Shown here one piece after another: positions 1 to 64,000 of a stretch of DNA of 64,000 nucleotides. How positions within the stretch are numbered: position 1 is the stretch's first letter; every line of letters starts with the position of its first letter. This DNA comes from Archangium gephyra (lineage in GTDB: Bacteria; Myxococcota; Myxococcia; Myxococcales; Myxococcaceae): the NCBI RefSeq assembly GCF_001027285.1, contig NZ_CP011509.1:7216501-7280500 (forward strand). Reading direction: 5' to 3'. The translations under genes were made by a program, and so were the position numbers. The notes below the pieces were generated by a model that saw nothing but the letters and a program-made list of their open reading frames with translations, did not search any database and was not told the DNA's origin.

Positions 1-231
1 ACGGTGCTGCTGGCGGACGATCCCTTCGCGGGGTTGGATCCAGGCACGGCGCGGCAGGTGGCGCGGGTGCTGCTGGAGGTGGCCGGGAGCGGCTCGCTGG
101 TGGTTGCCGCGCCCGAGGCGCCCCCGGAGCTTCCCCTCTCCCGCTGGCTGTACCTGCGCGACGGACGGCTCATGTACGACGGCCCCCCCTCCCCCGAGGT
201 GGAGACGCAGCCGGACGAGGCGCTCGCGTGA
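1..231 (+). CDS. ABC transporter ATPase, C-terminal end (partial)
   Basis: Only the last 76 codons lie in the window; the gene starts upstream of base 1. The reading opens with the Walker B and D-loop region (LLADDPFAGLD), where the usual LLLDEP core reads LLADDP, so the catalytic glutamate after the aspartate is replaced by Asp. The expected switch histidine is also not obvious: the usual V-SHD segment reads VVAAPEAP. The next gene, an MlaE-type permease, overlaps the stop by 3 bases, so this is very probably the ATPase of a lipid-transport (Mla-like) pair working at the inner membrane. The altered Walker B and H-loop suggest a weak or inactive ATPase, but the N-terminal half is not visible. 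Confidence 0.75.
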   Translation, partial: TVLLADDPFAGLDPGTARQVARVLLEVAGSGSLVVAAPEAPPELPLSRWLYLRDGRLMYDGPPSPEVETQPDEALA

Positions 232-1004
232 CGGCGACGCTGACGTGGCTCGGCCAGGAGGCACTGGGCGCGGTGCGCGGAGTCGGCTCGGTGGCGCTGG
301 TGCTGGCGCGCACGGTGCTGGGGCTGGCGCGGATGGATCGCCGCGAGCTGCTGCGCGGGCTGGAGGAGTTCGGCTGGGGCTCGCTGCCGCTGGCGCTGGC
401 GACGGCGGCGCTGACGGGGGCGACGGTGGTGGTGCAGACGTCGCTGTACGTGGAGCGCTTCGGGGCGAGGGCGATTCTCGGGTGGGCGGCGGGGTACGCG
501 GTGCTGTGGGAGTTCGGCCCGCTGCTGCTGGGGCTGGTGATGGCGGCGCGGCTGGGAGCGCGCAACGCGGCGGAGCTGGCGACGATGCAGGTGGGCGGTC
601 AGCTCGAGGGCCTGCGCGGTATTGGATTGGATCCCTTCGCGGTGCTGGTGGCGCCGCGCGTGGTGGCGATGACGCTGAGCGTGTCCGCCCTGTCCGCCCT
701 CACCTTCCTGGTGGCGGTGCTCTTCGAGGCGGTGGCGGCCTTCTTCACGCTGAAGCTGCCGGTGCGGGCCTTCTTCGGCAGCTTCGAGCAGATGCTGCAC
801 GCGACGGACGTGGTGGGCGGCATGGTGAAGGCGAGCGCCTTCGGACTGGCGATCGCGCTGGTGTCGACGGCGGTGGGGCTGAGGGCGCGGGGAGGCGCGC
901 GGGCGGTGGGCCGTGCGGCGGCGGGCGCGGTGGTGCACGGGTGTGGCGCCATCTTCCTGCTGGACTTCCTGCTCACCACCACGCTGGCCATGTGGCTGAG
1001 CTGA
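228..1004 (+). CDS. MlaE-family lipid ABC transporter permease
   Basis: 258-residue inner-membrane protein. It carries the MlaE family core: EFGP at residues 95-98, followed by a glycine/alanine-rich helix and AAELATM (114-120), then a G-DP segment (about 133-136) and several hydrophobic helices to the C-terminus. MlaE permeases pair with an MlaF ATPase and MlaD/MCE protein to move phospholipids between the outer and inner membranes; that function is inferred from the family. The GTG start overlaps the TGA of the upstream ATPase, indicating translational coupling. No MCE gene follows here. A second permease, ATPase and MCE set lies at 10.3-12.8 kb, so this pair either has its own MCE partner upstream of the window or shares that one. 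Confidence 0.85.
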   Translation: MTATLTWLGQEALGAVRGVGSVALVLARTVLGLARMDRRELLRGLEEFGWGSLPLALATAALTGATVVVQTSLYVERFGARAILGWAAGYAVLWEFGPLLLGLVMAARLGARNAAELATMQVGGQLEGLRGIGLDPFAVLVAPRVVAMTLSVSALSALTFLVAVLFEAVAAFFTLKLPVRAFFGSFEQMLHATDVVGGMVKASAFGLAIALVSTAVGLRARGGARAVGRAAAGAVVHGCGAIFLLDFLLTTTLAMWLS

Positions 1005-1037
1005 ATCCGGCCGGGGCCGCGACTTTTCGCGACTGTC

Positions 1038-1051
1038 GGCGACATGTCGCC
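1038..1051. promoter_or_regulatory. 14-bp perfect palindrome downstream of the permease gene
   Basis: GGCGACATGTCGCC is a perfect palindrome in the gap between the permease stop and the secreted-protein gene at 1189. It is about 150 bp upstream of that start codon and could be an operator. No regulator is assigned. Confidence 0.25.
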
Positions 1052-1131
1052 AACCTCGTGCCCCTCCCTCCCAGACCCTTCCCCGCGGGGCTTCTCCTCG
1101 GAGAGGCGCTCAGGGGCGTGCTGGCACGCCG

Positions 1132-1147
1132 CGTGCTCACAGGGACT
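1132..1147 (+). promoter_or_regulatory. Candidate sigma54 (-24/-12) promoter
   Basis: TGGCACG-CCGC-GTGCT matches the sigma54 consensus TGGCACG-N4-TTGCW with one mismatch. The GG and GC dinucleotides (1133-1134 and 1145-1146) have the required 12-base offset. Transcription would start near 1157, about 30 bases ahead of the secreted-protein gene at 1189. This is a sequence match only. Confidence 0.45.
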
Positions 1148-1188
1148 CCGAGTCCATTCAAGACTCCCCAACCCCTGGAGCATCTCTC

Positions 1189-1818
1189 ATGAGCAAGTCC
1201 CCCCGTTGGATGAAGGCAGTCTGGTCTCTCGCGTGTGCCGTGCTGGTGGCCCCCACGGCTGTCCTGGGTGCGACGGCGGGCAGTTCGGTCATCATCGGGT
1301 GGGACTTCCGGAATCCCCAGGTCTACCGCCCCGGCTGCGGCGCGACGACGCTGCCCGTCGCGGCCACGCACGACTCGGTCGGTGTGCAGGGCCAGTTCTT
1401 CCATACGGCCTCGGGTTGCGACACGGGCGCCGTTGGCGGCTGGTGGTGGACCAACTTCCTGAACACGACGACCAACTTCCCGTATCTTGCATTCACGACG
1501 ACCTCGCCCATCACGCTGCAGGAGCTCCGGCTGAAGTCGCTCGAGAATGATCCGACCAATTTCTCCGTGGCCGTCGAGCTGAGCCCGGTGAACAGCCCGG
1601 AGCCCACCACGTCTCAGCCGGGCACCGGGTACAGCTCGCTGGGTTCATTCCAGGTGAACAGCGGTGCCATGGCCAGCAATGCGGTGACGCTGGCGGCGCC
1701 GCTCACGCTGCAGCCGGGTACCTACTACATCCGGTTCCGGCCCCAGTCGTCGCCTGTGGTTGGCACGGCGTGGCTCGCGCTGGACGATGTCGTGCTGGTT
1801 GGCACCGTCTCTTATTGA
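1189..1818 (+). CDS. Exported protein of unknown function
   Basis: 209 residues. Residues 1-27 form a classical signal peptide: basic start, hydrophobic core WSLACAVLVA, and cleavage likely near VLGA. The mature part is rich in Thr, Ser, Gly and aromatic residues and short beta-strand-like stretches, and it ends in a motif resembling carbohydrate-binding or choice-of-anchor folds (YYIRFRP ... WLALDDVVLVG). Such C-termini occur in secreted proteins with a jelly-roll. No catalytic motif is seen. A GGAG lies about 9 bases before the ATG and a sigma54-like promoter sits at 1132. I do not recognise the family; extracellular or periplasmic location is the only safe statement. Confidence 0.6.
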   Translation: MSKSPRWMKAVWSLACAVLVAPTAVLGATAGSSVIIGWDFRNPQVYRPGCGATTLPVAATHDSVGVQGQFFHTASGCDTGAVGGWWWTNFLNTTTNFPYLAFTTTSPITLQELRLKSLENDPTNFSVAVELSPVNSPEPTTSQPGTGYSSLGSFQVNSGAMASNAVTLAAPLTLQPGTYYIRFRPQSSPVVGTAWLALDDVVLVGTVSY

Positions 1819-1839
1819 GCTCAGGAATTCCGAGAGGCG

Positions 1840-2265
1840 TCACACGTGGCCGTGGGCGGGCTTCAGTGCCTCGGTCCGGGGCCGTTCCCGCGCGGAAGCG
1901 GGCGCCCGCACCTCGGACAGGCGAGCCAGGGTGAAGGCCCCCACCGCCATGACCAGGTCCCTCACCGCGATGTCGAAGTACTTCCCCGTGGTGAGCAGGT
2001 TCAGGGCAATGCCCACCAACCACGCCGAGACGAGGTAGGCGCCCACGCGCGTCAACTTCGACAACACCAGGAGTCCCGCGGCGATCTCGATGATTCCCAC
2101 CCCGTGCAGGAAGGTGCTGGCGGGAATGATCCGGGCAACGAGGGGACTGAGGTACTGCTCCCAGTCCGTCAGCAGGTTGAAGAACTTGTCGAGCCCCGCG
2201 ACGATCGGCACCACACCAAACGAGAGCTTCAGGGCCCACCAGGACTGGTTCAGACGGCTATCCAT
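1840..2265 (-). CDS. DoxX-like integral membrane protein
   Basis: 141 residues. Four hydrophobic segments with the DoxX/DUF-like pattern: an amphipathic start (SWWALKLSFGVVPIVAGLDKF), then a loop with a conserved aspartate-lysine, a second helix around HGVGIIEIAAGLLVL, a third at YLVSAWLVGIALNLL and a fourth at DLVMAVGAFTLARL. The ATG at 2265 is preferred over upstream in-frame codons because GGAGAGG lies 8-14 bases ahead of it. DoxX-like proteins are inner-membrane proteins of loosely defined redox or quinone-linked roles. The gene is divergent from an ECF sigma factor at 2385, with a 9-bp inverted repeat between them, so it is a candidate target or partner of that sigma factor. Confidence 0.75.
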   Translation of the reverse strand: MDSRLNQSWWALKLSFGVVPIVAGLDKFFNLLTDWEQYLSPLVARIIPASTFLHGVGIIEIAAGLLVLSKLTRVGAYLVSAWLVGIALNLLTTGKYFDIAVRDLVMAVGAFTLARLSEVRAPASARERPRTEALKPAHGHV

Positions 2266-2331
2266 GTCGATGACCTCTCCTCCACGAGCAGCACCGTTGC
2301 TGCCATGAGAGGAGAGTCGCGAGCACGGCCA

Positions 2332-2358
2332 GAGGTGACACGCCGGGGCTGTCACCTC
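2332..2358. promoter_or_regulatory. 9-bp inverted repeat in the DoxX / sigma-factor intergenic region
   Basis: GAGGTGACA and TGTCACCTC form a perfect 9-bp inverted repeat with a 9-base spacer. It lies 27 bp before the sigma-factor start codon and 67 bp before the divergent DoxX-like start. This is the geometry of a dimeric repressor site. It may control both genes. Confidence 0.4.
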
Positions 2359-2384
2359 CGGGCCGCCCGCCGCATCTCAGGTGT

Positions 2385-3077
2385 ATGGAGACGATGACAG
2401 GACAGGCAACCAGACAGGCGGCCATGGGCTCGACATCCGATGAGGAGCTCGTCCGCCGCGTGTGTGCGGGAGAGACGGCGCTGTTCGAGGTGCTGATGCG
2501 CCGGAACAACGCACGGGTGTACCGGGCCGTGCGCGCACTGCTGCGGGACGAGGACGAGGCCGAGGACGTGATGCAGCAAGCCTACGTGCTCGCGTTCACG
2601 CACCTGGAGCAGTTCAAGGGCAGCGCGAGGTTCTCGACGTGGCTCCTCCGCATCGCGGTGAACGAGGCGCTGCTGCACTTGCGCAAGCGCAGCCGGCTGG
2701 TCTCCCTTGATGGAGGTGCGGACGATGTGCTGGAGGCTGGCATGAAGCTCGTGGAACGAAACACGCCCGACCCCGAGCGGCAGAGCGCTGAGCGCGAGTT
2801 CGTCCGGCTCCTGGAGGCCACCATCGACGCGCTGCCGGCCTCCTCCCGGGTGGTGCTCATGCTGCGGGAGGTGGACGGGCTGTCGACGGCGGAGACCGCC
2901 GAGGTGCTCTCGGTGAGCCAGGACGTGGTGAAGACACGGCTCCACCGGGCCCGGGAGCTCCTCCGGGAAGAGATGGAGAACCGGCTCGAGGACCAGCTCG
3001 AGGAGGTGTTCTCCTTCCTGGCTCCGCGGTGCGACCGCGTGGTGGCCGCGGTGATGTCCCGCCTCGGGATGCACTGA
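2385..3077 (+). CDS. RNA polymerase ECF-family sigma factor
   Basis: 230 residues. Sigma region 2 spans about residues 30-105, with the core-binding and -10 recognition helices (DEAEDVMQQAYVLAFTHLEQF, then STWLLRIAVNEALLHLRKR). Region 4 spans about 140-195 and has the helix-turn-helix LSTAETAEVLSVSQDVVKTRLHR, matching RpoE/SigW-type sigma factors. A C-terminal tail of about 30 residues (ENRLEDQLEEVFSFLAPRCD) is charged and carries one Cys. No anti-sigma gene is adjacent, so control may be through the tail or at transcription. The ATG at 2394 (residue 4) is an alternative start. The gene is divergent from the DoxX-like gene with a 27-bp inverted-repeat region between. Confidence 0.9.
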   Translation: METMTGQATRQAAMGSTSDEELVRRVCAGETALFEVLMRRNNARVYRAVRALLRDEDEAEDVMQQAYVLAFTHLEQFKGSARFSTWLLRIAVNEALLHLRKRSRLVSLDGGADDVLEAGMKLVERNTPDPERQSAEREFVRLLEATIDALPASSRVVLMLREVDGLSTAETAEVLSVSQDVVKTRLHRARELLREEMENRLEDQLEEVFSFLAPRCDRVVAAVMSRLGMH

Positions 3078-3119
3078 CGGCAGTGGGTGGGACAGGCTCC
3101 TCGGGGGCGCAGGCGGCGG

Positions 3120-3764
3120 TCACGCGCGAGTGGGACGCGGGCCAGACAGCGGGCGGAGCGCTTCACGCTCGGCCGTGGAGAGTTCCGTGACGGGGTACTT
3201 CGGATTGCCGCTCGCGCGGTCGAAGAACGGATGGGGCCACACCTTGCCGCCGAGCTTCCAGCCGAGCACCTTGCCGAGGGTGCGCGCCAGCAGGCGCACG
3301 TTCGGCTTCACCGACCCGGGCGGCGGATCGCCGATCGCGAACTTGCCGAGAATCCCACCGCGCGGCGCTCCGAAGACCTCGTCACACCGGGGGGCGTTCG
3401 GCGCCTGCTGGAACAGCTCGGTGACGATCCCGACGAACGGGATCTGCGGTGACACCATGTTGCCGAGCGGCGTCTTGCAGCAGCTCGCGTACCAGCGATA
3501 GAGGCCCTTGGGCGTGAGGCGCACGGCGGTGACGAGCTCGCTGCCGCGATCGAACGAGAGCGCCGATGGCGCGACCTGCACGATGTCCGAGCCGCCGTGC
3601 TCGTCGAGCAGCTCGGCACGGCCGAGGTGGTGCAGGAACGCCTGACAGTCATCGCAGTAGCAGACGATGCGGTTCACCGTGTCTGGCGCCGCACCGCGCA
3701 GCCAGCCGTGTACCTTTCCGCAACGACACTGGAGTTCGACGTCTCGAGACATGGGGCCCCGCAT
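3120..3764 (-). CDS. GFA/CENP-V-like zinc-binding protein (DUF6151-like)
   Basis: 214 residues. The N-terminal third has the zinc-ligand pattern of glutathione-dependent formaldehyde-activating (GFA) folds: CRCG, then CYCDDC, then a CC pair (ASCCKTPLGN). The C-terminal part is specific to a myxobacterial/proteobacterial subfamily that I recall as DUF6151; that label is from memory. Start chosen at ATG 3764, preceded by AAGGTG at 6 bases; ATG 3752 (MSRDVE) is the alternative. No enzymatic role is established. It converges with the upstream sigma factor gene, with 42 bases between the two stops. Confidence 0.7.
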   Translation of the reverse strand: MRGPMSRDVELQCRCGKVHGWLRGAAPDTVNRIVCYCDDCQAFLHHLGRAELLDEHGGSDIVQVAPSALSFDRGSELVTAVRLTPKGLYRWYASCCKTPLGNMVSPQIPFVGIVTELFQQAPNAPRCDEVFGAPRGGILGKFAIGDPPPGSVKPNVRLLARTLGKVLGWKLGGKVWPHPFFDRASGNPKYPVTELSTAEREALRPLSGPRPTRA

Positions 3765-3948
3765 ATCACCTTGTTCCTCGAGGCCCACAACGAATACCTG
3801 GGTGCTGATGAACGTCGATGGGCCCCTGCTGTCTCGAGGCGCCGGGGCGCGTGGGACGACAAGACAACAGTGCTGTCGGGTCACGGAGGACGCACCGGCG
3901 AATCCCATGCTGTGGTGCCGTCATCGGACCGGAACCGAAAGGACGACG

Positions 3949-4629
3949 ATGAATCAAGCGATGCGATGGTCGATGCTCGCGCCGGCGGCGCTGCTGGTGC
4001 TCGGCATGGCGGGGTGCGAGCCGGACGATCGGCAGGACGAGGTCAACGCCATGACGTTCTTCGTGACCAGCGAGGGCGCTGGTGAAGGCGCCAATCTGGG
4101 TGGCCTGGATGGCGCGGATCGCCACTGCCAGACCCTCGCGCAAGCCGTGGGCGCGGGTCAGCACACGTGGCGCGCCTATCTCAGCACACAGGCCTCCGGC
4201 GGCGAGCCGGCCGTCCATGCCCGAGCCCGCATCGGGAGCGGACCGTGGCGGAACGCCCAGGGGATCGTCATTGCCCAGAATGTCGAGGAATTGCACGGTC
4301 AGAACAACCTGACCAAGGAGACGGCGCTGACCGAGAAGGGAGCGATCGTCGAGGGCGCGGGCGATACGCCGAACCGGCATGACATCCTGACCGGCTCGCA
4401 GCCGGACGGAAACGCGTACGCGGGCGCCGAGGACTGGACCTGTGGCAACTGGACGAAGAGCGGCACCGAGGGAGCGGCCATGCTCGGCCACTCGGATCGG
4501 CGCGGCCTGAGCGACACCGAGGCCGCGAGATCCTGGAACTCGTCGCATCTGTCGCGCGGCGGCTGCAGCCAGGACGCACTCCGCGGAACGGGCGGAGCGG
4601 GCCTGTTCTACTGCTTCGCCGCGGATTAG
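3949..4629 (+). CDS. Lipoprotein with lectin-like (endostatin/C-type-lectin-like) domain
   Basis: 226 residues. Lipoprotein signal: hydrophobic LAPAALLVLGMAGC with lipobox GMAGC. The mature domain begins with FFVTSEGAGEGANLGGLDGAD and a Cys, a pattern seen in secreted bacterial proteins with a C-type-lectin or collagen-XVIII-endostatin-like fold, including AARIGSGPW-type strands, the WTCGNWTKSG motif and a terminal YCFAAD. Cysteines in the C-terminal half probably pair. The ATG is preceded by AAAGGA at about 7 bases. It is an outer-envelope or surface protein by inference; ligand unknown. It converges with the hypothetical gene at 4651, and the gap is 21 bases. Confidence 0.65.
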   Translation: MNQAMRWSMLAPAALLVLGMAGCEPDDRQDEVNAMTFFVTSEGAGEGANLGGLDGADRHCQTLAQAVGAGQHTWRAYLSTQASGGEPAVHARARIGSGPWRNAQGIVIAQNVEELHGQNNLTKETALTEKGAIVEGAGDTPNRHDILTGSQPDGNAYAGAEDWTCGNWTKSGTEGAAMLGHSDRRGLSDTEAARSWNSSHLSRGGCSQDALRGTGGAGLFYCFAAD

Positions 4630-4650
4630 GGCACCGCGACAAAAGGGCCC

Positions 4651-5958
4651 CTAACGCGCGTAGAGCGACAGGGAGCAGTTGTCCCCCGCGCGCCAGGTGA
4701 CATCCACGCGGTAGACCTTGTTACCAGTGGCGTCGACGCCCGCGGGCTTGATGTGGCCGCGCTTGAGCGCCTCGGCGAAGGACATGGTGAGGCTGTGCTT
4801 GTACGTCTTGCCGTTCACCGTGTCCTGGAAGGGCTGCTCCAACTTGTCCAGCACCCGGTCCCCCACCTTGGGGAGCGTCTGTCCGCCCTGGCCGACGAAG
4901 GACAGGGTCTTGGGCATTTGATTGGCCGGGAAGGCCACAAAGTAGGTGTGCTGCGCGTTGTAGTGCGCGTCGTGGGTGTCGTTGCTGCCCTGGATCTGGA
5001 AGGTCGCGCGCTGGCCCCCCGGCGTGAGGAGCACTGGCGCGGACTGCGTCTGGCGCTGGGCGTTGAAGACGCCCTCGTGGTGGGGGAGCGGCGTGACGGG
5101 AGACCCGTCCTTCATCTTGAAGTCCTGACGCTTGCCGCCCGGGTGGCAAGCGATGTCGGAGATCGCGAGGGAGCCAGGAGGAGACACCGTTGCCTGCAGC
5201 TCGTAGTAGATGGAGCGCTTGCCTCCGCGCAGTTCGGAGATCTGCGCGCTCGTCGGCGGAGTCTTGTTGAAGTCCAGCGTGCGCTTGTCCGCGAACGGGG
5301 GGAACCTGCCAACCTCGCCCACCGGCACCTGCACGCTCGCTCCGGGGGGGATGGTGAGCTCCACCGCGCCATTGGGCAGCGCGCGCGCCGTCGCCGGCGG
5401 CTTCACCAGCGAGTCGGGATCGAGCGGCTTGCGGCCGTGGGCCTCGTCGATCGCGGCGATCTTCGCCGGGTCGCGCGCATACACCGGGAGATCGGACACC
5501 CGGGGCTGGGAGAGCGTGAGCTTCACCTCCTTGTCGGTGGTATTGCGGAACTCGAGCCCCACCTGCAGCACGTTGTGCTGGGACGCGTTGGTGTGGCTGG
5601 CGGCGATGTCGAACGAGCCCTGCGAGGGCTGGAGTGTTTTCGTCGGATCGCCGGTGCGCGACCACGAGTCACCCAGCCGTCCCTGCAAGTAGCTCTCCTC
5701 GTAGTTGAGGAACACCACCGGCCTGCCCGACGCCTGGGGCGAGACATCCACCTTGGCCGTCCCATTCGGTGGTTTCGCCGCCGGGAAGGTCGTGGCCGCG
5801 CCTTCGAAGGTGGATTGTCCCGTGGCCCTCGCCTGGGCCGAACCACCCGTACCGGCGCCACCGCCCGTGCCCCTCGTGGTGGCTGGCGGAGGGGTCTGCA
5901 CCTGAGGCTGCGGGTTGGTGGCCGTCTGCGCACGCGTCGGAGTGGTCTGGATCTTCAC
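4651..5958 (-). CDS. Conserved hypothetical protein, 435 residues
   Basis: 435 residues with no signal peptide or membrane segment. Residues 1-75 are low-complexity (Gln, Thr, Pro, Gly rich). The rest is predicted mostly beta: strand-like runs such as VVFLNYEESYLQGRLGDSW, VLQVGLEFRNTTDKEVKLTLSQPR and TYFVAFPANQMPKTLSFVGQGGQ. A Ser/Thr-rich linker separates two halves. The long Pro/Thr/Gln N-terminus resembles proteins of virulence or contact-dependent secretion in myxobacteria, but no secretion signal is visible. The family is not recognised; translation is supported by length and codon pattern. It converges with the lectin-like lipoprotein gene. Confidence 0.55.
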   Translation of the reverse strand: MKIQTTPTRAQTATNPQPQVQTPPPATTRGTGGGAGTGGSAQARATGQSTFEGAATTFPAAKPPNGTAKVDVSPQASGRPVVFLNYEESYLQGRLGDSWSRTGDPTKTLQPSQGSFDIAASHTNASQHNVLQVGLEFRNTTDKEVKLTLSQPRVSDLPVYARDPAKIAAIDEAHGRKPLDPDSLVKPPATARALPNGAVELTIPPGASVQVPVGEVGRFPPFADKRTLDFNKTPPTSAQISELRGGKRSIYYELQATVSPPGSLAISDIACHPGGKRQDFKMKDGSPVTPLPHHEGVFNAQRQTQSAPVLLTPGGQRATFQIQGSNDTHDAHYNAQHTYFVAFPANQMPKTLSFVGQGGQTLPKVGDRVLDKLEQPFQDTVNGKTYKHSLTMSFAEALKRGHIKPAGVDATGNKVYRVDVTWRAGDNCSLSLYAR

Positions 5959-6236
5959 GGAGGGTTCTCTTGCGGAGGAAACGGTTGCCGGGAGGGCTCA
6001 GAAGCGCCAGGTGAGGCCGCTCCGCGCCCTGGCCACGCGCGGCTCGGCTTGTAGCTCAACCCGAGGTTCGTCCCAAGGTTATCTGGCTTTCCCTGGATGA
6101 AGTTGCGCCTCCAGGAACCGGTCCTGACCGTATGAGGGCCTCTCGATTCTCGAGAATGAATCACCCTCTCACACAGGCACCTGGGCATCTTCAACGTCGA
6201 GAAGGAACGGAAGATCATCCCGGCCTGAAGGCCCGG
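5959..6236. other. Intergenic region with a 12-bp palindrome
   Basis: No gene is seen here. It holds the perfect palindrome ATTCTCGAGAAT at 6146-6157, about 190 bp upstream of the hypothetical gene's start codon and 80 bp beyond the hydrolase stop. It could be an operator or part of the hydrolase gene's end. Confidence 0.25.
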
Positions 6237-6971
6237 TCACTCCCGATACAGGTGCCGCCGGAGGAAGCCGAGCGACCGTCGCCAGACGTCGTCCCAATCC
6301 TCCTGGCGCATCGTGTGATCCGACTCCGGGTACTCGTAGTGCTCGACGTGCAGCCCGGGGTGCCACTGCCAGATCCGGTGGGCGAAGTCGCGGGCCCAGT
6401 GCGGCGGGACGACGCTGTCGCGGCCCGCGTTGAGCAGGAACACCGGTTGGCGCGCGCAATCCCACGGGCGATGGACCGGCGCGTGCTGCATCAGCCAGCG
6501 GAGCTCATCGGTGATGGGCCCCTCGCGAGGGGTCCAGTCCGGCGAGCCGAGGATGGACACGGTGGCCCGCACCCGCGAGTCATTGGCCGCCACGGTCAGC
6601 GCCGTGTATGCGCCAAACGAGATACCCGCGAGCCCGATGGGCCAATGGCCCTCGGAGGCCACGTGGTCGATGACCCGCGAGACATCATGGGCCGACTCTC
6701 GGATGGCGTGAAGCAGGCGGGCATGGGACTCGGGCGGGCCCAGCCCTGCCAACTCATCGAGCCATCCATCTCGCCGGGCCCCGTGGTGCGGGGCGTCCAC
6801 ACCCACGGCACTCAGGCCCCAGGTGGCGAGCGCGTTCATCTCCCCGCGCTGGGCATCGGCATTCGCGCCGAGCCCGTGCAGGACGATGACGGCCGGGCCG
6901 GGCCGGGGCTCGTGGTGCACCTTGAGCACGGGAATACGTCCATCCACGAAGAAGCGGTATTCGTCGGGCAT
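6237..6971 (-). CDS. Alpha/beta hydrolase
   Basis: 244 residues, no signal peptide. Canonical alpha/beta-hydrolase features: the oxyanion-hole strand VIVLHGLGA (28-36), nucleophile elbow GISFG with Ser118, acid candidate in LLNAGRDSVVPP, and a C-terminal histidine in SDHTMR. The catalytic triad Ser-Asp-His is therefore complete. The VDAPHHGAR loop after the second strand is typical of dienelactone-hydrolase and YitV-like esterases. Substrate unknown. The gene precedes a gene at 7025 on the same strand but the gap (53 bases) and different function suggest separate units. Confidence 0.8.
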   Translation of the reverse strand: MPDEYRFFVDGRIPVLKVHHEPRPGPAVIVLHGLGANADAQRGEMNALATWGLSAVGVDAPHHGARRDGWLDELAGLGPPESHARLLHAIRESAHDVSRVIDHVASEGHWPIGLAGISFGAYTALTVAANDSRVRATVSILGSPDWTPREGPITDELRWLMQHAPVHRPWDCARQPVFLLNAGRDSVVPPHWARDFAHRIWQWHPGLHVEHYEYPESDHTMRQEDWDDVWRRSLGFLRRHLYRE

Positions 6972-7024
6972 GAACGGAGTCTACAGGCCGGGGCGGACAT
7001 CCGGGGCTCCCGGCCCGCGAGCGC

Positions 7025-8191
7025 TCACGGCCTGCGCATCACGCGCTGGTTTCCGGCGAACGCATCGATGGTCACGATGACGTCATTGAGGCTGCGCTCG
7101 AAGAGGCCGGGTGTGTAGTTCCGGGTGCTCCCGGTCCAGATGGCGCTCGCGCCCGACCAGGTCTCGAAGTTCGTGGTCGTGCTGACGTACCCGACGTGGC
7201 ACTGCCGCTGATCCGGGGGCGTGCTCGAGAGATCGGGCGTCGTGCCCTTGTTCTCGTCGGTGCAGAAGGCGACCCCCACGGGGCCATTGCCCACGCGGAT
7301 GGCGTAGGGCACGTAGGCGTTGTAGCGCCGCCCACTGCCCGAGTGGATGGGCGCCCGGTAGACGGTGCGGCGCAGCGAATAGTCCCAGGTCCTCCCGCCG
7401 TCCCACGACTGGATGGAATTGACGACGTTGGCGCGAACACCTCCCGTCGTGAAGGGCTCGACCCCCTCGGTGACGACCATGAGGCGATCCCCGCCGAGCT
7501 GCACGACGGTGGGCATTCCCTCGCGAGACAGCGCTCCAGCCGCCGTCTCCCGCGCGACGGTGACGACGCCGTACGCCGTCCAGGGGCCCGTCTTCCCGGT
7601 GCGGCCCTGCATGGCGATCCACTGGTGGCCGGGATAGCCCTTCGCCGCGGCCAGCTCCTCGGAGTCGTAATAGACCTGGAGGTCGCCATTGCCGCGGATG
7701 AAGAGGAACGGCGCGCCGACGAAGCGGGAGACGGGCCCGACGACGGTGCTGTCGTAGACCCAGCTGTTGCCGTCGTTGTCGCTCCGGGTGACGGTGACGC
7801 GGAACTGCCCGTTACTCTGCTCGCGGAAGGCGCAGAAGATGGTGGTCGTGCCGGGGACGCGGAGCATCGTCACGTCGCCGAAATTGACGGCCGCGTTGTT
7901 GGCCACCGAGCCGTGGCGGAACCAGCTCACGCCGTTGTTGCTGCTCGCCCAGACCTCGATCTCATGTCCATTGCTGCGTGGACCGAGCAACCACCCATCG
8001 GAGCGGCGGACGATGCTGCGGATCGGCGCCGGGCCGCTGGCCTGGAGAACGGTCCAGCCCGCTCCCGACAGTGCTTCCTCGCTCCGCGCGAGCGGCTCGG
8101 GGGAGCCATCGGCGTCCTCGGCGGGGCCACACGCGGCGAGGGATGCGGTGACGATGAGCGAGACGGCCCAGACTCCAAACCTCTTGGTCAT
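7025..8191 (-). CDS. Exported sialidase-like (BNR-repeat) lipoprotein
   Basis: 388 residues. Lipoprotein signal: SLIVTASLAAC with Cys in the lipobox SLAAC. The body is a sialidase-type six-bladed propeller by pattern, with Asp-box-like repeats: SNNGVSWF, SDNDGNSW and SWDGGRTWDY, the S-x-D-x-G-x-x-W signature. Other catalytic sialidase residues (Arg triad) are not obvious; FRPYN-type motifs and RYNAYVPYAIRVGNGPV are compatible with a carbohydrate-binding propeller. Start ATG 8191 is supported by AGGAG 4 bases upstream. A second propeller gene of this kind is at 50777. Role: surface or secreted carbohydrate binding or glycosidase, unproven. Confidence 0.65.
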   Translation of the reverse strand: MTKRFGVWAVSLIVTASLAACGPAEDADGSPEPLARSEEALSGAGWTVLQASGPAPIRSIVRRSDGWLLGPRSNGHEIEVWASSNNGVSWFRHGSVANNAAVNFGDVTMLRVPGTTTIFCAFREQSNGQFRVTVTRSDNDGNSWVYDSTVVGPVSRFVGAPFLFIRGNGDLQVYYDSEELAAAKGYPGHQWIAMQGRTGKTGPWTAYGVVTVARETAAGALSREGMPTVVQLGGDRLMVVTEGVEPFTTGGVRANVVNSIQSWDGGRTWDYSLRRTVYRAPIHSGSGRRYNAYVPYAIRVGNGPVGVAFCTDENKGTTPDLSSTPPDQRQCHVGYVSTTTNFETWSGASAIWTGSTRNYTPGLFERSLNDVIVTIDAFAGNQRVMRRP

Positions 8192-8362
8192 GACTCCTGC
8201 CTTCTTGGAGGGCTGCGGGGTTGCTGAGACGACCGACACTGAGCCCTGGATTCTCAGGATTCAATGAAAAGACGTTCCAGCCGCTCCGCCGTCCCAAAAA
8301 AAGAGCCGCTGCCTCCTCACGGACGAATGTTTTCGAGGGTTTGCGAGGCGCACGAAAGACAA

Positions 8363-8394
8363 CCGCCCCCTGCCGGAGAACCGGAAGGGGGCGG
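8363..8394 (-). terminator. Rho-independent-like hairpin downstream of the 8429 gene
   Basis: CCGCCCCCT pairs with AGGGGGCGG and an inner CCGG/CCGG pair closes an AGAA loop, with one G-A mismatch. On the minus strand this lies directly after the stop of the 8429 gene and is followed by a T-rich stretch (GTTGTCTTT). It is a plausible transcription terminator. Confidence 0.55.
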
Positions 8395-8428
8395 GGAACT
8401 TCAAGTCATGCCGCTGGGGCGGGGACGG

Positions 8429-10048
8429 TCAGTTGACCTGCACCTTGCGGAGGGTGGAGGCGTTGAGGGAGCGGCCGTGGGAGTCGCTCAGGGCCGTGGA
8501 CTGGACCCCCAGGGTGCCCGCCGTGGACCAGGCCTTGGCGCGCGTCGTGGTGGTGCTGGGCGCGGCGCTGTAGGAGGAGAGGGTGCCGTCACCCCAGCTG
8601 AAGCGGGAGGAGACGGTGTCGCCGTACGGCCAGCAGGGACGCATGCGCGAGCTGTAGTTCGTGAAGGTGTTCACCGTGGTGCTGGAGGGGCCGAGCAGCG
8701 TGGGCCGGATGGCGCTGGAGCCGCCGCTGAGCAGATCCCAGAACCGGATGTGGCGGCGCGAGGTGTTCCACAGGTTCCAGTTGTTGGTGGAGCCCAGGAC
8801 CGAGGTGCGCGCGGTGATGTACAGCTGCCAGTCCAGATCGAAGGTGAGCGCGCTGACGGTCTCGTTGATGAAGTCGCCGTTGGCGTCACCGCAGGTGTTG
8901 CCGTAGTAGCCCCAGAAGTCGCCGTACAGGTAGGGGCGCACACCCACCTGCGCATAGGCGATGCTCTCGCTGTAGAGGTAGGCGCGCACGGAGACCTGGG
9001 CCCACAGCGTGGGGTAGATGCGGCCGGACACGCTGGCCGTCACGGGCTGGGGCGTGGGGGCGCTGCCCAGGCTGTAGCTGGCGTAGCCGCTGCAGTTGCT
9101 GCTGTTGCAGGTGTAGTCGAAGCTGCCCGTGGCCGTCTGCTGGCCGTTATAGGCGATGGTGCCGGTGACGGTCGCGTTGATGCTCACGCCCAGCTCGATG
9201 GGCAGGTTGAAGCCGATGTGCACCGGCAGGGGGCCGATCGCGAAGTTGAGCGAGCCCAGGTGCGGCTTGGCGATCTGCTGCTGCCAGTTGAAGGCGTAGC
9301 TGAGCGAACCGTTGATGGACGAGTCGTTGCTCACCGAGGCATTGCCCCAGGCGCGAGCGTGGCCGAACCGGATGGCGTAGGGGATGCACACCCAGAACAC
9401 CTTGCTGCGCTTGACCTTGATGACCACTTCACCCGTGGCGCTGCCCGACATGTTGCCCGTGGTGTAGAACGAGCCGGAGAAGCCGCCCCCGAAGTTCGTC
9501 GAGGTGTTGATGGGGGTGTTGATGCTGAAGCTCTTGCTGCGGCTGTGGATCTGATCCGAGCACGAGCCGAAGGGCCCCATGCCCTGGACCTCGCCTTCAT
9601 CCAGCGGCTCGGAGATCTCCTTGAGGTACGGGGTCAGCTCCCCCTTCTCCTCGGCGATGCGGAGCTCGTCGACGATGCGCTTGTCGATCGAGAACACCTT
9701 GTCCTCCTGCGCCTTGGCCGCCTCGAACGCGAGCTTCAGATCCTCCTGGAGCGCGATGGGCAGCTTCAGCGTCTCGAGGGCCGAGAGGGACGTCAGGGTG
9801 TAGAACTCGCGCGAGTAGGACTCGGGCTTCTCGTCATCCACGAGGATGCCGGTGATGAGCTTGAGCTGATAGCCCTCGCCCTCCTCGAGCACCGTCTCCG
9901 AGTAGATCTTCGGATCCTCACCGGGCTCTTCCTGCTCCTGCGCGAGCGCCTCGGCACCCGTCAGCAGCGACAGGCCCGCGGCCAGACACCAGGCAAGGGA
10001 CTTCCACCCACGGCGCGCGGCCGTGGAGACACGGTAGGAGTGAGTCAT
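8429..10048 (-). CDS. Large exported protein with coiled-coil-like N-terminus and PKD-like C-terminus
   Basis: 539 residues with a signal peptide (SLAWCLAAGLSLLTGAEALA, cleavage near the final AQ). Residues about 50-160 are acidic and helical, including LALEDLKLAFEAAKAQEDKV-type sequence. A long beta-rich, Ser/Gly/Asn-rich domain with many aromatic strands follows (SLSYAFNWQQQ, IAYNGQQTATGSFDYTC). The last 70 residues resemble a PKD/immunoglobulin-like domain: RFSWGDGTLSSYS and then GTLGVQSTALSDSHG, the WDFGDG pattern. Likely a secreted surface protein; the family is not identified. ATG 10048 has AAGGA eight bases upstream; ATG 10057 is an alternative. Upstream lies a set of GTTGC-type repeats. 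Confidence 0.6.
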   Translation of the reverse strand: MTHSYRVSTAARRGWKSLAWCLAAGLSLLTGAEALAQEQEEPGEDPKIYSETVLEEGEGYQLKLITGILVDDEKPESYSREFYTLTSLSALETLKLPIALQEDLKLAFEAAKAQEDKVFSIDKRIVDELRIAEEKGELTPYLKEISEPLDEGEVQGMGPFGSCSDQIHSRSKSFSINTPINTSTNFGGGFSGSFYTTGNMSGSATGEVVIKVKRSKVFWVCIPYAIRFGHARAWGNASVSNDSSINGSLSYAFNWQQQIAKPHLGSLNFAIGPLPVHIGFNLPIELGVSINATVTGTIAYNGQQTATGSFDYTCNSSNCSGYASYSLGSAPTPQPVTASVSGRIYPTLWAQVSVRAYLYSESIAYAQVGVRPYLYGDFWGYYGNTCGDANGDFINETVSALTFDLDWQLYITARTSVLGSTNNWNLWNTSRRHIRFWDLLSGGSSAIRPTLLGPSSTTVNTFTNYSSRMRPCWPYGDTVSSRFSWGDGTLSSYSAAPSTTTTRAKAWSTAGTLGVQSTALSDSHGRSLNASTLRKVQVN

Positions 10049-10185
10049 GGCATCCATCCTTGAAACGAAACAGGAAACCCGGGCCGCTCCAGGAGATGGG
10101 AGCGCGAGGGACAGCGTCCGGCGGGTGGAAATCCATGTCTCATGTCTGGATTTGAATTTCAAGCCTCGCTGACAATCCCTGTTTT

Positions 10186-10238
10186 GTTGCCTCGGGAGCA
10201 ACGCTGCCTCCGAAGCAACACGTTGTCTCGAGAGCAAC
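10186..10238. repeat. Three tandem 17-bp inverted-repeat operator-like sites
   Basis: Three related 17-mers stand at 10186, 10203 and 10222: GTTGCCTCGGGAGCAAC, GCTGCCTCCGAAGCAAC and GTTGTCTCGAGAGCAAC. Each has a dyad GTTGY-N7-GCAAC. They lie in the 304-bp region between the exported-protein gene (minus strand, start 10048) and the Mla permease gene (start 10353). Tandem dyads of one length in a divergent promoter region are typical of binding sites for a dimeric regulator. Nothing else is recognised in this region. Confidence 0.45.
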
Positions 10239-10352
10239 AGCACGTCCCGCATTGCGAGAATATGTGTATTGGATTGGCCGGACCCGCGGGAGGGACCCGC
10301 GGGTACAAAGTTCCCGGGAGGCCGTGCCCGGCTGGTAGCATCGGGGGTGCCA

Positions 10353-11096
10353 ATGAACCCCCTGGCCTTCATCGGAGCCCCGGCCTTGATGCTCGCGCGC
10401 ACGGTGCGGGCGAGCGTGCGCCACGGGCTGTCCTGGCGCGAGTGCCTGCACCAGCTGTACGAGACGGGCTCGCGCAGCATGTGGCTGGTGATGTCGGGGA
10501 TGGGCTTCTTCGGGGCGGTGCTGGTGACGTTCGCGGACAGCCAGGCGCGCAAGGTGACGGGGAACCTGCCGGTGGTGGGCCCGCCCTACTTCGAGCTGCT
10601 GGTGCGCGAGTTCGGCCCGGTGGTGTCGGCGCTGCTGGCGGCGGCACGCGGCGGGGCGAGCCACAGCGCGGAGCTCTCCACCATGAGCGTCAACGAGCAG
10701 GTGGAGGCGCTGGAGATGTCGGCGGGAGATCCGTACGCGGACCTGGTGGCGCCGAGGGTGGTGGCGGGGCTGGTGGGGGTGCCGCTGCTGTGCATCGTGG
10801 GGACGATGGCGGCGACGCTGTCGGCGGTGGCCACGGCGAGCTGGGCCTTCGGGGTGGACGGAACGGCCTTCATGGACGCGCGCTTCGTGGACGGGTGGGA
10901 CGTGCTGGCGGGGCTGACGAAGGGGGCGGGCTGCGGCCTCTACATTCCCCTGGCGGCGGCGGTGGCAGGCCTGTCCGCGCGTGGAGGCGCCGAGGCGGTG
11001 GGCGAGGCCACCACGCGCGGGGTGGTGGCGGCGTGCTTCGGCTGCCTGCTGATCGCCTTCGTGGTGGCGCTCGGCTTCCAGGCGCTGGGGGTGTGA
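10353..11096 (+). CDS. MlaE-family lipid ABC transporter permease (second copy)
   Basis: 247-residue inner-membrane permease. It has the family core: EFGP (86-89), a run of small residues ALLAAARGGASHSAELSTM (about 93-111), then NEQVEAL and the GDPYADLVAPRVV segment. It should form the translocation pore with the ATPase that follows and the MCE protein beyond it. The ATG at 10353 has a GGGGGTG motif just before it. Sequence similarity to the permease at 228 is clear in the motifs but the two are diverged paralogues. It starts the operon permease-ATPase-MCE at 10353-12834 with only 6 bases between the first two genes. Confidence 0.9.
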   Translation: MNPLAFIGAPALMLARTVRASVRHGLSWRECLHQLYETGSRSMWLVMSGMGFFGAVLVTFADSQARKVTGNLPVVGPPYFELLVREFGPVVSALLAAARGGASHSAELSTMSVNEQVEALEMSAGDPYADLVAPRVVAGLVGVPLLCIVGTMAATLSAVATASWAFGVDGTAFMDARFVDGWDVLAGLTKGAGCGLYIPLAAAVAGLSARGGAEAVGEATTRGVVAACFGCLLIAFVVALGFQALGV

Positions 11097-11102
11097 GCGG
11101 GA

Positions 11103-11825
11103 ATGCTGCGCTTCTCCGACGTGGGGGTGACGTTCGAGTCCGGCCGGCGGGTGCTGACGGGGCTGAGCGCGGAGCTGTCCACACGGGAGCTGACCTTCGT
11201 GGCCGGCGCGAGCGGCGCGGGCAAGAGCGTGCTGTGCCGGCTGGCGGTGGGGCTGCTGAAGCCGGAGTCGGGCCAGGTGGAGCTCCTCGGCGAGCGGGTG
11301 GACGCGATGCCCGAGCGGGCCCTGCGGACCCTGCGCCAGCGGGCGCCGTACCTGGTGCAGGGCCCGGCGCTGCTGGACTGGCGGACGCTGCGGGAGAACG
11401 TGGCCCTGGCGGCCCCGGGCCTCTCGCCGGAGGCGGTGCACGAGGCGCTGGCCCAGGTGGGGCTGGAAGCGGCGGCGGATCGGCTGCCCACGGAGCTGGG
11501 GCCCGGGGCGAAGAAGCGGGCGGCCATCGCCCGGGCGCTGGCGCTGCGTCCGGAGTACCTGCTGCTGGACGAGCCCACCACGGGGCTGGACCGGAGGGCG
11601 GCGGCGCAGGTGGAAGAGGTGCTCGCCTCGGTGAAGGCCCGGGGGCTGGGCGCGCTGGTGGTGTCCCATGATTACCGGCTGCTGCGGACGCTGGCGGACC
11701 GGGTGCTGGTGGTGGGAGGGGGACGGTGCGCCTTCCTGGGCACACCGGAGGCGTTCCTGGCATCCTCGGAGCCGGAGCTACGGGCCCTGACGGCGCCCTT
11801 CCTGGAGAGCGCATCGGATGGATGA
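11103..11825 (+). CDS. MlaF-like ABC transporter ATPase, atypical signature motif
   Basis: 240 residues. Walker A GASGAGKS (35-42), Q-loop around Gln86, Walker B LLLDEP (153-158), D-loop GLDRR, and switch histidine in VVSHD (His189) are all in place. The signature C-motif, normally LSGGQ or LSGGM in MlaF, reads LGPGA (132-136), so the first serine is changed and the loop Gly pair is broken. It is encoded between the permease and MCE genes and overlaps the MCE gene by 8 bases, so it should energise this Mla-like complex. Whether the changed signature reduces ATP hydrolysis is unknown. Confidence 0.88.
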   Translation: MLRFSDVGVTFESGRRVLTGLSAELSTRELTFVAGASGAGKSVLCRLAVGLLKPESGQVELLGERVDAMPERALRTLRQRAPYLVQGPALLDWRTLRENVALAAPGLSPEAVHEALAQVGLEAAADRLPTELGPGAKKRAAIARALALRPEYLLLDEPTTGLDRRAAAQVEEVLASVKARGLGALVVSHDYRLLRTLADRVLVVGGGRCAFLGTPEAFLASSEPELRALTAPFLESASDG

Positions 11826-12834
11826 GCGTCGCTTGGAGATGAAGGTGGGCGCGCTGGTGCTGGCGGCGCTGGTGGGCGTGCTCGGGCTGCTGTGGCTGAT
11901 GGGCGAGCTGACACTGGGCCGCGACACGGTGCTCTCGGTGGACTTCAGCCACACGGGCAACGTGGTGAAGGGCGCGCCGGTGAAGCTGGGCGGTGTGGTG
12001 GTGGGCCGGGTGGAGGAGATCCACCTGGAGCCGGACCGGAGGGACGCACAGGGCCGGGCGTTGCCGGTGCGGATGGGGCTCTCGGTGAAGCCCGAGGCGA
12101 TGGTGGCCCTGCGAGAGGACACGCGAGTGACGGTGGCCACGGTGGGGCCGCTGGGTGAGCCGTACCTGGAGCTGAACCCGGGCTCCGCGTCCTCCCCTCC
12201 CCTGCCCGCCTCCGGTGGCTCGCTGCGGGGCACGGACGCGCCGCGGTTGGATCTGGTGGCCCAGCAGCTCTCGGCCTTCCTGGACGTGGCGAGCGGCGCG
12301 CTCGCGGAGGATCCGGAGGGAATGCGCAACCTGGCCACCAACCTGTCCCGGCTGACGGGCACGTTGGCCGGTGTGTTGAGCGACAACCGGAGCGATCTGA
12401 AGACGCTGACGGGCGATCTGACCGCGGCGGCGAAGGACCTGCGGATGCTGGCCAAGGTTGCTCGGGAGGCCATGCAGCCCGGAGGCACGGGGGCCCGGCT
12501 GCTGGGCGACGCGGCGGAGACGGCGGCGCTGATGAAGCGGGAGCTGCCCGGCCTCTCCGGCTCGGCGGCGAAGACACTCAACGGGCTGTCGATGGTGACG
12601 GGCGGGCTCGACGCGAAGGATGGCGAGCGGCTCAAGGTGGCCCTGGAGCGCTACACGGCGGCGGGCGAGAAGCTCGATCAGATGGCCGCGAAGGCGGACC
12701 GGCTGCTCGCGCGCATCGAGGCCGGCGAGGGCACGGTGGGTGCCCTGCAGAAGGACAAGCAGGTGTACGACGACTTGAAGACCCTGCTGTCCGATCTGCG
12801 CAAGCACCCGTGGAAGATGCTCTGGAAGGAGTGA
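11818..12834 (+). CDS. MCE/MlaD-family lipid-transport protein
   Basis: 338 residues. One N-terminal membrane anchor (about residues 9-30, GALVLAALVGVLGLLWLMG). The MCE domain follows with its hallmark VVKGAPVKLGGVVVGRV. The rest is helical with coiled-coil-like periodicity (LAEDPEGMRNLATNLSRL, and later KVALERYTAAGEKLDQMA). MlaD-type proteins form a hexameric ring in the periplasm that passes phospholipids between the outer membrane and the MlaEF complex. The longer C-terminal tail compared with E. coli MlaD (183 residues) suggests a tunnel-forming or MlaA-contacting extension as in other MCE proteins. A 49-bp segment of this gene (12616-12664) recurs near 14.7 kb. Confidence 0.88.
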   Translation: MDERRLEMKVGALVLAALVGVLGLLWLMGELTLGRDTVLSVDFSHTGNVVKGAPVKLGGVVVGRVEEIHLEPDRRDAQGRALPVRMGLSVKPEAMVALREDTRVTVATVGPLGEPYLELNPGSASSPPLPASGGSLRGTDAPRLDLVAQQLSAFLDVASGALAEDPEGMRNLATNLSRLTGTLAGVLSDNRSDLKTLTGDLTAAAKDLRMLAKVAREAMQPGGTGARLLGDAAETAALMKRELPGLSGSAAKTLNGLSMVTGGLDAKDGERLKVALERYTAAGEKLDQMAAKADRLLARIEAGEGTVGALQKDKQVYDDLKTLLSDLRKHPWKMLWKE

Positions 12835-12871
12835 CGCGCCCCAAAGCCCGAGCGCTCGCAGGGCCTCGGCC

Positions 12872-13621
12872 TCAAGGGGATGCGCGTCCGCCGATCTCCG
12901 GGAAGCGCTCGTAGGCCCGCTTCAGCGCGTCCAGATGCGCGGGGTTGTCCAAGTCGAGCGGCGCATCCGTGATCGGCACAACCCACCCACCCGTCGCGGT
13001 ACGCCGTGAGCGCGAGAGCAGCTCCGCGTCGCGGGCTACGTCCGGAAAACCGATGGCTCGTGCGGCAGCAGCCGACCAGTAATTCAGCCAACCCATGCGA
13101 TGCGGAATCTCAGGAGAGCGGATCTTGTCTGGGAGCTTGAGCGCTGGCAATCCCCGCGGCGGGGAAGGCGGGCCGGCCAATGTAGGCGCTGTCTGCTCGG
13201 CAATGTCTACCGCCGCGAGGAAAGGCGTCAGATGCCCCCACCAAGCGCGCGCGCCCTCCGCTACTGCCTCCAATACATCCACTGCCGCCGAGGTCGCCAC
13301 ATTGGGCGGCAGCCTCGCGAAGACTTCAAACTGTGGCTGATCGCAGGGGCCTCCCGGGTTTTCCAGACCGGTAAGCGTCACGAGGTTGTCGTCATCGTCG
13401 TTGCAGAGGAATGGAAACCCGCCGTCTGTCTTGTCTCTCGTGATCCACTCATCACGGTTGGACACTGCAATGAGGTCTTCTTTTTCAGAAGCTGTCCACT
13501 CCAGCCGCAGGCCGGGAAGTGCACGCTCCATTCCGTGAACGACACAGAGCGGGCGCCCATCGTCGCCTACGAGCGCGGGGGCATAGACAATGAGGCGGAA
13601 GTAATCTTGGTGGGTCGGCAT
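12872..13621 (-). CDS. Putative immunity protein for the adjacent toxin (Imm52/DUF5953-like)
   Basis: 249 residues, cytoplasmic-looking, acidic. The C-terminal part has a run I would match to the Imm52-type immunity family: GWLNYWSAAAARAIGFP, then an Arg-Arg, a GGWVVPIT strand, PLDLDNPAHLDAL and a closing FPEIGGR. The family name is from memory; I also recall DUF5953 for this protein type. It lies 1 base after the stop of the toxin-like gene at 13623 and on the same strand, so the two are cotranscribed and probably coupled. It ends 37 bases from mlaD, on the opposite strand. Base composition is lower in GC than the neighbours, as is common for acquired genes. Confidence 0.6.
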   Translation of the reverse strand: MPTHQDYFRLIVYAPALVGDDGRPLCVVHGMERALPGLRLEWTASEKEDLIAVSNRDEWITRDKTDGGFPFLCNDDDDNLVTLTGLENPGGPCDQPQFEVFARLPPNVATSAAVDVLEAVAEGARAWWGHLTPFLAAVDIAEQTAPTLAGPPSPPRGLPALKLPDKIRSPEIPHRMGWLNYWSAAAARAIGFPDVARDAELLSRSRRTATGGWVVPITDAPLDLDNPAHLDALKRAYERFPEIGGRASP

Positions 13622-13622
13622 T

Positions 13623-14627
13623 TCAACACCAATCCATGAGAACGACCGTGAGGGAGGGTTCTGCCGCGCGCAGAGCGGTCAGATGTACTTTGCTACGCAC
13701 GCCGACGGAAAAGTTATATCCGCACGCTTCGGCGAGCTTTTTCTCGCGCCTTATCTCCGGCAGCTTTACTTTGATAAAGAACTCCTGGGATCGCGAACCG
13801 TGCTTGTCAAAATCATCCGTCTTGACGTCCCACAACGTGCGTGTGGCCATTTGCAGCGCATCGAAGTTCTTCCCATTCACGAGCACATCCCAGCCGGGGA
13901 AGCTGTTGTTCGGAACTTTGTCGGCGCATTTGTTGTGCGGGTCATTACCGCCCAGGTGTGGCACCGGGATGGGCTTGCATTTCGGGTCATCTTCCTGCGT
14001 GAGGGCGGACACAAGCTGGTTCTGCGGCGAGGGCTCCTGGGCCGGTGCTTTCGCCCGAGGAGGCTGGGCCTCAAGCTCCGCCATGAGCTGCCGCGAAGAC
14101 TCCGAGACGTCCCGCAGCCGTGCCTCGAACTCCAGTTGAGCGTCACCCCAGGGCGGGCAGCTGTCAGACTCAGGGCCAGCCGTGCTGGAGGGCCAGAGCA
14201 GGACGAGGGCCACGAGCACCGGGCCCACCCGGGAGAGTGCTCCAGCGACCGTGCTTACGCGTCCAGCCTGGGCGAGACCCTCCGCCCCCCTCACCACCTC
14301 GGTGGCCTGCCCGCTCGTTTTCGCGGCTCTGGAGAAGCGCTCGAAGGCCCGTTCCGCTGAGGTGAGCTTGCGATCCAACGATTCCCAGTGACGCGGCTCC
14401 AAGTCATTGCGCGCCCGAGAGAGCAGCGCCCTGGCCTGGTCCAGGTCCGCCTTTCCAATCCGCGATCGTTGCTGCACCGGGTCCATCGGCGCGGACACGA
14501 GCCGGATGCTCGGACCCGAGGGAGGAGTCGGAACGAAGGCGTGGGGCCTTGGCATCGACGGCGGGGCGGGCGTACTCGCGCAGGCGGAGAGAAAGAGCAG
14601 CAGTGAGAAGCAAGCGCGCAGACGCAT
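13623..14627 (-). CDS. Lipoprotein with putative PD-(D/E)XK nuclease toxin domain
   Basis: 334 residues. N-terminus: lipoprotein signal LLLFLSAC with lipid-accepting Cys16. Residues 124-146 are hydrophobic (VSTVAGALSRVGPVLVALVLLWP). A Lys/Pro/Gln linker follows, with a C-terminal domain from about 215. That domain has NGKNFDALQ and LWDVKTD: Asp256, Asp267-Val-Lys269 fit the D-(D/E)-X-K signature of restriction-endonuclease-fold toxins (Tox-REase types). The C-domain also has 4 cysteines. The gene is immediately followed by a putative immunity gene. The 3' half, e.g. 13680-13950, has clearly lower GC than the surrounding genes. I recall DUF6310 for this architecture in myxobacteria; that is unverified. 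Function as an antibacterial nuclease is inferred. Confidence 0.55.
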   Translation of the reverse strand: MRLRACFSLLLFLSACASTPAPPSMPRPHAFVPTPPSGPSIRLVSAPMDPVQQRSRIGKADLDQARALLSRARNDLEPRHWESLDRKLTSAERAFERFSRAAKTSGQATEVVRGAEGLAQAGRVSTVAGALSRVGPVLVALVLLWPSSTAGPESDSCPPWGDAQLEFEARLRDVSESSRQLMAELEAQPPRAKAPAQEPSPQNQLVSALTQEDDPKCKPIPVPHLGGNDPHNKCADKVPNNSFPGWDVLVNGKNFDALQMATRTLWDVKTDDFDKHGSRSQEFFIKVKLPEIRREKKLAEACGYNFSVGVRSKVHLTALRAAEPSLTVVLMDWC

Positions 14628-14691
14628 TGGGACGTCCTTTCAAGCAAGCGGGACACCGCGCAGACGCCCTCCACTCCTCCTGCCACGACCC

Positions 14692-14740
14692 AAGGATGGC
14701 GAGCGGCTCAAGATGGCCCTGGAACGCTACACGGCTGCGG
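14692..14740 (+). pseudogene. 49-bp relic of the mlaD gene
   Basis: This stretch aligns without gaps to 12616-12664 inside the mlaD gene, with 46 of 49 bases identical. In the mlaD frame two of the three differences are synonymous (GAG/GAA, GCG/GCT) and one changes Val to Met. The pattern fits a fragment of a related strain's mlaD, not a random copy. It lies just upstream of the toxin-like gene and beside the repeat at 14744. It is too short to encode anything. Confidence 0.75.
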
Positions 14741-14743
14741 TAG

Positions 14744-14777
14744 ACCCTCACCCCGGCCCTCTCCCAGAGGGAGAGGG
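14744..14777 (+). repeat. Dispersed palindromic repeat, third copy
   Basis: ACCCTCACCCCGGCCC followed by a CTCTCCC/GGGAGAG dyad. It is a variant of the repeat at 20273 and 20824. It begins 3 bases after the mlaD relic. Such REP-like elements occur between genes and can act as terminators or as targets for rearrangement; which applies here is not known. Confidence 0.6.
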
Positions 14778-14788
14778 AGCGCCCACGC

Positions 14789-15841
14789 TCACTCCTGGTT
14801 GCGTGACGTCTGCGTGGCCTTGCTCGTCGAGTACTGGGTGAGGATCTGGTTCATGTCCATCGTCTGCAGCGTGGCCCCACTGCGCCCGCCGCTGGGCATG
14901 AAGATGATCTGCTTGCCCATCAGCGCCTCGGCGATGCGCATCTTCACCATCGTCCGGCCGCCCGCGCCCGCCATCGCCTCGTTCTCCTTGGCGATACCCT
15001 TCGACTTCGCCTCGGCCTCCTTGAGGATCGCCGTCGCCTCGTTGGTGGCCCGCACCAACTCCGCGTCCGCCCCCAGCTTCGTCTGCTCCAGCTCACCCTG
15101 CGCCTGGGCGATCTTCTGCGACACCGTGCCCTTGGCCGACTCCAGGTTGCGCTTGGCCTCCTCCGCCGCCGCCTGCGCCTCCGAGCGCAGCTTCTCCGCC
15201 GTCTGCTCGGCCAGCTTCTTCTCCCGAATCACCTTCTCGTATTCGGGGTTGAAGCGGTGCTCCTGCAGAATCACCTGCTCCACGATGACGCCCTCGGGCA
15301 GCAGCGCGTCCTCCAGCAGCTTGCGCGCGGTCTCCGCCGCCGCGAAGCGCTTGTCCGCCGTGTAGAAGTCCTCCGAGCGCAGCACGTTCAACGCGTCGCG
15401 CACCAGCGCCCGCGTCGCCGGCCGCACCAGCCGGTTCTCCACGTCCAGCGTCGTGCGCCCCACCTTCTGCATCAGGTGCGGCGCCTTCGCGGGATCGATG
15501 CGCCAGGCCACCGTCACGTCCACCGCGATGTCGTTGCCGTCCACCGTCTTGAACTCGATGTCGTCCGTGCGGCCCTTCTCCCCCTCGACCTTCGCGCTCA
15601 TCCGCAGGTTCTGCAGCTTCGTCTCGAAGGTGTCCCAGTCCGTGGAGAACGGCGGGAAGAAGAAGTAGGTGGCGCCCGGTGCGTACGTCTCCGGCTGCAC
15701 GCCCCGCGAGCCCATCACCGTGAACTTCCGCGTGAGCACGCCCACCTCGTTGGCCTCCGTCGAGTGGCACGCGCACCCCTGCACCACCGGCAGCGCCAGC
15801 AGCACGAACAACCCCAGCATCCGCAAGTCCATGCGCTTCAT
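14789..15841 (-). CDS. SPFH/band-7 lipoprotein-like protein
   Basis: 350 residues. N-terminal hydrophobic signal ending in VVQGCAC, a plausible lipobox. Band-7 domain from about 30 to 215 (GVLTRKFTVMG, FKTVDGNDIAVDVTVAWRID, LLEDALLPEGVIVEQVILQEH), followed by a long charged helical/coiled-coil stretch with IREKKLAEQTAEKLRSEAQ-type repeats and a C-terminal region rich in Ala/Lys. SPFH proteins oligomerise as membrane microdomain scaffolds and modulators of proteases. The GTG at 15850 overlaps the stop of the upstream SPFH gene; I prefer ATG 15841. Second gene of a three-gene operon reading leftwards. Confidence 0.85.
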   Translation of the reverse strand: MKRMDLRMLGLFVLLALPVVQGCACHSTEANEVGVLTRKFTVMGSRGVQPETYAPGATYFFFPPFSTDWDTFETKLQNLRMSAKVEGEKGRTDDIEFKTVDGNDIAVDVTVAWRIDPAKAPHLMQKVGRTTLDVENRLVRPATRALVRDALNVLRSEDFYTADKRFAAAETARKLLEDALLPEGVIVEQVILQEHRFNPEYEKVIREKKLAEQTAEKLRSEAQAAAEEAKRNLESAKGTVSQKIAQAQGELEQTKLGADAELVRATNEATAILKEAEAKSKGIAKENEAMAGAGGRTMVKMRIAEALMGKQIIFMPSGGRSGATLQTMDMNQILTQYSTSKATQTSRNQE

Positions 15842-15846
15842 GGCTC

Positions 15847-16902
15847 TCACATCCCCTTCACATCGAAGCGCCGGAGCGCCGCGTTGAGATCCAACGGGTT
15901 CACTCCACCCTCGCCATCCGTGGGCACCACGATGACCTGCGTGCCTCCCAGCACATCCGCCATCTTCAGGCCCACCATGTTCTCGCTGCCCGCCCCGCGC
16001 AGCGCCGCGTTCTCCAGCTCGATTCCCTTGGCCCTGGCCAGCTTCACCACCAGGTCACCCTCGGCCGCCTTGGTGCGCCGGTACAGCTCCGCCTCCGAGC
16101 GCAGCTTGGCCACCTCCGCGTCTCCGCGCGACAGCTCCACCTGCACCGTCGCCTGGCCCACGGCGATGATCTTGTTCTTCTCCGCCTCGGCCTGCGCCGC
16201 CGCCGCCTCCGCCATGTTCTTGAAGACCGACTGATCCTGGATCTTCCGCTGCTCAATGGCCTGCTGGTAGCGCGAGTCGTACCGGTACTGCCGCAGCAGC
16301 ACGTGCGTCACCCGGATGCCCTTGGGCTCCAGCTCCGAGACGAGCAGCTTCTGCGCCTGCGCCACCGCCTTGTCGCGCCGGTCTCCCTTGTAGAAGTCAT
16401 CCGCGTCCATCTCGCCCAGCGTCCGGCGCAGCACCTGCTCGGCGCGCGGAATCACCGCCGAGTCCTCGTACAGCCGCCCAGGTCCAATCTGCGTCATCAC
16501 CTTGAACGGATTCTCGATGCGGTAGAGCACCGTGACGTCCGCGGACACCGTGTAGCCCTCGGACGTCTGGATCCGGATGGCCCGCACCACGCGATGATCC
16601 GCGCCCTCGCCCACCTCGGCGGGGTTGTCCGCCATCTCCAGCAGCTGCAGATCCGTGGGGAAGCGGTGCATGCGCTCGGCCCCCGGCGTCACCCAGTGCA
16701 GGCCCGGCCCGTACACCGTGTCCCGGATGCCTTTCGAGCCACCGAGGATCACCTGCTTCACCCCGCTCTCGTACGGCCGGATGTAGACGGTGCACACGTT
16801 GTACGCGAAGAGGCCACCGAACAGCAGCACGCCCAACGGCCAGAACATCCGCGTCCGGGGCTGCTTCAGGGCCGCGAGGATCTTCTCTCCCGCCTTGCTC
16901 AT
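15847..16902 (-). CDS. SPFH/band-7 membrane protein (prohibitin-like)
   Basis: 351 residues. One N-terminal membrane helix (about 18-36, RMFWPLGVLLFGGLFAYNV). Band-7 domain about residues 38-230 (VKQVILGGSKGIRDTVYGPGLHWVTPGAERMHRFPTDLQLLEM as its start region, in shorter runs). Helical C-terminal half with EAAAAQAEAEKNK and QVELSRGDAEVAKLRSEAE segments. Its neighbour downstream is a paralogue with 25-30% similarity by eye in the same regions, so the two may form a heteromeric ring. Starts 4 bases inside the end of the upstream membrane-protein gene and ends at the GTGA of the next. The pair resembles prohibitin/HflKC-type complexes but no FtsH-type protease is nearby. Confidence 0.88.
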   Translation of the reverse strand: MSKAGEKILAALKQPRTRMFWPLGVLLFGGLFAYNVCTVYIRPYESGVKQVILGGSKGIRDTVYGPGLHWVTPGAERMHRFPTDLQLLEMADNPAEVGEGADHRVVRAIRIQTSEGYTVSADVTVLYRIENPFKVMTQIGPGRLYEDSAVIPRAEQVLRRTLGEMDADDFYKGDRRDKAVAQAQKLLVSELEPKGIRVTHVLLRQYRYDSRYQQAIEQRKIQDQSVFKNMAEAAAAQAEAEKNKIIAVGQATVQVELSRGDAEVAKLRSEAELYRRTKAAEGDLVVKLARAKGIELENAALRGAGSENMVGLKMADVLGGTQVIVVPTDGEGGVNPLDLNAALRRFDVKGM

Positions 16903-17573
16903 ACCTTCTCCTTCGAATTCGAAGAGGACCCACCGCTCCGCGCCGGAGACTCCGGCTCGGAGAGTCGCTCGAGCTCCGGCGGGACGGACTCGTCCAGGGG
17001 CCGGTACGCCTCGAGCTGTTGCTGTTCCACACTCATGTCACCCACCAACGTGGCGAGCTGCCGCCGGTAGCGGCGCTCGAAGAAGGACTCCTGCATGTCC
17101 GGCAGGAAGGGCCCGAAGAGGATGAACGCGAAGGGCAGCGGCTCCACCCAGTCCGGCACCGCCGTGAGGGCGATCACCGCCGCCGCGGCGATGCCCGCTC
17201 CCGTGTACGCCACGCGCGAGAGCAGATCCCCCCCGCGCCACAGCCCGTATTTGCGCCGCTGCAGCGCGTGGTGCTCGCGCGCCAGCTGGAAGTAGCGCGG
17301 CACCGCCACGGTGAAGACGCTGCGCTCCAGCCGCCCCCAGTAGCCCGGGTCCACCGCCACCTCGGAGAAGCGCCGGGCCACGTCGGCCAGCGCCAGCCGC
17401 GCCTCGGCCAGCAGCTGCGCCTCCACCTCACCGTCCCACTCACCAAACCCGGGCCGGCGCCGCTCCAACCACGTCAGCACGTGCTCGGTGACCTGGGGCA
17501 GCCGGAAGCGATCGGGATACACGCGGGAGTTCCCCCTCATGCCGCGCAAGAGGCGGCGCCCCGAGTCTTCCAT
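16899..17573 (-). CDS. Membrane protein, SPFH operon partner
   Basis: 224 residues. Start chosen at ATG 17573 (MEDSGRRL); ATG 17540 is possible. A charged N-terminal region (to residue 75, with LERRRPGFGEWDGEVEAQLL) precedes two hydrophobic segments (VAYTGAGIAAAAVIALTAVP and LPFAFILFGPFLPD). A charged Gln/Arg-rich region (RRYRRQLATLVGDMSVEQQQ) follows. The family is not recognised. ATGA overlap with the SPFH gene downstream and its operon position show it is a likely membrane partner of the two SPFH proteins. Confidence 0.6.
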   Translation of the reverse strand: MEDSGRRLLRGMRGNSRVYPDRFRLPQVTEHVLTWLERRRPGFGEWDGEVEAQLLAEARLALADVARRFSEVAVDPGYWGRLERSVFTVAVPRYFQLAREHHALQRRKYGLWRGGDLLSRVAYTGAGIAAAAVIALTAVPDWVEPLPFAFILFGPFLPDMQESFFERRYRRQLATLVGDMSVEQQQLEAYRPLDESVPPELERLSEPESPARSGGSSSNSKEKV

Positions 17574-17720
17574 GTGTGTCCATTCCCACACAATGCCCGG
17601 CTGCCCCACGCACCCCCGGGCGATCCGGATCGGACCGAGCGCTCCATCCAGGTGCGCCGGAATGGGGCAGCCGATCTGTCCCACCCCCCTGGATTCCCAG
17701 CAATTCCAGCCATTTGCCGT

Positions 17721-17736
17721 TGGCAACGTCCTTGCT
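17721..17736 (+). promoter_or_regulatory. Strong candidate sigma54 promoter
   Basis: TGGCAAC-GTCC-TTGCT fits TGGCACG-N4-TTGCW with two mismatches in the -24 box and an exact -12 box; the GG and GC positions are 12 bases apart as required. It lies 62 bases before the metallo-hydrolase start codon (17798), giving a leader of about 50 bases. The second gene of that operon encodes a sigma54 activator, so the promoter may be autoregulated. Confidence 0.6.
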
Positions 17737-17797
17737 CTGAGAGGGGCACGTGAGGGCGGCCAGAACGGATCGCCCCGGCCTTCGAGGAGGAGCGACC

Positions 17798-18643
17798 ATG
17801 GAAGTGCGATTCTACGGAGTGAGGGGGAGCATCGCGGTGTCGGGGGCGCACGCGGCGCGGATCGGAGGCAACACCTCGTGCCTGGAGGTGGTGAGCCAGG
17901 GGCACCGGCTCATCCTGGACGCGGGCACGGGCATCCGGGCGCTGGGCGAGGCGATGATGCGCGAGGGCGACCCGCGCAAGGCCACGCTCTTCTTCTCGCA
18001 CCTGCACTGGGACCACGTGCAGGGCTTCCCCTTCTTCACGCCGGGCTACCTGCCCACCACGGAGCTGATGCTGTACGGCCCGGGGACGGACGGGGCGCAG
18101 GCGCTCGAGTCGGTGCTGGCCAGGCAGATGGAGCCGCCCAACTTCCCGGTGCCACTGTCCACCATGCGCTCGCGGATGACGTTCGGCTCGGCGCTGCACG
18201 GGCGCACGGTGGAGGTGGGACCCTTCCGGGTGACGCCCTTCGACGCGCCGCATCCCCAGGGGTGCCTGGCCTACCGCGTGGAGGCGGACGGCCACAGCTT
18301 CGTCTACGCCACGGACATGGAGATCTCCCTGGCCACGTTGGATCCACGGGTGGCGAGGTGGATGGAGGGCGCGGACGCGCTGTGCCTGGACGCCCAGTAC
18401 ACCCCGGACGAGTACAACGGAAAGAAGGGCATCCCGAAGAAGGGATGGGGGCACTCCACCATGGTGGACGCGGCCCAGGTGGCCTCGGCGGTGAACGCGC
18501 AGCGGCTGTTCCTGTTCCACCATGATCCGGCCCACAACGACGAGCAGGTGGAGAACATGGCCGAGGAGGCGCGCAACCACTTCGCCGCCACCGAGCCGGC
18601 GCGCGAGGGCAAGCGCATCGTGCTCGGGGCCGCCTGCGGATGA
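17798..18643 (+). CDS. MBL-fold metallo-hydrolase
   Basis: 281 residues. Metallo-beta-lactamase-fold hydrolase of the ElaC/PhnP-like group. It has SHLHWDH (HxHxDH, near residue 71-77), a second metal aspartate in the ATDME strand, and a downstream His in HSTMVDA and in LFLFHHDP. N-terminal strand [10 protein letters not shown] and the GIRALGEAM loop are family markers. It precedes a sigma54 activator in the same operon, 13 bases away, and so may be a signalling partner. Its substrate is unknown; members include phosphodiesterases and cyclic-nucleotide-related enzymes. GGAGGAG lies 5 bases before the ATG. Confidence 0.85.
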
Positions 18644-18656
18644 TCCGGAGGGGCGC

Positions 18657-20228
18657 ATGGGCCCGCACTGCGATAGTGTCCCCCTGGACTTCGAGCTTCC
18701 CCCCCTGCCCCTCATGGCCTCCTCCCCGGACATCAGTCAGGTGCTGCTCCCGATCGGCGGGCTCGTCGGGCGCGAGATCGATCTCGATGCGTTCCTCCAG
18801 ACGTTGATGGATCGCATCGCGGTGACGATGCAGGCGGACCGGGGAACGCTGTGGTTGTTGGACCCCGCGCGAGGCGAGCTCTTCTCCCGGGCGGCGCACC
18901 TGCCCGAGGTGTCTCAAATCCGGGTGAAGGTGGGCCAGGGCGTGGCCGGCTACGTGGCCGAGCACGGCGAGCCGGTGAACATGCCGGATGCCCGGGGAGA
19001 GAGCCGCTTCTTCGCGGACATCGACCGGCTGACGGGCTACCGCACCACGACGATGCTCGCGGTGCCGCTGCGCGACACGGGCGGGAACATCTACGGCGTG
19101 CTGCAGGTGCTCAACCGGCGCGGTGGAGGGCGCTTCACGGACGATGACGTGGAGCGGCTCATGACCATCGCGGTGCAGGTGAGCCAGGCACTGCAGAGCA
19201 CGAGCCTGTACCAGGAGCTGCAGCGGGCGAAGGCCCAGCCGCACGCGCCGGTGGGCTACTTCTTCAACCGGATCATCGGCGAGTCCGAGCCGCTCAAGGT
19301 CATCTACCGGCTCATCCAGAAGGCGGCGCCCACGGACGCCACGGTGCTGCTGCGGGGCGAGAGCGGGTGTGGCAAGGAGCTGTTCGCGCGGGCGGTGCAC
19401 GTCAACGGGCCGAGGCGGGACAAGCCCTTCGTGAAGGTGGACTGCGCGGCGCTGCCGGCATCGCTGATCGAGAACGAGCTGTTCGGCCACGAGAAGGGAG
19501 CCTTCACGGGGGCGGACCACCGGGTGCCGGGCAAGTTCGAGGCGGCGGATGGTGGCACGGTCTTCATCGACGAGATTGGCGAGCTGCCGCTGCCGGTGCA
19601 GGGCAAGCTGCTGCGGGTGCTGCAGGACCGGGAGTTCGAGCGGGTGGGCGGCACGCAGACGATCAAGGTGGACGTGCGGATCGTCGCGGCGACGAATCGC
19701 GAGCTGGTGAAGATGGTGGCGGAGGGGAAGTTCCGGGAGGACCTGTACTACCGCATCAAGGTGGTGGAGCTGGTCCTGCCGCCGCTGCGCGAGCGCGGTG
19801 GGGAAGACATCGAGCGGCTGACGAGTCACTTCATCGCGGCGTCGGCGAAGCGGCACCGGCTGCCGGTGCCGAGGCTGAGCGGGGTGGCGCTGGAGCGGCT
19901 CAAGCGCTACCGGTGGCCGGGCAACGTGCGCGAGCTGGAGAACTGCATCGAGAGCGCGGTGGTGCTGTGCGAGGGGGAGATCCTCGAGGAGCACCTGCCC
20001 CTGCCCAAGGGGGTGAGCGCGGCCCCGGCTCCGGTGGAGTCCGGTGAGCTGGTGACGGAGGGAGGCACCGGAGAGCTGCTGCCGCTGGCCGAGGTGGAGA
20101 AGCGGCACATCCTGCGGGTGCTGGACTCGGTGAAGGGCAACCGGACGGCGGCCTCGAAGGTGCTGCAGATCGGCCGCAACACGCTGGGCCGGAAGCTCAA
20201 GGAGTACGGGATCGCCGACGAGGGCTGA
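18657..20228 (+). CDS. Sigma54-dependent transcriptional activator with GAF domain
   Basis: 523 residues. N-terminal GAF sensor about 40-190 ([34 protein letters not shown]). AAA+ ATPase domain from about 205, with Walker A GESGCGKE (234-241), the sigma54-contacting GAFTGA loop (281-286), Walker [11 protein letters not shown] and arginine fingers. C-terminal Fis-type HTH ([20 protein letters not shown]). This is a bacterial enhancer-binding protein of the NtrC family, activated by ligand or partner binding to the GAF domain. No receiver domain, so it is not a two-component regulator. GGAGGGG stands 4 bases before ATG 18657, and the gene follows the metallo-hydrolase by 13 bases. Confidence 0.93.
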
Positions 20229-20272
20229 GCCCCGCCCCTGTTGTTCTCTCCCCACAACCCCTGCCCCAACAA

Positions 20273-20307
20273 CCCCTCTCCCCTCGGGAGAGGGACGGGG
20301 TGAGGGT
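20273..20307 (+). repeat. 35-bp inverted repeat, left copy
   Basis: CCCCTCTCCCCTCGGGAGAG and 15 further bases. It is the exact reverse complement of the element at 20824-20858. It is itself a hairpin (CTCTCCC/GGGAGAG). It sits 45 bases after the sigma54-activator stop. A third, variant copy lies at 14744. Confidence 0.8.
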
Positions 20308-20360
20308 ATCGAGTTCCCTGAATTGAATCCGAGTGTACCGCGTCTCAGGAGAGGCCCTGT

Positions 20361-20678
20361 CTAACCTGAAGCCTTCCGGCGCCTGATCAGTGGACCTACA
20401 GAGTCTGGCCTGTAGAGCTTCCCCTTGATGACATGACGGCACAGCATCCGGGGAGAAGCCGTGGCTCCTCTACCCCGACAATTGGAGCAATGACTTTGAG
20501 GTCCTTCTGGATGCACGTCTGAGCTACGAGCATTTGTTACTCCAAATCCTTCAGGATATTTGTAAAAGACATGCTCGGTAACACCAGCCTCCTGTGAGCA
20601 TCCTGGGCAGGATTTGAAATCCTCCTCTGCGGTCCATTGCGAACGATTGAGCGGCATTCCACAATTCGCACAGCTCAT
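20361..20678 (-). CDS. Small zinc-ribbon protein
   Basis: 105 residues. Two Cys pairs form a ribbon: CANCG (4-8) and CPGC (about 24-27). A third pair CSNC follows EGPQSH. The sequence between, HVFYKYPEGFGVTN, is a conserved-looking block that I have seen in small bacterial zinc-ribbon proteins, but I cannot name a family. ATG 20678 follows a GAGGGGG at 3 bases. It lies inside a 586-bp module bracketed by a perfect 35-bp inverted repeat. GC is lower than that of the genes on either side, suggesting recent entry. Function unknown; zinc binding likely. Confidence 0.55.
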   Translation of the reverse strand: MSCANCGMPLNRSQWTAEEDFKSCPGCSQEAGVTEHVFYKYPEGFGVTNARSSDVHPEGPQSHCSNCRGRGATASPRMLCRHVIKGKLYRPDSVGPLIRRRKASG

Positions 20679-20823
20679 GGTCCCCCTCGCCAACGAGCGC
20701 GATACCCGTCGGAAAACGCCAGGTCGCCTGGCTTCTTCCAAGCGAGAGGATTGCATGCTTTTGAACGAACACCAGATTTTGGCACGCTGAATCGGCGGCT
20801 CTCTTCAACCCGGGAGCCGAAGC

Positions 20824-20858
20824 ACCCTCACCCCGTCCCTCTCCCGAGGGGAGAGGGG
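20824..20858 (-). repeat. 35-bp inverted repeat, right copy
   Basis: ACCCTCACCCCGTCCC followed by CTCTCCCGAGGGGAGAGGGG. It is identical, in inverse orientation, to the copy at 20273-20307, with no mismatches. The two bracket the zinc-ribbon gene. It lies 22 bases beyond the ModC-like gene stop. Confidence 0.8.
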
Positions 20859-20879
20859 ATGTTTGTATCTCGGTAGCGG

Positions 20880-21626
20880 CTACCCGAGCTCCGTGGCCGA
20901 GGCGACGAACTCCTCCACGAAGCGAGAGGCCGGGTGGGCCGCCAGTTCCTCCCACGTCCCGCATTGGCTCACCCTCCCCGCCTCGAGCACCGCGATCCGC
21001 TGCCCGAGGAGGCGCGCGTCCAGGACGTCGTGTGTCACCACCACCGTCGGCAGGCCCAGCTTGCGCAGATAGGCCCCCAGGAACCTCCGGACCTCCCGGC
21101 GCGAGTGCACATCCAACGCCGCCAGGGGCTCATCCAGCAACAGCGCCCGGGGTCCCACGGACAGCGCACGCGCCAGGGCCACGCGCTGCTTCTCCCCACC
21201 CGAGAGCGTCTGGGGCCTCCGCTCGGCATACGTCTCGAGCCCCAGCTCGTGGAGCACCTCCTCAATCCGCCGCGCCCGGGTCGCGCGAGTCCATCGCGAC
21301 GAGGCGCTCGAGAGCGCGAACTCGATGTTCCCCCGGACGGTCAGGTGGGGGAACAGTGCGTAGTCTTGAGGCACGTACCCCATCCTCCGGTGTTCGGGTG
21401 GCACCTCGACGGACGTGGCGGTGTCGAGCAGCAGCGTCTCCCCCACCTCGATCCGGCCACGTTGGACAGGCAGCACGCCCAGCAGGAGGGACAGGAGGCT
21501 GGTCTTCCCCGCTCCATTGGGACCGACGAGGACGAGCGTCCCCGGGGACGTGTCCAGCTGAGCGTCGATGACCACGCGGCCCACGCGAGCCATGAGATGG
21601 GCACGGAGGCCCCGGACGTCGCTCAC
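20880..21626 (-). CDS. modC: Molybdate-type ABC transporter ATPase
   Basis: 248 residues. Walker A GPNGAGKT (35-42), signature LSGGE (141-145), Walker B LLLDEP (162-167) and the following D-loop ALDVHSR with switch His in VVTHD are all present. Full-length ModC has about 350 residues with a C-terminal Mop/TOBE regulatory domain; this one ends soon after residue 240, so that domain is missing. GTG 21626 overlaps the ModB stop. ATG 21593 (MARVGR) is an alternative start. It energises the ModB channel for oxyanion uptake. Confidence 0.85.
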
Positions 21627-22432
21627 GGCTCCGGCTCCACGAGGGTGACGGGGCGTCCCGAGACCGCCTTCACGAACAGGAGCAGCGAGAAGGCAACCAG
21701 CACGAGGAGCACGGACAACGCCTGCGCGGCCCGGACGTCCGCTTCGAGCGCGGTGTAGATGGCCAGTGGCAGCGTCTGCGTCACGCCCTGCAGGTTCCCG
21801 GCGAACATCAGCGTCGCGCCGAACTCGCCGAGCGCACGGGCCCAGCTCATCGCCGCTCCCGCCAACAGCCCCGGCCCCGCCAACGGCAGCGCGAGCCGGA
21901 AGAAGATGCGCAGCGGCGACGCACCGAACGTCCTCGCCACGACCAGCAGCTTCTCGTCCACACGCCGGAAGGCGCTCGCCGCCGCCTGGACGAAGAACGG
22001 CGCCGAGACGAAGACCTCGGCCATCACGACGGCGGCCGTCGTGAAGGTGACGGACCATCCCTCGGGGTACAGCCAACCGGCGAGCAGTCCGCGACGGCCG
22101 AACGCCAGCAGCAAGGCAACGCCGGCCACGGCCGGAGGAATGACGATGGGTAGTTGCACCGCGGTCTCGAGGATCCGCGTCAGCCGGCCCCGCCCTCGCG
22201 CGAGCGTCCAGGCCAGGGGCGTCCCGAGCAACACGACGATGAACAGACTCGCCAGGGTCGTGAACAGGCTGAGCCTCAACGCGGGCCAGACGAGCGGATG
22301 GCGGAGGCCCTGCGCCAGGTCCGTACCACTCGTCGCCACCACCAGCGCCAGCAGCGGGACCGTCAGGAACGCCACCAGCAGGCCGCCCACGACGGCGATG
22401 ACGAGCCGTTCCGCCTGGAGCCGCCTCCCCAT
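21623..22432 (-). CDS. modB: Molybdate-type ABC transporter permease
   Basis: 269 residues. Six hydrophobic helices by inspection. The binding-protein-dependent permease motif EAA---G is present: [26 protein letters not shown]. The ModB/CysT family signature region [14 protein letters not shown]-type sequence appears as [15 protein letters not shown]. The GTG and ATG at 22435/22432 overlap the stop of modA, so the operon is tightly coupled. Molybdate is the likely substrate because of the ModA neighbour, though tungstate cannot be excluded. Confidence 0.85.
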
Positions 22433-23253
22433 CACGGCGCCGAGCTCCTCCCGGAAGGAGCGGCGAAGCCCGCACGCCCGAGCAAGCGCTGACCGTCCGC
22501 GGACAACACGAAGTCGATCCAGGCCCGGGCCAGGACCGGATGGGCAGCCCCCGTCACCCGGCCGATCGGGTACTCGGCGATGACGTTCAGCTCCGGAGGA
22601 AGGGCGACGATGCGCACCCGATCTCCCGCCGAGAGGGCGTCCGTCCGGTAGACGAAGCCGGCCTGGGCCTCCCCGAGGCTCACCTTCGCCAGGACCTGAC
22701 GGACGTTCAGCTCGCGCGAGACCACCCGGGCCTCCACCCGGGAGCGGAAGTCCGGGCCCAACGCCGCCGAGGCCTTGTCGAGGATCTGGAGCGTGTAGCG
22801 GCCGATCGGAACCTCGGGAACGCCGATGACGATGCGCTCGGCCTTGGGCAGCTCACCGAGCCCCTGGAGGGTGGCGGCGCTCTCCCGTGAGACGATGAGG
22901 ACCGGCTCGTTGCGCGCGAAGACGGCGGGCTCCTGGACACGCGAGGCCTGGACGAGCTCGTCCATGTGCCGCTGGTCCGCGGAGGCGAACACGTCCACCG
23001 CCGCCCCATTCTCGAGCTGGGTGCGAAGTGCCTGGGTGCCCGCGAAGTTGAACGTCAGCTCGACTCCAGGATGGGTCCGCTCGAACTCCTCTCCCATGGC
23101 GGTGAACGCGTCCCGGAGCGAGGACGCGGCGAAGACGACGAGCCGGTCTTCCTGGACGGAGGCATCCGCTTCCGGGCGCTTGCAGCCCGTGACCGCCAGA
23201 ACCATGAGCGATGCGAGCGCCAGGGCCCGGAGCAACGCCTTCCCGAGATTCAT
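22432..23253 (-). CDS. modA: Molybdate-binding lipoprotein
   Basis: 273 residues. Lipoprotein signal: [10 protein letters not shown] with lipid Cys24. ModA family features: [21 protein letters not shown] (start of domain), [30 protein letters not shown] and the Thr/Ser ligands in this N-lobe; later YRTDAL and GRAGF. It binds molybdate (or tungstate) in the periplasm and delivers it to ModBC. As a lipoprotein it is anchored, unlike the free ModA of E. coli. It overlaps the regulator gene by 4 bases. Confidence 0.88.
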
Positions 23254-24356
23254 ACGGCCCCCACCTTCGCGACCCGGTCGCCGCAGGAGCGGACGTCATA
23301 GCCCAGGGACGCGAGCTCCTGACGCACGGCCGCCGCGGTCATCACGTCGAGCAGGCGCGCGATGCGCGGGTCCTCCATCGCCGAGAGCGGAATGGCCAGG
23401 TCGTAGCGCTCCTCGGCCAGCGGGACGAAGTCCAACCCGTAGGCGATGGCGGCATCCCGGGTGGCGATTCCCACGTCACCCGCGCCCATGGACACGGCCT
23501 GTGCGACCTCGAGGTGTCCCGTCGCCTGCACGGTGGCGCCGCGGGTGAGGGTCTCCAGCCCCGCTTCACGCAGCTCGCGGTCCAGCAAACGCCGGGCCCC
23601 CGCCCCCGGCTCGCGCGTGACCAGGCGCAAGCCACGACGCCCGAGATCCGAGACCCGGCGAAGCTTCTTCGGATTGCCGGGGGCGGTGAGCAGGCCCTCC
23701 TCCCAGCGCGCGAGCGTCACCAGCACGATGGGCTCGCGTCCGGCATGGCGCTGAACGTCGGCCACGTTGGCTTCACCCGTGCGCGTGTCCACGAGATGAA
23801 CGCCCGCGACGTGAACCTGGGACTTCGCCAGGGATTCGAGCGCCCTCGTGCTCGAGCCCGCCAGCCAGAGGAACCTCCCGGGTCCAGGACGTGAGTTGAG
23901 CCGATCCGCCAGGAGACCCAGGGCCGCGGCACACCCCATCACGATGACGTTCTCACGCGCCTCGGCGAGGGACCGGACGGGTTCCACCTCGAGCCGGCCG
24001 TGACCCACGGCCCGCGCGGCGAGCCCATCCGCGGAGGTGCGCATCCCGCTGCCGGCGAGCGGGTACGACACCCAGCGGCCCGCGAGGTGGGCGAGCGCCA
24101 CCCGGCCGTGGAGCGGACCTGAAGGAGATTCGGTCACCAGCACCGATTCGCCGCTCGAGCCGCCGAAGAGCTCTTCCACCGTGCAGTCGAGCGCCCGCGC
24201 GAGCCGGAGCGCGACGTCCACCCCCGGCATCGCGCGTCCGGCCTCGATGGCTCCCACGCTCTGCCGGGTGAGGTCCGCCGCGGCGGCCAGGGCCTGTTGC
24301 GAGAGGCCACGCGCCTCACGCTGCTCTCGAACGCGGTTGGCTGCTGGCTTGCTCAT
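23250..24356 (-). CDS. HTH (XRE) regulator with substrate-binding-like domain, molybdate operon
   Basis: 368 residues. N-terminal XRE helix-turn-helix about 8-62 (RVREQREARGLSQQALAAAADLTRQSV, GRAMPGVDVALRLARALDCTVEELF). The remainder matches the PBP-like (PF12727-type) ligand-binding domain found in ModE-independent molybdate regulators: GCAAALGLLADRLN, FLWLAGSSTRALESL, LRLVTREPGAGARRLLDREL, GATVQATGHLEVAQAVSMGAGDVGIATRDAAIAYGLDFVPLAEERYDL in successive runs. It is the first gene of the operon reg-modA-modB-modC. The ATG at 24356 is next to an inverted repeat (24361-24389), supporting autoregulation. Confidence 0.82.
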   Translation of the reverse strand: MSKPAANRVREQREARGLSQQALAAAADLTRQSVGAIEAGRAMPGVDVALRLARALDCTVEELFGGSSGESVLVTESPSGPLHGRVALAHLAGRWVSYPLAGSGMRTSADGLAARAVGHGRLEVEPVRSLAEARENVIVMGCAAALGLLADRLNSRPGPGRFLWLAGSSTRALESLAKSQVHVAGVHLVDTRTGEANVADVQRHAGREPIVLVTLARWEEGLLTAPGNPKKLRRVSDLGRRGLRLVTREPGAGARRLLDRELREAGLETLTRGATVQATGHLEVAQAVSMGAGDVGIATRDAAIAYGLDFVPLAEERYDLAIPLSAMEDPRIARLLDVMTAAAVRQELASLGYDVRSCGDRVAKVGAV

Positions 24357-24360
24357 GACA

Positions 24361-24389
24361 CGTATTCTTTACAGCAGGGAAAGGATACG
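24361..24389 (-). promoter_or_regulatory. Inverted repeat, likely operator of the molybdate operon
   Basis: CGTATTCTTT at 24361-24370 and AAAGGATACG at 24380-24389 are inverted copies (9 of 10 pairs) separated by 9 bases. It lies 5-33 bases before the regulator's start codon. The position fits an autorepressing operator overlapping the promoter. Confidence 0.55.
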
Positions 24390-24574
24390 CGTCCATGCCG
24401 AAGCGACGAGGGGTAGCCCTGATGCACGGCCCCGTGGCGCACGAACGGGCCGCCCCTGCCGCCCTCTTGGCAGTCCCCTCACACGTCCTCACCCATGAAG
24501 GATGAGCCGGAGGGACTCCATCGCCACGAGGTGATCATCACGAGGGACACCGCCGGCGGACGTCGGCACGCTGG

Positions 24575-26728
24575 TTGTCCTCGCTCGCCCTGCTGCTGGT
24601 CGTGGGGCTGGGCGTGGCGCTCACCGGTGGCCTGCTCGTATTTGCCCAGAGGGCTCTTCACGGCCAGGAGCAGGAGGCGCTTGCCGAGCAGACCGCTCGT
24701 GCTCACGAGCTGGCGTCCGGGCTCGGCGAACAACTCCGCGCCGCGGAGCAACTCCTGGACACGCTGGCCTCGCTGGCGAGTCCCCTCCGGGAGCGGCCCG
24801 AGGTCGAGGAGCTGCTCCGCCGGATGCTGGCCTCGGCCCCAGAGCACATCGTCTATGGGATGGGGGTGTGGTTCGAGCCCGGCCAGTTCGCGCCCGGCGT
24901 GCACTACATGGGCCCCTACATCCACCAGCCCCGGGTCCTCACCTACGAATGGTCCACCCCCTCCTATGACTACCCCGGGCAGGACTGGTACCAGCAGGCC
25001 TGGGAGCGTGGCAGGCACATCGCCCTCACCGAGCCCTACTTCGATCTGGATCATACGTATGTGTCCCTGACGAGGGCCTTCTTCGACGAGCAGGGCCGGC
25101 GGCGGGGAATCGTGAGCGTGGACCTCATCCTCCCCATGATTGGAGAGGTGGTCCGTCAGGCCAACAACTCCCCAGAGGAGACCCTCTATCTCGTCAGCCC
25201 CCACGGCGCGCTCATCGCGCATCCCCGGGGAGAGGAGCTGCTCGCCTGGGCTCGCGGGCGCGGACGCTCCCCGCGGAGCCTGGCCGAGCTCACACTCGAG
25301 GATCTGCGAACGTGGGAGCACGAGCGGGGATTGGGCCGGGGCTGGCGGACCACGCGGGTGAGCGTCCGGAACGCGGGCTGGCGGGTGTTCGTCTCGACGA
25401 AGGAGGACCTGCTCTTCTCGGACGTCCGCCGTCAGCGGTGGTTGCTGGTGGCCCTGGGCGTACTGCTCTGGATGGGGCTGGGCGCGAGCGGACTGGTCAT
25501 GGCCCGCTCGGAGCGGACCCGGGCCCTGCTCCGCGCGCTCGCCGAACGCCAGCGCCGGGAGGAGGAGCGGCAGCGGCTGCTCGCCCAGGTCCAGCGGCGC
25601 TCGGCGGAGCTCCAGGCCATCATCGACAGCATGGTCGAGGCCGTCGTCGTGGTCGACCTCGAGAGAACGGTCACCCTCGCCAACCGGGCCGCGCTGACGC
25701 TCTTCGGGACAGCGGCGAGCGAGGGCAGCCGCCTCGACGCCACGTACCGGGAGTCTCCTCCCAGGGGGTTGGAGGGGCAGGTGCTGGCCTTCTCCGCCCT
25801 GCCCATCTGCCGGGCCTTGAGGGGCGAGCAGGTGGACGACACCGACCTCGTCGACACCCCGCCCCCGCTGCACCGCAGGCGCGTCCTGCGGTTCAACGCC
25901 GCCCCCATCCGGGACGAGTCGGGCCACATCGTCGCCGCCGTCTCGGTGGGACGTGACATCACCCAGGCCATCGAGTTGGAGCGCCTCCAGGGTGAGTTCG
26001 TGAAGATGGCCGCGCATGAGTTGAAGACGCCCCTGGCGGTGATGAAGTCCTTCGCCCAGCTCGCCTGCCGGACGGCGCATCCAGCCCCCGCGCTGCGCCG
26101 GCCCCTCGAGGGCATCAGCCGGGGCGCGGACCGGATGGACCGGGTGGTGCGCACGTTGCTGGATGCCTCCCAGCTCCAGCTCGGCCGGTTGCACTTCGAG
26201 AAGAAGGAGCTGCGGCTGCGCGCGCTGGTGGAGGCCGCCGCCGCGAGCACCGCCGCCCACCACCCGCGCCATCCCATCCACGTGCGGCCAGGACCGGACG
26301 CGTGGGTGCTCGGCGATCGGGCGCGGCTGGAGCAGGTGCTCACCGAGCTGATGGACAACGCCGCGCGCTACTCGGCCGCGGGGAGCCCCGTGGAGGTCTC
26401 CCTCCGCGTGGAGGGAGACGAGGTGGAGGTCTCCATCCAGGACGAGGGCATTGGCATCGCGGAGGAGCAGCGGGAGCGCATCTTCGAGCGCTTCTACCGC
26501 GCGCATGCGGGGACGCCCCACGATCGCGGTGGAATGGGCCTGGGGCTGTACCTCTCGCGGGGCATCCTCCTGCTCCACGAAGGACAGGTGGAGCTGGAGA
26601 GCCGGGAGGGCGAGGGCACCCACGTGCGCGTCCGCCTGCCCCGGCTCCCCGAACAGCGGCCCGCGCCGGAGGTGGCCTCGAGGCACGCGAGAGAGCCGCC
26701 GGGTGCCGAGCCCGGGTACCTGACGTGA
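24575..26728 (+). CDS. Sensor histidine kinase with Cache and PAS domains
   Basis: 717 residues from TTG 24575. TM1 about 3-22; an extracytoplasmic Cache-type sensor domain about 25-270 (WFEPGQF, YDYPGQDWYQQAWER, TEPYFDL and GRRRGIVSVDL are typical); TM2 about 290-307; PAS domain about 345-440; HisKA with phospho-accepting His481 (AAHELKTP); HATPase with N-box Asn595, DEGIGIA and GGMGLGLYL. The start is uncertain: no ATG or GTG is in frame after the upstream stop at 24503, and ATG 24495 is in another frame. No response regulator is adjacent, so the partner is encoded elsewhere. Confidence 0.85.
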   Translation: MSSLALLLVVGLGVALTGGLLVFAQRALHGQEQEALAEQTARAHELASGLGEQLRAAEQLLDTLASLASPLRERPEVEELLRRMLASAPEHIVYGMGVWFEPGQFAPGVHYMGPYIHQPRVLTYEWSTPSYDYPGQDWYQQAWERGRHIALTEPYFDLDHTYVSLTRAFFDEQGRRRGIVSVDLILPMIGEVVRQANNSPEETLYLVSPHGALIAHPRGEELLAWARGRGRSPRSLAELTLEDLRTWEHERGLGRGWRTTRVSVRNAGWRVFVSTKEDLLFSDVRRQRWLLVALGVLLWMGLGASGLVMARSERTRALLRALAERQRREEERQRLLAQVQRRSAELQAIIDSMVEAVVVVDLERTVTLANRAALTLFGTAASEGSRLDATYRESPPRGLEGQVLAFSALPICRALRGEQVDDTDLVDTPPPLHRRRVLRFNAAPIRDESGHIVAAVSVGRDITQAIELERLQGEFVKMAAHELKTPLAVMKSFAQLACRTAHPAPALRRPLEGISRGADRMDRVVRTLLDASQLQLGRLHFEKKELRLRALVEAAAASTAAHHPRHPIHVRPGPDAWVLGDRARLEQVLTELMDNAARYSAAGSPVEVSLRVEGDEVEVSIQDEGIGIAEEQRERIFERFYRAHAGTPHDRGGMGLGLYLSRGILLLHEGQVELESREGEGTHVRVRLPRLPEQRPAPEVASRHAREPPGAEPGYLT

Positions 26729-26730
26729 AA

Positions 26731-26765
26731 GCGGCACTTCACGCGGGCCCCGCGCGAAGTGCCGC
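26731..26765. terminator. Bidirectional terminator hairpin
   Basis: GCGGCACTTC (26731-26740) pairs exactly with GAAGTGCCGC (26756-26765), with an extended GC-rich inner stem. It sits between the convergent ends of the histidine-kinase gene and the porin gene and could terminate both. Confidence 0.65.
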
Positions 26766-26775
26766 GGAGGAAGGC

Positions 26776-28083
26776 TCAGAAGGTCAGGATGGCGCCCGTC
26801 TCGACACCCAACGAGGTGCGCTCCGGATTGAAATTCGGCGCGTCCGCCGCCTGCAGCCGGTGGTGCGACTGGTAGAGGAAGCCCTCCAGCACGAAGGCCA
26901 GCCTGCGGTTGGGCTTGATCTCGTAACCCAGGCGCACCGCGCCGTTGTGCTCCAGGCCCGGACCGGTGCCCGTGAGGGCAGCGCCCCCGGTGGCGGGCGT
27001 GTCGTAGCTGGGCACCACCTTCGAGGGATCGAGCACCCGCTGATAGCCCGCCAGGCCATAGATGGCGTGAATGCCCGTCAGCACCTGGCGGACCGAGATG
27101 AAGCCTCCGAAGTCCTGCACGTCCGTGGCGGTGCGGCCCTGCGCCAGCGACAGCAGGCCCAGGTTGGCGGAGTTCTGCCCGAAGTTGAGCTCCACCCGGA
27201 TGTTGGTGGTGTCCGAGGGCGCCAGCTCGGAGAAGAGCGTGGTGGCGAGGGCGGTGGCGAAACGCTCGTCTGGAGCCCTGAAATTGAAGGGAATCCGCGT
27301 GGCGAGCGCCGAGACGCCCACCCGGCTCTTGCCGAACTTGTAGGTGCCGCGCACCGCCAGGGTGGGCAGGGCACCAATCTCGAAGCCCACGTCCTTGGGC
27401 CCGACGTTGGGGGCGGGGAAACCCACCGCCGCGCCCAGCTCGAAGCTCGGCGCGGTGTAGAAGTATTTGAACTGCTGGCGCATGAAGCCGGTGTTGCCCG
27501 CCTGGAAGAGCGCGCCCACCAGGTTGATGCCGTGCGGATTGAGCGGGGCGTGCAGATCCCAGTCCTGTCCCAGGGACACGCTGTGGCCGGGCAGGAAGGT
27601 GTAGTCCACGTGCGCGATGCGCAGGCGGGGCAGGCTCGCCACGGTGGGGGTGGCCTTGGTGAAGTCCACGAAGTCGATCTCGACCTGCGCCCTCAGGGGC
27701 CCCTTCTCGTTGAGCCAGAAGCCCACGCGCGACTGCGCCACCTGGAAGGTATGGCGGGCCGCGTCCGGGAAGTTGGAGAAGACGGGGTTGCCCGCGGCGG
27801 TCACGGCGGATTCGTTGGGCTGGCTGAAGGACTCCATCGCCCCGGTGCCCGCCACGAAGCGGGGGGTGAGGGTGCCGTAGAACCGGAAGAGGTTCTCGTC
27901 GGTGTCGGCGGCGGCCGGGGCTGGCGGGGTGGCGACGGCCGGGGGCGGCGTCGGAGTGGGGGCGGGCTGGGTGGCGGACGGAGGCGTGGCATCACCGGTG
28001 CCGGGGGTGGTCTGGGCCAGTGCGGAGGTGGCCGAGCAGAGTCCTCCCGAGACGATCAATGCGGCAAGTCGAGCATTCTTCAT
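26776..28083 (-). CDS. Outer-membrane porin-like protein
   Basis: 435 residues. Signal peptide (IVSGGLCSATSALA) then a Pro/Thr/Ala-rich linker (QPAPTPTPPPAVATPPAP) and a beta-barrel-like domain of alternating strands: FYGTLTPRFVAG, TFQVAQSRVGFWLNE, LRAQVEIDFVDF, LRIAHVDYTFL, VSLGQDWDL, LGAAVGFP, RLGYEIKPNRRLAFVLEGF, ending in the aromatic C-terminus ILTF, which is the signal recognised by BamA. Domain likeness to OprP/phosphate-porin type is plausible. The start ATG 28083 has AGGGAAG before it. The gene has its own upstream region with CGTAAC dyads. Confidence 0.75.
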   Translation of the reverse strand: MKNARLAALIVSGGLCSATSALAQTTPGTGDATPPSATQPAPTPTPPPAVATPPAPAAADTDENLFRFYGTLTPRFVAGTGAMESFSQPNESAVTAAGNPVFSNFPDAARHTFQVAQSRVGFWLNEKGPLRAQVEIDFVDFTKATPTVASLPRLRIAHVDYTFLPGHSVSLGQDWDLHAPLNPHGINLVGALFQAGNTGFMRQQFKYFYTAPSFELGAAVGFPAPNVGPKDVGFEIGALPTLAVRGTYKFGKSRVGVSALATRIPFNFRAPDERFATALATTLFSELAPSDTTNIRVELNFGQNSANLGLLSLAQGRTATDVQDFGGFISVRQVLTGIHAIYGLAGYQRVLDPSKVVPSYDTPATGGAALTGTGPGLEHNGAVRLGYEIKPNRRLAFVLEGFLYQSHHRLQAADAPNFNPERTSLGVETGAILTF

Positions 28084-28199
28084 GGCTTCCCTGGGGTTGT
28101 GGGGTCGAATGGGTGCCTGGACGCTGCGAACGCAACGTCCGTACCATAGGGCCCACACTCGGGCCGGCCCACGCTGTCGCACCGCGTCCAGTGTGGTTT

Positions 28200-28215
28200 C
28201 GTAACCTTTGTTACG
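28200..28215. promoter_or_regulatory. Perfect inverted repeat CGTAAC-N4-GTTACG upstream of the porin gene
   Basis: CGTAAC and GTTACG at 28200-28215 are a perfect 6-bp dyad with a 4-base gap, and a further GTAAC half-site stands at 28220-28224. It is about 117 bp upstream of the porin start codon (28083, minus strand). A repressor or activator site is likely; no regulator is assigned. Confidence 0.4.
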
Positions 28216-28278
28216 GACGGTAACAGCGCCCCGGGAGCGCACCCCTTGGGGCAAAGCACCCCCGAGGGGCGGATTGCC

Positions 28279-29178
28279 TCAACCCGCGAGCACCCACGCC
28301 GCGGCCACGGTGAGCCCTCCGGCCAGCGCGAAGAGCTTCCAGGCCCGCCGCGCCAGCACCGTGCCCGTGCCCTCGCCCGCGTTGCCCAGGATGACCATCG
28401 CCGGTCCTCCCTGCTTCCCGCGCAGCTCGTACACGCCCGGCACCGGCCCCTGCCTCAGCTCGCCCACCACCAGGCACTCCTCGCCGAGCCGCCCCACCCG
28501 CTCGTACGAGAGCGACTCCTCCACCACCCGGCCCTCCGCCGGCACGCCCGTGCCCGTCTCCGCCAGGGGGTGGCTCATCTGGCAGCGGAGGATGCGCACC
28601 GGCGCCAGCAGCAGCTGGGGCGAGAAGCTCACTGCCGCCTCCGCCCGCTCTCCCCGCACCTGCAGCACCGGCGCGTACGCCCGCTCCATGGACAGCAACG
28701 GACCCTTGCTCCCGTCCGGCATCACGCCGCGCAGCTCCGCCTCGTAGAAGGCGCACACCACGCCGCCGGGTGACGTCACCTGATCGCTCGACGCCAGCCG
28801 GCCCCGGTACACGCCCCAGCCCGGTGAGCGTCCCGCGCGCAGCTCCGCCACGCCCTCGTCGAGGCTCCGGGGTGCCTCGGCCCGCAGCGCATCCGCGCGC
28901 ACCCAGATCCGCGAGCCCACCACCGCCAGCCCCGCCGCCGCCACCAGCAGCGCGACGCCCAGCCCGTCGCCGAGGGTTCCCGGGGACACCCACATGAAGG
29001 GACCGGCCCGGTTACGCAGCGCGACGAGCGCGAAGAGCAGCGCCAGCAGGCCGAACCACGCCATGGGCCACTGCGGCATGAAGGCCCGGGCGTCCTTGCG
29101 GCCAAAGGCGAACGCCGCGACCACCAGTGCACCCAGGCCCGCCGCGTACAGCGGGGCGAATGCCCACCGCAAGTCCAT
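28279..29178 (-). CDS. Membrane protein with GIDE-like domain
   Basis: 299 residues. Three N-terminal hydrophobic segments (AFAPLYAAGLGALVVAAFAF, MAWFGLLALLFALVA, TLGDGLGVALLVAAAGLAVVG), a soluble domain with YRGRLASSDQVTSPGGVVCAFYEAEL, and a C-terminal helix. The segment with G-x2-SP-GG-C--YE resembles the GIDE domain of eukaryotic MULAN-type ligases, which also occurs in bacteria without the RING finger. No RING is visible. The GIDE match is by eye and should be confirmed. Third gene of the cluster after the kinase (161-base gap), perhaps with its own promoter. Confidence 0.55.
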   Translation of the reverse strand: MDLRWAFAPLYAAGLGALVVAAFAFGRKDARAFMPQWPMAWFGLLALLFALVALRNRAGPFMWVSPGTLGDGLGVALLVAAAGLAVVGSRIWVRADALRAEAPRSLDEGVAELRAGRSPGWGVYRGRLASSDQVTSPGGVVCAFYEAELRGVMPDGSKGPLLSMERAYAPVLQVRGERAEAAVSFSPQLLLAPVRILRCQMSHPLAETGTGVPAEGRVVEESLSYERVGRLGEECLVVGELRQGPVPGVYELRGKQGGPAMVILGNAGEGTGTVLARRAWKLFALAGGLTVAAAWVLAG

Positions 29179-29339
29179 GGCTCCCCCTCGACCCGGAGTC
29201 CAAACCGCGGCTCGCGCTCTCGGATGGACCGCGGCCCGGCCAAAGGTGGAGACGCCTCCCTGCTTCCGCAAGCGCCCACCGGGAGCGTGCCCCCGTGCAC
29301 CCACGGACGCGGGCTCGTCCTCCAGGACGAGGCCTCCCG

Positions 29340-31292
29340 CTACTCCTGTTGGGTTTCCGCCACCTTGTTGGTGTGCGCGGACTTCTTCGTCTGCAGGCCC
29401 CGCACCACCACGTCATCGAAGGTGCAGACCAGGTTGCGGCACCCCACCGCCACCTTCGCCGAGCGGCCCTGGAAGCCCTCCAGGAACTTGAACGCGAAGG
29501 GCTCGGAGGAGCCGTTGAGGTACGCCGTCACGTCCACGCCGTTCTTCTTCTTCTTCAGCTGCAGCTTCACGCGGAAGGGAGCCGAGGGCACGGGCGTCTC
29601 GTCCTGCACCAGGCTCTCCACGTCCTGCGCGCTGTTGCCCGCGACGATCTCTCCCTCCGGGGTGGTGTACTTCCAACCCAGCCGCATGCCCGCTTCCGGG
29701 ATGGCGAAGACGGACACCTGCAGCCCCGTGACGCGGTAGGACAGCTCGGCGTAGTGCTGCGCGTCCGGCTCCTGGAGGTAGCCCTTGTCCAGGGGGGTCG
29801 CGCTCATCAGCGCCTCGACGGAGAAGTCGTCGCTGGAGAAGTAGCGGTGGGCCAGGTACGCGCGCGGAATCAACTGCCCATCGGTGGTCTCATCGCCGCC
29901 CTGGATGACGTGGAGCTGTCCGTTCTCCAGCTTCCACGTTCCCGCGTGGGCGTTCAGCTCCTCCTGGCCCTTCACGAAGTCCACCCGCAGCCGCACCTTC
30001 CCGTCCGTCTGGTCCTCCATCATCGAGGACACGAACAGATCCCCATCCGTGTTGGCCGGCCACGGCTTGCCGGCCGCCACCCACCGGGGAAGCCATGAGC
30101 CAAGCACCAGCTTCCCGGTGGCCCCCTGGTAGAGCGTCGCCTGGCCGAACACCTTCCTCGCCCCGGCGAAGATCACCACCAGCGCGCCCAGCACCGTGAG
30201 CACCGCCCGCACCGTGCGCCAGCCCGTCCGCAGCCGGCTGCGCACCGGGCTCAGCTCCTCCTGGGCCCGCAGCGCTCCCGGCGGCAGCGAGGTGCTCGAC
30301 ACGAGCCCCTCCAGCGCCTGGCACAGCTCGGCGGCCTTCGAGTAGCGCGCCTCGGGCTCGTTCTCCAGCAGCCGCGCCACCACCGCGTCCACCCGCGTGT
30401 CCAACCCCTGCACGCGCTCGGAGGGCAGCTTGAAGCGGCCCACCGGCAGCTCGCCGGTGAGCATCTCGTAGAGCACCACGCCGAAGGAGAAGAGGTCGGC
30501 CCGCCCGTCCACGTTCTTCGCGTCCCGGCGCTGCTCCGGGGCCATGTAGTTGAGCGTCCCCATGGCCACCGCCGTGGCGGTGAGCTGCAGCCGCGAGTCC
30601 GGCCGGCGGATGCCCGCGAGGCCAAAGTCTGCCACCTTCACGAGCCCGCGCCCGTCCAGCAGGATGTTCTCCGGCTTCAGGTCGCGGTGGATGATGTCCT
30701 TGTCGTGCGCGCACTCGATGGCCCGCGCCACCTGCAGCGCCAGACGCAGGGCCTCGGGAGGCGACAGCTCGCGCATCACCTCGCGCAGCGAGCGCCCCTC
30801 CACGTACTCCATCACGAAGTAGTAATGGTCCCCCGCCACCCCGCGATCGATGATCTGCACGATGTTGGGGTGGTTGAGCGCCGCGAGCGCCGTGGCTTCC
30901 TTGTCGAAGCGCGTGACGAACTCGGGATCCTTCGCCAGCCGCGGCGGCAGCACCTTCACCGCCACCATGCGGTGCAGCGACTTCTGCCGCGCCAGCCACA
31001 CCTCGCCCATGCCGCCCCGGCCCAGCACGCGCACCAGCTCGTAGCCCGGCAGCTCCACCGCGCCGCCAAGGCCCGTGTCCTCCGCTTCCTGCACCCGCTG
31101 CTCCAGCCCCGTCCCCGCCGAGGGCAACGAGGGGCGCAGCAGCGTGGGCGCGGACAGCACGGGCTCCAGCTCCGAGGCCGGCGCGGCCCGCACCGGGAAG
31201 CGGGCACCGCAGGCGCAGGCCACCTCGTGACCCTCCGCGAGGCCGCTCACGTCGTGCGCGCGCGCGCAGCTGGGGCAGTTCAGGGTCTTCAT
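29340..31292 (-). CDS. Membrane Ser/Thr protein kinase with N-terminal zinc ribbon
   Basis: 650 residues. N-terminal zinc ribbon (CPSC ... CACG) of about 35 residues, an acidic linker, then a protein-kinase domain about residues 84-345: glycine loop GRGGMGEVW (91-99), Lys113, HRDLKPEN, DFGLAG, APEQ. One TM segment (VLTVLGALVVIFAGA) and an extracytoplasmic domain of about 230 residues with a laminin-G/concanavalin-like beta pattern (GRLVLGS..., FSVEALMSATPL, LGWKYTTPEGE). Family: Pkn kinases of myxobacteria. Overlaps the cyclase gene by 4 bases, so it is translationally coupled to a cyclic-nucleotide synthase. Confidence 0.9.
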   Translation of the reverse strand: MKTLNCPSCARAHDVSGLAEGHEVACACGARFPVRAAPASELEPVLSAPTLLRPSLPSAGTGLEQRVQEAEDTGLGGAVELPGYELVRVLGRGGMGEVWLARQKSLHRMVAVKVLPPRLAKDPEFVTRFDKEATALAALNHPNIVQIIDRGVAGDHYYFVMEYVEGRSLREVMRELSPPEALRLALQVARAIECAHDKDIIHRDLKPENILLDGRGLVKVADFGLAGIRRPDSRLQLTATAVAMGTLNYMAPEQRRDAKNVDGRADLFSFGVVLYEMLTGELPVGRFKLPSERVQGLDTRVDAVVARLLENEPEARYSKAAELCQALEGLVSSTSLPPGALRAQEELSPVRSRLRTGWRTVRAVLTVLGALVVIFAGARKVFGQATLYQGATGKLVLGSWLPRWVAAGKPWPANTDGDLFVSSMMEDQTDGKVRLRVDFVKGQEELNAHAGTWKLENGQLHVIQGGDETTDGQLIPRAYLAHRYFSSDDFSVEALMSATPLDKGYLQEPDAQHYAELSYRVTGLQVSVFAIPEAGMRLGWKYTTPEGEIVAGNSAQDVESLVQDETPVPSAPFRVKLQLKKKKNGVDVTAYLNGSSEPFAFKFLEGFQGRSAKVAVGCRNLVCTFDDVVVRGLQTKKSAHTNKVAETQQE

Positions 31293-32968
31293 CGCTGGGA
31301 GTTGGTGATCTCCAGCCCGAGGACGCGGAACGCCTGGACGCCCTTCTCCTTGCCCTTCACCTGGGTGACGGGCAGCGGCTCCACCTCGAAGCCGGTGCCG
31401 GCCTTCTGCACGGTGCTCTGGTTGGCCACCACCTCGCCGCCCTTGGCCAGGCCGCACAGGCGCGAGGCCGTGTTCACCGTGTCGCCAATGGCGGTGAACT
31501 CATGGCGCTCGGTGCTGCCCATGTAGCCCACGACCGCCTGGCCGGTGTTCACGCCGATGCCCACCTCGATGGGCGGCTTGCCCGCCGCCATGCGCGAGCC
31601 GTTGAGCACCTCCACCGCGTCCTGCATCTCCAGCGCCGCGCGCAGCGCCCGCGCCGGATCATCCGCGTGCGGCGACGGAGGGCCCCACACCGCCATCACG
31701 CAGTCGCCGATGAACTTGTCCAGGTTGCCCTCGTGGCGGAACACCACGCCCGCCATCAGGGTGAAGAACTCGTTGAGCATGGACACCACCTCCTGCGGAG
31801 ACTCGTTCTCCGACAGGGTGGTGAAGCCGCGGATGTCCGCGAACAGGCACGTCACTTCCGCCAGCCGGCTCTGCCGCAGGTCTTCCGTCTCGCCGCGGAT
31901 CACCGCCTCGGCCACCGCGCGCGACAGGAAGCGGCTGAGCTCGGCGCGCGTAATCGCCTCGGCCTGGATCTGCTCGCCCAGCGCCGCGTTCTCCAGGGCG
32001 ATGGCCGCCTGCGCCGCGATGCCCGAGAGGATGGTCAGATCCTTCTCCGAGAAGGCGTTGGTCTGCTGGCGCGAGTCCAGGAACAGCACCGCCTCCAGCT
32101 TGCCCTTGGCCAGCAGCGGCACCGCCATGGCCGAGCGGATGCCCTGCGCCACGATGCTCTCCGAGGAGGAGAAGCGCTCGTCGATGATGGCGTCCGCCGT
32201 GAGCACGCCCTTCTTCGTCTCGGCCACCTTCTGCAGCACGGTGTCGGAGACCATCACGTTGGGCGGGCTGCCCTGCCGGTGCTTCATCGCCACGGCGTTG
32301 AACTGGCCGTCCGTGCCCGGCTTGAGGATGACGCCGTGGTCCGCCGCCAGCAGCTGGAAGGCCACGGACAGAATCTGCTCGAAGAGATCCCCCTGTTTGC
32401 CCTGCTGGCTCACCTGCCGGTGGAACTCGTAGGCGATGCGCAGCTTCTCGTACTCGCGCTTGAGGGTGGCCAGCTCCTGGATCTGCTCGGCGGGCCGGAA
32501 GTTCTGCGGCACCTGCTGATCCATCTGCGCGAGGAACGCGGGGATGGAGTGCGACTGCGCCACCACCGTCACCCGGGGCGCGGCACGACCCGGAGAGGCG
32601 CTCGGCCCCCCGACGGGCGGAGCGGAGGCCACCGCCGGCTCGCCGGTGTGGAAGACGAGCTTGGAGGTGCCCAGGCTGATCTCATCCCCGTCCCGCAGCC
32701 GCAGTTCCGCCACACGCCGCCCGTTGACGAAGGTGCCGTTGGACGAGCCCAGATCGCGCAGGATGAAGTCGCGCCCCATCCGCTCGATGGTGGCGTGCTC
32801 CTTGGACACCTCGCGATCCACCAGCCGCACCGTGTTGGACGGGTGGCGGCCCAGGGTGGTCAGATCCCCAAGAGGGAACTCCCCGGTCGTTCCATCCGGG
32901 AACCGCCCCTTGAGGTGCGGCCCCCGCGGGTTGAGGGACTTTGCGGATTGGGTGGAACCTTGACTCAC
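31289..32968 (-). CDS. FHA-GAF-adenylate/guanylate cyclase
   Basis: 559 residues. FHA domain about 30-105 (LGRHPSNTVRLVDREVSKEHA, DLGSSNGTFVNG): phosphothreonine-binding. A coiled linker, a GAF domain about 190-340, then a class III cyclase domain about 375-545: CLFADIRGFTTLS with metal Asp, DCVMAVWG, GIGVNTGQAVVGYMGS and ERHEFTAIGDTVN. The catalytic metal and substrate motifs are present. The GTG start at 32968. Coupled to the downstream Ser/Thr kinase, which could phosphorylate partners read by the FHA domain. Similar FHA-cyclase genes occur in Stigmatella and Myxococcus. Confidence 0.92.
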   Translation of the reverse strand: MSQGSTQSAKSLNPRGPHLKGRFPDGTTGEFPLGDLTTLGRHPSNTVRLVDREVSKEHATIERMGRDFILRDLGSSNGTFVNGRRVAELRLRDGDEISLGTSKLVFHTGEPAVASAPPVGGPSASPGRAAPRVTVVAQSHSIPAFLAQMDQQVPQNFRPAEQIQELATLKREYEKLRIAYEFHRQVSQQGKQGDLFEQILSVAFQLLAADHGVILKPGTDGQFNAVAMKHRQGSPPNVMVSDTVLQKVAETKKGVLTADAIIDERFSSSESIVAQGIRSAMAVPLLAKGKLEAVLFLDSRQQTNAFSEKDLTILSGIAAQAAIALENAALGEQIQAEAITRAELSRFLSRAVAEAVIRGETEDLRQSRLAEVTCLFADIRGFTTLSENESPQEVVSMLNEFFTLMAGVVFRHEGNLDKFIGDCVMAVWGPPSPHADDPARALRAALEMQDAVEVLNGSRMAAGKPPIEVGIGVNTGQAVVGYMGSTERHEFTAIGDTVNTASRLCGLAKGGEVVANQSTVQKAGTGFEVEPLPVTQVKGKEKGVQAFRVLGLEITNSQR

Positions 32969-33069
32969 GCGCGAGACCTCGACGGTCCGGACATCGACGG
33001 AACCGGCGGGACACTACCAGAGCCGGTGGAGCGCCGGAACGCCCACGGACGGCTGCCTGGAGGCCTGCT

Positions 33070-34029
33070 TCAGGGGACCGAAACCGGGTTTTGCGGGGCT
33101 GGCGGGGTCTCTGAACGAGACGCCTGCTTGCCCAGCGGCAGGGGGTTCTTGAAGGCGATGCCAATCGAGGGGTACAGGGTGACCCCCCCCAGATCCCGCC
33201 GCTGGCCGAAGACGACGGGGCGGCAGTCGGTGTAGCCGCCGGTGAGCTCGGCATAGACGTGGACGTACTTGTAGCCCAAAGCAAAACCCACACTGGCGCC
33301 GTAGAAGTGGCTGGTCACCTCGGCCGGCAGCGAGAGCTCGAAGCCCGACACGTCCTGGCCCTCCTGGGAGAGGTCCACCAGCCGCGAGTCCAGCGAGGTG
33401 CGGCTGTAGATGTACTTGGGGGCCGCGTACACCTTGAAGATGTCGCCCAGATCCATGCTCAGGTAGACGGGGACCTCCAGGTCCCACCGGGAGAACTCGT
33501 CGATCTTCACGATCTCCAGCGCGTCCAGGACGGGGCTCTTGAAGACGTGGCGCGAGTAGGCCAGGCCGAGGGCCAGGTCATAGGACTTGCGCTGGTAGTC
33601 CGGCAGGAGGGAGTCCTCGGGATCGCCGCCGTGCGCCAGGCGCACCTTGCCGTCCACGCGCAGGGAGGTGGTGCTCAGGCGCAGGCCCAGGTCCAGGGTG
33701 TTGGACTCCAGCAGGCCGGTGCGGAGCATCAGCTCGTTGGCCACGCCCGGGGGAGCCACCGCCAGCGCCATGCCCACGCCGAGCAGCCGCTGGGCCTCCG
33801 CCTCCTCCAGGTGGTAGGGCTGGCCGGACTCGATGGTGTCGCGGATCGCCTTGCCCTGGTTGATGCCCTCGTCGAGCAGCGTGCCGAGCTGTCCCACCGG
33901 GGTGAAGACACCCACGGCGCCGGACACCTGGAACTGCCCCCGGACGAGCGGCTTCGCCGTTTGCAGGGTGGACAGGGTGGAGGCACAACCGGTGGCTGTC
34001 AGCAGGGCAAGCAGGAGGAGCGGTCTCAT
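33070..34029 (-). CDS. Outer-membrane beta-barrel lipoprotein, unknown function
   Basis: 319 residues. Lipobox LTATGC with signal LLLALLTATGC. The mature sequence has amphipathic strands (FQVSGAVGVFTPVG, LRLSTTSLRVDGKVRLA, DLALGLAYSRHVF, YLSMDLGDIFKVYAAPKYIYSR) suggesting an outer-membrane barrel, though a lipoprotein barrel is unusual. A serine/proline tail ends the protein. The ATG at 34029 is chosen; a GTG at 34041 is in frame. The next gene, truD, is divergent. No function can be assigned. Confidence 0.65.
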   Translation of the reverse strand: MRPLLLLALLTATGCASTLSTLQTAKPLVRGQFQVSGAVGVFTPVGQLGTLLDEGINQGKAIRDTIESGQPYHLEEAEAQRLLGVGMALAVAPPGVANELMLRTGLLESNTLDLGLRLSTTSLRVDGKVRLAHGGDPEDSLLPDYQRKSYDLALGLAYSRHVFKSPVLDALEIVKIDEFSRWDLEVPVYLSMDLGDIFKVYAAPKYIYSRTSLDSRLVDLSQEGQDVSGFELSLPAEVTSHFYGASVGFALGYKYVHVYAELTGGYTDCRPVVFGQRRDLGGVTLYPSIGIAFKNPLPLGKQASRSETPPAPQNPVSVP

Positions 34030-34124
34030 GGGGGGCGGCACCTTACGCCGTGGGATGTCCGGTTGTCAGGCCCCGGACCATTCGTTCCTTCCTCTCAGCC
34101 CACCCTGGCTGTTAAGGGAGCCCC

Positions 34125-35711
34125 GTGCGAATCAAGCAGAAGCCCGAAGATTTCTCCGTCAAGGAGTCGTACCGCTTCGACGAGGTGGCGAGCGGCCGTC
34201 ACCGCGTCTACCTGATGGACAAGCAGAAGCTGTCCACCTTCGACGCGGCGGACCGTATCCGCGACGCCTTCGGTCTCAGGCCCGGCTCCATCTCCTACTG
34301 CGGCCTGAAGGACAAGCAGGGCCGCACCGAGCAGCTGATCGCCGTGGACGGGGCGGACGTGGACATGCAGGACCCCGATCTGCGCCTGAAGTACCTGGGG
34401 CGCACGGACAAGCCGCTGTCGGCCGCCAACATCACCTCCAACCGCTTCGCCGTCACCGTGCGCATGCTGACGGAGGACTCCATCGGCCCGCTCAACCTGG
34501 CCGCCGCGGAGATCAACCGGCTGGGCGTGGTGAACTACTTCGACAGCCAGCGCTTCGGCTCGCTCAAGCACGGCCAGGGCTTCATCGCCAAGGATCTCAT
34601 CCGCGGTGACTTCGAGGCCGCGCTGCGCAACTACCTCGCCCAGCCCTCGGAGCTGGACCGCAGCGAGGACGCCAAGGTGAAGGCCTTCTGGCGCGAGAAC
34701 TGGGGCCGGTGGGACGCGCGCGTGCCCTTCGAGGGCAGCCGCAAGTACCACCGCATCCTCAAGTCCCTGCGCGAGCACCCCGGCGACTACCTGCGCGCCT
34801 TCCTGCAGATCGACGCGTCCTACCGCGCCATGCTGCTCTTCACCTACCAGAGCTACCTCTGGAACGAGGGCGTGCGGCGCTACCTCCAGATGCTGCTGCC
34901 CCGCGAGCACCTCTTCCCCCTGAAGTACCAGGCGGGCACCCTGCTCTTCCACCGCGACGCGAAGACCGAGGTGCTCGAGGCCCTGCGCGAGGCCACCTTC
35001 CCCCTGCTCGCCCCGGACAGCACCTTCGAGGATCCGCTGGTGAAGCAGGCCGTGGACTGGGTGCTCGGCCGCGAGAAGCTGACCCTGCAGGACCTCCGCA
35101 TCGAGGAGGCCTCGCGGATGCTCTACTTCAAGCACGAGGAGCGCCCCATCGTCGTCATCCCCCACAAGCTCGTCATCGGCCGCGTCCAGAATGACGACCT
35201 GAACCGGGGCTACCTCAAGACCAACATCGCCTTCACCCTGCCTCCCGGCGCCTACGCCACGCTCGTCGTCAAGCGGCTCTTCCACTTCGAGTACACCGAG
35301 GACACCGCGCAGCAGATCCGCGAGTCCTGGCGCGCCCCCGTCGAGGAGGGGGGCGAGGAGCGCGAGTCCGCCGACACCGCCTTCGCGCCTCGGGGACCCC
35401 GCAAGGCGCCCGCGGCCACGCCTCCCTTCTCCGGACCCAGGGCAGGGCCCAGGACGGGGCCCAGGACGGCGCTCAGGGGAGCTCCCCCGGCGGCATCCCC
35501 GGCCAGCCCCCGGGCCGCCCGGCGCTCCCCCGCCCCGGAAGCCGCCCCCACCCCGGACAAGCGGACCCAGGCCCGGGAGCCCGCCCAGGACCTCCGCCCC
35601 TCCCAGCCCTCCGTCGGATTCCTCGAGCGCCAGCGGCAGAAAAAGGACACCAAGGACCAGGCGCGGCGCGAGCAGGCGGCCAAGCGCCCGGAATCACGGA
35701 AGAAAAAGTGA
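34125..35711 (+). CDS. truD: tRNA pseudouridine synthase D with long basic C-terminal tail
   Basis: 528 residues. TruD isomerises U13 of tRNA to pseudouridine. The family motif GLKDKQ carries the catalytic Asp63 (equivalent to E. coli Asp80). The TruD domain (insertion-type) covers residues 1-405: LGRTDKPLSAANITSNRF, NYFDSQRFGSL and SYLWNEGVRRYL. The first residues after the GTG start (MRIKQKPEDFSVKE) fit the family. E. coli TruD is 349 residues; here the 120-residue tail (Pro/Arg/Lys/Ala-rich, ending in EQAAKRPESRKKK) is extra and presumably disordered, perhaps an RNA-binding extension. Start is GTG. Confidence 0.92.
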   Translation: MRIKQKPEDFSVKESYRFDEVASGRHRVYLMDKQKLSTFDAADRIRDAFGLRPGSISYCGLKDKQGRTEQLIAVDGADVDMQDPDLRLKYLGRTDKPLSAANITSNRFAVTVRMLTEDSIGPLNLAAAEINRLGVVNYFDSQRFGSLKHGQGFIAKDLIRGDFEAALRNYLAQPSELDRSEDAKVKAFWRENWGRWDARVPFEGSRKYHRILKSLREHPGDYLRAFLQIDASYRAMLLFTYQSYLWNEGVRRYLQMLLPREHLFPLKYQAGTLLFHRDAKTEVLEALREATFPLLAPDSTFEDPLVKQAVDWVLGREKLTLQDLRIEEASRMLYFKHEERPIVVIPHKLVIGRVQNDDLNRGYLKTNIAFTLPPGAYATLVVKRLFHFEYTEDTAQQIRESWRAPVEEGGEERESADTAFAPRGPRKAPAATPPFSGPRAGPRTGPRTALRGAPPAASPASPRAARRSPAPEAAPTPDKRTQAREPAQDLRPSQPSVGFLERQRQKKDTKDQARREQAAKRPESRKKK

Positions 35712-35714
35712 CGG

Positions 35715-35739
35715 GCACCGCCGATTTTCCCGGCGGTGC
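35715..35739 (+). terminator. Hairpin after truD
   Basis: GCACCGCCG (35715-35723) and CGGCGGTGC (35731-35739) are a perfect 9-bp inverted repeat with a 7-base loop ATTTTCC, 3 bases after the truD stop. No strong T-run follows, so it may be a weak terminator or a leader structure of the sigma-factor gene. Confidence 0.55.
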
Positions 35740-35771
35740 AATCAGGCCGGACATGCTCCGTAGACCTGGGC

Positions 35772-36401
35772 GTGAACGCTCTCGCCCTCAACGCAGCAAA
35801 CGTCGCGGACCTCGCCCGGGCCATCGGCATGCTGATGGCCGATGATGCCGCGGCCACCCCCTGGAAGGCGGATGTGGCCGCCGCCCGGCGCGGAGACCCG
35901 TCGGCTTTCGAGTCGCTCGTGCGCAGCGTGCAGCGCCCGGTCTATGGCCTGGCGCTGCGCCTGCTCGCCAACGAGGCCGAGGCCTCCGAGATCGCCCAGG
36001 AGGCCTTCCTGCGCGCCTACCAGAACCTCCACAAGTACGACGACGCGCGCCCCTTCGATCTCTGGGTGATGGCCATCACCCGCAACCTGTGCCTGGACCT
36101 GCTGCGCCGGCGCACCAAGGTGAAGACGGAGGAGCTCGAGCCGATGAAGGAGGTCCTCGCCAACGGCGAGGTCTCGCTCGAGGAAGGCGCCATCGCCCGC
36201 CAGGAGCGCCAGTCGCTCGAGGCGGCGCTCGCCACCCTGTCCGCCGACGACCGGGAGGTGCTGGCGCTCTACTACGTGCAGAAACGCACCACGAAGGAGA
36301 TCGCCCAGGTCCTGGGCTGCGCGCCCGGCACCATCATGGCGCGCCTGTTCCGGGCCCGGGAGAAGCTCCGCAAGCAGATGACCCCGGAGGAACCGACATG
36401 A
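35772..36401 (+). CDS. ECF-family RNA polymerase sigma factor with anti-sigma partner
   Basis: 209 residues from GTG 35772; the exact start is uncertain and an ATG at 35829 is also possible. Region 2 about 55-120 (FESLVRSVQRPVYGLALRLL, ASEIAQEAFLRAYQNL, FDLWVMAITRNLCLDLLRRR). Region 4 about 150-200 with HTH (REVLALYYVQKRTTKEIAQVL, GTIMARLFRAREKLRK). The anti-sigma gene that follows overlaps the stop by 4 bases. With the exported protein after it this forms a typical envelope-stress module: sigma, anti-sigma, membrane/periplasmic effector. Confidence 0.88.
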   Translation: MNALALNAANVADLARAIGMLMADDAAATPWKADVAAARRGDPSAFESLVRSVQRPVYGLALRLLANEAEASEIAQEAFLRAYQNLHKYDDARPFDLWVMAITRNLCLDLLRRRTKVKTEELEPMKEVLANGEVSLEEGAIARQERQSLEAALATLSADDREVLALYYVQKRTTKEIAQVLGCAPGTIMARLFRAREKLRKQMTPEEPT

Positions 36402-36907
36402 CGCCCACGTCCATCGAGTGCCCGGACCTCGAGGTTCTCTTCACCGAGCTGGAGGCCGGCGAAGGCCCGGCCCTGGAGCACGCGGAGCAGTGCCCGCTGT
36501 GCACCGCCATCATCGAGGAGCACCGGCTGCTGGAGAAGGATCTGTGCCGGCTGGCGGATCCGCTCCCCCCCGCGGACCTGGTGCACAAGGTGATGGCGCG
36601 GGTGGCCGCCGAGCCCACGCCCGTGCGCCGCGAGCTGTGGACGGGCCTGTCCATCCTCGGCGCCTCGCTGATGATGGGGCTCGGGCTGCTGCTCACCAGT
36701 GACGCCGCCCTGAGCGGGCTCGGCAAGTCGGTGGCCCGCACCCTGGTGGGCGGCACGGCCTTCACCGAGGCCCTGATGAGCGGAGTCCACGCGCTGTGGA
36801 ACACCGCCGCCGGCCCGCTGGTCGCCCTGGTCGCCTTCGTCATCCTCTCTTCCGTCTTCGGCCTCAAGCGCCTGGTCCGCAACGGTCCCACCCCTTCTGA
36901 AGCGTGA
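36398..36907 (+). CDS. Zinc-dependent anti-sigma factor, membrane anchored
   Basis: 169 residues. N-terminal zf-HC2 motif EHAEQCPLC (His-x3-Cys-x2-Cys), a helix (LLEKDLCRLADPL), then a hydrophobic helix (LSILGASLMMGLGLLLT), and a second hydrophobic segment (LVALVAFVILSSVF). This is the pattern of ZAS-type anti-sigma factors that hold an ECF sigma at the membrane. GGAGGA lies 5 bases before the ATG, which overlaps the sigma stop (ATGA). Stimulus unknown; the periplasmic loop between the helices is about 55 residues. Confidence 0.85.
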   Translation: MTPTSIECPDLEVLFTELEAGEGPALEHAEQCPLCTAIIEEHRLLEKDLCRLADPLPPADLVHKVMARVAAEPTPVRRELWTGLSILGASLMMGLGLLLTSDAALSGLGKSVARTLVGGTAFTEALMSGVHALWNTAAGPLVALVAFVILSSVFGLKRLVRNGPTPSEA

Positions 36908-36915
36908 GTGTCGCC

Positions 36916-38343
36916 ATGAAACCCTTCAATACCCGGGGCCTGCTGCTCTCCGCCGCCCTGCTCGCCTCTCCCCTTGCCCTCGCCCAGACGCAGGACACCG
37001 ACACGCAGGCCGAGGACCTCATCAGCGTCCATGCCCGCGGCACGCTGAAGGACGTGCTCCAGGAGCTCTCCGAGGAAGGCGGGCTCAACCTGGTGCTCAT
37101 CGGCCCGATGGACGCGCCCGCCGAGGTCTACCTCAATGGCGTCAGCGCCCGGCAGGCCCTGCGCACCGTGGCCCGCGCCCACTCGCTGCAGCTGGACGAG
37201 CAGGACGGCATCTTCACGGTGCGCGCCACGGGCGCGGAGCCGGCCCCCGGAAGCGCGGTGGCGCCCGTGCCTCCGGTTCCTCCCGTGCCCTCCGTGGCAC
37301 CTCCCCTGCCTCCCATGCCCCGGCACGACGCGGACGCGGTGGCCGAGAGCGCCGTGGACGAGGACGAGGTGAAGGAGCGCATGCGCCAGAAGATGAAGGA
37401 GGCGCGCAAGTCCAGCAACGGCTCGCGTGACGTGGTGGCCCGCGGCCGCTCCCTGGAAGTGAAGGAGGGCGAGTCGGTGGACAGCGCCGTCGTCTACGGC
37501 GGCAACCTGACGGTGAAGGGGCACGTGGAGGACGACGCGGTCGTCTTCGGCGGCAACCTGGAGATCACCGGCCACGTGGAGGGAGACGCCCACGCCTTCG
37601 GCGGCAACGTGGTGCTCGGCCCGGGCGCCGTGGTGGAGGGAGACGTCTCGTCCTTCGGCGGTGCCGTCCTCAAGCAGGACGGGGCGCGTGTCGAGGGCAG
37701 CACCGAGTCCTTCGGCGGCGCGAAGCTCGGCAAGGTGATCTCCGGCGAGCTGAAGCACGGCCTGAAGAAGGCCAAGCACCCGCACGCCGACAGTGACGGG
37801 GACGAGCAGGAGGAGCGGGACAACGGCGGCGGCTTCGCCGCCTTCCTCATCCAGTTCGCGGTGATGTTCGGGCTGGGCTTCCTGGGGCAGATGCTCTTCC
37901 CGGCGCGGATGAAGGCGCTGGCGGCGGACATCCAGTCGAAGCCGCTCGCGGGCGGTGCGGTGGGACTGGCGGGAGCGGTGGCGCTGATTCCCGCGGCCAT
38001 CCCCCTGTTCGTGGTGTCGATCGTCCTCGCGGTGACCATCATCGGCATCCCGGTGGCGGTGGCGCTGTGGCTGCTCCCGCCCCTGGCGGCGGCGGTGGGC
38101 TTCACGGCGGTGGCGAGCAGCATCGGCACGCGGCTGCCGGTGATGCGCGGCCGCAAGACGCAGGCGATGGTGATGGCGCTGGGACTGCTGATCCTGCTGG
38201 TGTTGGCGCGGATTCCGGTGCTGGGACCGCTGGTGGTGGTGGCGGCGGCGCTGGTGGGCTTCGGCGCGGTCATCCGCACCCAGCTCGGACGCCGCCCGCG
38301 GGGCATCCCGGAGCCCATCATCTCCGACCACATCCCGGTCTGA
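36916..38343 (+). CDS. Exported STN-domain / bactofilin-like membrane protein
   Basis: 475 residues. Signal peptide (cleavage near ALAQ, residue 24). A secretin/TonB short N-terminal (STN) domain follows (about 37-105). A Pro/Val-rich hinge of about 40 residues, a charged helix (EDEVKERMRQKMKEARK), then four turns of a bactofilin-like repeat of about 17-18 residues, each with FGG or YGG: AVVYGGNL, AVVFGGNL, AHAFGGNV, SSFGGAVL, ESFGGAKL. Four membrane helices close the protein. Bactofilins are cytoplasmic polymers; here the repeats are outside the membrane. It ends the sigma/anti-sigma operon, starting 8 bases after its stop. Confidence 0.75.
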   Translation: MKPFNTRGLLLSAALLASPLALAQTQDTDTQAEDLISVHARGTLKDVLQELSEEGGLNLVLIGPMDAPAEVYLNGVSARQALRTVARAHSLQLDEQDGIFTVRATGAEPAPGSAVAPVPPVPPVPSVAPPLPPMPRHDADAVAESAVDEDEVKERMRQKMKEARKSSNGSRDVVARGRSLEVKEGESVDSAVVYGGNLTVKGHVEDDAVVFGGNLEITGHVEGDAHAFGGNVVLGPGAVVEGDVSSFGGAVLKQDGARVEGSTESFGGAKLGKVISGELKHGLKKAKHPHADSDGDEQEERDNGGGFAAFLIQFAVMFGLGFLGQMLFPARMKALAADIQSKPLAGGAVGLAGAVALIPAAIPLFVVSIVLAVTIIGIPVAVALWLLPPLAAAVGFTAVASSIGTRLPVMRGRKTQAMVMALGLLILLVLARIPVLGPLVVVAAALVGFGAVIRTQLGRRPRGIPEPIISDHIPV

Positions 38344-38436
38344 GCGGCGGGGCGGGACTGAAAGACGGGCAGCACCTCACGGGGGGGCGGCACGAGGCGC
38401 GGGGGCGCTTCGGTCGCCCCCCGGAGTTTTCGCGGC

Positions 38437-38937
38437 TCACCGGCCGGCCGGAAATCCCCCGCCCGGGTGGTGCCTGCGGTGCAGCGCATGCAGCGCGCTG
38501 TGGGGGAACCGGTGCCGCAACAGGAGCGCGGGGCCCATCGCCAGCGCCAGGTTGGCCGGGAACGCGCACCCCACGCCGAGCCCGGTGATCGCCACGAGGA
38601 ACACCATGCAGCCCACCAGGCCCAGCCGCACCCAGAGGCCCCGGCCGAACAGCACCCAGAGGCCGCACAGCAACTGCCCCAGGGCGATGGGCACCACGAA
38701 GAGCGCGGGGTTCCGGGCGAACGGCCCCTCGATGAACTCCTGGTAGAGCGGAATGGCCGTGGGCCCGAAGCCCTCCACGTACATCCCCGGACTCAGGAGC
38801 ACGAACATGAGGTTGACGGCCCCCGCGAGCAGGAAGATCCAGCCCAGCACGAGGCGGCCCACCGTATGGGGCCAGTGGGCACAGACGGCGATGAGCACGG
38901 CGGCCAGGATGAATGTGACGAAGTAACCGGCGAGCAT
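38437..38937 (-). CDS. Small polytopic membrane protein
   Basis: 166 residues with about five hydrophobic helices: YFVTFILAAVLIAVCAHW, LVLGWIFLLAGAVNLMFVLL, PALFVVPIALGQLLCGLWVLF, LGLVGCMVFLVAITGLGVGC and ANLALAMGPALLL. A His/Arg-rich tail (HRRHHPGGGF) follows. ATG 38937 has GGAGG 7 bases upstream. The pattern resembles DoxX-like proteins but is not a firm match. It is divergent from the amine-oxidase-like operon at 39206. Function not known. Confidence 0.55.
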   Translation of the reverse strand: MLAGYFVTFILAAVLIAVCAHWPHTVGRLVLGWIFLLAGAVNLMFVLLSPGMYVEGFGPTAIPLYQEFIEGPFARNPALFVVPIALGQLLCGLWVLFGRGLWVRLGLVGCMVFLVAITGLGVGCAFPANLALAMGPALLLRHRFPHSALHALHRRHHPGGGFPAGR

Positions 38938-39205
38938 GGGCGGCCTCCAGGAGCCAGGGATTCCACCCCCTCTCCAGAGCACTCCGCGTGCCAGCGCACT
39001 CCCTCGGAGACGCCCTCCGACCGGGCGCAACCGTTGCGCGGACGCGCAAGGATGAGTTCCGGCGCTGACGCACCGCACCAACCCGAGAGAAGCCAGGGTC
39101 CCCCTCCCCTCATCCGGTCTGTCATCTCCTCCACGGAGGGAGCGGGCTGGGGGGCCGGGTGTGCTTTGACCACCTGGACCGGCTGGGACATTGTCCGCGC
39201 ACCCT

Positions 39206-40564
39206 ATGCGTCGCCTCCCAGATGCCGCCGCGCGCGGCGAGTCCATCACCTTGGACCTCGAGGGTGAGACGGTTCCCGCCGTCGAGGGCGAGCCGGTCGC
39301 GTGCTCGCTCGTCGCCGCCGGTGAGTCCGTGCTCGCTCGCTCCATCAAGTACCACCGCGCCCGCGGGCCCTACTGCTTCTCCGGCGCGTGCTCGCACTGC
39401 CTCATGCGTGTGGATGGCGTGCCCAACGTCTACACCTGCCGCACCCCGGCCCGCGCGGGCATGAAGCTGGAGCGGCAGAACGCCTACCCCTCCGCGAAGG
39501 TGGATGTCTTCGAGGCGATCGACTGGTTCTTCCCCAACGGGTTGGATCACCACGAGATGTTCGCCGGTGTGCCCGTGGCCGAGCAGGTCATGGCCAAGGT
39601 GGCGCGCCAGCTCGCGGGCCTCGGACTGCTGCCGGCCTCCCCCGCTCCCGAGCGCATGCCCGTGCAGACGCTGCGCACGCGCGTGGCGCTGGTCGGCGGT
39701 GGCGCGGCGGGCCTGGCGGCGGCGCAGGTGCTCACCAGCAAGAACGTGTCCTTCCTCCTCTTCGAGCGCGAGAGCGTGCTGGGTGGCCGCCTCATCGCGG
39801 GCGCACCAGAGCCGGATGCGCCGAAGATGATGGACGTTGCAACCCTGCCCCCCGGCAGCGTGCGCACGCGGGCCACGGTGATCGGCCTGTATGACGACGA
39901 GGCGGGCCGCTTCCTGGCGGTGGTGGCGGACGGGCCGGAGGGGCTGCGGCTCCTCAAGGTGTACGCCGAGCGCTTCCTGCTGACGCCGGGAGGCCACCCG
40001 CCGCTGCTGCCCTTCGAGAACAATGATCTCCCGGGTGTGTACGCGGGCCGGGCGGCGAGCCTGCTCATGCGCCGCTACGGCGTGGCGCCCGAGGTGGCGG
40101 CGCTGGTGGGCTGGGGCCCCGAGCTGTACGCGCTGGCGCGGTTGATGGCGGAGCACGGCACGAAGGTGGCGGCGGTGGTGGACCTGAAGGGCCCGGTGCC
40201 CTCGGGCGCGCCGGCCGGAGCCACCCAGGGCAGCGAGCCCAAGGCCCACGGCCGCAACGAGGTGAGTGGCTTCAGCTACACGAACGCCTCGGGCAAGCGG
40301 GTGAAGGTGGACTGTGACGCGGTGCTGGTGGCGGTGGCCACGAGCCCGAGCTTCGAGCTGGCCCGCCAGGGCGGCGCGAAGGTGGAGTTCGACGAGGCGC
40401 GCGAGGTGTTCGCGGTGGTGGCGGACGCGGACGGACGCACCGCGGCGAAGGACGTGTTCGTGGCCGGCGACGTGACGGGCGGGAGGAGCGCGGCGGAGGC
40501 GGCGGCGGATGGCGGGCGCGCGGCCGAGGCGCTCGTGGGCTCGCTCACGGGAGGGCAGTCATGA
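39206..40564 (+). CDS. [2Fe-2S]/FAD-NAD(P) oxidoreductase subunit (sarcosine-oxidase-alpha/HcnAB-like)
   Basis: 452 residues. N-terminal plant-type ferredoxin-like region: SIKYHRARGPYCFSGACSHC, with Cys-x4-Cys-x2-Cys and a further Cys in VYTCRTP. Next a FAD/NAD(P)-binding Rossmann fold GGGAAGLAAAQVL and a second nucleotide fold in the later half. This matches sarcosine oxidase alpha / opine-dehydrogenase / HcnA-HcnB-type subunits. Unlike those, it has no C-terminal BFD cluster, which is instead in the next protein. ATG 39206 lacks a strong SD; TTG 39191 is upstream in frame. It overlaps the next gene by 4 bases. Confidence 0.82.
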   Translation: MRRLPDAAARGESITLDLEGETVPAVEGEPVACSLVAAGESVLARSIKYHRARGPYCFSGACSHCLMRVDGVPNVYTCRTPARAGMKLERQNAYPSAKVDVFEAIDWFFPNGLDHHEMFAGVPVAEQVMAKVARQLAGLGLLPASPAPERMPVQTLRTRVALVGGGAAGLAAAQVLTSKNVSFLLFERESVLGGRLIAGAPEPDAPKMMDVATLPPGSVRTRATVIGLYDDEAGRFLAVVADGPEGLRLLKVYAERFLLTPGGHPPLLPFENNDLPGVYAGRAASLLMRRYGVAPEVAALVGWGPELYALARLMAEHGTKVAAVVDLKGPVPSGAPAGATQGSEPKAHGRNEVSGFSYTNASGKRVKVDCDAVLVAVATSPSFELARQGGAKVEFDEAREVFAVVADADGRTAAKDVFVAGDVTGGRSAAEAAADGGRAAEALVGSLTGGQS

Positions 40565-42048
40565 GCAAGACGCTGATCTGCTCCTGCGAGGACGTGACGG
40601 CCGAGGACATCCGGCACGCGGTGTCGCGGGGCTATAGCGATGTGGAATCGGTGAAGCGCTTCACGGGCTTCGGCACGGGCATCTGCCAGGGCAAGGGCTG
40701 CCTGTCGGCGGTGGCGGCGCTGCTGTGCAAGGAGAAGGCGCAGAAGCCCGCGAGCCTGCTGCCCTTCACACCCCGGCCGCCGCTCTACCCGACGGAGATG
40801 TCGCTGCTGGCCTCCATGAAGGTGGACGAGTCCCAGCCTCCGGTGGGCGGCGTGCCCGAGGAACTGGCCGTCTTCCCGCCGACGCTGCGGCCCGAGGGCC
40901 CCGTGCGGGCGAAAGCGAAGGTGGTCATCATCGGCGGCGGCATCATGGGCCTGGCGCTGGCGTACAACCTGTCGCTGCGCGGCGAGACGGACGTGGTGGT
41001 GCTCGAGCGCGGCTACCTGTGCGCGGGCGCGTCCGGACGCAACGGGGGTGGCGTGCGCATGCAGTGGGGCACGTCGGCCAACATCGAGCTGGCCAAACGC
41101 TCCATCGAGCTGATGGGCCGGTTCGCACGCGACATGGGCATCAACGTGTGGCTGCGCCAGGGCGGCTACCTCTTCATGGCCAAGACGAAGGCCGTGGCGG
41201 AGCGCCTGGAGCGCAACGTGGCGCTGCACAACAAGCACGGCGTGCCCACGCGGCTGCTCACGGTGGACGAGGCGCGGGAGATCGTCCCGGGCCTGTCGAT
41301 GACGGGCGCGCAGGCGGCCTCGTACAACCCGGAGGACGGCGTCATCTTCCCGTGGCCCTTCCTCTGGGGCTACGCGAACGGCTGCCGCAAGGCGGGCATC
41401 CAGGTCGAGACGTTCACCCACGTCACCGGCTTCGAGACGTCGGACGGCCTGGTGCGCAAGGTGAAGACGGATCGCGGCGACATCGCCTGCGACACGGTGG
41501 TGCTGGCCTCGGGCGCGTGGAGCCCGGAGCTCGCGAAGCTCGTGGGCGTGCAGCTGCCCAACGAGCCGCACCGGCATGAGATCCTCAGCACCGAGCCGCT
41601 CAAGCCCTTCCTGAGCCCGCTGGTGTCGGTGCTGGACTCGGGGCTGTACTTCAGCCAGTCGATGCGTGGGGAGATCGTCGGTGGCATGGGCGATCCGAAG
41701 GAGCCGGCGGGGCTGAACATGGGCTCGACGCTGCGCTTCGTGTCGCGCTTCTCCCAGGCGCTGCTGGAGCAGATGCCGCAACTGGGACACGTGAAGGTGC
41801 TGCGCCAGTGGGCGGGCTGCTATGACGTGACGCCGGACAACAACCCGGTGCTGGGCCGCACGCCGGGCCTGGAGAACCTGCTGCAGATGTCGGGCTTCGT
41901 GGGCCACGGCTTCATGATGGCGCCAGCGGTGGCCGAGCGGATGGCCGGGTGGATGACCACGGGCGAGTCCGACGAGCTCTTCACCCGCTTCAACCTGCGC
42001 CGCTTCCAGGAAGGCAAGCTGGAGCGCGAGGACATGATCATCGGCTGA
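40561..42048 (+). CDS. BFD-[2Fe-2S]-FAD oxidoreductase (DAO family), catalytic subunit
   Basis: 495 residues. A BFD-like [2Fe-2S] domain at the N-terminus: CSCEDVTAEDI (Cys-x-Cys), then GTGICQGKGC (Cys-x4-Cys). After a linker comes a glycine/D-amino-acid-oxidase domain: VVIIGGGIMGLALAYNL (FAD dinucleotide motif), VVLERGYLCAGASGRNGGGVR, and a C-terminal FAD contact SGFVGHGFMMAPA. The partner upstream has the NAD(P)-type fold and a ferredoxin domain, so the pair likely makes a heteromeric dehydrogenase for an amino acid or opine. Fusion of BFD to the DAO subunit is an unusual arrangement for this family. The substrate is unknown; HCN synthesis from glycine cannot be assumed. Confidence 0.85.
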   Translation: MSKTLICSCEDVTAEDIRHAVSRGYSDVESVKRFTGFGTGICQGKGCLSAVAALLCKEKAQKPASLLPFTPRPPLYPTEMSLLASMKVDESQPPVGGVPEELAVFPPTLRPEGPVRAKAKVVIIGGGIMGLALAYNLSLRGETDVVVLERGYLCAGASGRNGGGVRMQWGTSANIELAKRSIELMGRFARDMGINVWLRQGGYLFMAKTKAVAERLERNVALHNKHGVPTRLLTVDEAREIVPGLSMTGAQAASYNPEDGVIFPWPFLWGYANGCRKAGIQVETFTHVTGFETSDGLVRKVKTDRGDIACDTVVLASGAWSPELAKLVGVQLPNEPHRHEILSTEPLKPFLSPLVSVLDSGLYFSQSMRGEIVGGMGDPKEPAGLNMGSTLRFVSRFSQALLEQMPQLGHVKVLRQWAGCYDVTPDNNPVLGRTPGLENLLQMSGFVGHGFMMAPAVAERMAGWMTTGESDELFTRFNLRRFQEGKLEREDMIIG

Positions 42049-42930
42049 TCACGCCCCCTCGGGTCCACCGGCCAGCAACACGCGCTGGCCGGTGTCCGGG
42101 TGCGCGGGCTCCAGCAGCGAGGTGCCATACCGGAGCTGTCTCGCGGCCGGAAGGCCCTCGGCCCGCAGCACGCCCCGGGGCATGAGCGCCGACAACCGCA
42201 TCATCCACCGGTAGGCCATGCCCGGGTGCACGAGCGGCTGTGCGCGATCGAACCCCTCGAGGGCCTCGCGGGCACACTGCGCGGCGGAGATGCGCATCCA
42301 CGCCGGAGCCTTGCCCACGCGCTCCTGCGTCCCCGCGACCTCGCTGAACTCGGTGTCCACGGGCCCGGGGGCCACCTGCGTCACCACCACCCCCGTGCCC
42401 ATCAACTCCAGCCGCAGCGACTCGGTGAACCCATCGAGGAAGTGCTTGGTGGCGGCATAGACGGCCAGCCCCGGGACAAAGGTCCGCGCCCCACCGGAGC
42501 TGATGTTGAGGATGCCGCCGCGCTTGCGCTCCACCATGCGCCGCAACAACCGGTGGGTGAGCAGCAGGGGCGCCGTCACGTTCACCTGCACCATCTGGTG
42601 GATGCGCGCCCAGCTCTCCTGCTCGTAGAGGCTGTAGTCCCCCAGGCCCGCGCTGTTCACCAGCACGTCCACCCGCACCAGGTGCCGGTGCAGCGAGTCC
42701 AGGAGCGAGTCCACCTCGTCCGGGTGGGACAGGTCGCACCGCTCCACCATCACGCCCAGGGTGGGGTTGTGCTCGAGCAGCTCGTCGCGCAGCACCTCCA
42801 GACGCTCCTCGCGGCGGGCCACCAGCACCAACGTCCGGGCCCGGCGGGCGAGCTGGCGGGCGAGCTCCCGGCCAATCCCCGAGGACGCCCCGGTGATGAG
42901 GACCGTGCCCGAATCAATGGGTGGACGCAT
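42049..42930 (-). CDS. Short-chain dehydrogenase/reductase
   Basis: 293 residues. Classical SDR features: TGASSGIG (NAD(P)-binding), NSAG, the Ser-Tyr-Lys catalytic residues (ISSGG, VYAATKH) and VDTEF after the active site. The Arg-rich turn after the first strand (VARREERL) suggests NADPH preference. ATG 42930 follows AGGAGGAG-type SD. The gene runs towards the oxidoreductase operon and ends 1 base from it on the opposite strand. Likely an oxidoreductase of lipid or secondary metabolism; substrate unknown. Confidence 0.9.
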   Translation of the reverse strand: MRPPIDSGTVLITGASSGIGRELARQLARRARTLVLVARREERLEVLRDELLEHNPTLGVMVERCDLSHPDEVDSLLDSLHRHLVRVDVLVNSAGLGDYSLYEQESWARIHQMVQVNVTAPLLLTHRLLRRMVERKRGGILNISSGGARTFVPGLAVYAATKHFLDGFTESLRLELMGTGVVVTQVAPGPVDTEFSEVAGTQERVGKAPAWMRISAAQCAREALEGFDRAQPLVHPGMAYRWMMRLSALMPRGVLRAEGLPAARQLRYGTSLLEPAHPDTGQRVLLAGGPEGA

Positions 42931-43316
42931 GGCTCCTCCTGGCCTCGCCAAAAAGGAAAGCTAGGCACCTGGAGCAACCCCCACATGCCGCATCGGGCCG
43001 AGCGCCCCCCAGGCCCTCCTGCTTCCCGGCCATGCCGCATGAATTGTCCGTTTTCGCTACGAATCCCAGAAAGCGTGGTGTTCTGTTCCAGGACACTCGC
43101 TTGAAGCCCATAAGGTCCGGAGCCGACTCGGGATTTGTCCGGATTTGTGCAGTCCATTTACATCTGCAACCCAGAAACAGGAGCATGGACGCACCACACG
43201 CGGCCAACCCGAAGAGACCCGGCCCGAGTGAAAACGGCCACATGCGGGGCTGGCACGGCAAGTGCCAACAGCACGGCGGCGCGCACTTCCCCGCGCGACG
43301 GAGAGAGAGCCCCTTT
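42931..43316. other. 386-bp intergenic region with short direct repeat
   Basis: No gene is supported here. A tandem 8-base direct repeat GGATTTGT occurs at 43131 and 43141 (period 10). A TGGCAC-N5-GTGCCA dyad lies at 43251-43267. The rest looks like a divergent promoter region for the SDR and protease genes. Confidence 0.35.
43251..43267 (+). promoter_or_regulatory. TGGCAC dyad / weak sigma54-like promoter upstream of the protease gene
   Basis: TGGCACGGCAAGTGCCA is a perfect 6-bp dyad with a 5-base spacer. It also has sigma54 spacing (GG at 43252, GC at 43264, offset 12), but GTGCC is a poor -12 box. It lies 50 bases before the start codon. Either a promoter or an operator; both are possible. 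Confidence 0.35.
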
Positions 43317-44114
43317 ATGAGCATGAAGCTTGTCCGTGCGTTTCTCGTGGTGGGTCTGACGGGTTGTGGTGTGGCCGAGCTGCCCGAGGACGTTCCGAAC
43401 GCCGACACGGCCTCGGTCGAGTCCCCTGTCATCGTCGGCTCGGTGAACTGGACGGCCGCCACGTCGCTGAGCTCCACCAGCACCGAGCGCGCCCGCTCCA
43501 AGGCGGTGGGCTATCTGTCCATCCCCGCCGTGGGCAGCCGCTGCACCGCGTGGCTCGTGGGGACCGACAAGGTCGTCACCAACAACCACTGCATCGGCAG
43601 CAGCGCGGACGCGGTGGGCGCCAAGGTGTCCTTCAACTACGAGGACGGCGTCGCCTCCACCAGCCGCATCTGGTACGACTGCTCCACCTTCGTGAAGACC
43701 TGGTCGGCCGAGGACATGACCGTCCTCACCTGCAAGGCGCTCAACGGCTACCTGCCCGGCCAGGTGTACGGGAAGCTGACGGTGGCCAGCACCAACGCGG
43801 TCAACAGCTCCGCGATGTACGTCCTCCACCAGAACTGCGACTACAACGCGACCCCGAGCTGCGTGCCCAACAAGAAGTACTCGCCGGGCACCGTGCTCAA
43901 CACCAACTGGAGCAGCAACGAGCTCTCCTACAACGCGGACACGCTGGGTGGCTCCTCCGGCTCGCCGGTGCTCGCGGGCGCGGGCGCCGCCAACGCGCAC
44001 CTGGTGATCGGCCTGCACCACGTGGGCGTCGGCTCCAACTACAGCAGCAGCGCCTACAACACGGGCGTCGAGGCCTCGGCCATCCGCGCCCGCCTCGCCG
44101 AGATCGGCCTGTAA
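43317..44114 (+). CDS. Exported trypsin-like serine protease
   Basis: 265 residues. Lipoprotein-like signal: LVVGLTGCGVAEL with a short lipobox. The mature protease has a catalytic triad: His in NNHCIG, Asp in AEDMTVLTC, Ser in GGSSGSPV. Two Cys pairs (SRCTAWLVG with NNHC; DCSTF with TVLTC) are the usual disulfides of the family. Shorter than eukaryotic trypsin, close to glutamyl endopeptidase-like bacterial secreted proteases. Predatory or nutritional role is possible. A hairpin terminator follows at 44135. The upstream region has a 17-base dyad. Confidence 0.85.
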   Translation: MSMKLVRAFLVVGLTGCGVAELPEDVPNADTASVESPVIVGSVNWTAATSLSSTSTERARSKAVGYLSIPAVGSRCTAWLVGTDKVVTNNHCIGSSADAVGAKVSFNYEDGVASTSRIWYDCSTFVKTWSAEDMTVLTCKALNGYLPGQVYGKLTVASTNAVNSSAMYVLHQNCDYNATPSCVPNKKYSPGTVLNTNWSSNELSYNADTLGGSSGSPVLAGAGAANAHLVIGLHHVGVGSNYSSSAYNTGVEASAIRARLAEIGL

Positions 44115-44134
44115 TGCCCGCTTGACGGGAACGG

Positions 44135-44164
44135 ACGGCGGCTCCTCACGGGGCCGCCGTTTTT
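44135..44164 (+). terminator. Rho-independent terminator after the protease gene
   Basis: ACGGCGGC (44135-44142) pairs with GCCGCCGT (44153-44160), loop 10 bases, followed by TTTTT starting at 44160. It is a classical intrinsic terminator, 20 bases after the protease stop codon. Confidence 0.8.
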
Positions 44165-44370
44165 CATTCCGGACACCCCGAGCCCCGCCCCCACCCCTCC
44201 GGGCAGGCCGCCGTCAGACGCAAGGCTTGCGCCCCCTGCCGCACTCCGCGGAAGAGTTTGCGCGCGGACACCCCACCGTGCGTGAAGCGGCCCTGGCATG
44301 CATCTTCCAAGGATGAAGGAGCAGAGCGCCCACCCCACGCCGGGGCCCGGGCCGCAACGGAGGGAACACC

Positions 44371-44829
44371 ATGCCCACGCCTTCTCGCATCCTCGTACCC
44401 GTGGACCTGATGGAGGGCTCCAGGGCCGTCATCGACTACGCGGTGCAGCTCGCCAAGCCGTTCAATGCCTCCATCGAGGTGCTGCACGCCTGGGAGCCAC
44501 CCCAGTACGTGGCGCCGGATCTCCTGGTGGCCGCGCCGGGCTGGAATCCCCAGTCGCTGGAGAAGACGGCGCTCGAGGCGGCCCGCAAGGAGCTGACCAC
44601 CCTCATCGGCGAGCTCAACGCCCCGGGTCCCATCACCCAGCGGCTGGAGGTGGGGGAGCCCGCCGCGGCCACCCTGCGCGTCGCCGAGACGGGCGGGTTC
44701 GATCTGATCGTCATGGGCACGCACGGCCGCCGGGGCCTGCCGAGGCTGCTGCTGGGCAGCGTGGCCCAGAAGGTCATCGCCCGGGCCCACTGCCCCGTCC
44801 TCACCCTGCACGTGACCGAGGAGAAGTAG
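44371..44829 (+). CDS. Universal stress protein (UspA family)
   Basis: 152 residues. UspA fold with the ATP-binding motif GTHGRRGLPRLLLGS (Gly-x2-Gly-x9-Gly-Ser), preceded by VMGTHG strand. N-terminal ILVPVDLMEGS is the typical first strand and Asp-rich loop. Single domain, cytoplasmic. The gene stands alone, with its stop 13 bases from that of the convergent EamA-like gene. UspA proteins bind ATP and respond to stress; the exact trigger is unknown. Confidence 0.9.
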   Translation: MPTPSRILVPVDLMEGSRAVIDYAVQLAKPFNASIEVLHAWEPPQYVAPDLLVAAPGWNPQSLEKTALEAARKELTTLIGELNAPGPITQRLEVGEPAAATLRVAETGGFDLIVMGTHGRRGLPRLLLGSVAQKVIARAHCPVLTLHVTEEK

Positions 44830-44842
44830 ACGGGAGAGGGGT

Positions 44843-45904
44843 TCACCGCCCCGGAGTGCCGGCCCCGGCCTCCGGGAGTCCAGCGGCCCGCTTCGCCGCC
44901 CGGCGGGCCGCGAGCACCGTGGGAAGGCCGAGCACCAGCATGGCCCCCATCACGAGCGCGGCGCCCACCAGCTCCCGGCGCCCCGCGCCCGGCATCCCCA
45001 GCAGCGCGGAGAGCAACCCGGTGGCCACCACGCCCGCGACGATGCTGGAGGCGCGGTTCACCGGGACGCAGAAGGAGTTCTCCCGGTGGTCCAGGAGGAT
45101 GAGGCCTCCGAAGATGCCGGTGCCCTGGGACAGCACGCCCACGAGCAGCTCCTCGAGCACCCGCCCTCGCGCGAACAGCTCCGTGAAGCCGTGGCGGATG
45201 TCGGAGAGCACGGGCCCCTCGCCGATGAGCGCCGCCACCGCCAGGACCGCCACGAGCACGGGCGTGGCCACCATCTGCTCCTCGACGAAGTAGCGGATGC
45301 CGGCCGAGGGCTCCCCCGTCTTGGCCAGGTGGCTCATGAAGCGCAACCGGATGAAGTAGCCGATCAGGTACACGCCCAGGTCCACCAGCGCCGCCGCGGT
45401 GACGCGGGCATCCACGCCGGGCGCCGTCGCCACCGCCACGGCGGCGAAGCTCAGCCCGAGCGCCACCCACGAGGGCCACGCCACCCGCCGCTGGCTCAGC
45501 ACATCCACCAGCGGCGCGAGGATGAGCACGCCACCGCGCATGAGCAGCATCATGAAGACGATGGACGTGCCGCTGAAGGTATAGGCCAGCGTGGTGGTGG
45601 CGATGATGGCGGCGGAGCACAGCCCCGACAGGAACGTCCACGGGCCGGGGAACGGCATCCGCACACCCAGCACCGTGCGGGTGCTCGCGTATTGCCACCA
45701 GCCCCGCGAGGTGAGGAAGAGGAACATGCCCACCCCGGACGCGAGCGTGCTCCACGGCAGCAGCTCGAAGCCGGAGATACCGCGCGTCATCCCGTCCAAC
45801 GCTCCGCGTGAAAGCGCCTTCGTGAGTGCGCTGTAGGGCGCGTAGCAGGCGAAGTAGCCGAAGGCGTAACCCCAGATGGCGAGGTCGCGCCGGTGGGTCG
45901 TCAT
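44843..45904 (-). CDS. EamA/DMT-like multi-pass membrane transporter
   Basis: 353 residues with about ten hydrophobic helices, starting DLAIWGYAFGYFACYAPYSALTKAL; others include ASGVGMFLFLTSRGW, GLCSAAIIATTTLAYTFSGTSIVFMMLLM, WVALGLSFAAVAVATA and VGAALVMGAMLVLGLP. The pairing of a polar loop after helix pairs and GTSIVFMMLLMRGGVLIL resemble drug/metabolite transporters (EamA type), but no exact match is known to me. ATG 45904 is chosen. The gene diverges from the large repeat protein at 46038, with 133 bp between. Substrate unknown. Confidence 0.6.
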   Translation of the reverse strand: MTTHRRDLAIWGYAFGYFACYAPYSALTKALSRGALDGMTRGISGFELLPWSTLASGVGMFLFLTSRGWWQYASTRTVLGVRMPFPGPWTFLSGLCSAAIIATTTLAYTFSGTSIVFMMLLMRGGVLILAPLVDVLSQRRVAWPSWVALGLSFAAVAVATAPGVDARVTAAALVDLGVYLIGYFIRLRFMSHLAKTGEPSAGIRYFVEEQMVATPVLVAVLAVAALIGEGPVLSDIRHGFTELFARGRVLEELLVGVLSQGTGIFGGLILLDHRENSFCVPVNRASSIVAGVVATGLLSALLGMPGAGRRELVGAALVMGAMLVLGLPTVLAARRAAKRAAGLPEAGAGTPGR

Positions 45905-46037
45905 GTCCACGTGAGGGCCCTCCCTGGGCGCCAGCCGGTGGGCACTGCAAGAGTGGCGCCCACCGTGCGGAGGGCTCGCCCCCACCCGGCGTATCGCCTA
46001 TGGTCCCGCCCGCATTCAGTCCCTGGAGGGGGGAACG

Positions 46038-49000
46038 ATGGAGCGCTTGAACACACTGGCCGAGGACATCCGTCACGTCGCGGGGTTGCTCGCCGAGGAT
46101 GTGCTGGAGCCGGATCCGGAGCGGACGGACTGGAAGGGCATGACGGTCCGCCTGGACATGGTGCGTCAGGGCCTGGAGCGGGTGCTCGACGGCCTGTCCG
46201 GTGCGCTGGAGGAGGCCGACGAGGCCGAGCTGAAGGTGCTCGTGCGCAAGCGGGTGGCGGGCGTGGCCGGACGGGTCGCGGCGCTCCTGCACGCCTCGGG
46301 CAGCGCCGAGGGCTGCCGCCGCCTGCTGGAGAAGGCCGTGAAGCTGTCCGAGGACGCCTCGCAGCGCGCGGAGCTCGAGGCCGGACTGGCCGAGCCGGAC
46401 GTCTTCTGCCGCTTCGAGTACGCGGGGTGGCTGCTGGGCAAGGGCCGCTTCGACAAGGCGGACTCGCTCCTCAAGCGCGTGGTGAAGGACACCCGCCAGC
46501 CGGTGCTGAAGACGGCGGCCCAGACCGCGCTGCGGGGCTCGCGTCCCCTCAAGGGTGCCCCCGCCCTCTTCCGCATCAACGGCTGCGGCGTCGGACTGTA
46601 CGGCAAGCGCGACGAGGCCCCGGACGGCTCCTATGTGGCCACGTACTTCATCAGCCTCATCTTCATCCCCATCTTCCCGCTGACGGCCTACCGGGTGCGC
46701 GAGGCGGAAGGCAACGCGTACCAGTTCTACTCCAAGGAGTCGCTCGGCCCGGTGACGCGCACGTGGCAGCGGCTGGTGCTCGCCGGTGTCGCGGGCATGC
46801 TGCTGTGGTCGGGCGTGGACGGCTACCTGAACTCGCCGGAGCGCCTGGCGCGGCTGGCGCTGGAGGAGGCCCGGACGGCGGAGGCCACCGTCTCGCGCGA
46901 GCAGGCCATCGAGCGCTACCGCTCCGTCATCGACGCGCACTCGGATGATTCGGCGCGGGCCCAGGCGGCGGATGCCGTGGTGCGCCTGAGCCTCGCGGGC
47001 CTGCCCACGCCCTGCACGAAGGACACGGTGGAGGCGGTGGGCCGCGTGGTGACGGGCATCAGCACCCTGCCCTCCAGCGCGATCAGCGGCGAGCCCTCGG
47101 CCCGGTTCGGCGAGCGGCTCGATGCCTGCGCCCGGGAGATCGGCCAGGAGACGACGGCGGACGCACGGGCGGCGCTCGCGGTGGTGGAGGACGCGCTGCG
47201 GGTGGCGGGCACTCCCGCGCTGAAGGAGCGGCGGGTGGCGCTCATGCGCGGCCAGGCCGAGCGGCTCGTGAAGGATCAGCCCCTGCGGGCGCTCTCGCTC
47301 TACGTCAAGCTCCCCGGGAAGGAGTCGCTGGAGGCGGCCGAGGCCATCATCGACACCTTCGGCGAGGCACCCTCGCTGTGGCTGGAGGCCGCTGGCGACG
47401 TGGAGGCGTGGACGAAGCACAAGGCCCAGAACACGTCCCGCGGCGACAAGGTGGCCCTCTACCGCCAGCGGCTGGAGGCGGCCTCCGCCACGAACGCGAA
47501 GGACAAAGCGCTCATCGAGGAGGGCGACGAGGCGAAGATCGCCCAGGCCCTGAAGGCGTCCCCTGGTAACCAGGAGCTGGCCGTGGCGATGGCCAGCCTG
47601 GCGCGCGCCCGGGGTGAGGCGAAGGAGGCCCTGGCCACCCTGACGGCGCTCGGGCCCCTGGGGCGGCTCACGGGCGATGCGCAGATGATGCTCGGCCTGT
47701 GCCACCGCGACCTGGGCCAGCTGGCCGAGGCGGATGCGGTGCTCTCCTCCTACGTCGCCGATCGCCTGGAGTCCTTTCAACGCGTGCAGCACAAGTATGA
47801 GGAGGAGGCGGACGCGCTGCAGGAGCGGCTCGTCTCGCGGGCGCGCTCGGGCCAGCTCCCCGCGGAGGTGACGAACCGGCTGGAAGTAGCCTCCGGCGAC
47901 GAGGAGCAGCAGCGGAAGATCTTCAACGAGTGGCTGTCCGAGCAGATGGAGGCGGACTCCGGCCTGGAGAAGCTGCGTGAGGAGTACCTGCGTCACCAGT
48001 CGGTGGTGCCGGCCTCGCTCATGCTGGGCATGGTGAAGCTGATGCGGGCCAACGAGACGGAAGGCACGGCACGCCAGGCGCTGCTGAGCGAGGCCGAGCG
48101 CGTCTTCCTCTCCATCCGCGAGGACTCCGAGGGCGATCCGCGCTTTCACCTGGGCCTGGGGCAGGTCTACCACCGGCTCGGCCGGAGCGAGGAAGGCGAC
48201 AAGGAGCTGCGCGGCGTGGTGGAGCGCAAGGAGCCGGCGCTCACGCTGCAGGTGGTCCATGTCTACCGCGAGCTGGATCGGCTCGATCAGGCCCGGACCC
48301 TCTGCGAGGAGGTCTACGACACCGCGACGGAATCGGAGATGAAGTACGGCGCGGCCATCCTCCTGGCCCGCATGGCCACGGACGAGGACGAGGAGGAGAA
48401 GTGGCTGCGCAAGAGTGATCCGCGCTCCCCGGCCATCCAGGACGATCTGCTGCAGGTGCAGGCCTACCGGGCCCTGCGCGAGAGCCGGCTGCAGGACGCC
48501 GATCGCGCCCTGGCGAAGAACGTGGCCTTCCGGGCCCGCGAGGCGAAGCACAATTCGACGGCCGCCAACAACACGGCCACGGCGCTCATGGGCCGCTACC
48601 GGGCGACGGGAGACGTGACGCACCTGCGCTCGGCGGTGAAGTACCTGGAGGACGCGATCCGGCTGGCGCCGGACAACTCCCTGGTGGTGGGCAACCTCGC
48701 GGACGCGCTGGAGTACCTGGGCAAGATCACCGTCCTGGAGCGCTTCGTGCGCACCAAGGCACTCCACCTGCGGGATGACGAGGCACGGGAGTTGCTCGGG
48801 ACGATGCTCGATGGCCCGCTGCGCGAGGAGGTGCTGCGGGCGCTGGATGCGGAGCCCTCGCTGCGCCGGAGCCAGGAGCTGAGCCAGCAGGAGCAGACCC
48901 TGTCACCGGGGAAGGCCTCGGCCTGGGAGCGCCAGTTGCAGTGGCTGCGCTGGCACCAGGACGCGCAGGGCCTGGCGTTGCTGGCGAAGCGGCTGGAGAC

Positions 49001-49709
49001 ACTGCCGTCCTTCGAGGCGAGCGCCGGGATGCTGACCCGCAGGAAGTGGGAGTCGGGCGAGATGGACGCACGGGCCGTCAAGTGGATGGCCCAGCACGTG
49101 ACCTGGTCCGAGGCCACGCTGAAGCGGGCGAAGCAGACGAACCACGCACCCACGATCGCGGCGGCCTGGCACCTGCTGGGCGAAGCCCTCGGCAAACAAC
49201 ACTACTTCGACCTGAAGCCGGAGCAGCTCGCCCCGATGGTGGAGGCCTACCGCGAGGCCGCGAAGCTCTGGCCACAGCTCGGCGTGAGCAAGGCCCTGGA
49301 TTGGGCGCTGGCCACCGTGGCGCTCGAGCGTGGAGCGGCGAAGTCCGAGGCGTTGGAGAAGGTGTGGAAGGAGGAGCGGCGCATCCACGGCATGGGAACG
49401 ATCCTGCACCGGGCGCTGACGGGTCCCGCGGGCGCGGAGGTGGCGACGGCGCTGCGGGCACAGCCGGAGCTGAAGGAAGCGGCCGAGCACGCGCGCGAGC
49501 GGGTGAAGGTGCACCCCGAGCTGTCGGACTGGGTGCTGGCGAAGGTGGCGGGAGACGTGGTGCTGGAGCAGGCGGCGGCCGCGGTGTTCTCGCGGCCGGA
49601 TGTGGAGCTGAAGCTGGCCATCGACACACGGCTGGCGGGAGACCACCCGCGCGAGAAGGCGGAGCAGGAACTCTTCAAGCAGGCCAAGGCCCAGCAGGGC
49701 CGGCCCTGA
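46038..49709 (+). CDS. Large repeat protein with one membrane helix (TPR-like)
   Basis: 1223 residues. N-terminal region (residues 1-170) is helical. Then a 60-residue block with LFRINGCGVGLYGKRD, VATYFISLIFIPIFPLTAYRV and NAYQFYSKESL (about 177-240), a pattern I have seen in bacterial proteins with a short hydrophobic loop. One TM helix (about 249-266, LVLAGVAGMLLWSG). The remaining 950 residues are repeat-like alpha-helical hairpins with TPR-type spacing: e.g. ALATLTALGPLGRLTGDAQM, LGLGQVYHRLGRSEEGDKEL, AVKYLEDAIRLAPDNSLVVG. It probably scaffolds protein complexes. The threonine aldolase follows after 29 bases. Confidence 0.7.
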   Translation: MERLNTLAEDIRHVAGLLAEDVLEPDPERTDWKGMTVRLDMVRQGLERVLDGLSGALEEADEAELKVLVRKRVAGVAGRVAALLHASGSAEGCRRLLEKAVKLSEDASQRAELEAGLAEPDVFCRFEYAGWLLGKGRFDKADSLLKRVVKDTRQPVLKTAAQTALRGSRPLKGAPALFRINGCGVGLYGKRDEAPDGSYVATYFISLIFIPIFPLTAYRVREAEGNAYQFYSKESLGPVTRTWQRLVLAGVAGMLLWSGVDGYLNSPERLARLALEEARTAEATVSREQAIERYRSVIDAHSDDSARAQAADAVVRLSLAGLPTPCTKDTVEAVGRVVTGISTLPSSAISGEPSARFGERLDACAREIGQETTADARAALAVVEDALRVAGTPALKERRVALMRGQAERLVKDQPLRALSLYVKLPGKESLEAAEAIIDTFGEAPSLWLEAAGDVEAWTKHKAQNTSRGDKVALYRQRLEAASATNAKDKALIEEGDEAKIAQALKASPGNQELAVAMASLARARGEAKEALATLTALGPLGRLTGDAQMMLGLCHRDLGQLAEADAVLSSYVADRLESFQRVQHKYEEEADALQERLVSRARSGQLPAEVTNRLEVASGDEEQQRKIFNEWLSEQMEADSGLEKLREEYLRHQSVVPASLMLGMVKLMRANETEGTARQALLSEAERVFLSIREDSEGDPRFHLGLGQVYHRLGRSEEGDKELRGVVERKEPALTLQVVHVYRELDRLDQARTLCEEVYDTATESEMKYGAAILLARMATDEDEEEKWLRKSDPRSPAIQDDLLQVQAYRALRESRLQDADRALAKNVAFRAREAKHNSTAANNTATALMGRYRATGDVTHLRSAVKYLEDAIRLAPDNSLVVGNLADALEYLGKITVLERFVRTKALHLRDDEARELLGTMLDGPLREEVLRALDAEPSLRRSQELSQQEQTLSPGKASAWERQLQWLRWHQDAQGLALLAKRLETLPSFEASAGMLTRRKWESGEMDARAVKWMAQHVTWSEATLKRAKQTNHAPTIAAAWHLLGEALGKQHYFDLKPEQLAPMVEAYREAAKLWPQLGVSKALDWALATVALERGAAKSEALEKVWKEERRIHGMGTILHRALTGPAGAEVATALRAQPELKEAAEHARERVKVHPELSDWVLAKVAGDVVLEQAAAAVFSRPDVELKLAIDTRLAGDHPREKAEQELFKQAKAQQGRP

Positions 49710-49738
49710 GCACGGAAACAACAGGAGCGGACAACCGT

Positions 49739-50773
49739 ATGAATCCGAAGCGAGGCTTTGCCAGCGACAACAACGCGGGGATCCACCCGACGATCCTCGA
49801 GGCCATTGCCAGGGCCAACGTGGGCCACGCCCTGGCCTACGGGAGCGATCCGTGGACCGAGCGCGCGGTGGCGAGATTCCGCGAGCACCTGGGCTCGCAC
49901 GTGGACGTGCACTTCGTCTTCAACGGCACCGGCGCCAACGTGCTGGGCCTGAGCGCGCTCCTGAAGCCGTACCACGCCATCCTCTGCTCCGAGTCCGCGC
50001 ACATCAACGTGGACGAGTGTGGCGCCCCGGAGAAGGCCACGGGCTGCAAGCTCGTGGACATCCCCACCCCGGACGGCAAGCTGACCCCGGCGCTGGTGGA
50101 GCCGCGCATCCGCGGCCTGGGGGATCAACACCACGTGCAGCCCCGCGTCATCTCCATCTCCCAGTCCACGGAGATGGGCACCGTCTACACGCCCGAGGAG
50201 ATCCGCGCGCTCGCGGACCTGGCGCACCGCCATGGCATGTACCTGCACATGGACGGCGCCCGCATCTCCAACGCCGCCGCCGCGCTCGGCGTCCCGCTGC
50301 GCGCCATCACCACCGACTGCGGTGTGGACGTCCTCTCGTTCGGCGGCACCAAGATCGGCCTGATGATGGGCGAGGCCGTGGTCGTCTTCGATCCCAAGCT
50401 GGCGCCGGACTTCCGCTTCCTGCGCAAGCAGGGCATGCAGCTCTCCTCCAAGATGCGCTTCGTGGCCGCCCAGTTCGAGGCGCTCCTCACCGATGACCTC
50501 TGGCTGAAGAGCGCGCGCCACGCCAACGCCATGGCGGCGCTGCTCGCCCGGGAGGTCTCCTCGCTTCCCAAGGTGCGCATCACCCGGGCCACCCAGGCCA
50601 ACGGCGTCTTCGCGACCCTGCCCAAGGAGCTCATCCCCCGCATGCAGGAGCACGCCTTCTTCTACGTCTGGGACGAGTCCACCTCCGAGGTGCGCTGGAT
50701 GACGTCCTTCGACACCACCGAGGAGGACGTGCGCGGCTTCGCCTCCCGGCTGCGCGAGCTCCTCGGCGGCTGA
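49739..50773 (+). CDS. Low-specificity L-threonine aldolase
   Basis: 344 residues. PLP-dependent fold-type I enzyme of the threonine aldolase family. N-terminal FASDNNAGIHP and the active-site loop LSFGGTKIGL with the Schiff-base Lys205. Other family blocks: HINVDECG, LVDIPTPDGKL and MDGARISNAAAALG. It cleaves threonine or allo-threonine to glycine and acetaldehyde. ATG 49739 has AGGAG about 12 bases upstream. It is closely behind the repeat protein and may be co-transcribed, but no functional link is evident. It converges with the sialidase-like gene, 3 bases apart. Confidence 0.92.
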   Translation: MNPKRGFASDNNAGIHPTILEAIARANVGHALAYGSDPWTERAVARFREHLGSHVDVHFVFNGTGANVLGLSALLKPYHAILCSESAHINVDECGAPEKATGCKLVDIPTPDGKLTPALVEPRIRGLGDQHHVQPRVISISQSTEMGTVYTPEEIRALADLAHRHGMYLHMDGARISNAAAALGVPLRAITTDCGVDVLSFGGTKIGLMMGEAVVVFDPKLAPDFRFLRKQGMQLSSKMRFVAAQFEALLTDDLWLKSARHANAMAALLAREVSSLPKVRITRATQANGVFATLPKELIPRMQEHAFFYVWDESTSEVRWMTSFDTTEEDVRGFASRLRELLGG

Positions 50774-50776
50774 AGC

Positions 50777-52027
50777 TCAGGGCCCCAGCACTCCCCGGCG
50801 GTAGAAGCTCTCCCGGTTGCCGGGGAGGTCCTCCTCCCAGAGGACATGCACCTCGGCGGCCTTGCCCGAGGAGATGATGGCGGGCGAGGTGGACTTCCCG
50901 GGGGACTGGCTCAGGTTCTGGATCGGCCCGAAGGTCGTCCCCCGGTCGGCGCTGGAGCGGTAGAAGATGTCGCCTCCGCCCGCGGACCGGTCGCGCCAGA
51001 CGATGCGGACGACGCCACCGGAGGAAGAGAGCGCGTACTGCGACGACTTGCCCGGCGTCTGGCTCAGGTTCCTGGGCGCCTCGAAGGAGCCCCCGCGGTC
51101 CACGCTCCGCGTGAAGAAGATGTCCGTCTGGCCCGCCACCTTCTCCTTCCAGAGGACGTAGACGAACGGGTCACTCACCTTGAACAGCGGATCCACCGAG
51201 GCCACGCCGTTCTGGCTGAGGTTCAGGAGGGGCTCGAAGCTCTCCCCGCGCGTGGTGCTCCGGCGGAAGACGATCTCACTGTCGCACCCGCTGCCCTCCC
51301 GCCAGACGACGAACACGCCCGTCCCCAGGAGCGCGAGACGTGCGTCCTCGGAAGGGGCGCTCCCCTCATCGAGCACCTGCGTGGGCGCGAACGAGCGGCC
51401 CTCGTCCAGGCTCCGGCGCAGGAACACCTGGGAGCCATCGTCCCAGACGGCATGAATGGAGGCGCCGTCCGCCACGAGCTCCAGATCGCCGTCCTTCGCG
51501 TGCTCGCTGAGCGCGATGGGGGGCACGAAGGAGTCGCCGGAGTCGCGGCTGGCCCGCAGGAAGAGGCCGCCCTCCGGACCGCTCCAGGCCACGTAGACAC
51601 TCCCGCCACTGGCGGCGAGGTGGGGCTCCCGGCCGCGCTCGCTCAACACCTGCATGGGGCCGAAGGTCTCCCCGAAGTCGTGGCTCACGCGGAAGCGGAT
51701 GCCCGCCTCGCTCCAGAGGACGTAGACGTTGCCCTCGACCCGGGCCACCTGGACATCCGAGGCCCGCATGGGGTGGCTGCCGCTCAGGTTCTGGGCCACG
51801 CCGAAGCTCAGGCCCCGGTTCGAGCTCTGCCGGAAGTAGACGTCCCCATACCCCGTCCGCATGTCGATCCACGCGGTGAAGACATGGGGGCCCACGAGCG
51901 CCACCGTGGGTTCACGGGACGTGCTCCGGGTCTGGCTGAAGTTGGTGACAGTCTCGAATACGTCTTGAGCGAACGCGGCCAGGGGCACGAGCAGCAGCCC
52001 CCACCACAGTCCCCTGAGCGCCCCCAT
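50777..52027 (-). CDS. Exported sialidase-like (BNR) propeller protein
   Basis: 416 residues. Signal peptide (LWWGLLLVPLAAFAQ). Many Asp-box-like repeats with S-D-G-x-S-F or equivalent: SSNRGLSFG, SHDFGETFG, SRDSGDSFV, SLDEGRSFAP, STTRGESFEP, SVDRGGSFEA, SADRGTTFGP; with strands FRVSHD, FLRASRD and so on between. This is a six- or seven-bladed propeller as in sialidases and BNR lectins. The catalytic Arg triad is not evident. It probably binds glycans or acts on polysaccharides in the periplasm or outside. It is the second propeller protein in the window; the other is at 7025. Confidence 0.7.
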   Translation of the reverse strand: MGALRGLWWGLLLVPLAAFAQDVFETVTNFSQTRSTSREPTVALVGPHVFTAWIDMRTGYGDVYFRQSSNRGLSFGVAQNLSGSHPMRASDVQVARVEGNVYVLWSEAGIRFRVSHDFGETFGPMQVLSERGREPHLAASGGSVYVAWSGPEGGLFLRASRDSGDSFVPPIALSEHAKDGDLELVADGASIHAVWDDGSQVFLRRSLDEGRSFAPTQVLDEGSAPSEDARLALLGTGVFVVWREGSGCDSEIVFRRSTTRGESFEPLLNLSQNGVASVDPLFKVSDPFVYVLWKEKVAGQTDIFFTRSVDRGGSFEAPRNLSQTPGKSSQYALSSSGGVVRIVWRDRSAGGGDIFYRSSADRGTTFGPIQNLSQSPGKSTSPAIISSGKAAEVHVLWEEDLPGNRESFYRRGVLGP

Positions 52028-52162
52028 CGCGTCCCCTCCCCCTCCACCGCCACCTGGGACGGCCAGATGCAACTTCGCTACGGGGGCCGCCAGTCTGAAT
52101 CGCACGGCGGACCATGTAGGCCGTCGAATGCACAACCGGCCCCGGGGTCCGCGCCTGGCGGC

Positions 52163-52534
52163 CTACCAGTAGCGGCGCGGCTGCGCGGGAGGGGCCACCG
52201 GCACGGCCACCGGCTCGATCATGCCGCACTCCAGCAGGCGCTCGATCGCGGCCTTCACCTCTTTCGGACTGGCGCAGTCCTCGAGGTTGCGGGTCACCTC
52301 GGAGATCGTCCGCTCCCCCACCCCGAACTCCACCAGGTAGAGGCCGTCCTCGGAAGACAGGCCGCGAGGCCCGCTCCAATCACCCCGGGCCGCGTCGAAC
52401 TGCGCGCGTCCCGAGCCGCCCCGTGCCTTCTCGACCATGAGGGTGTACGCCGACACGGCCTCGTTGCCCTTCTGGGAGAGCCGGAACTTCTGCCCCCGTC
52501 CGAAGCGAACCTTCTCTCCACTCTCGTCATTCAT
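52163..52534 (-). CDS. Small hypothetical protein downstream of the desaturase
   Basis: 123 residues. A charged start (MNDESGEKVRFGRGQKFRL) leads to a helical region, then YLVEFGVGERTISEVTRNLEDC, a helix-turn-helix-like segment with a following SPKEVKAAIERLLECGMIEPV. The second part could be a winged-helix or PqqD-like fold. Its ATG overlaps the TGA of the desaturase gene by one base (TGATG). Coupling suggests it supports the desaturase, for instance as regulator or partner. No family is firmly recognised. Confidence 0.5.
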   Translation of the reverse strand: MNDESGEKVRFGRGQKFRLSQKGNEAVSAYTLMVEKARGGSGRAQFDAARGDWSGPRGLSSEDGLYLVEFGVGERTISEVTRNLEDCASPKEVKAAIERLLECGMIEPVAVPVAPPAQPRRYW

Positions 52535-53745
52535 CACACGGCCTCCACGGCCAGGGGCTGGCCCATTCGTTTCAGCCAGCGCACGTGGCTCCCCAGGGCC
52601 GCGCGCACGTTGTCCTGGGCGCGGTACCGCACGCCGTGCTCCAGACAGGTCTTCTCGATGATCCGCGAGAGCGCCGGGTAATGCAGGTGGCAGACGCGCG
52701 GGAACAGGTGGTGTACCACCTGGAAGTTGAGTCCGCCCAGGTACCAGCAGAGCAAGCGGTTGCCTCGCGCGAAGTCGACCGTCGTCTCCACCTGATGGAC
52801 GGCCCACTCGCGCGAGAAGTCGCCGCCACCTTCCGGCACCTCGGGGAAGCTCGCCTCCTCCACGCAGTGTGCGAGCTGGAACACACTCGCGAGCGTGAGC
52901 CCGAGGATGAACGACGTCAGCGCGTGGCAGAGCACGACCTTCCACACGGGATGGAAGAAGGCGGGCAACACCAGGGCCCAGCCGAAGAAGAACACCTTCC
53001 CGATGAGGACCTCGGCCAGCTTGCGTCCGGTGGGACGGGGCATCTTCTGCAGCCCGACCTTGCCGCTGAGCACGTCCTTGAAGTCATCGACGAACTGCCA
53101 CTTCACCGCGAGCAGCCCGTAGAGCATCCAGATGTAGAGGTGCTGGAAGCGATGGGCCCGCCGCAGCGGCTGGCTCGGAGCGACCCGGCAGAAGGGCTGG
53201 ATGTTGATGTCCGCATCGAGCCCGGCCACGTTGGGATGGCTGTGGTGGAAGATGTTGTGCTTCCAGCTCCACACGTAGGAGGAGGCGCCGAGCACATCGA
53301 GCGTCAGGGCGAGCAGCCGGTTGATCGACCGCCGCTCCGAATAGCCCCCATGGTTCGCATCATGCTGGACGCTGAAGCCGATCCCCGCCATCGCCAGCCC
53401 GAGCGACACGCACCCGAGGAGCGCGCTCCCCACACCGTCCGCCACGAAGACGAGGAAGGCATACGAGGCCGCGAACCAGCCGAGCAGCGCCACCGTCTTG
53501 GCGTACATGCCCGGGAGATCGCGCGCCGGACGCCCACTGTCCTTGAAGTACCGCTCTACCTGCGTCTTGAGAGCCTGGTGAAAGGGTCCCGCCTCCGGAA
53601 ACTTCGCCTTCGTCGCCTGCGCCAACGTCCACCTGCTCTCGGGCCCCCGATGGGTCTCAGGTCCAGGCGGAGTGAATCCCCACACGGCCCTACCCCAGCT
53701 CGGCAGCCACCCTTCGTAACACGCTCGGACCCGTACGGGTGACAT
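52534..53745 (-). CDS. Fatty acid desaturase (front-end type)
   Basis: 403 residues from ATG 53745; the start is uncertain and the conserved region begins near KFPEAGPFHQ, about residue 47. Four membrane helices and three histidine boxes: HDANHGG (H-x3-H), HNIFHHSHPN (H-x3-HH) and QVVHHLFP, in which Gln replaces the first histidine. The Gln variant is the signature of front-end desaturases of the delta-5/delta-6 or linoleoyl-CoA desaturase group, which make polyunsaturated lipids. No cytochrome b5 domain is fused. The gene is translationally coupled to the small gene at 52163. Base composition is usual. Confidence 0.85.
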   Translation of the reverse strand: MSPVRVRACYEGWLPSWGRAVWGFTPPGPETHRGPESRWTLAQATKAKFPEAGPFHQALKTQVERYFKDSGRPARDLPGMYAKTVALLGWFAASYAFLVFVADGVGSALLGCVSLGLAMAGIGFSVQHDANHGGYSERRSINRLLALTLDVLGASSYVWSWKHNIFHHSHPNVAGLDADINIQPFCRVAPSQPLRRAHRFQHLYIWMLYGLLAVKWQFVDDFKDVLSGKVGLQKMPRPTGRKLAEVLIGKVFFFGWALVLPAFFHPVWKVVLCHALTSFILGLTLASVFQLAHCVEEASFPEVPEGGGDFSREWAVHQVETTVDFARGNRLLCWYLGGLNFQVVHHLFPRVCHLHYPALSRIIEKTCLEHGVRYRAQDNVRAALGSHVRWLKRMGQPLAVEAV

Positions 53746-55189
53746 GAGAATCCCGGAGCGTCCGATCCCCTGCTGAACCACCTCGGTCAGCACGGGCAGG
53801 AGGTGCAGACGTCCGCTCCGCAATCATTCCGGCGAACGGCCGTAGGACGGGATGCGCCGCGCCGAGCGGCCGCTCTCCCGGAGTCCACACACCATGTCCA
53901 GGTCCCTCCTGTCCGCCGTGACCGTCCTCACCCTGCTCGCCATGCCCGCCGCCGCCCTCGCGGGCGATGACGCCAAGAAGGACGCGAAGGGCAAGGACGC
54001 GAAGTGCTCCATCAGCGTCAAGAAGGGGGACCTGGTCTCCCAGGGCAAGGACCTCGTCGTCGATGGCAAGAACGCGGTCCGGGACGCGGTGGCCATTGAT
54101 GGCGACGTGGTGGTGCGCGCGGGCGCCACGGTGAACGACGTGGTGTCCATCCGCGGCAAGGTGACGGTGGAGGCCGGCGCCCGCGTCTCCGGGGACGTCT
54201 CCGCCATCAACGGGAACGTCCACCTGCAGAAGGGCGCCACTGTCGCGGGGGATGTGAACGCCATCGGCGGACAGATTCAGACCGACGAGGGGGCCTCCAT
54301 CGCCGGTGAGAAGAACCAGCTCTCCATCACCATCAACGGAGAGGAGTTCTTCCAGAAGATCATCGGAGCGGCCCTCAGCGGCGCGATCAAGGGCGACTGC
54401 GAGCTGCGCTTCACGGAGGAGTGACGGCCCGCTCCTTCTCGGGGGCGTCCCGCCCTCGACACCGGTGAGCGGCATCAGCGTGGCCCGGAGCGCGAGGATC
54501 TGCTCCCGCGCCATCTGCTTGAGCCGCTCCAGGTCCGCGAGCGTCATGCCCTTGGTGGAGATGGGCGTGCCCACCGTCACCAGGGCGCGCGAGGTGGCGA
54601 AGCGCCACGAGTGCTTGGGCAGGGCGCGGCGCGTGCCACTCACCGCCATGGGCAGCACGTCGGCACCCGTCTCGATGGCCAGCCGGAAGGCGCCGTCCTT
54701 GAAGGGCAGCAGATCATCCGTCTTCGAGCGCGTGCCCTCGGGGAAGATCATCACCGGCATGCCCTTGTCCAGCCAGCGGGCGCAGATGGCCATGGCCGCC
54801 TGAGCCGAGTCCTTCTCGCCGCGGCGCACGGGGATGTCCCCGGCCAGCCACATGCTCCAGCCCACGAAGGGAATCTTGAAGAGCGAGGCCTTGCCCAGCC
54901 ATTTCATCTCCCACGGAAGCAAGGAGATGATGAACGGGTCCGCGTTGGACTCGTGGTTGCTCACCACCACGGTGCGGGGCGCGGGGGGCACCGGCTTGCC
55001 GTGAATGGCGAACTTCCAGAAGGGGTTGAGCTTCGCCGCGGTGACGCCGATGAGCCGGAAGGCCCGGCCGGTGATCACCTTGCGCTTGTCGAAGGGCCAG
55101 GTCACGACCATGGGGGCCTGCAGGCAGAAGCCCACCAGGGCCACCAGGCCGGTTTCCAGCCACGCATAGATGGAGAGCAGAGCGTTCAT
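53690..55189 (-). CDS. 1-acylglycerol-3-phosphate acyltransferase, probably frameshifted near its end
   Basis: The open frame is 499 codons, but only the first 250 resemble a PlsC acyltransferase: VVSNHESNADPFII (HX4D-like, here H-x4-D), FVGWSMWLAGDIPV, FPEGTRSK and a C-terminal ADLERLKQMA. After GTP the frame runs on through the opposite strand of the bactofilin-like gene and into the desaturase start. One added C in the run of five G/C bases at 54441-54445 gives PPEKERAVTPP and a stop at 54411, a normal 260-residue end. Either a real deletion or a sequencing error has removed the stop. It follows exonuclease III by 18 bases. It acylates lysophosphatidic acid at the inner membrane. Confidence 0.75.
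   Translation of the reverse strand: MNALLSIYAWLETGLVALVGFCLQAPMVVTWPFDKRKVITGRAFRLIGVTAAKLNPFWKFAIHGKPVPPAPRTVVVSNHESNADPFIISLLPWEMKWLGKASLFKIPFVGWSMWLAGDIPVRRGEKDSAQAAMAICARWLDKGMPVMIFPEGTRSKTDDLLPFKDGAFRLAIETGADVLPMAVSGTRRALPKHSWRFATSRALVTVGTPISTKGMTLADLERLKQMAREQILALRATLMPLTGVEGGTPPRRSGPSLLREAQLAVALDRAAEGRSDDLLEELLSVDGDGELVLLTGDGGPLVGLNLSADGVHIPRDSGALLQVDVPVDGGDVPGDAGAGLHRHLAADGHHVVHRGARAHHHVAINGHRVPDRVLAIDDEVLALGDQVPLLDADGALRVLALRVLLGVIAREGGGGHGEQGEDGHGGQEGPGHGVWTPGERPLGAAHPVLRPFAGMIAERTSAPPARADRGGSAGDRTLRDSHVTRTGPSVLRRVAAELG
53894..54424 (+). CDS. Exported bactofilin-like (polymer-forming) protein
   Basis: 176 residues. Signal peptide: LLSAVTVLTLLAMPAAALAG. The charged start (DDAKKDAKGKDAKC) leads to a right-handed beta-helix with repeats of about 18 residues: AVAIDGDVVVRAGATVNDVVSIRGKV-type sequence in runs, then ARVSGDVSAINGNVHLQ and GDVNAIGGQIQ. 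These resemble bactofilin core turns, but bactofilins are cytoplasmic and this is exported. ATG 53894 lacks a strong SD. Its 3' end overlaps the convergent acyltransferase by 14 bases if the acyltransferase frame is restored. Possibly a periplasmic scaffold related to the STN protein at 36916. Confidence 0.65.
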   Translation: MSRSLLSAVTVLTLLAMPAAALAGDDAKKDAKGKDAKCSISVKKGDLVSQGKDLVVDGKNAVRDAVAIDGDVVVRAGATVNDVVSIRGKVTVEAGARVSGDVSAINGNVHLQKGATVAGDVNAIGGQIQTDEGASIAGEKNQLSITINGEEFFQKIIGAALSGAIKGDCELRFTEE

Positions 55190-55207
55190 GAAGTGCCTCC
55201 CGGCCTA

Positions 55208-55996
55208 TCAGCGGCGGACCTTCGGGTCCAGATCCACGCTCACCGGGCAGTGGTCCGAGCCCAGGATGTGGCAGTGGATGGCCGCCCGCTTCACATAGGG
55301 CATGGCCCCGGGCGAGGCCAGCACGTAGTCCAGGCGCCAGCCCACGTTGCGCTCGCGCACGCCAAAGCGCTGGCTCCACCAACTGTAGTGCCCCGAGCCC
55401 TTCTCGAAGTGGCGGAAGGTGTCCACCCAGCCGGCGCGGATCCACCGGTCCAGCTCCTCACGCTCCTCGGGGCGGAAGCCGCTCGTCTCCCGGTTGTCCT
55501 TGGGGCGGGCCAGGTCGATCTCCTGGTGCGCGGTGTTGAAGTCCCCCATCACCAGGATGCGCTCGCCGTCGCGCAGGCCCTTCTCCAGCCGCGCGAAGAG
55601 CCGCTTGTAGAAGGCCAGCTTGAAGGGGATGCGGCTGTTGTCCCGCTCCTTCCCGTTCCCGTTGGGGAAGTAGCAGTTGACCACCGTGAGGAGCCCGATA
55701 CGGGCCACCTGGAGCCGGCCCTCGGCGTCCATCTCCTTCACGCCCAGCACCGTCTCCACGTCATCCAGCCCCTTGCGCGCGAAGAGGCCCACGCCGCTGT
55801 AGCCGGGGCGCTCCGCGGCGACGAAGTGGGTGGTGCGCCAGCCCTTGGGCGCACGCACCTCCTCGGGCAGCTGCTCCGCGCGGGCGCGCACCTCCTGCAC
55901 GCCCACCACGTCGGCCTTCTCGGCCACCAGCCAGTCCAGGAAGCCCTTCTTGTGGGCCGACCTCAGCCCGTTCACGTTCCAGGAGACGATGCGCAC
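55208..55996 (-). CDS. xthA: Exodeoxyribonuclease III (AP endonuclease)
   Basis: 262 residues. EEP-fold nuclease with the exonuclease III motifs: WNVNGLR (6-12), VVGVQEVRA with metal-binding Glu, GYSGVGLF, MGDFNTAHQEIDL, the Arg-rich DYVLASP region and C-terminal SDHCPV with catalytic His. Size and motifs match E. coli XthA (268 residues). It repairs abasic sites and degrades 3' ends of duplex DNA. Start is GTG 55996. The acyltransferase gene follows 18 bases later on the same strand. Confidence 0.92.
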   Translation of the reverse strand: MRIVSWNVNGLRSAHKKGFLDWLVAEKADVVGVQEVRARAEQLPEEVRAPKGWRTTHFVAAERPGYSGVGLFARKGLDDVETVLGVKEMDAEGRLQVARIGLLTVVNCYFPNGNGKERDNSRIPFKLAFYKRLFARLEKGLRDGERILVMGDFNTAHQEIDLARPKDNRETSGFRPEEREELDRWIRAGWVDTFRHFEKGSGHYSWWSQRFGVRERNVGWRLDYVLASPGAMPYVKRAAIHCHILGSDHCPVSVDLDPKVRR

Positions 55997-56196
55997 ACCC
56001 GTTCATTGCCCGAGCGGCGCGCGCTTTTCCAGCCCTTCCCTGTGTCTCCCCGCTCCCCCTGGGAGCGAGCGGGGAATCAAGGAGCTGCGGAGAGCCGGTC
56101 CCACCATGGCTGCTCACCACGAACCAGCCCAACCCATCACGTCCGGGGCTTCCACTCACCTCCCTGGTAGCTTCCAAGGTTTTTGGAGGCCGCGAG

Positions 56197-57867
56197 ATGC
56201 CCGAGGGGAATGCTGGACAGGCATGGGAGGAGGTTCCCGGACCCCGTTTCGCTCCGGGGACGGAGGTGGCGGGTTTCACCCTCGAGGGGACGATCGCCTC
56301 TGGCAGTTTCGGCACGGTGTACCGCGCGAGGCGGAGCGGACGGCCCTACGCCATCAAGCTGGTGCTCATCAACCCGCGAGGCGACCGGGAGGCAGCCGCA
56401 TTGCGTCTGATGCGGCATCCCAACGTGGTGTCCTTCCACGGGTATGGCCTCTGGCCCGAGGAGGAGCCACGCTTCCTTGTCCTGGCCCTGGAGCTCGTCG
56501 AGGGCCTCACGCTCGACGCCTGGGCAGCTCGGGAGAATCCCTCCGCGCTCGAGCTGGTGATGCGGGTGTTGCTGCCTTTCGCGCTCACCCTGGCGGACGT
56601 GCATGCCTCGGGCGTGGTGCACCGGGACATCAAGGAAGCCAACATCGTCATGCGCGAGGCGGACGGCCAACCGGTGCTGGTGGACTTCGGCGCGGCGGGC
56701 CTCAAGGAGGGGGCGCTCCGTCTGACCCTGCGGCTGCCGCCGGGCACCGCGGAGTACCGCAGCCCCGACGCGTTGCGCTTCGCCCGGCAGTGGGAGGGCG
56801 AGCCCTACCCCTTCTCACCGGGAGATGACCTGTGGGCCCTGGGCGTCGTCCTCTACGTCCTGCTGACACGCACGCTTCCATTCGGAGACCGGAGCAACCC
56901 GGGGTTGAACCGGGCCATCCTCGAAGAGACGCCGCCGGCCCCGCATGAGCTCAACCCGCGCGTGCCCCTGGCCTTGAGCGACTTGTGCATGGGGATGCTG
57001 GAGAAGGAGCTCGAGGATCGCTACCCGGATGCGAAGGCGCTCGCGGAGGACCTGGTTGAGCAGTGCACCCAGGCGGACGCCTCCTGGCGCGTGCCGCTGT
57101 TCCCTGGCACCAAGCAAGACAAGAGCCCTGCTTCCACTCCAGCTCTGCCCGGCCGTCGGCTTCCTGGATGGTGGGCTGCCGGACTTGCCCTCGGCGCGGT
57201 CCTCCTGTTGTGCGTCCCCTGGGGTACCCCACGCACGGCGTCATCTCCCTCCCCCGCGACGCCACCGGGCACATCTGGCCGAGAAGTCGTGGCCCCTGCC
57301 ACGACGGTGGAAGGTGCGTCTGGCGCGGCACTCCCGCCCGCGCCCGTCGCCGCCGCGACGAACAGCGAGGAGCCTTCGATGAAGAAGTCCAAGACGATCC
57401 GAACCCTGGTGGCCGCCGGCTGTGTTGCCAGCTCCGGATGCGTGAGCGGGCCGAGCCCGCGTCCCCCGCCCCCCCCAGCGCAGTGCCCGCCTGGAGCTGA
57501 CGCAACGCACTCGCGCTTCGGCCTTCCTTCCTGGGACGCCCACGGCGTGAGCCTGATCCCTGTTCACGAGCGCCCCAGGGTAGTGCCCGTGCGCGACGGG
57601 CAAGCGGTTCGCGGCGAGATCCTCGGCGCCTGGCAAAAGCTCCCCGATGGGACGAGCTTCGACGGCCACCTCTACCTGGGGGACGAGCGTGTCTATGGCC
57701 GTTTCACCGCCGCCCACCTCCCCAGTGGCGAGACCGTGCCGGTGTGCCTGGAGGTGATGACCATCGGACAAACCGCTCGCGGCAGGCCGGTTGAGCCCGG
57801 CACTACGAGCACTCAGGCGCTCATCGTTTCTTCTTTGAGCGTCCAGGCCGTACAGCGTTTCAAGTAG
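56197..57867 (+). CDS. Membrane Ser/Thr protein kinase, with an internal lipoprotein-like segment
   Basis: 556 residues. Kinase domain about residues 27-290: glycine loop IASGSFGTVY, AIK, HRDIKEAN, DFGAAG, and the end of the catalytic domain at DRYPDA. A membrane helix follows (about 325-345, WWAAGLALGAVLLLCVPW), then a Pro/Thr/Ala linker to about 394. The final 162 residues begin with MKKSKTIRTLVAAGCVASSGC, which is a full lipoprotein signal with a lipobox in the middle of the protein; either a second start is used at 57379 or a fused gene. It resembles myxobacterial kinases linked to DUF2381 genes. The next gene is 20 bases away. Confidence 0.85.
   Translation: MPEGNAGQAWEEVPGPRFAPGTEVAGFTLEGTIASGSFGTVYRARRSGRPYAIKLVLINPRGDREAAALRLMRHPNVVSFHGYGLWPEEEPRFLVLALELVEGLTLDAWAARENPSALELVMRVLLPFALTLADVHASGVVHRDIKEANIVMREADGQPVLVDFGAAGLKEGALRLTLRLPPGTAEYRSPDALRFARQWEGEPYPFSPGDDLWALGVVLYVLLTRTLPFGDRSNPGLNRAILEETPPAPHELNPRVPLALSDLCMGMLEKELEDRYPDAKALAEDLVEQCTQADASWRVPLFPGTKQDKSPASTPALPGRRLPGWWAAGLALGAVLLLCVPWGTPRTASSPSPATPPGTSGREVVAPATTVEGASGAALPPAPVAAATNSEEPSMKKSKTIRTLVAAGCVASSGCVSGPSPRPPPPPAQCPPGADATHSRFGLPSWDAHGVSLIPVHERPRVVPVRDGQAVRGEILGAWQKLPDGTSFDGHLYLGDERVYGRFTAAHLPSGETVPVCLEVMTIGQTARGRPVEPGTTSTQALIVSSLSVQAVQRFK
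57379..57867 (+). CDS. Possible internal in-frame gene: lipoprotein (162 residues)
   Basis: In-frame ATG at 57379 inside the kinase frame, preceded by GAGGAG 7 bases upstream (AGCGAGGAGCCTTCG). The product would be MKKSKTIRTLVAAGCVASSGC then a Pro-rich stretch and a compact domain with FGLPSWDAHGVSLIPVHERP. The signal and lipobox are complete, which is unusual in the middle of a kinase. I prefer it as an independent start used in addition to, or instead of, the fusion. It shares the kinase stop. Confidence 0.4.
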   Translation: MKKSKTIRTLVAAGCVASSGCVSGPSPRPPPPPAQCPPGADATHSRFGLPSWDAHGVSLIPVHERPRVVPVRDGQAVRGEILGAWQKLPDGTSFDGHLYLGDERVYGRFTAAHLPSGETVPVCLEVMTIGQTARGRPVEPGTTSTQALIVSSLSVQAVQRFK

Positions 57868-57887
57868 CTCAGTTCCAGAGGCAGCCA

Positions 57888-58781
57888 ATGCTCCCTGCAT
57901 CCCCCTCCGTCCTGGTACTGGTGCTTCTGCAAGCCCCCGCTGAACCAGAACCAGCGCCGCCAGCCACCTCCTGCGCCGACGTGCAGCGCATCGAGTTGTC
58001 ACGCGTGTCCACGGCGAGCTTCGAGGTGTGTGTCAGTCCTGGTCTCATGACGGGCTTCCGCTTCGACGCACCTGTCATCGTGGACGTACAGGACGACGTG
58101 CGTTTCGAGGAGGTGGTACGAGCTCGTCAACTCCTCACGCTGGTGCCACCTCCAGACATGACTCCAGGGGAGCGGATACGTCTCACGGTGCGCTTCGAGG
58201 AAGGCTCGACCCGGCAGAGCGCCACGTTCGTGCTGGTGGGGCACCGCGGGCGCGCAGCCCGGCAGGTGGAGGTGTACCACGACAAACGGACCCGGGAATC
58301 CTACCAGCAGGAGATAGAGCAGGAGCGCGCGAAGAACCAGCAACTGCGCGAGGAGAACGAGGCCCTCCACGCCCAACTCGCTCAGTCTGGTGGGCTTCGT
58401 GGCCTTTTTCTTTCGGAGGCATTGGGAAACACCGGCATCCCAGCGCAGGAACTGAACACCGTCGCCATGCAGCACTCGGACCACGCACTCTCGATGTCGA
58501 GAGTCGTCATCTACCGCTCCAACAATAGCGTGGCGGTGGAGGTGCTCCTGCTCAACGCCGGCACCACACCCTGGATCGCGGCCGGGGCCTCCTTGGTGAG
58601 CACCACAGGGGAGAGGCTGGAGGTGCGCATCGGGCAAGTCGGCCCCATCCCGCCCCAGGAGGCCCGGCGAGTGTTCGTCGAAGCAGATGCGGCGAGTGGT
58701 GTTCCACGCGGAGAGGTGACGCTTCGTCTGTGGGGGGCGGATGGCCGCGAAATCACCCTCCCCCAGGTGACGTTCCCGTAG
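57888..58781 (+). CDS. DUF2381-type exported protein
   Basis: 297 residues. A short hydrophobic leader (SVLVLVLLQAPAEP) and an Ig-like beta domain (VVDVQDDVRFEEVVRAR and RLTVRFEEGSTRQSATFVLVG are consistent). A coiled coil of about 30 residues, with heptads in YQQEIEQERAKNQQLREEN, then a second beta domain (AVEVLLLNAGTTPWIAAGA, RLEVRIGQVGPIPPQEARR, GEVTLRLWGADG). This architecture matches the paralogous DUF2381 (TIGR02268) family of myxobacteria, whose genes sit next to Ser/Thr kinases as here. The role is not known; the coiled coil suggests dimerisation or contact with the kinase's extracytoplasmic half. AGAGG lies 6 bases before the ATG. Confidence 0.75.
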   Translation: MLPASPSVLVLVLLQAPAEPEPAPPATSCADVQRIELSRVSTASFEVCVSPGLMTGFRFDAPVIVDVQDDVRFEEVVRARQLLTLVPPPDMTPGERIRLTVRFEEGSTRQSATFVLVGHRGRAARQVEVYHDKRTRESYQQEIEQERAKNQQLREENEALHAQLAQSGGLRGLFLSEALGNTGIPAQELNTVAMQHSDHALSMSRVVIYRSNNSVAVEVLLLNAGTTPWIAAGASLVSTTGERLEVRIGQVGPIPPQEARRVFVEADAASGVPRGEVTLRLWGADGREITLPQVTFP

Positions 58782-58786
58782 AGCGA

Positions 58787-58820
58787 AGGCCCAGGTGGGA
58801 ATGCACTCCCGCCAGGGCCT
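58787..58820. terminator. Bidirectional terminator hairpin
   Basis: AGGCCC-A-GG-T-GGGA (58787-58800) pairs with TCCC-G-CC-A-GGGCCT (58807-58820), with two mismatches in a 14-bp stem and a 6-base loop. It lies between the stop codons of the convergent DUF2381 and aldo/keto reductase genes. Confidence 0.7.
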
Positions 58821-58827
58821 CTCCACC

Positions 58828-59862
58828 TCAGGAGGTCGGGAAGGGATTGCGCTCCTTGAACTGCTTCTGGTGCCAGTACGGGTAGACCGGGGGCGTGGCG
58901 CTGGCCGCGTCGAGCTTCGCCACCTGCGCCGGGGTGAGGTTCCAGCCGATCGCCCCCAGGTTCTGGCGCAGCTGCTCCTCGGTGCGCGCGCCGATGATGA
59001 CGTTGGCCACCGTGGGCCGCTGCAGCAGCCAGTTCAGGGCGATCTGCGGCACCGTCTTGCCCGTCTCCTTCGCCACCTCGTCCAGGGCATCCACGACCTG
59101 GTAGAGGTACTCCTCGGCCACCTGCGGGCCACCCGCCGCCGTCACGGCGTTCTGCAGACGCGTGTCCTTGGGCATGGGCTGGCCACGGCGGAGCTTGCCC
59201 GTGAGCCGTCCCCACCCCAGCGGGCTCCACACGACGGCGCTGACCTTCTGGTCCACGCCCAGCGGCATCAGCTCCCACTCGTACTCGCGCCCGACGAGCG
59301 AGTAGTACGCCTGGTGGGCCACGTAGCGGGCCAGGTTGTACCGCTCCGACACCGCCAGCGACTTCATCAGGTGCCAGCCCGAGAAGTTCGAGCAACCGAT
59401 GTAGCGGATCTTCCCGCTGCGCACGAGGTCATCGAGCGTGTTGAGCGTCTCCTCCACGGGCGTGACGGCGTCGAAGCCGTGGAGCTGGAAGAGATCGATG
59501 TAGTCCGTGCCCAGGCGGCGCAGGCTGCCCTCGACGGAGCGGATGAGGTGGTGGCGCGACGAGCCCACGTCGTTGGGGCCCTTGCCCGCGCGGAAGGTGG
59601 CCTTGGTGGAGATGATCACCTGCTCGCGCCGGCCCTTGATGGCCTGGCCCAGGATCTCCTCGGCGGCTCCGCTGGAGTAGATGTCCGCCGAGTCGAACAT
59701 GTTCATCCCGGCCTCGAGCGAGATGTCGACGAGGCGGGTGGCCTCCTTCACGTCGCTCTCACCAAAGCCCTTGAAGAACTCGTTGGTGCCACCAAACGTC
59801 CCGGTGCCCAGACTGAGCACGGGGACCTTGAAGCCAGAGCCACCCAGTTGCCGGAATTCCAT
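58828..59862 (-). CDS. Aldo/keto reductase
   Basis: 344 residues. NADPH-dependent reductase with the (alpha/beta)8 AKR motifs: FDSADIYSSGAAEE (Asp and Tyr of the catalytic tetrad), STKATF with Lys, LFQLHGFD with His, YIGCSNFSGWHL and the ligand loop near VIIGARTEEQL. All four catalytic residues (Asp, Tyr, Lys, His) are present. Family members reduce aldehydes and ketones; substrate not predictable. The ATG at 59862 has no neighbour at short distance. It converges with the DUF2381 gene, with a terminator in between. Confidence 0.9.
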   Translation of the reverse strand: MEFRQLGGSGFKVPVLSLGTGTFGGTNEFFKGFGESDVKEATRLVDISLEAGMNMFDSADIYSSGAAEEILGQAIKGRREQVIISTKATFRAGKGPNDVGSSRHHLIRSVEGSLRRLGTDYIDLFQLHGFDAVTPVEETLNTLDDLVRSGKIRYIGCSNFSGWHLMKSLAVSERYNLARYVAHQAYYSLVGREYEWELMPLGVDQKVSAVVWSPLGWGRLTGKLRRGQPMPKDTRLQNAVTAAGGPQVAEEYLYQVVDALDEVAKETGKTVPQIALNWLLQRPTVANVIIGARTEEQLRQNLGAIGWNLTPAQVAKLDAASATPPVYPYWHQKQFKERNPFPTS

Positions 59863-59947
59863 GCAGTCGACCTTCCCATCCAGAGGAGCGCGCCAACGGG
59901 CGCGGTGACGCGCGTTCTATCGCGCGCCCCCTGGCGGATGGGAACAA

Positions 59948-60535
59948 TTACAGGAACAGCGTGGGATCGAACTCGTCCACGCGAACCGGGAGCAGGCGCG
60001 GGAGCGGCCTCTGGAACACCTTCGCGTTCATCTCCAGATCTAGGATCTCCAGCCCGGCGGGGACAAGCTCGCGGAAGCGCTGGCTCATGTACTCGCGCAG
60101 CCCCAGGATGGCCACCTGCCGCTTCTCCTCGAGCAGCAGGCGCAGGGCGTCCGCGAAGTCCGTCCCATCGTGGCTGGCGAGCGCGACCGCGGCCTTGGGA
60201 CGCTGGGTGCGGATGGCCTCCAGGAGCTTGAGGATGCCCAGATCCACCACCTTCTGGTCGGGCCGGCCATGGAGGAGCGCCACTTCGCAGCCGGCGGTCT
60301 TCAGGGCGCGCACGAAGCCGATCATCACATCCGGCAGCTGCTCGCCCCGGGCGTTCAGCACCACCACACAGCGCACGGGCTTGGGGAAATGATCTTCACA
60401 GAAGGCCACCAGCCGATCGAACTGCACACGATCCTGGGGCTCGGGCTTGCGTCCCACGACATTGGACACGGCCCAGTCGACGTTCTCGGCGTCGATGAGG
60501 ACGTAGGAGGCTGCGGGAGGACGAGAAGAGACCAT
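59948..60535 (-). CDS. NYN-domain (PIN-like) protein, likely ribonuclease
   Basis: 195 residues. The NYN domain (N4BP1/YacP-like; PIN fold): YVLIDAENVDWAV with two acidic residues, LHGRPDQKVVDLGILKLL, and VALASHDGTDFADAL. The three acidic clusters give a metal-dependent RNase site. The C-terminal part (PAGLEILDLEMNAKVFQRPL) is short. Start ATG 60535 lies in the stem of a strong hairpin and has no clear SD. Probably an RNA-processing enzyme; target unknown. On the minus strand it follows the DHFR-like gene by 56 bases. Confidence 0.8.
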   Translation of the reverse strand: MVSSRPPAASYVLIDAENVDWAVSNVVGRKPEPQDRVQFDRLVAFCEDHFPKPVRCVVVLNARGEQLPDVMIGFVRALKTAGCEVALLHGRPDQKVVDLGILKLLEAIRTQRPKAAVALASHDGTDFADALRLLLEEKRQVAILGLREYMSQRFRELVPAGLEILDLEMNAKVFQRPLPRLLPVRVDEFDPTLFL

Positions 60536-60568
60536 GGCGCGGGAGAATACCCCGATCCCGCGCCATGG
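60532..60568 (-). promoter_or_regulatory. Perfect 13-bp hairpin over the NYN start codon
   Basis: CCATGGCGCGGGA (60532-60544) and TCCCGCGCCATGG (60556-60568) are perfect inverted copies with an 11-base loop. The NYN gene start (ATG, 60533-60535) lies inside the stem, and no ribosome site is free. The hairpin could attenuate translation, end transcription of the upstream DHFR-like gene, or bind a regulator. Confidence 0.5.
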
Positions 60569-60591
60569 AAGGGCGATACATTGCCCGTGAC

Positions 60592-61188
60592 TCAGCGCTT
60601 GACGGCGTACTGCAGCAACACCACCCCGTTGCGGTACGCCTTGGTCGAGAGCAGCTCGAGCTCGGCCTTCCGGGCCAGATGCGGGGCGAGCGTCTTGCCC
60701 GCGCCGAGCAGCACCGGGTTCAGCTTGACGATGACCTCATCGACGAGGCCCGCATCGAAGAGCGCCGCCGCCAGGGGTCCGCCGCCGCACAGGTAGATGT
60801 CCTTGGGGACGCTCATCTTCGCGGCCCGCACGGCGCGGCTCATGTCGGTCTGCGTGCCGGGACGCGACTTGAGCTCCCGGACGAAGGCGACGGGGTCCTC
60901 TCGGACGATGTGCACGCGCGGATCCGAGCTCTCCTTCAGGGTGCGAGAGAAGACGTAGGTCTCCAGGGAGGGATAGGGGTCCGTGATCCCCATCTTGAGC
61001 GCGGGCTCGTAGGTGCCGCGGCCCATCAACACCGTGTCGTACTCGGACAACAGGGACTGGAAGTAGTCCATCACGTGCTCGGGCGAGAGGTCCGCGGGGA
61101 AGAAGTCGACCGAGTCGTCCTCGCGGGCGATGAAGCCGTCGAGCGTCGTGGCCACGTGGTACTTGAGCTTGCGCATCTGGGATTGCAT
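60592..61188 (-). CDS. Dihydrofolate-reductase-like (RibD C-terminal) reductase
   Basis: 198 residues from ATG 61188; ATG 61176 is another option. It belongs to the RibD-C / DHFR-like superfamily: KYHVATTLDGFIA, DTVLMGRGTYE, VFSRTL, DIYLCGGGPLAAAL and LNPVLLGAGKTL. These are the NADPH-binding and catalytic-strand signatures. Standalone members of this family in soil bacteria reduce unspecified substrates; the folate role is not implied. GGAG lies just before the ATG. It is followed by the NYN gene on the same strand. Confidence 0.8.
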   Translation of the reverse strand: MQSQMRKLKYHVATTLDGFIAREDDSVDFFPADLSPEHVMDYFQSLLSEYDTVLMGRGTYEPALKMGITDPYPSLETYVFSRTLKESSDPRVHIVREDPVAFVRELKSRPGTQTDMSRAVRAAKMSVPKDIYLCGGGPLAAALFDAGLVDEVIVKLNPVLLGAGKTLAPHLARKAELELLSTKAYRNGVVLLQYAVKR

Positions 61189-61518
61189 AGGAACTCCGTC
61201 CGCGCGGAATGCACGGCGGCAAGAGACAATGAAGGAAGGGGGGCGGGTCTCCGCTCCTCGCATGCACACGGCACGACACACCTGCCGGGCGTGACAGACA
61301 GCATCACACCCGAGGGTCGCTTCACGGAGCGGAGGTCTTCAGCGAAGGGAGCTCATGGACGACACGGCTTCCCGTGTCGGAGCGGAAGCTCTCACGGGCA
61401 CGCGCGGGAGACAAGCATCTCCTTCACCGCTGTCTCGTGGCGAACGGCCCCGCTGTCCGTTGCCGCCCCGGGCATGGACGGCCAGCTTGTCCCTTCGGGA
61501 CTGGCGAGGGAGGGGAAC
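61189..61518. other. 330-bp divergent region upstream of trehalase
   Basis: No gene is supported. A dyad CGACACGG-CTTC-CCGTGTCG at 61360-61379 (perfect 8 bp, 4-base gap) lies about 140 bases before the trehalase start. It could be an operator or an attenuator hairpin. The rest shows no clear structure. Confidence 0.35.
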
Positions 61519-63252
61519 ATGGCAGGCACTCAACGGTTGCGCGGGCCCACGTGGGTCGCGGGGCTCATCGTCGCGCTCTCGATGGTGGCGAGCGCGGCGC
61601 CCCAGGAGGCCCGACGTGAGGAGGCCCCGCGTGGATACGGGGATGTCCGCGCGTATATCTCGCGCAACTGGGACGTGCTGACCCGCTCCCTGGAGACGTG
61701 CGAGGTGCTGGTGGATCCCAAGGTCCCGGAGCGCTCCGTGCTCTACCTGCCCAGGGATCTGCCCGAGCCCGCCTCGGTCCAGCAACTGCGCCAGAAATGT
61801 CCCCAGGTGCGGATCCAGCGTCTGCCCTCGCTCATCACCGGGCCCGGCCAGACGGACGTGCAGGCGATCGATCCCCCGGGACTGCTCTTCCTGGAGCATC
61901 CGTATGTCGTGCCCGGCGGCATGTTCAACGAGATGTATGGCTGGGACAGCTACTTCATCCTCCGCGGGCTGCTGCGCGATGGGCGGCGGGAGCTGGCCCA
62001 GGGCATGGTGCGCAACTTCTTCTTCGAGCTCCAGCACTACGGGGGCGTGCTCAACGCCAACCGCACCTACTACCTCACCCGTTCCCAGCCGCCCTTCCTC
62101 ACCTCGATGGTGCTGGCGGTCCACGACTCGCTCGGAGAGGCGGAGAAGCGTGCGTGGTTGACCGAGGCCCTGCCCTACCTGGTCCGCGACTACGAGATGT
62201 GGGTGAAGGGAGAGCACCTGGCCGGGGACACGGGGCTGTCGCGCTACTTCGATTTCGGCGAGGGGCCCGTGCCCGAGCTCGACACGCACGCCCGCTACTA
62301 CCGCGATGTCGTGGGGTACTTCGTGAGCCACCCCGAGGCCGGCCAGCCCTATCTGCGCGAGGTGGATCCGGACAAGCGGGAGGCGACCGGAACGAGCCCC
62401 GTGTTCACCCTGCAGGTGTGTGAGCGGGACGTCGGGACGACGAGTTGCACGGCCATGAAGTCCTTCGTGCTCACGCAGGACTACTACAAGGGAGATCGCA
62501 GCATGCGCGAGTCGGGCTTCGACGTCTCCTTCCACCAAGGGCCCTTCAACGCGAGCACGCACCACTATGCGCCGGTGGACCTCAACAGCCTGCTGTACAA
62601 GACGGAGACGGACCTGGAGCGCATCACCACGTTGCTGGGCCGCCCCGCTGAAGCACGGGGATGGAAGGAGCGCGCCGCCCGGCGCCGGGAGCTGGTGAAC
62701 CGGTACCTGTGGGACGCCCAGCGGGGCATGTACTTCGACTACGACTTCGTGGCCGGCAAGCGCTCGACCTACGAGTACGCGACGACCTTCTATCCACTCT
62801 GGGCGGGGCTGGCGTCTCCCGAGCAGGCGCGAGCCGTGGCGGGCAAGCTCTCCCGCTTCGAGCAGCCTGGCGGCGTGGCGATGAGCCGCCAGGAGACGCT
62901 CACCCAGTGGGATTACCCCTATGGATGGGCTCCCATCCAGCTCCTCACCATCGAGGGGCTCCGCCGCTACGGGCAGGGCCCGGAGGCTGACCGGCTCTCC
63001 CGGAAGTTCCTCGACACGGTCGCCGAGAACTTCCGCCGCGATGGGACCATCCGCGAGAAGTACAACCTGGTGACGCGCTCCTCCGAGGTGAAGATCTCCG
63101 CTGGCTATGTGGAGAACGTCGTCGGCTTCGGGTGGACCAACGGCGTCTTCCTGGAGCTGCAGCACGGGCTCCAACAGCAGGAGCCCGCGCGCCGCGTGGG
63201 ACGCAAGCCGCCCCCCCCGCGGCGGGAGCAGCGGCCGTCCCAGGCGCCCTGA
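61519..63252 (+). CDS. treA: Periplasmic trehalase (GH37)
   Basis: 577 residues. Signal peptide (WVAGLIVALSMVASAA). GH37 signature 1 PGGMFNEMYGWDSY (132-145) and signature 2 QWDYPYGWAP (463-472) are both present. Catalytic acid candidate Asp335 in SGFDVS (the family usually has GWDFS; W is F here) and base Glu513 in REKYN. Size and order match E. coli TreA (565 residues). It hydrolyses trehalose to glucose in the periplasm for uptake or during osmotic stress recovery. The C-terminal tail is Pro/Arg-rich. ATG 61519 follows GAGGGAGGGGAAC; no other gene shares the operon. Confidence 0.92.
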   Translation: MAGTQRLRGPTWVAGLIVALSMVASAAPQEARREEAPRGYGDVRAYISRNWDVLTRSLETCEVLVDPKVPERSVLYLPRDLPEPASVQQLRQKCPQVRIQRLPSLITGPGQTDVQAIDPPGLLFLEHPYVVPGGMFNEMYGWDSYFILRGLLRDGRRELAQGMVRNFFFELQHYGGVLNANRTYYLTRSQPPFLTSMVLAVHDSLGEAEKRAWLTEALPYLVRDYEMWVKGEHLAGDTGLSRYFDFGEGPVPELDTHARYYRDVVGYFVSHPEAGQPYLREVDPDKREATGTSPVFTLQVCERDVGTTSCTAMKSFVLTQDYYKGDRSMRESGFDVSFHQGPFNASTHHYAPVDLNSLLYKTETDLERITTLLGRPAEARGWKERAARRRELVNRYLWDAQRGMYFDYDFVAGKRSTYEYATTFYPLWAGLASPEQARAVAGKLSRFEQPGGVAMSRQETLTQWDYPYGWAPIQLLTIEGLRRYGQGPEADRLSRKFLDTVAENFRRDGTIREKYNLVTRSSEVKISAGYVENVVGFGWTNGVFLELQHGLQQQEPARRVGRKPPPPRREQRPSQAP

Positions 63253-63275
63253 GGCTTCCGCCCGAGGGCGCCAGG

Positions 63276-64000
63276 TCACGGCTCCAGCGGGCTGGCCCGG
63301 TTCTGCGGTTGACGGCTGGGGCGCAGCACGAAGTCCTGGGAATTGTCATTCGAGTCGAAGGCGTTGCCCTGGAAGGCATGGGCACCGGTCTCCATGGAGC
63401 TGGCCGTGGAGTCACGCCAGGCCTTGCGCTCGAAGCTGCCGTTCGCGCTGGGGAGCGTGGGGAAGGCACTCCCCTCGGGCGCATTGGCCGGTCCGTAGCC
63501 CACCGTGTCCACCGCCAGGGGATCCGTGGGCGAGGAGCCGACGCCCGTCCTGCCGAGCCGCACGTGGCCGCCATTGCTCGCGTTCGCCCCCAGATTCAGG
63601 GAGCCGCCCCAGTTGGCATCCCCGGCCGCCGGCCCGGTGTAGCCAGCCGCCACCACCAGGAAGTAGCCATGGGCGGCGATCCTCGAGCCCGCGGGCAGGA
63701 CGTACGAGGCGTAGGAGGTCCCCGTGCCGCTCTTGTACTGGACCTTCCAGCCGGACAGATCCACTTCGGCACTGGTGGGGTTGTAGAGCTCGATGAACTC
63801 GTCACTCGCCCCTCCCGGGCCCTGAGGGGCGAATTCGCTGATGACCACGTGGTCCGTGGTGGGCGGCGCCAGCACCTCGATGGAAACCGAGAGCGACTGA
63901 CTCCCGAGCGTGGTGATGACCTGGCCGTTGCCACTCAGGCTCGAGGAGGCGGTGAACATGAACACGGCGGAGAGCTGATGCGCCGGGATGAGCACCTCGG
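63276..64000 (-). CDS. Lamin-tail-domain exported protein (partial, C-terminal end)
   Basis: The last 241 codons are in the window; the gene starts beyond 64000. It has a lamin-tail domain (LTD): HVVISEFAPQGPGGASDEFIELYNPTSAEVDLSGWKVQY is spread over about 40 residues and then RIAAHGYFLVVAAGYTG and GSLNLGANASNGGHVRLG. These Ig-like domains occur in bacterial surface and secreted proteins, often nucleases or lipoproteins. A preceding Ser-rich strand suggests further Ig-like repeats upstream. Its end meets the trehalase gene tail 23 bases away (convergent). Function unknown. Confidence 0.7.
   Translation of the reverse strand, partial: EVLIPAHQLSAVFMFTASSSLSGNGQVITTLGSQSLSVSIEVLAPPTTDHVVISEFAPQGPGGASDEFIELYNPTSAEVDLSGWKVQYKSGTGTSYASYVLPAGSRIAAHGYFLVVAAGYTGPAAGDANWGGSLNLGANASNGGHVRLGRTGVGSSPTDPLAVDTVGYGPANAPEGSAFPTLPSANGSFERKAWRDSTASSMETGAHAFQGNAFDSNDNSQDFVLRPSRQPQNRASPLEP

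Follow-up and report, generated by a model that had tools for sequence, protein, structure and literature searches.

A conserved candidate lipoprotein gene nested in frame within a Ser/Thr kinase gene of Archangium gephyra, with a VirB10-like predicted fold

CheA-S is produced from an in-frame internal start in the gene of a signalling kinase, CheA-L, and this product is not known to be exported or lipidated. The short form of SpaO also arises from an internal start, and the C-terminal domain (CTD) of VirB10, a component of type IV secretion systems, bears antenna helices. SpaO-L and SpaO-short, which are a full-length protein and its C-terminal part, co-assemble in type III secretion, according to the available part of the source (PMC13059759). 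Two-polypeptide phage endolysins are encoded by in-frame overlapping ORFs with a common stop codon, as stated in the excerpt available of another report (PMC9430671). In the outer-membrane core of type IV secretion, VirB10 reaches from the cytoplasm to the outer membrane, the lipoprotein VirB7 provides the anchor and the third component is VirB9, which makes the core complete, as outlined in the accessible portion of a further source (PMC12624023).

The locus described here lies on the forward strand of the window, which is the whole 64,000-nucleotide stretch of Archangium gephyra DNA that was analysed. It contains a fused Ser/Thr kinase ORF of 556 amino acids (56197-57867, with the stop codon at 57865-57867), which from N- to C-terminus is laid out as a cytoplasmic kinase, a transmembrane (TM) helix, a Pro/Ala-rich linker and a VirB10-CTD-like domain. 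The kinase domain matches PF00069 at residues 28-282 (56278-57042, E 2.7e-30), and the predicted TM helix (57160-57216, Kyte-Doolittle window 1.91) is a hydrophobic 19-residue segment that begins 73 residues ahead of the internal Met395. This methionine is encoded by an ATG at 57379, which opens in the kinase frame a candidate nested lipoprotein gene of 162 amino acids (57379-57867) and is preceded by a Shine-Dalgarno-like GAGGAG (57367-57372) with a 6-nt spacer. The leader from this ATG reads MKKSKTIRTLVAAGCVASSGC, with the predicted signal peptide MKKSKTIRTLVAAGCVASSG at 57379-57438 and the predicted lipid-attachment Cys at 57439-57441, and is followed by a mature domain of 142 residues, for which Pfam and NCBIfam gave no match at E ≤1. 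A sequence-only reading of this DNA had noted the ATG, the GAGGAG upstream and a full lipoprotein leader after the kinase TM helix, and all three are confirmed at these positions. A gene for a DUF2381/TIGR02268 protein (57888-58781) begins 20 nt past the shared stop.

The best reading of the locus is that a nested gene, conserved and in frame, lies within the kinase ORF, has a control region of its own and would be co-expressed with the DUF2381 gene. From the conservation described below, the nested gene itself is very probably real, and for the whole statement, which comprises a nested lipoprotein gene, its own control signals, VirB10/VirB9-like folds and a ring mechanism, our rough estimate of probability is 0.72. 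The arrangement resembles CheA-S/CheA-L in having an in-frame internal start in a signalling kinase, and differs from CheA-S in that the nested product is predicted to be exported and lipidated. An in-frame nested start and a common stop codon are shared with the two-polypeptide phage endolysins, as the excerpt describes them (PMC9430671), but those are lysis enzymes and have no part in membrane signalling. As for SpaO-L and SpaO-short, a full-length product and its C-terminal part are proposed to assemble together; SpaO, however, forms a cytosolic sorting platform, with no export or lipid signal mentioned in the available part of that source (PMC13059759).

The lipoprotein half is widespread in the host's taxonomic family. 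In its own genome of 12.49 Mb it has 29 matches at E ≤10, of which 21 are at E ≤1e-3; it was matched in 16 of 59 genomes (own included). A scan of named genomes with one protein gave no relatives. A 16-sequence profile finds it in 64 of the 96 genomes of the family (own included) and in eight of 26 genera, the listed matches being mostly in long open frames. A search of 145 genomes of the host's order likewise gives 64 with the lipoprotein half, and those listed all belong to the family. These 64 genomes hold at least 1,063 profile matches, and five of them have at least 39 each.

From the listed matches, which were not sampled randomly and include paralogues that are not independent, 226 loci were taken; 218 ORFs match the lipoprotein profile and 203 of these have a kinase match in the same ORF, both counts including places fetched twice. 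Removal of identical tails left 184 distinct fused loci, with 126 representatives at 80% identity. The 15 ORFs without a same-frame kinase comprise six standalone-looking ones, four in which the kinase is broken or undetected and five that either run off the end of a contig or cannot be classed clearly (L057, L079, L080, L145, and L149). In L071, L078, L083, and L084 the kinase half is stopped, frameshifted or not found and the lipoprotein frame is intact and constrained, with dN/dS of 0.27-0.57 to relatives, sequencing or assembly errors being possible in such split loci. The frameshifted L014, which was entered as fused though its kinase motif is partly in another frame, gives dN/dS of 0.36 and 0.84 against distant relatives. 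All six standalone-looking homologues (L012, L015, L016, L017, L018, and L019) belong to the genome of the window; L012, L015, and L017 look like ordinary lipoproteins, and L012 and L017 each follow an ORF with a weak DUF2381 match (E 1.5e-4 and 3.6e-4). A DUF2381 match lies downstream in 168 of the 181 fused loci with enough flanking sequence.

The kinase is of Hanks type, with a kinase fold and the catalytic Lys in 118/118, the HRD Asp in 124/124 and the DFG Asp in 124/124 of those representatives that have a letter at the respective column. Although the linker is rich in indels, almost every locus keeps the kinase frame open across it, and these catalytic residues are intact; both facts speak for a fusion protein that is in use. 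Codons are oddly uniform at alignment columns 160-162, just before column 163 with the DFG Asp, where for example Val is GTG in 100 of 100.

The nested part has the marks of a bacterial lipoprotein, namely a K/R-containing n-region, a hydrophobic core and a lipobox with its Cys. The lipobox Cys is present in 214 of the 215 ORFs of the family that cover the column, which is more than chance would give, and two further Cys columns are likewise conserved (217/217 and 218/218). Of the 184 distinct fused loci, 183 retain the lipobox Cys, all of them with A, G or S at position -1. A PROSITE-like lipobox pattern has its end at this Cys in 142 loci out of 184 and at each of the other two Cys in none of the 184. 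The n-region has K or R in all 165 loci with an aligned start. Start and Cys are 20 residues apart in the window but at least 30 apart in 125 of the 165, which is long for a lipoprotein signal. L143 is the only fused locus in which the lipobox Cys is replaced, by Phe. From these signals the nested product is predicted to be lipidated.

A start codon in the kinase frame is conserved ahead of the hydrophobic core. Alignment column 780 holds V, M or L in 165 of the 184 fused loci, with GTG in 114, ATG in 36, TTG in 12 and CTC in three as aligned; the three CTC loci have GTG or ATG one codon upstream, and after these one-codon register shifts the counts are GTG 116, ATG 37 and TTG 12. Of the other 19 loci, 15 fall into two misaligned groups, one of seven and one of eight, and four stand alone; as judged by eye, these 19 too have in-frame NTG codons nearby. 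On a FastTree tree of 117 representatives the register-shifted start codon shows 14 first-base and no third-base changes, a zero that is favoured by the fact that control columns were not re-registered. Unshifted, column 780, which then includes other residues from a subfamily that is off by one, shows 14 first-base and three third-base changes. None of 68 other V/M/L/I-rich columns has zero third-base changes. The start column is exceptional but not unique, because the Met/Leu column 283 shows 17 first-base changes and one third-base change and the kinase Val column 162 is also 100% GTG. Uniform Val codons alone were accordingly rejected as proof of a start, column 162 being just as uniform; family-wide, GTG accounts for 64% of the codons for Val and TTG for 11% of those for Leu.

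Shine-Dalgarno-like pairing is at -6.2 kcal/mol at the conserved start versus -3.5 at other in-frame NTG codons, and reaches -4 kcal/mol or lower in 90% versus 40%. It shows no enrichment over synonymous shuffles (-6.22 versus -6.75 shuffled), the pairing following from the residues encoded there, which are often acidic or Lys.

The linker upstream of the start carries signals at the nucleotide level. When excess synonymous identity is ranked over 597 ten-column windows of the alignment, the top nine all lie at columns 754-775, upstream of column 780. A bipartite promoter-like element is found in the linker, with the family form GAA-N-T-N-GCG and, 27 nt later, GAANNTG; in the window its blocks are GAA-N-T-N-G (57283-57289) and GAANNTG (57310-57316), and this copy scores eight of nine key bases. 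In 124 representatives the T at +4 is kept in 99%, the A at +28 in 98% and the T at +32 in 98% (122/124), the last at the third base of codons that variously encode Ala, Gly, Val, Ser, Ile, and Thr. The Glu at column 735 is encoded by GAA in 114 of 115 cases, versus 20% of Glu codons overall. With a cut-off of eight of nine key bases, which was chosen after the motif was seen, the element occurs in 159 of the 168 loci that are followed by DUF2381, in 3 of the 13 that are not and in all three whose flank is too short; of 920 synonymously shuffled linkers, 205 have it. This association with DUF2381 is confounded by descent, as eight of the ten loci without both form one subclade. Those eight (L041, L043, L056, L185, L197, L199, L200, and L201), which have neither a downstream DUF2381 match nor the linker element, have a lipobox and a GTG candidate.

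If the element is read as a promoter, its GAANNT would retain the two key bases of a -10 box, A at -11 and T at -7, and TNGCGC stands 17 nt upstream of it. A scan for the sigma-70 consensus gave no sites. In the own genome the strict bipartite motif has nine matches, six in linkers of the kinase-lipoprotein family and three elsewhere, and its backward control has three in all (two forward, one reverse). The motif was therefore rejected as a general promoter, because the matches outside linkers equal the total of the backward control.

Between the element and the ribosome site lies a candidate RNA hairpin of 6 bp, CGTCGC-cgcc-GCGACG (57345-57360). Five hairpin pairs, with G-U allowed, are all kept in 82 of 122 loci, and no other offset between -9 and +12 keeps them in more than 12 of 122; the loops are mostly of 4 nt (51/120) or 7 nt (59/120). 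In an alignment of 34 sequences four of the six pairs are changed on both sides, which 15 of 500 shuffles reach, and eight cells are double-changed versus 2.2 in shuffles, a number that none of 500 reaches; 91.6% of the cells pair versus 87.9% shuffled. Slid by +3, the hairpin has seven double-changed cells, but the pairing falls to 49.5%. With the 34-sequence alignment RNAalifold predicts the hairpin, with 117 representatives it gives no structure, and in the window the advantage of the region over shuffles in folding is only moderate (z -1.3 and -1.4).

It is conceivable that the full-length kinase is the sole product of the ORF, in which case the hydrophobic segment and the Cys would be structural parts of it and the linker element would serve as promoter of DUF2381 alone. 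An element that tracks the downstream DUF2381, a Shine-Dalgarno sequence no better than in codon-shuffled DNA and mostly long n-regions are all in keeping with this explanation, which nevertheless leaves aside a start column with first-base but hardly any third-base changes and a lipobox pattern that is absent at the other two Cys. The likeness of three standalone homologues to ordinary lipoproteins and the retention of the lipoprotein frame where the kinase is broken or missing also speak against it, and we regard it as unlikely.

The codon conservation of the linker could instead reflect gene conversion or recombination among paralogues, of which there are up to dozens per genome, and not a regulatory element. 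Homogenisation would conserve all positions alike, whereas third bases are fixed here under changing residues, as for the T at +32 under six amino acids, and the hairpin pairs covary; this explanation is distinctly improbable.

Lgt and signal peptidase II could also act at the internal lipobox of the full-length kinase and so release a lipoprotein, with no internal initiation. The nearly invariant lipobox within the full-length frame would suit such a release, but a Kyte-Doolittle segment of at least 1.6, the predicted TM helix, precedes the lipobox in 161 of the 184 fused loci and would put it on the wrong side of the membrane. The release also leaves the start-codon column and the DNA-level constraint unexplained, and very little probability is assigned to it.

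A recent fusion of kinase and lipoprotein genes through stop-codon loss, which the sequence-only reading had offered as one of two possibilities and which the existence of standalone homologues might favour, is hardly credible and was rejected on distribution, in-frame fusion being the rule (203/218 ORFs, with the lipoprotein half in 64/96 family genomes and eight genera) and splits exceptional. The stop between the halves that it had proposed to look for in orthologues is absent from the loci examined, save for the derived-looking splits L071, L078, L083, and L084. The other possibility, a gene within a gene with an internal start, gains support from the conserved start column, the lipobox and the nucleotide-level signals upstream. 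The observation named as counting against it, continuous orthologues without ATG and lipobox, was made in none of the 184 loci; one of them, L143, has lost the Cys.

The nested lipoprotein gene and its DUF2381 neighbour very likely encode VirB10-CTD-type and VirB9-type folds, respectively, as judged from predicted models. The model of the mature lipoprotein domain (pLDDT 92, pTM 0.86) contains a beta domain (57511-57858, pLDDT 92) that by Foldseek and VIA resembles the VirB10 CTD. The first 18 Foldseek entries are all from type IV secretion (best E 4.7e-4), and some of these chains we take to be of the VirB10 class. With VIA, 12 entries reach Z 8.0-10.0 with rmsd 2.5-2.9 over 98-108 residues and two more reach 6.3-6.4, the next, unrelated one having 2.6. 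The predicted model thus shows the beta-barrel fold of the VirB10/TrbI CTD; it has one short helix only and, unlike VirB10, no antenna helices.

The DUF2381 gene of the window belongs to TIGR02268 (190.8 bits versus a cut-off of 76.15), a Myxococcus xanthus paralogous family whose entry gives no function, and its VirB9-like predicted fold is described here. A VirB9-like DUF2381 had been expected from the lipoprotein fold, and this was stated before the DUF2381 fold was compared. Its model is less certain (pLDDT 82, pTM 0.47). The first eight Foldseek entries are type IV secretion chains (best E 2.9e-8), which we take to be of the VirB9 class, and the N-terminal domain aligns with VirB9 at VIA Z 11.0-11.7 and rmsd 2.0-2.6, unrelated folds reaching at most 6.9. 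The C-terminal half is uninformative on fold, because unrelated folds reach Z 8.9 there, and two-domain alignments with VirB9 have rmsd 16-26. By its predicted model DUF2381 has a VirB9/CagX fold.

Sequence comparison gives weak or no support for kinship to VirB10 and VirB9. The PF03743 model (TrbI/VirB10) finds nothing over cut-off in the lipoprotein, PF03524 (CagX/VirB9) nothing in DUF2381, and neither finds anything over cut-off in the own genome, which differs in this from type IV secretion. With hhalign, the lipoprotein aligns to six VirB10 sequences at P 0.004 and 8% probability, covering the motif LPxGTxxxG...RV...P-G, and DUF2381 to VirB9 at P 0.11, crossed pairs giving P 0.41-0.52. 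A PDB sequence search with the lipoprotein profile returned unrelated weak matches only (best E 0.56), and PHROGs gave nothing for the lipoprotein and one match for DUF2381 (E 0.27).

The locus can thus be compared with the outer-membrane core of type IV secretion by the predicted folds of the lipoprotein and its neighbour. The kinase ORF follows the VirB10 layout of cytoplasmic part, TM helix, linker and CTD, with a kinase in place of the cytoplasmic tail. The core also has a lipoprotein as anchor, which is VirB7 in the accessible portion of the source (PMC12624023), but in the locus the predicted lipid anchor sits on the VirB10-like domain itself.

From these patterns we infer promoter function, internal initiation, a ring and signalling. 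A transcript begun at the linker element and translated from 57379 would yield the lipoprotein together with DUF2381, and the full-length ORF would yield a membrane kinase bearing the same C-terminal domain. In the mechanism that we favour, VirB9-like and lipid-anchored VirB10-CTD-like subunits would form a small ring or patch at the outer membrane. A few of its subunits would be kinase-linked copies that, like VirB10, cross the periplasm to insert there, and through one helix the cytoplasmic kinase could thus respond to outer-membrane events. The amount of nested product would then determine how many subunits are kinase-free and how many kinase-linked. This mechanism is tentative, with somewhat less than an even chance of being correct. 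The sequence-only reading had equated the lipoprotein with the sensor half of the kinase; that it is the C-terminal half holds, and the term sensor is refined to a predicted VirB10-CTD-like domain. The free decoy or ligand domain proposed there is possible, and an anchored subunit beside a VirB9-like partner fits better.

A literature search on DUF2381 or TIGR02268 found no papers, and among the papers listed by other searches none was, by title and abstract opening, on lipoproteins nested in kinases or on VirB10-like kinases, though print may still hold some. To our knowledge, it is not known what most myxobacterial eukaryotic-like kinases sense. When one study compared genomes for eukaryotic-like kinases, two myxobacteria came out with the highest numbers (PMC2887360). 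Myxobacteria may have turned the type IV outer-membrane core into a large paralogous family of trans-envelope receptors, with VirB10-like kinases, nested lipid-anchored, kinase-free copies that each have a promoter, hairpin and start codon of their own within the kinase gene, and a VirB9-like partner, all arranged in rings, in which nested expression would set the number of kinases per ring; we put this forward as a proposal a little more likely to fail than to hold. If the nested-gene reading of the locus is right, a family with at least 1,063 matches in 64 genomes would mostly hide one unannotated lipoprotein gene per kinase gene, and DUF2381/TIGR02268 would gain a structural role. Gene nesting in frame, with control signals written through codon choice, would then have a large example, and the core of a secretion machine would have been reused for signalling.
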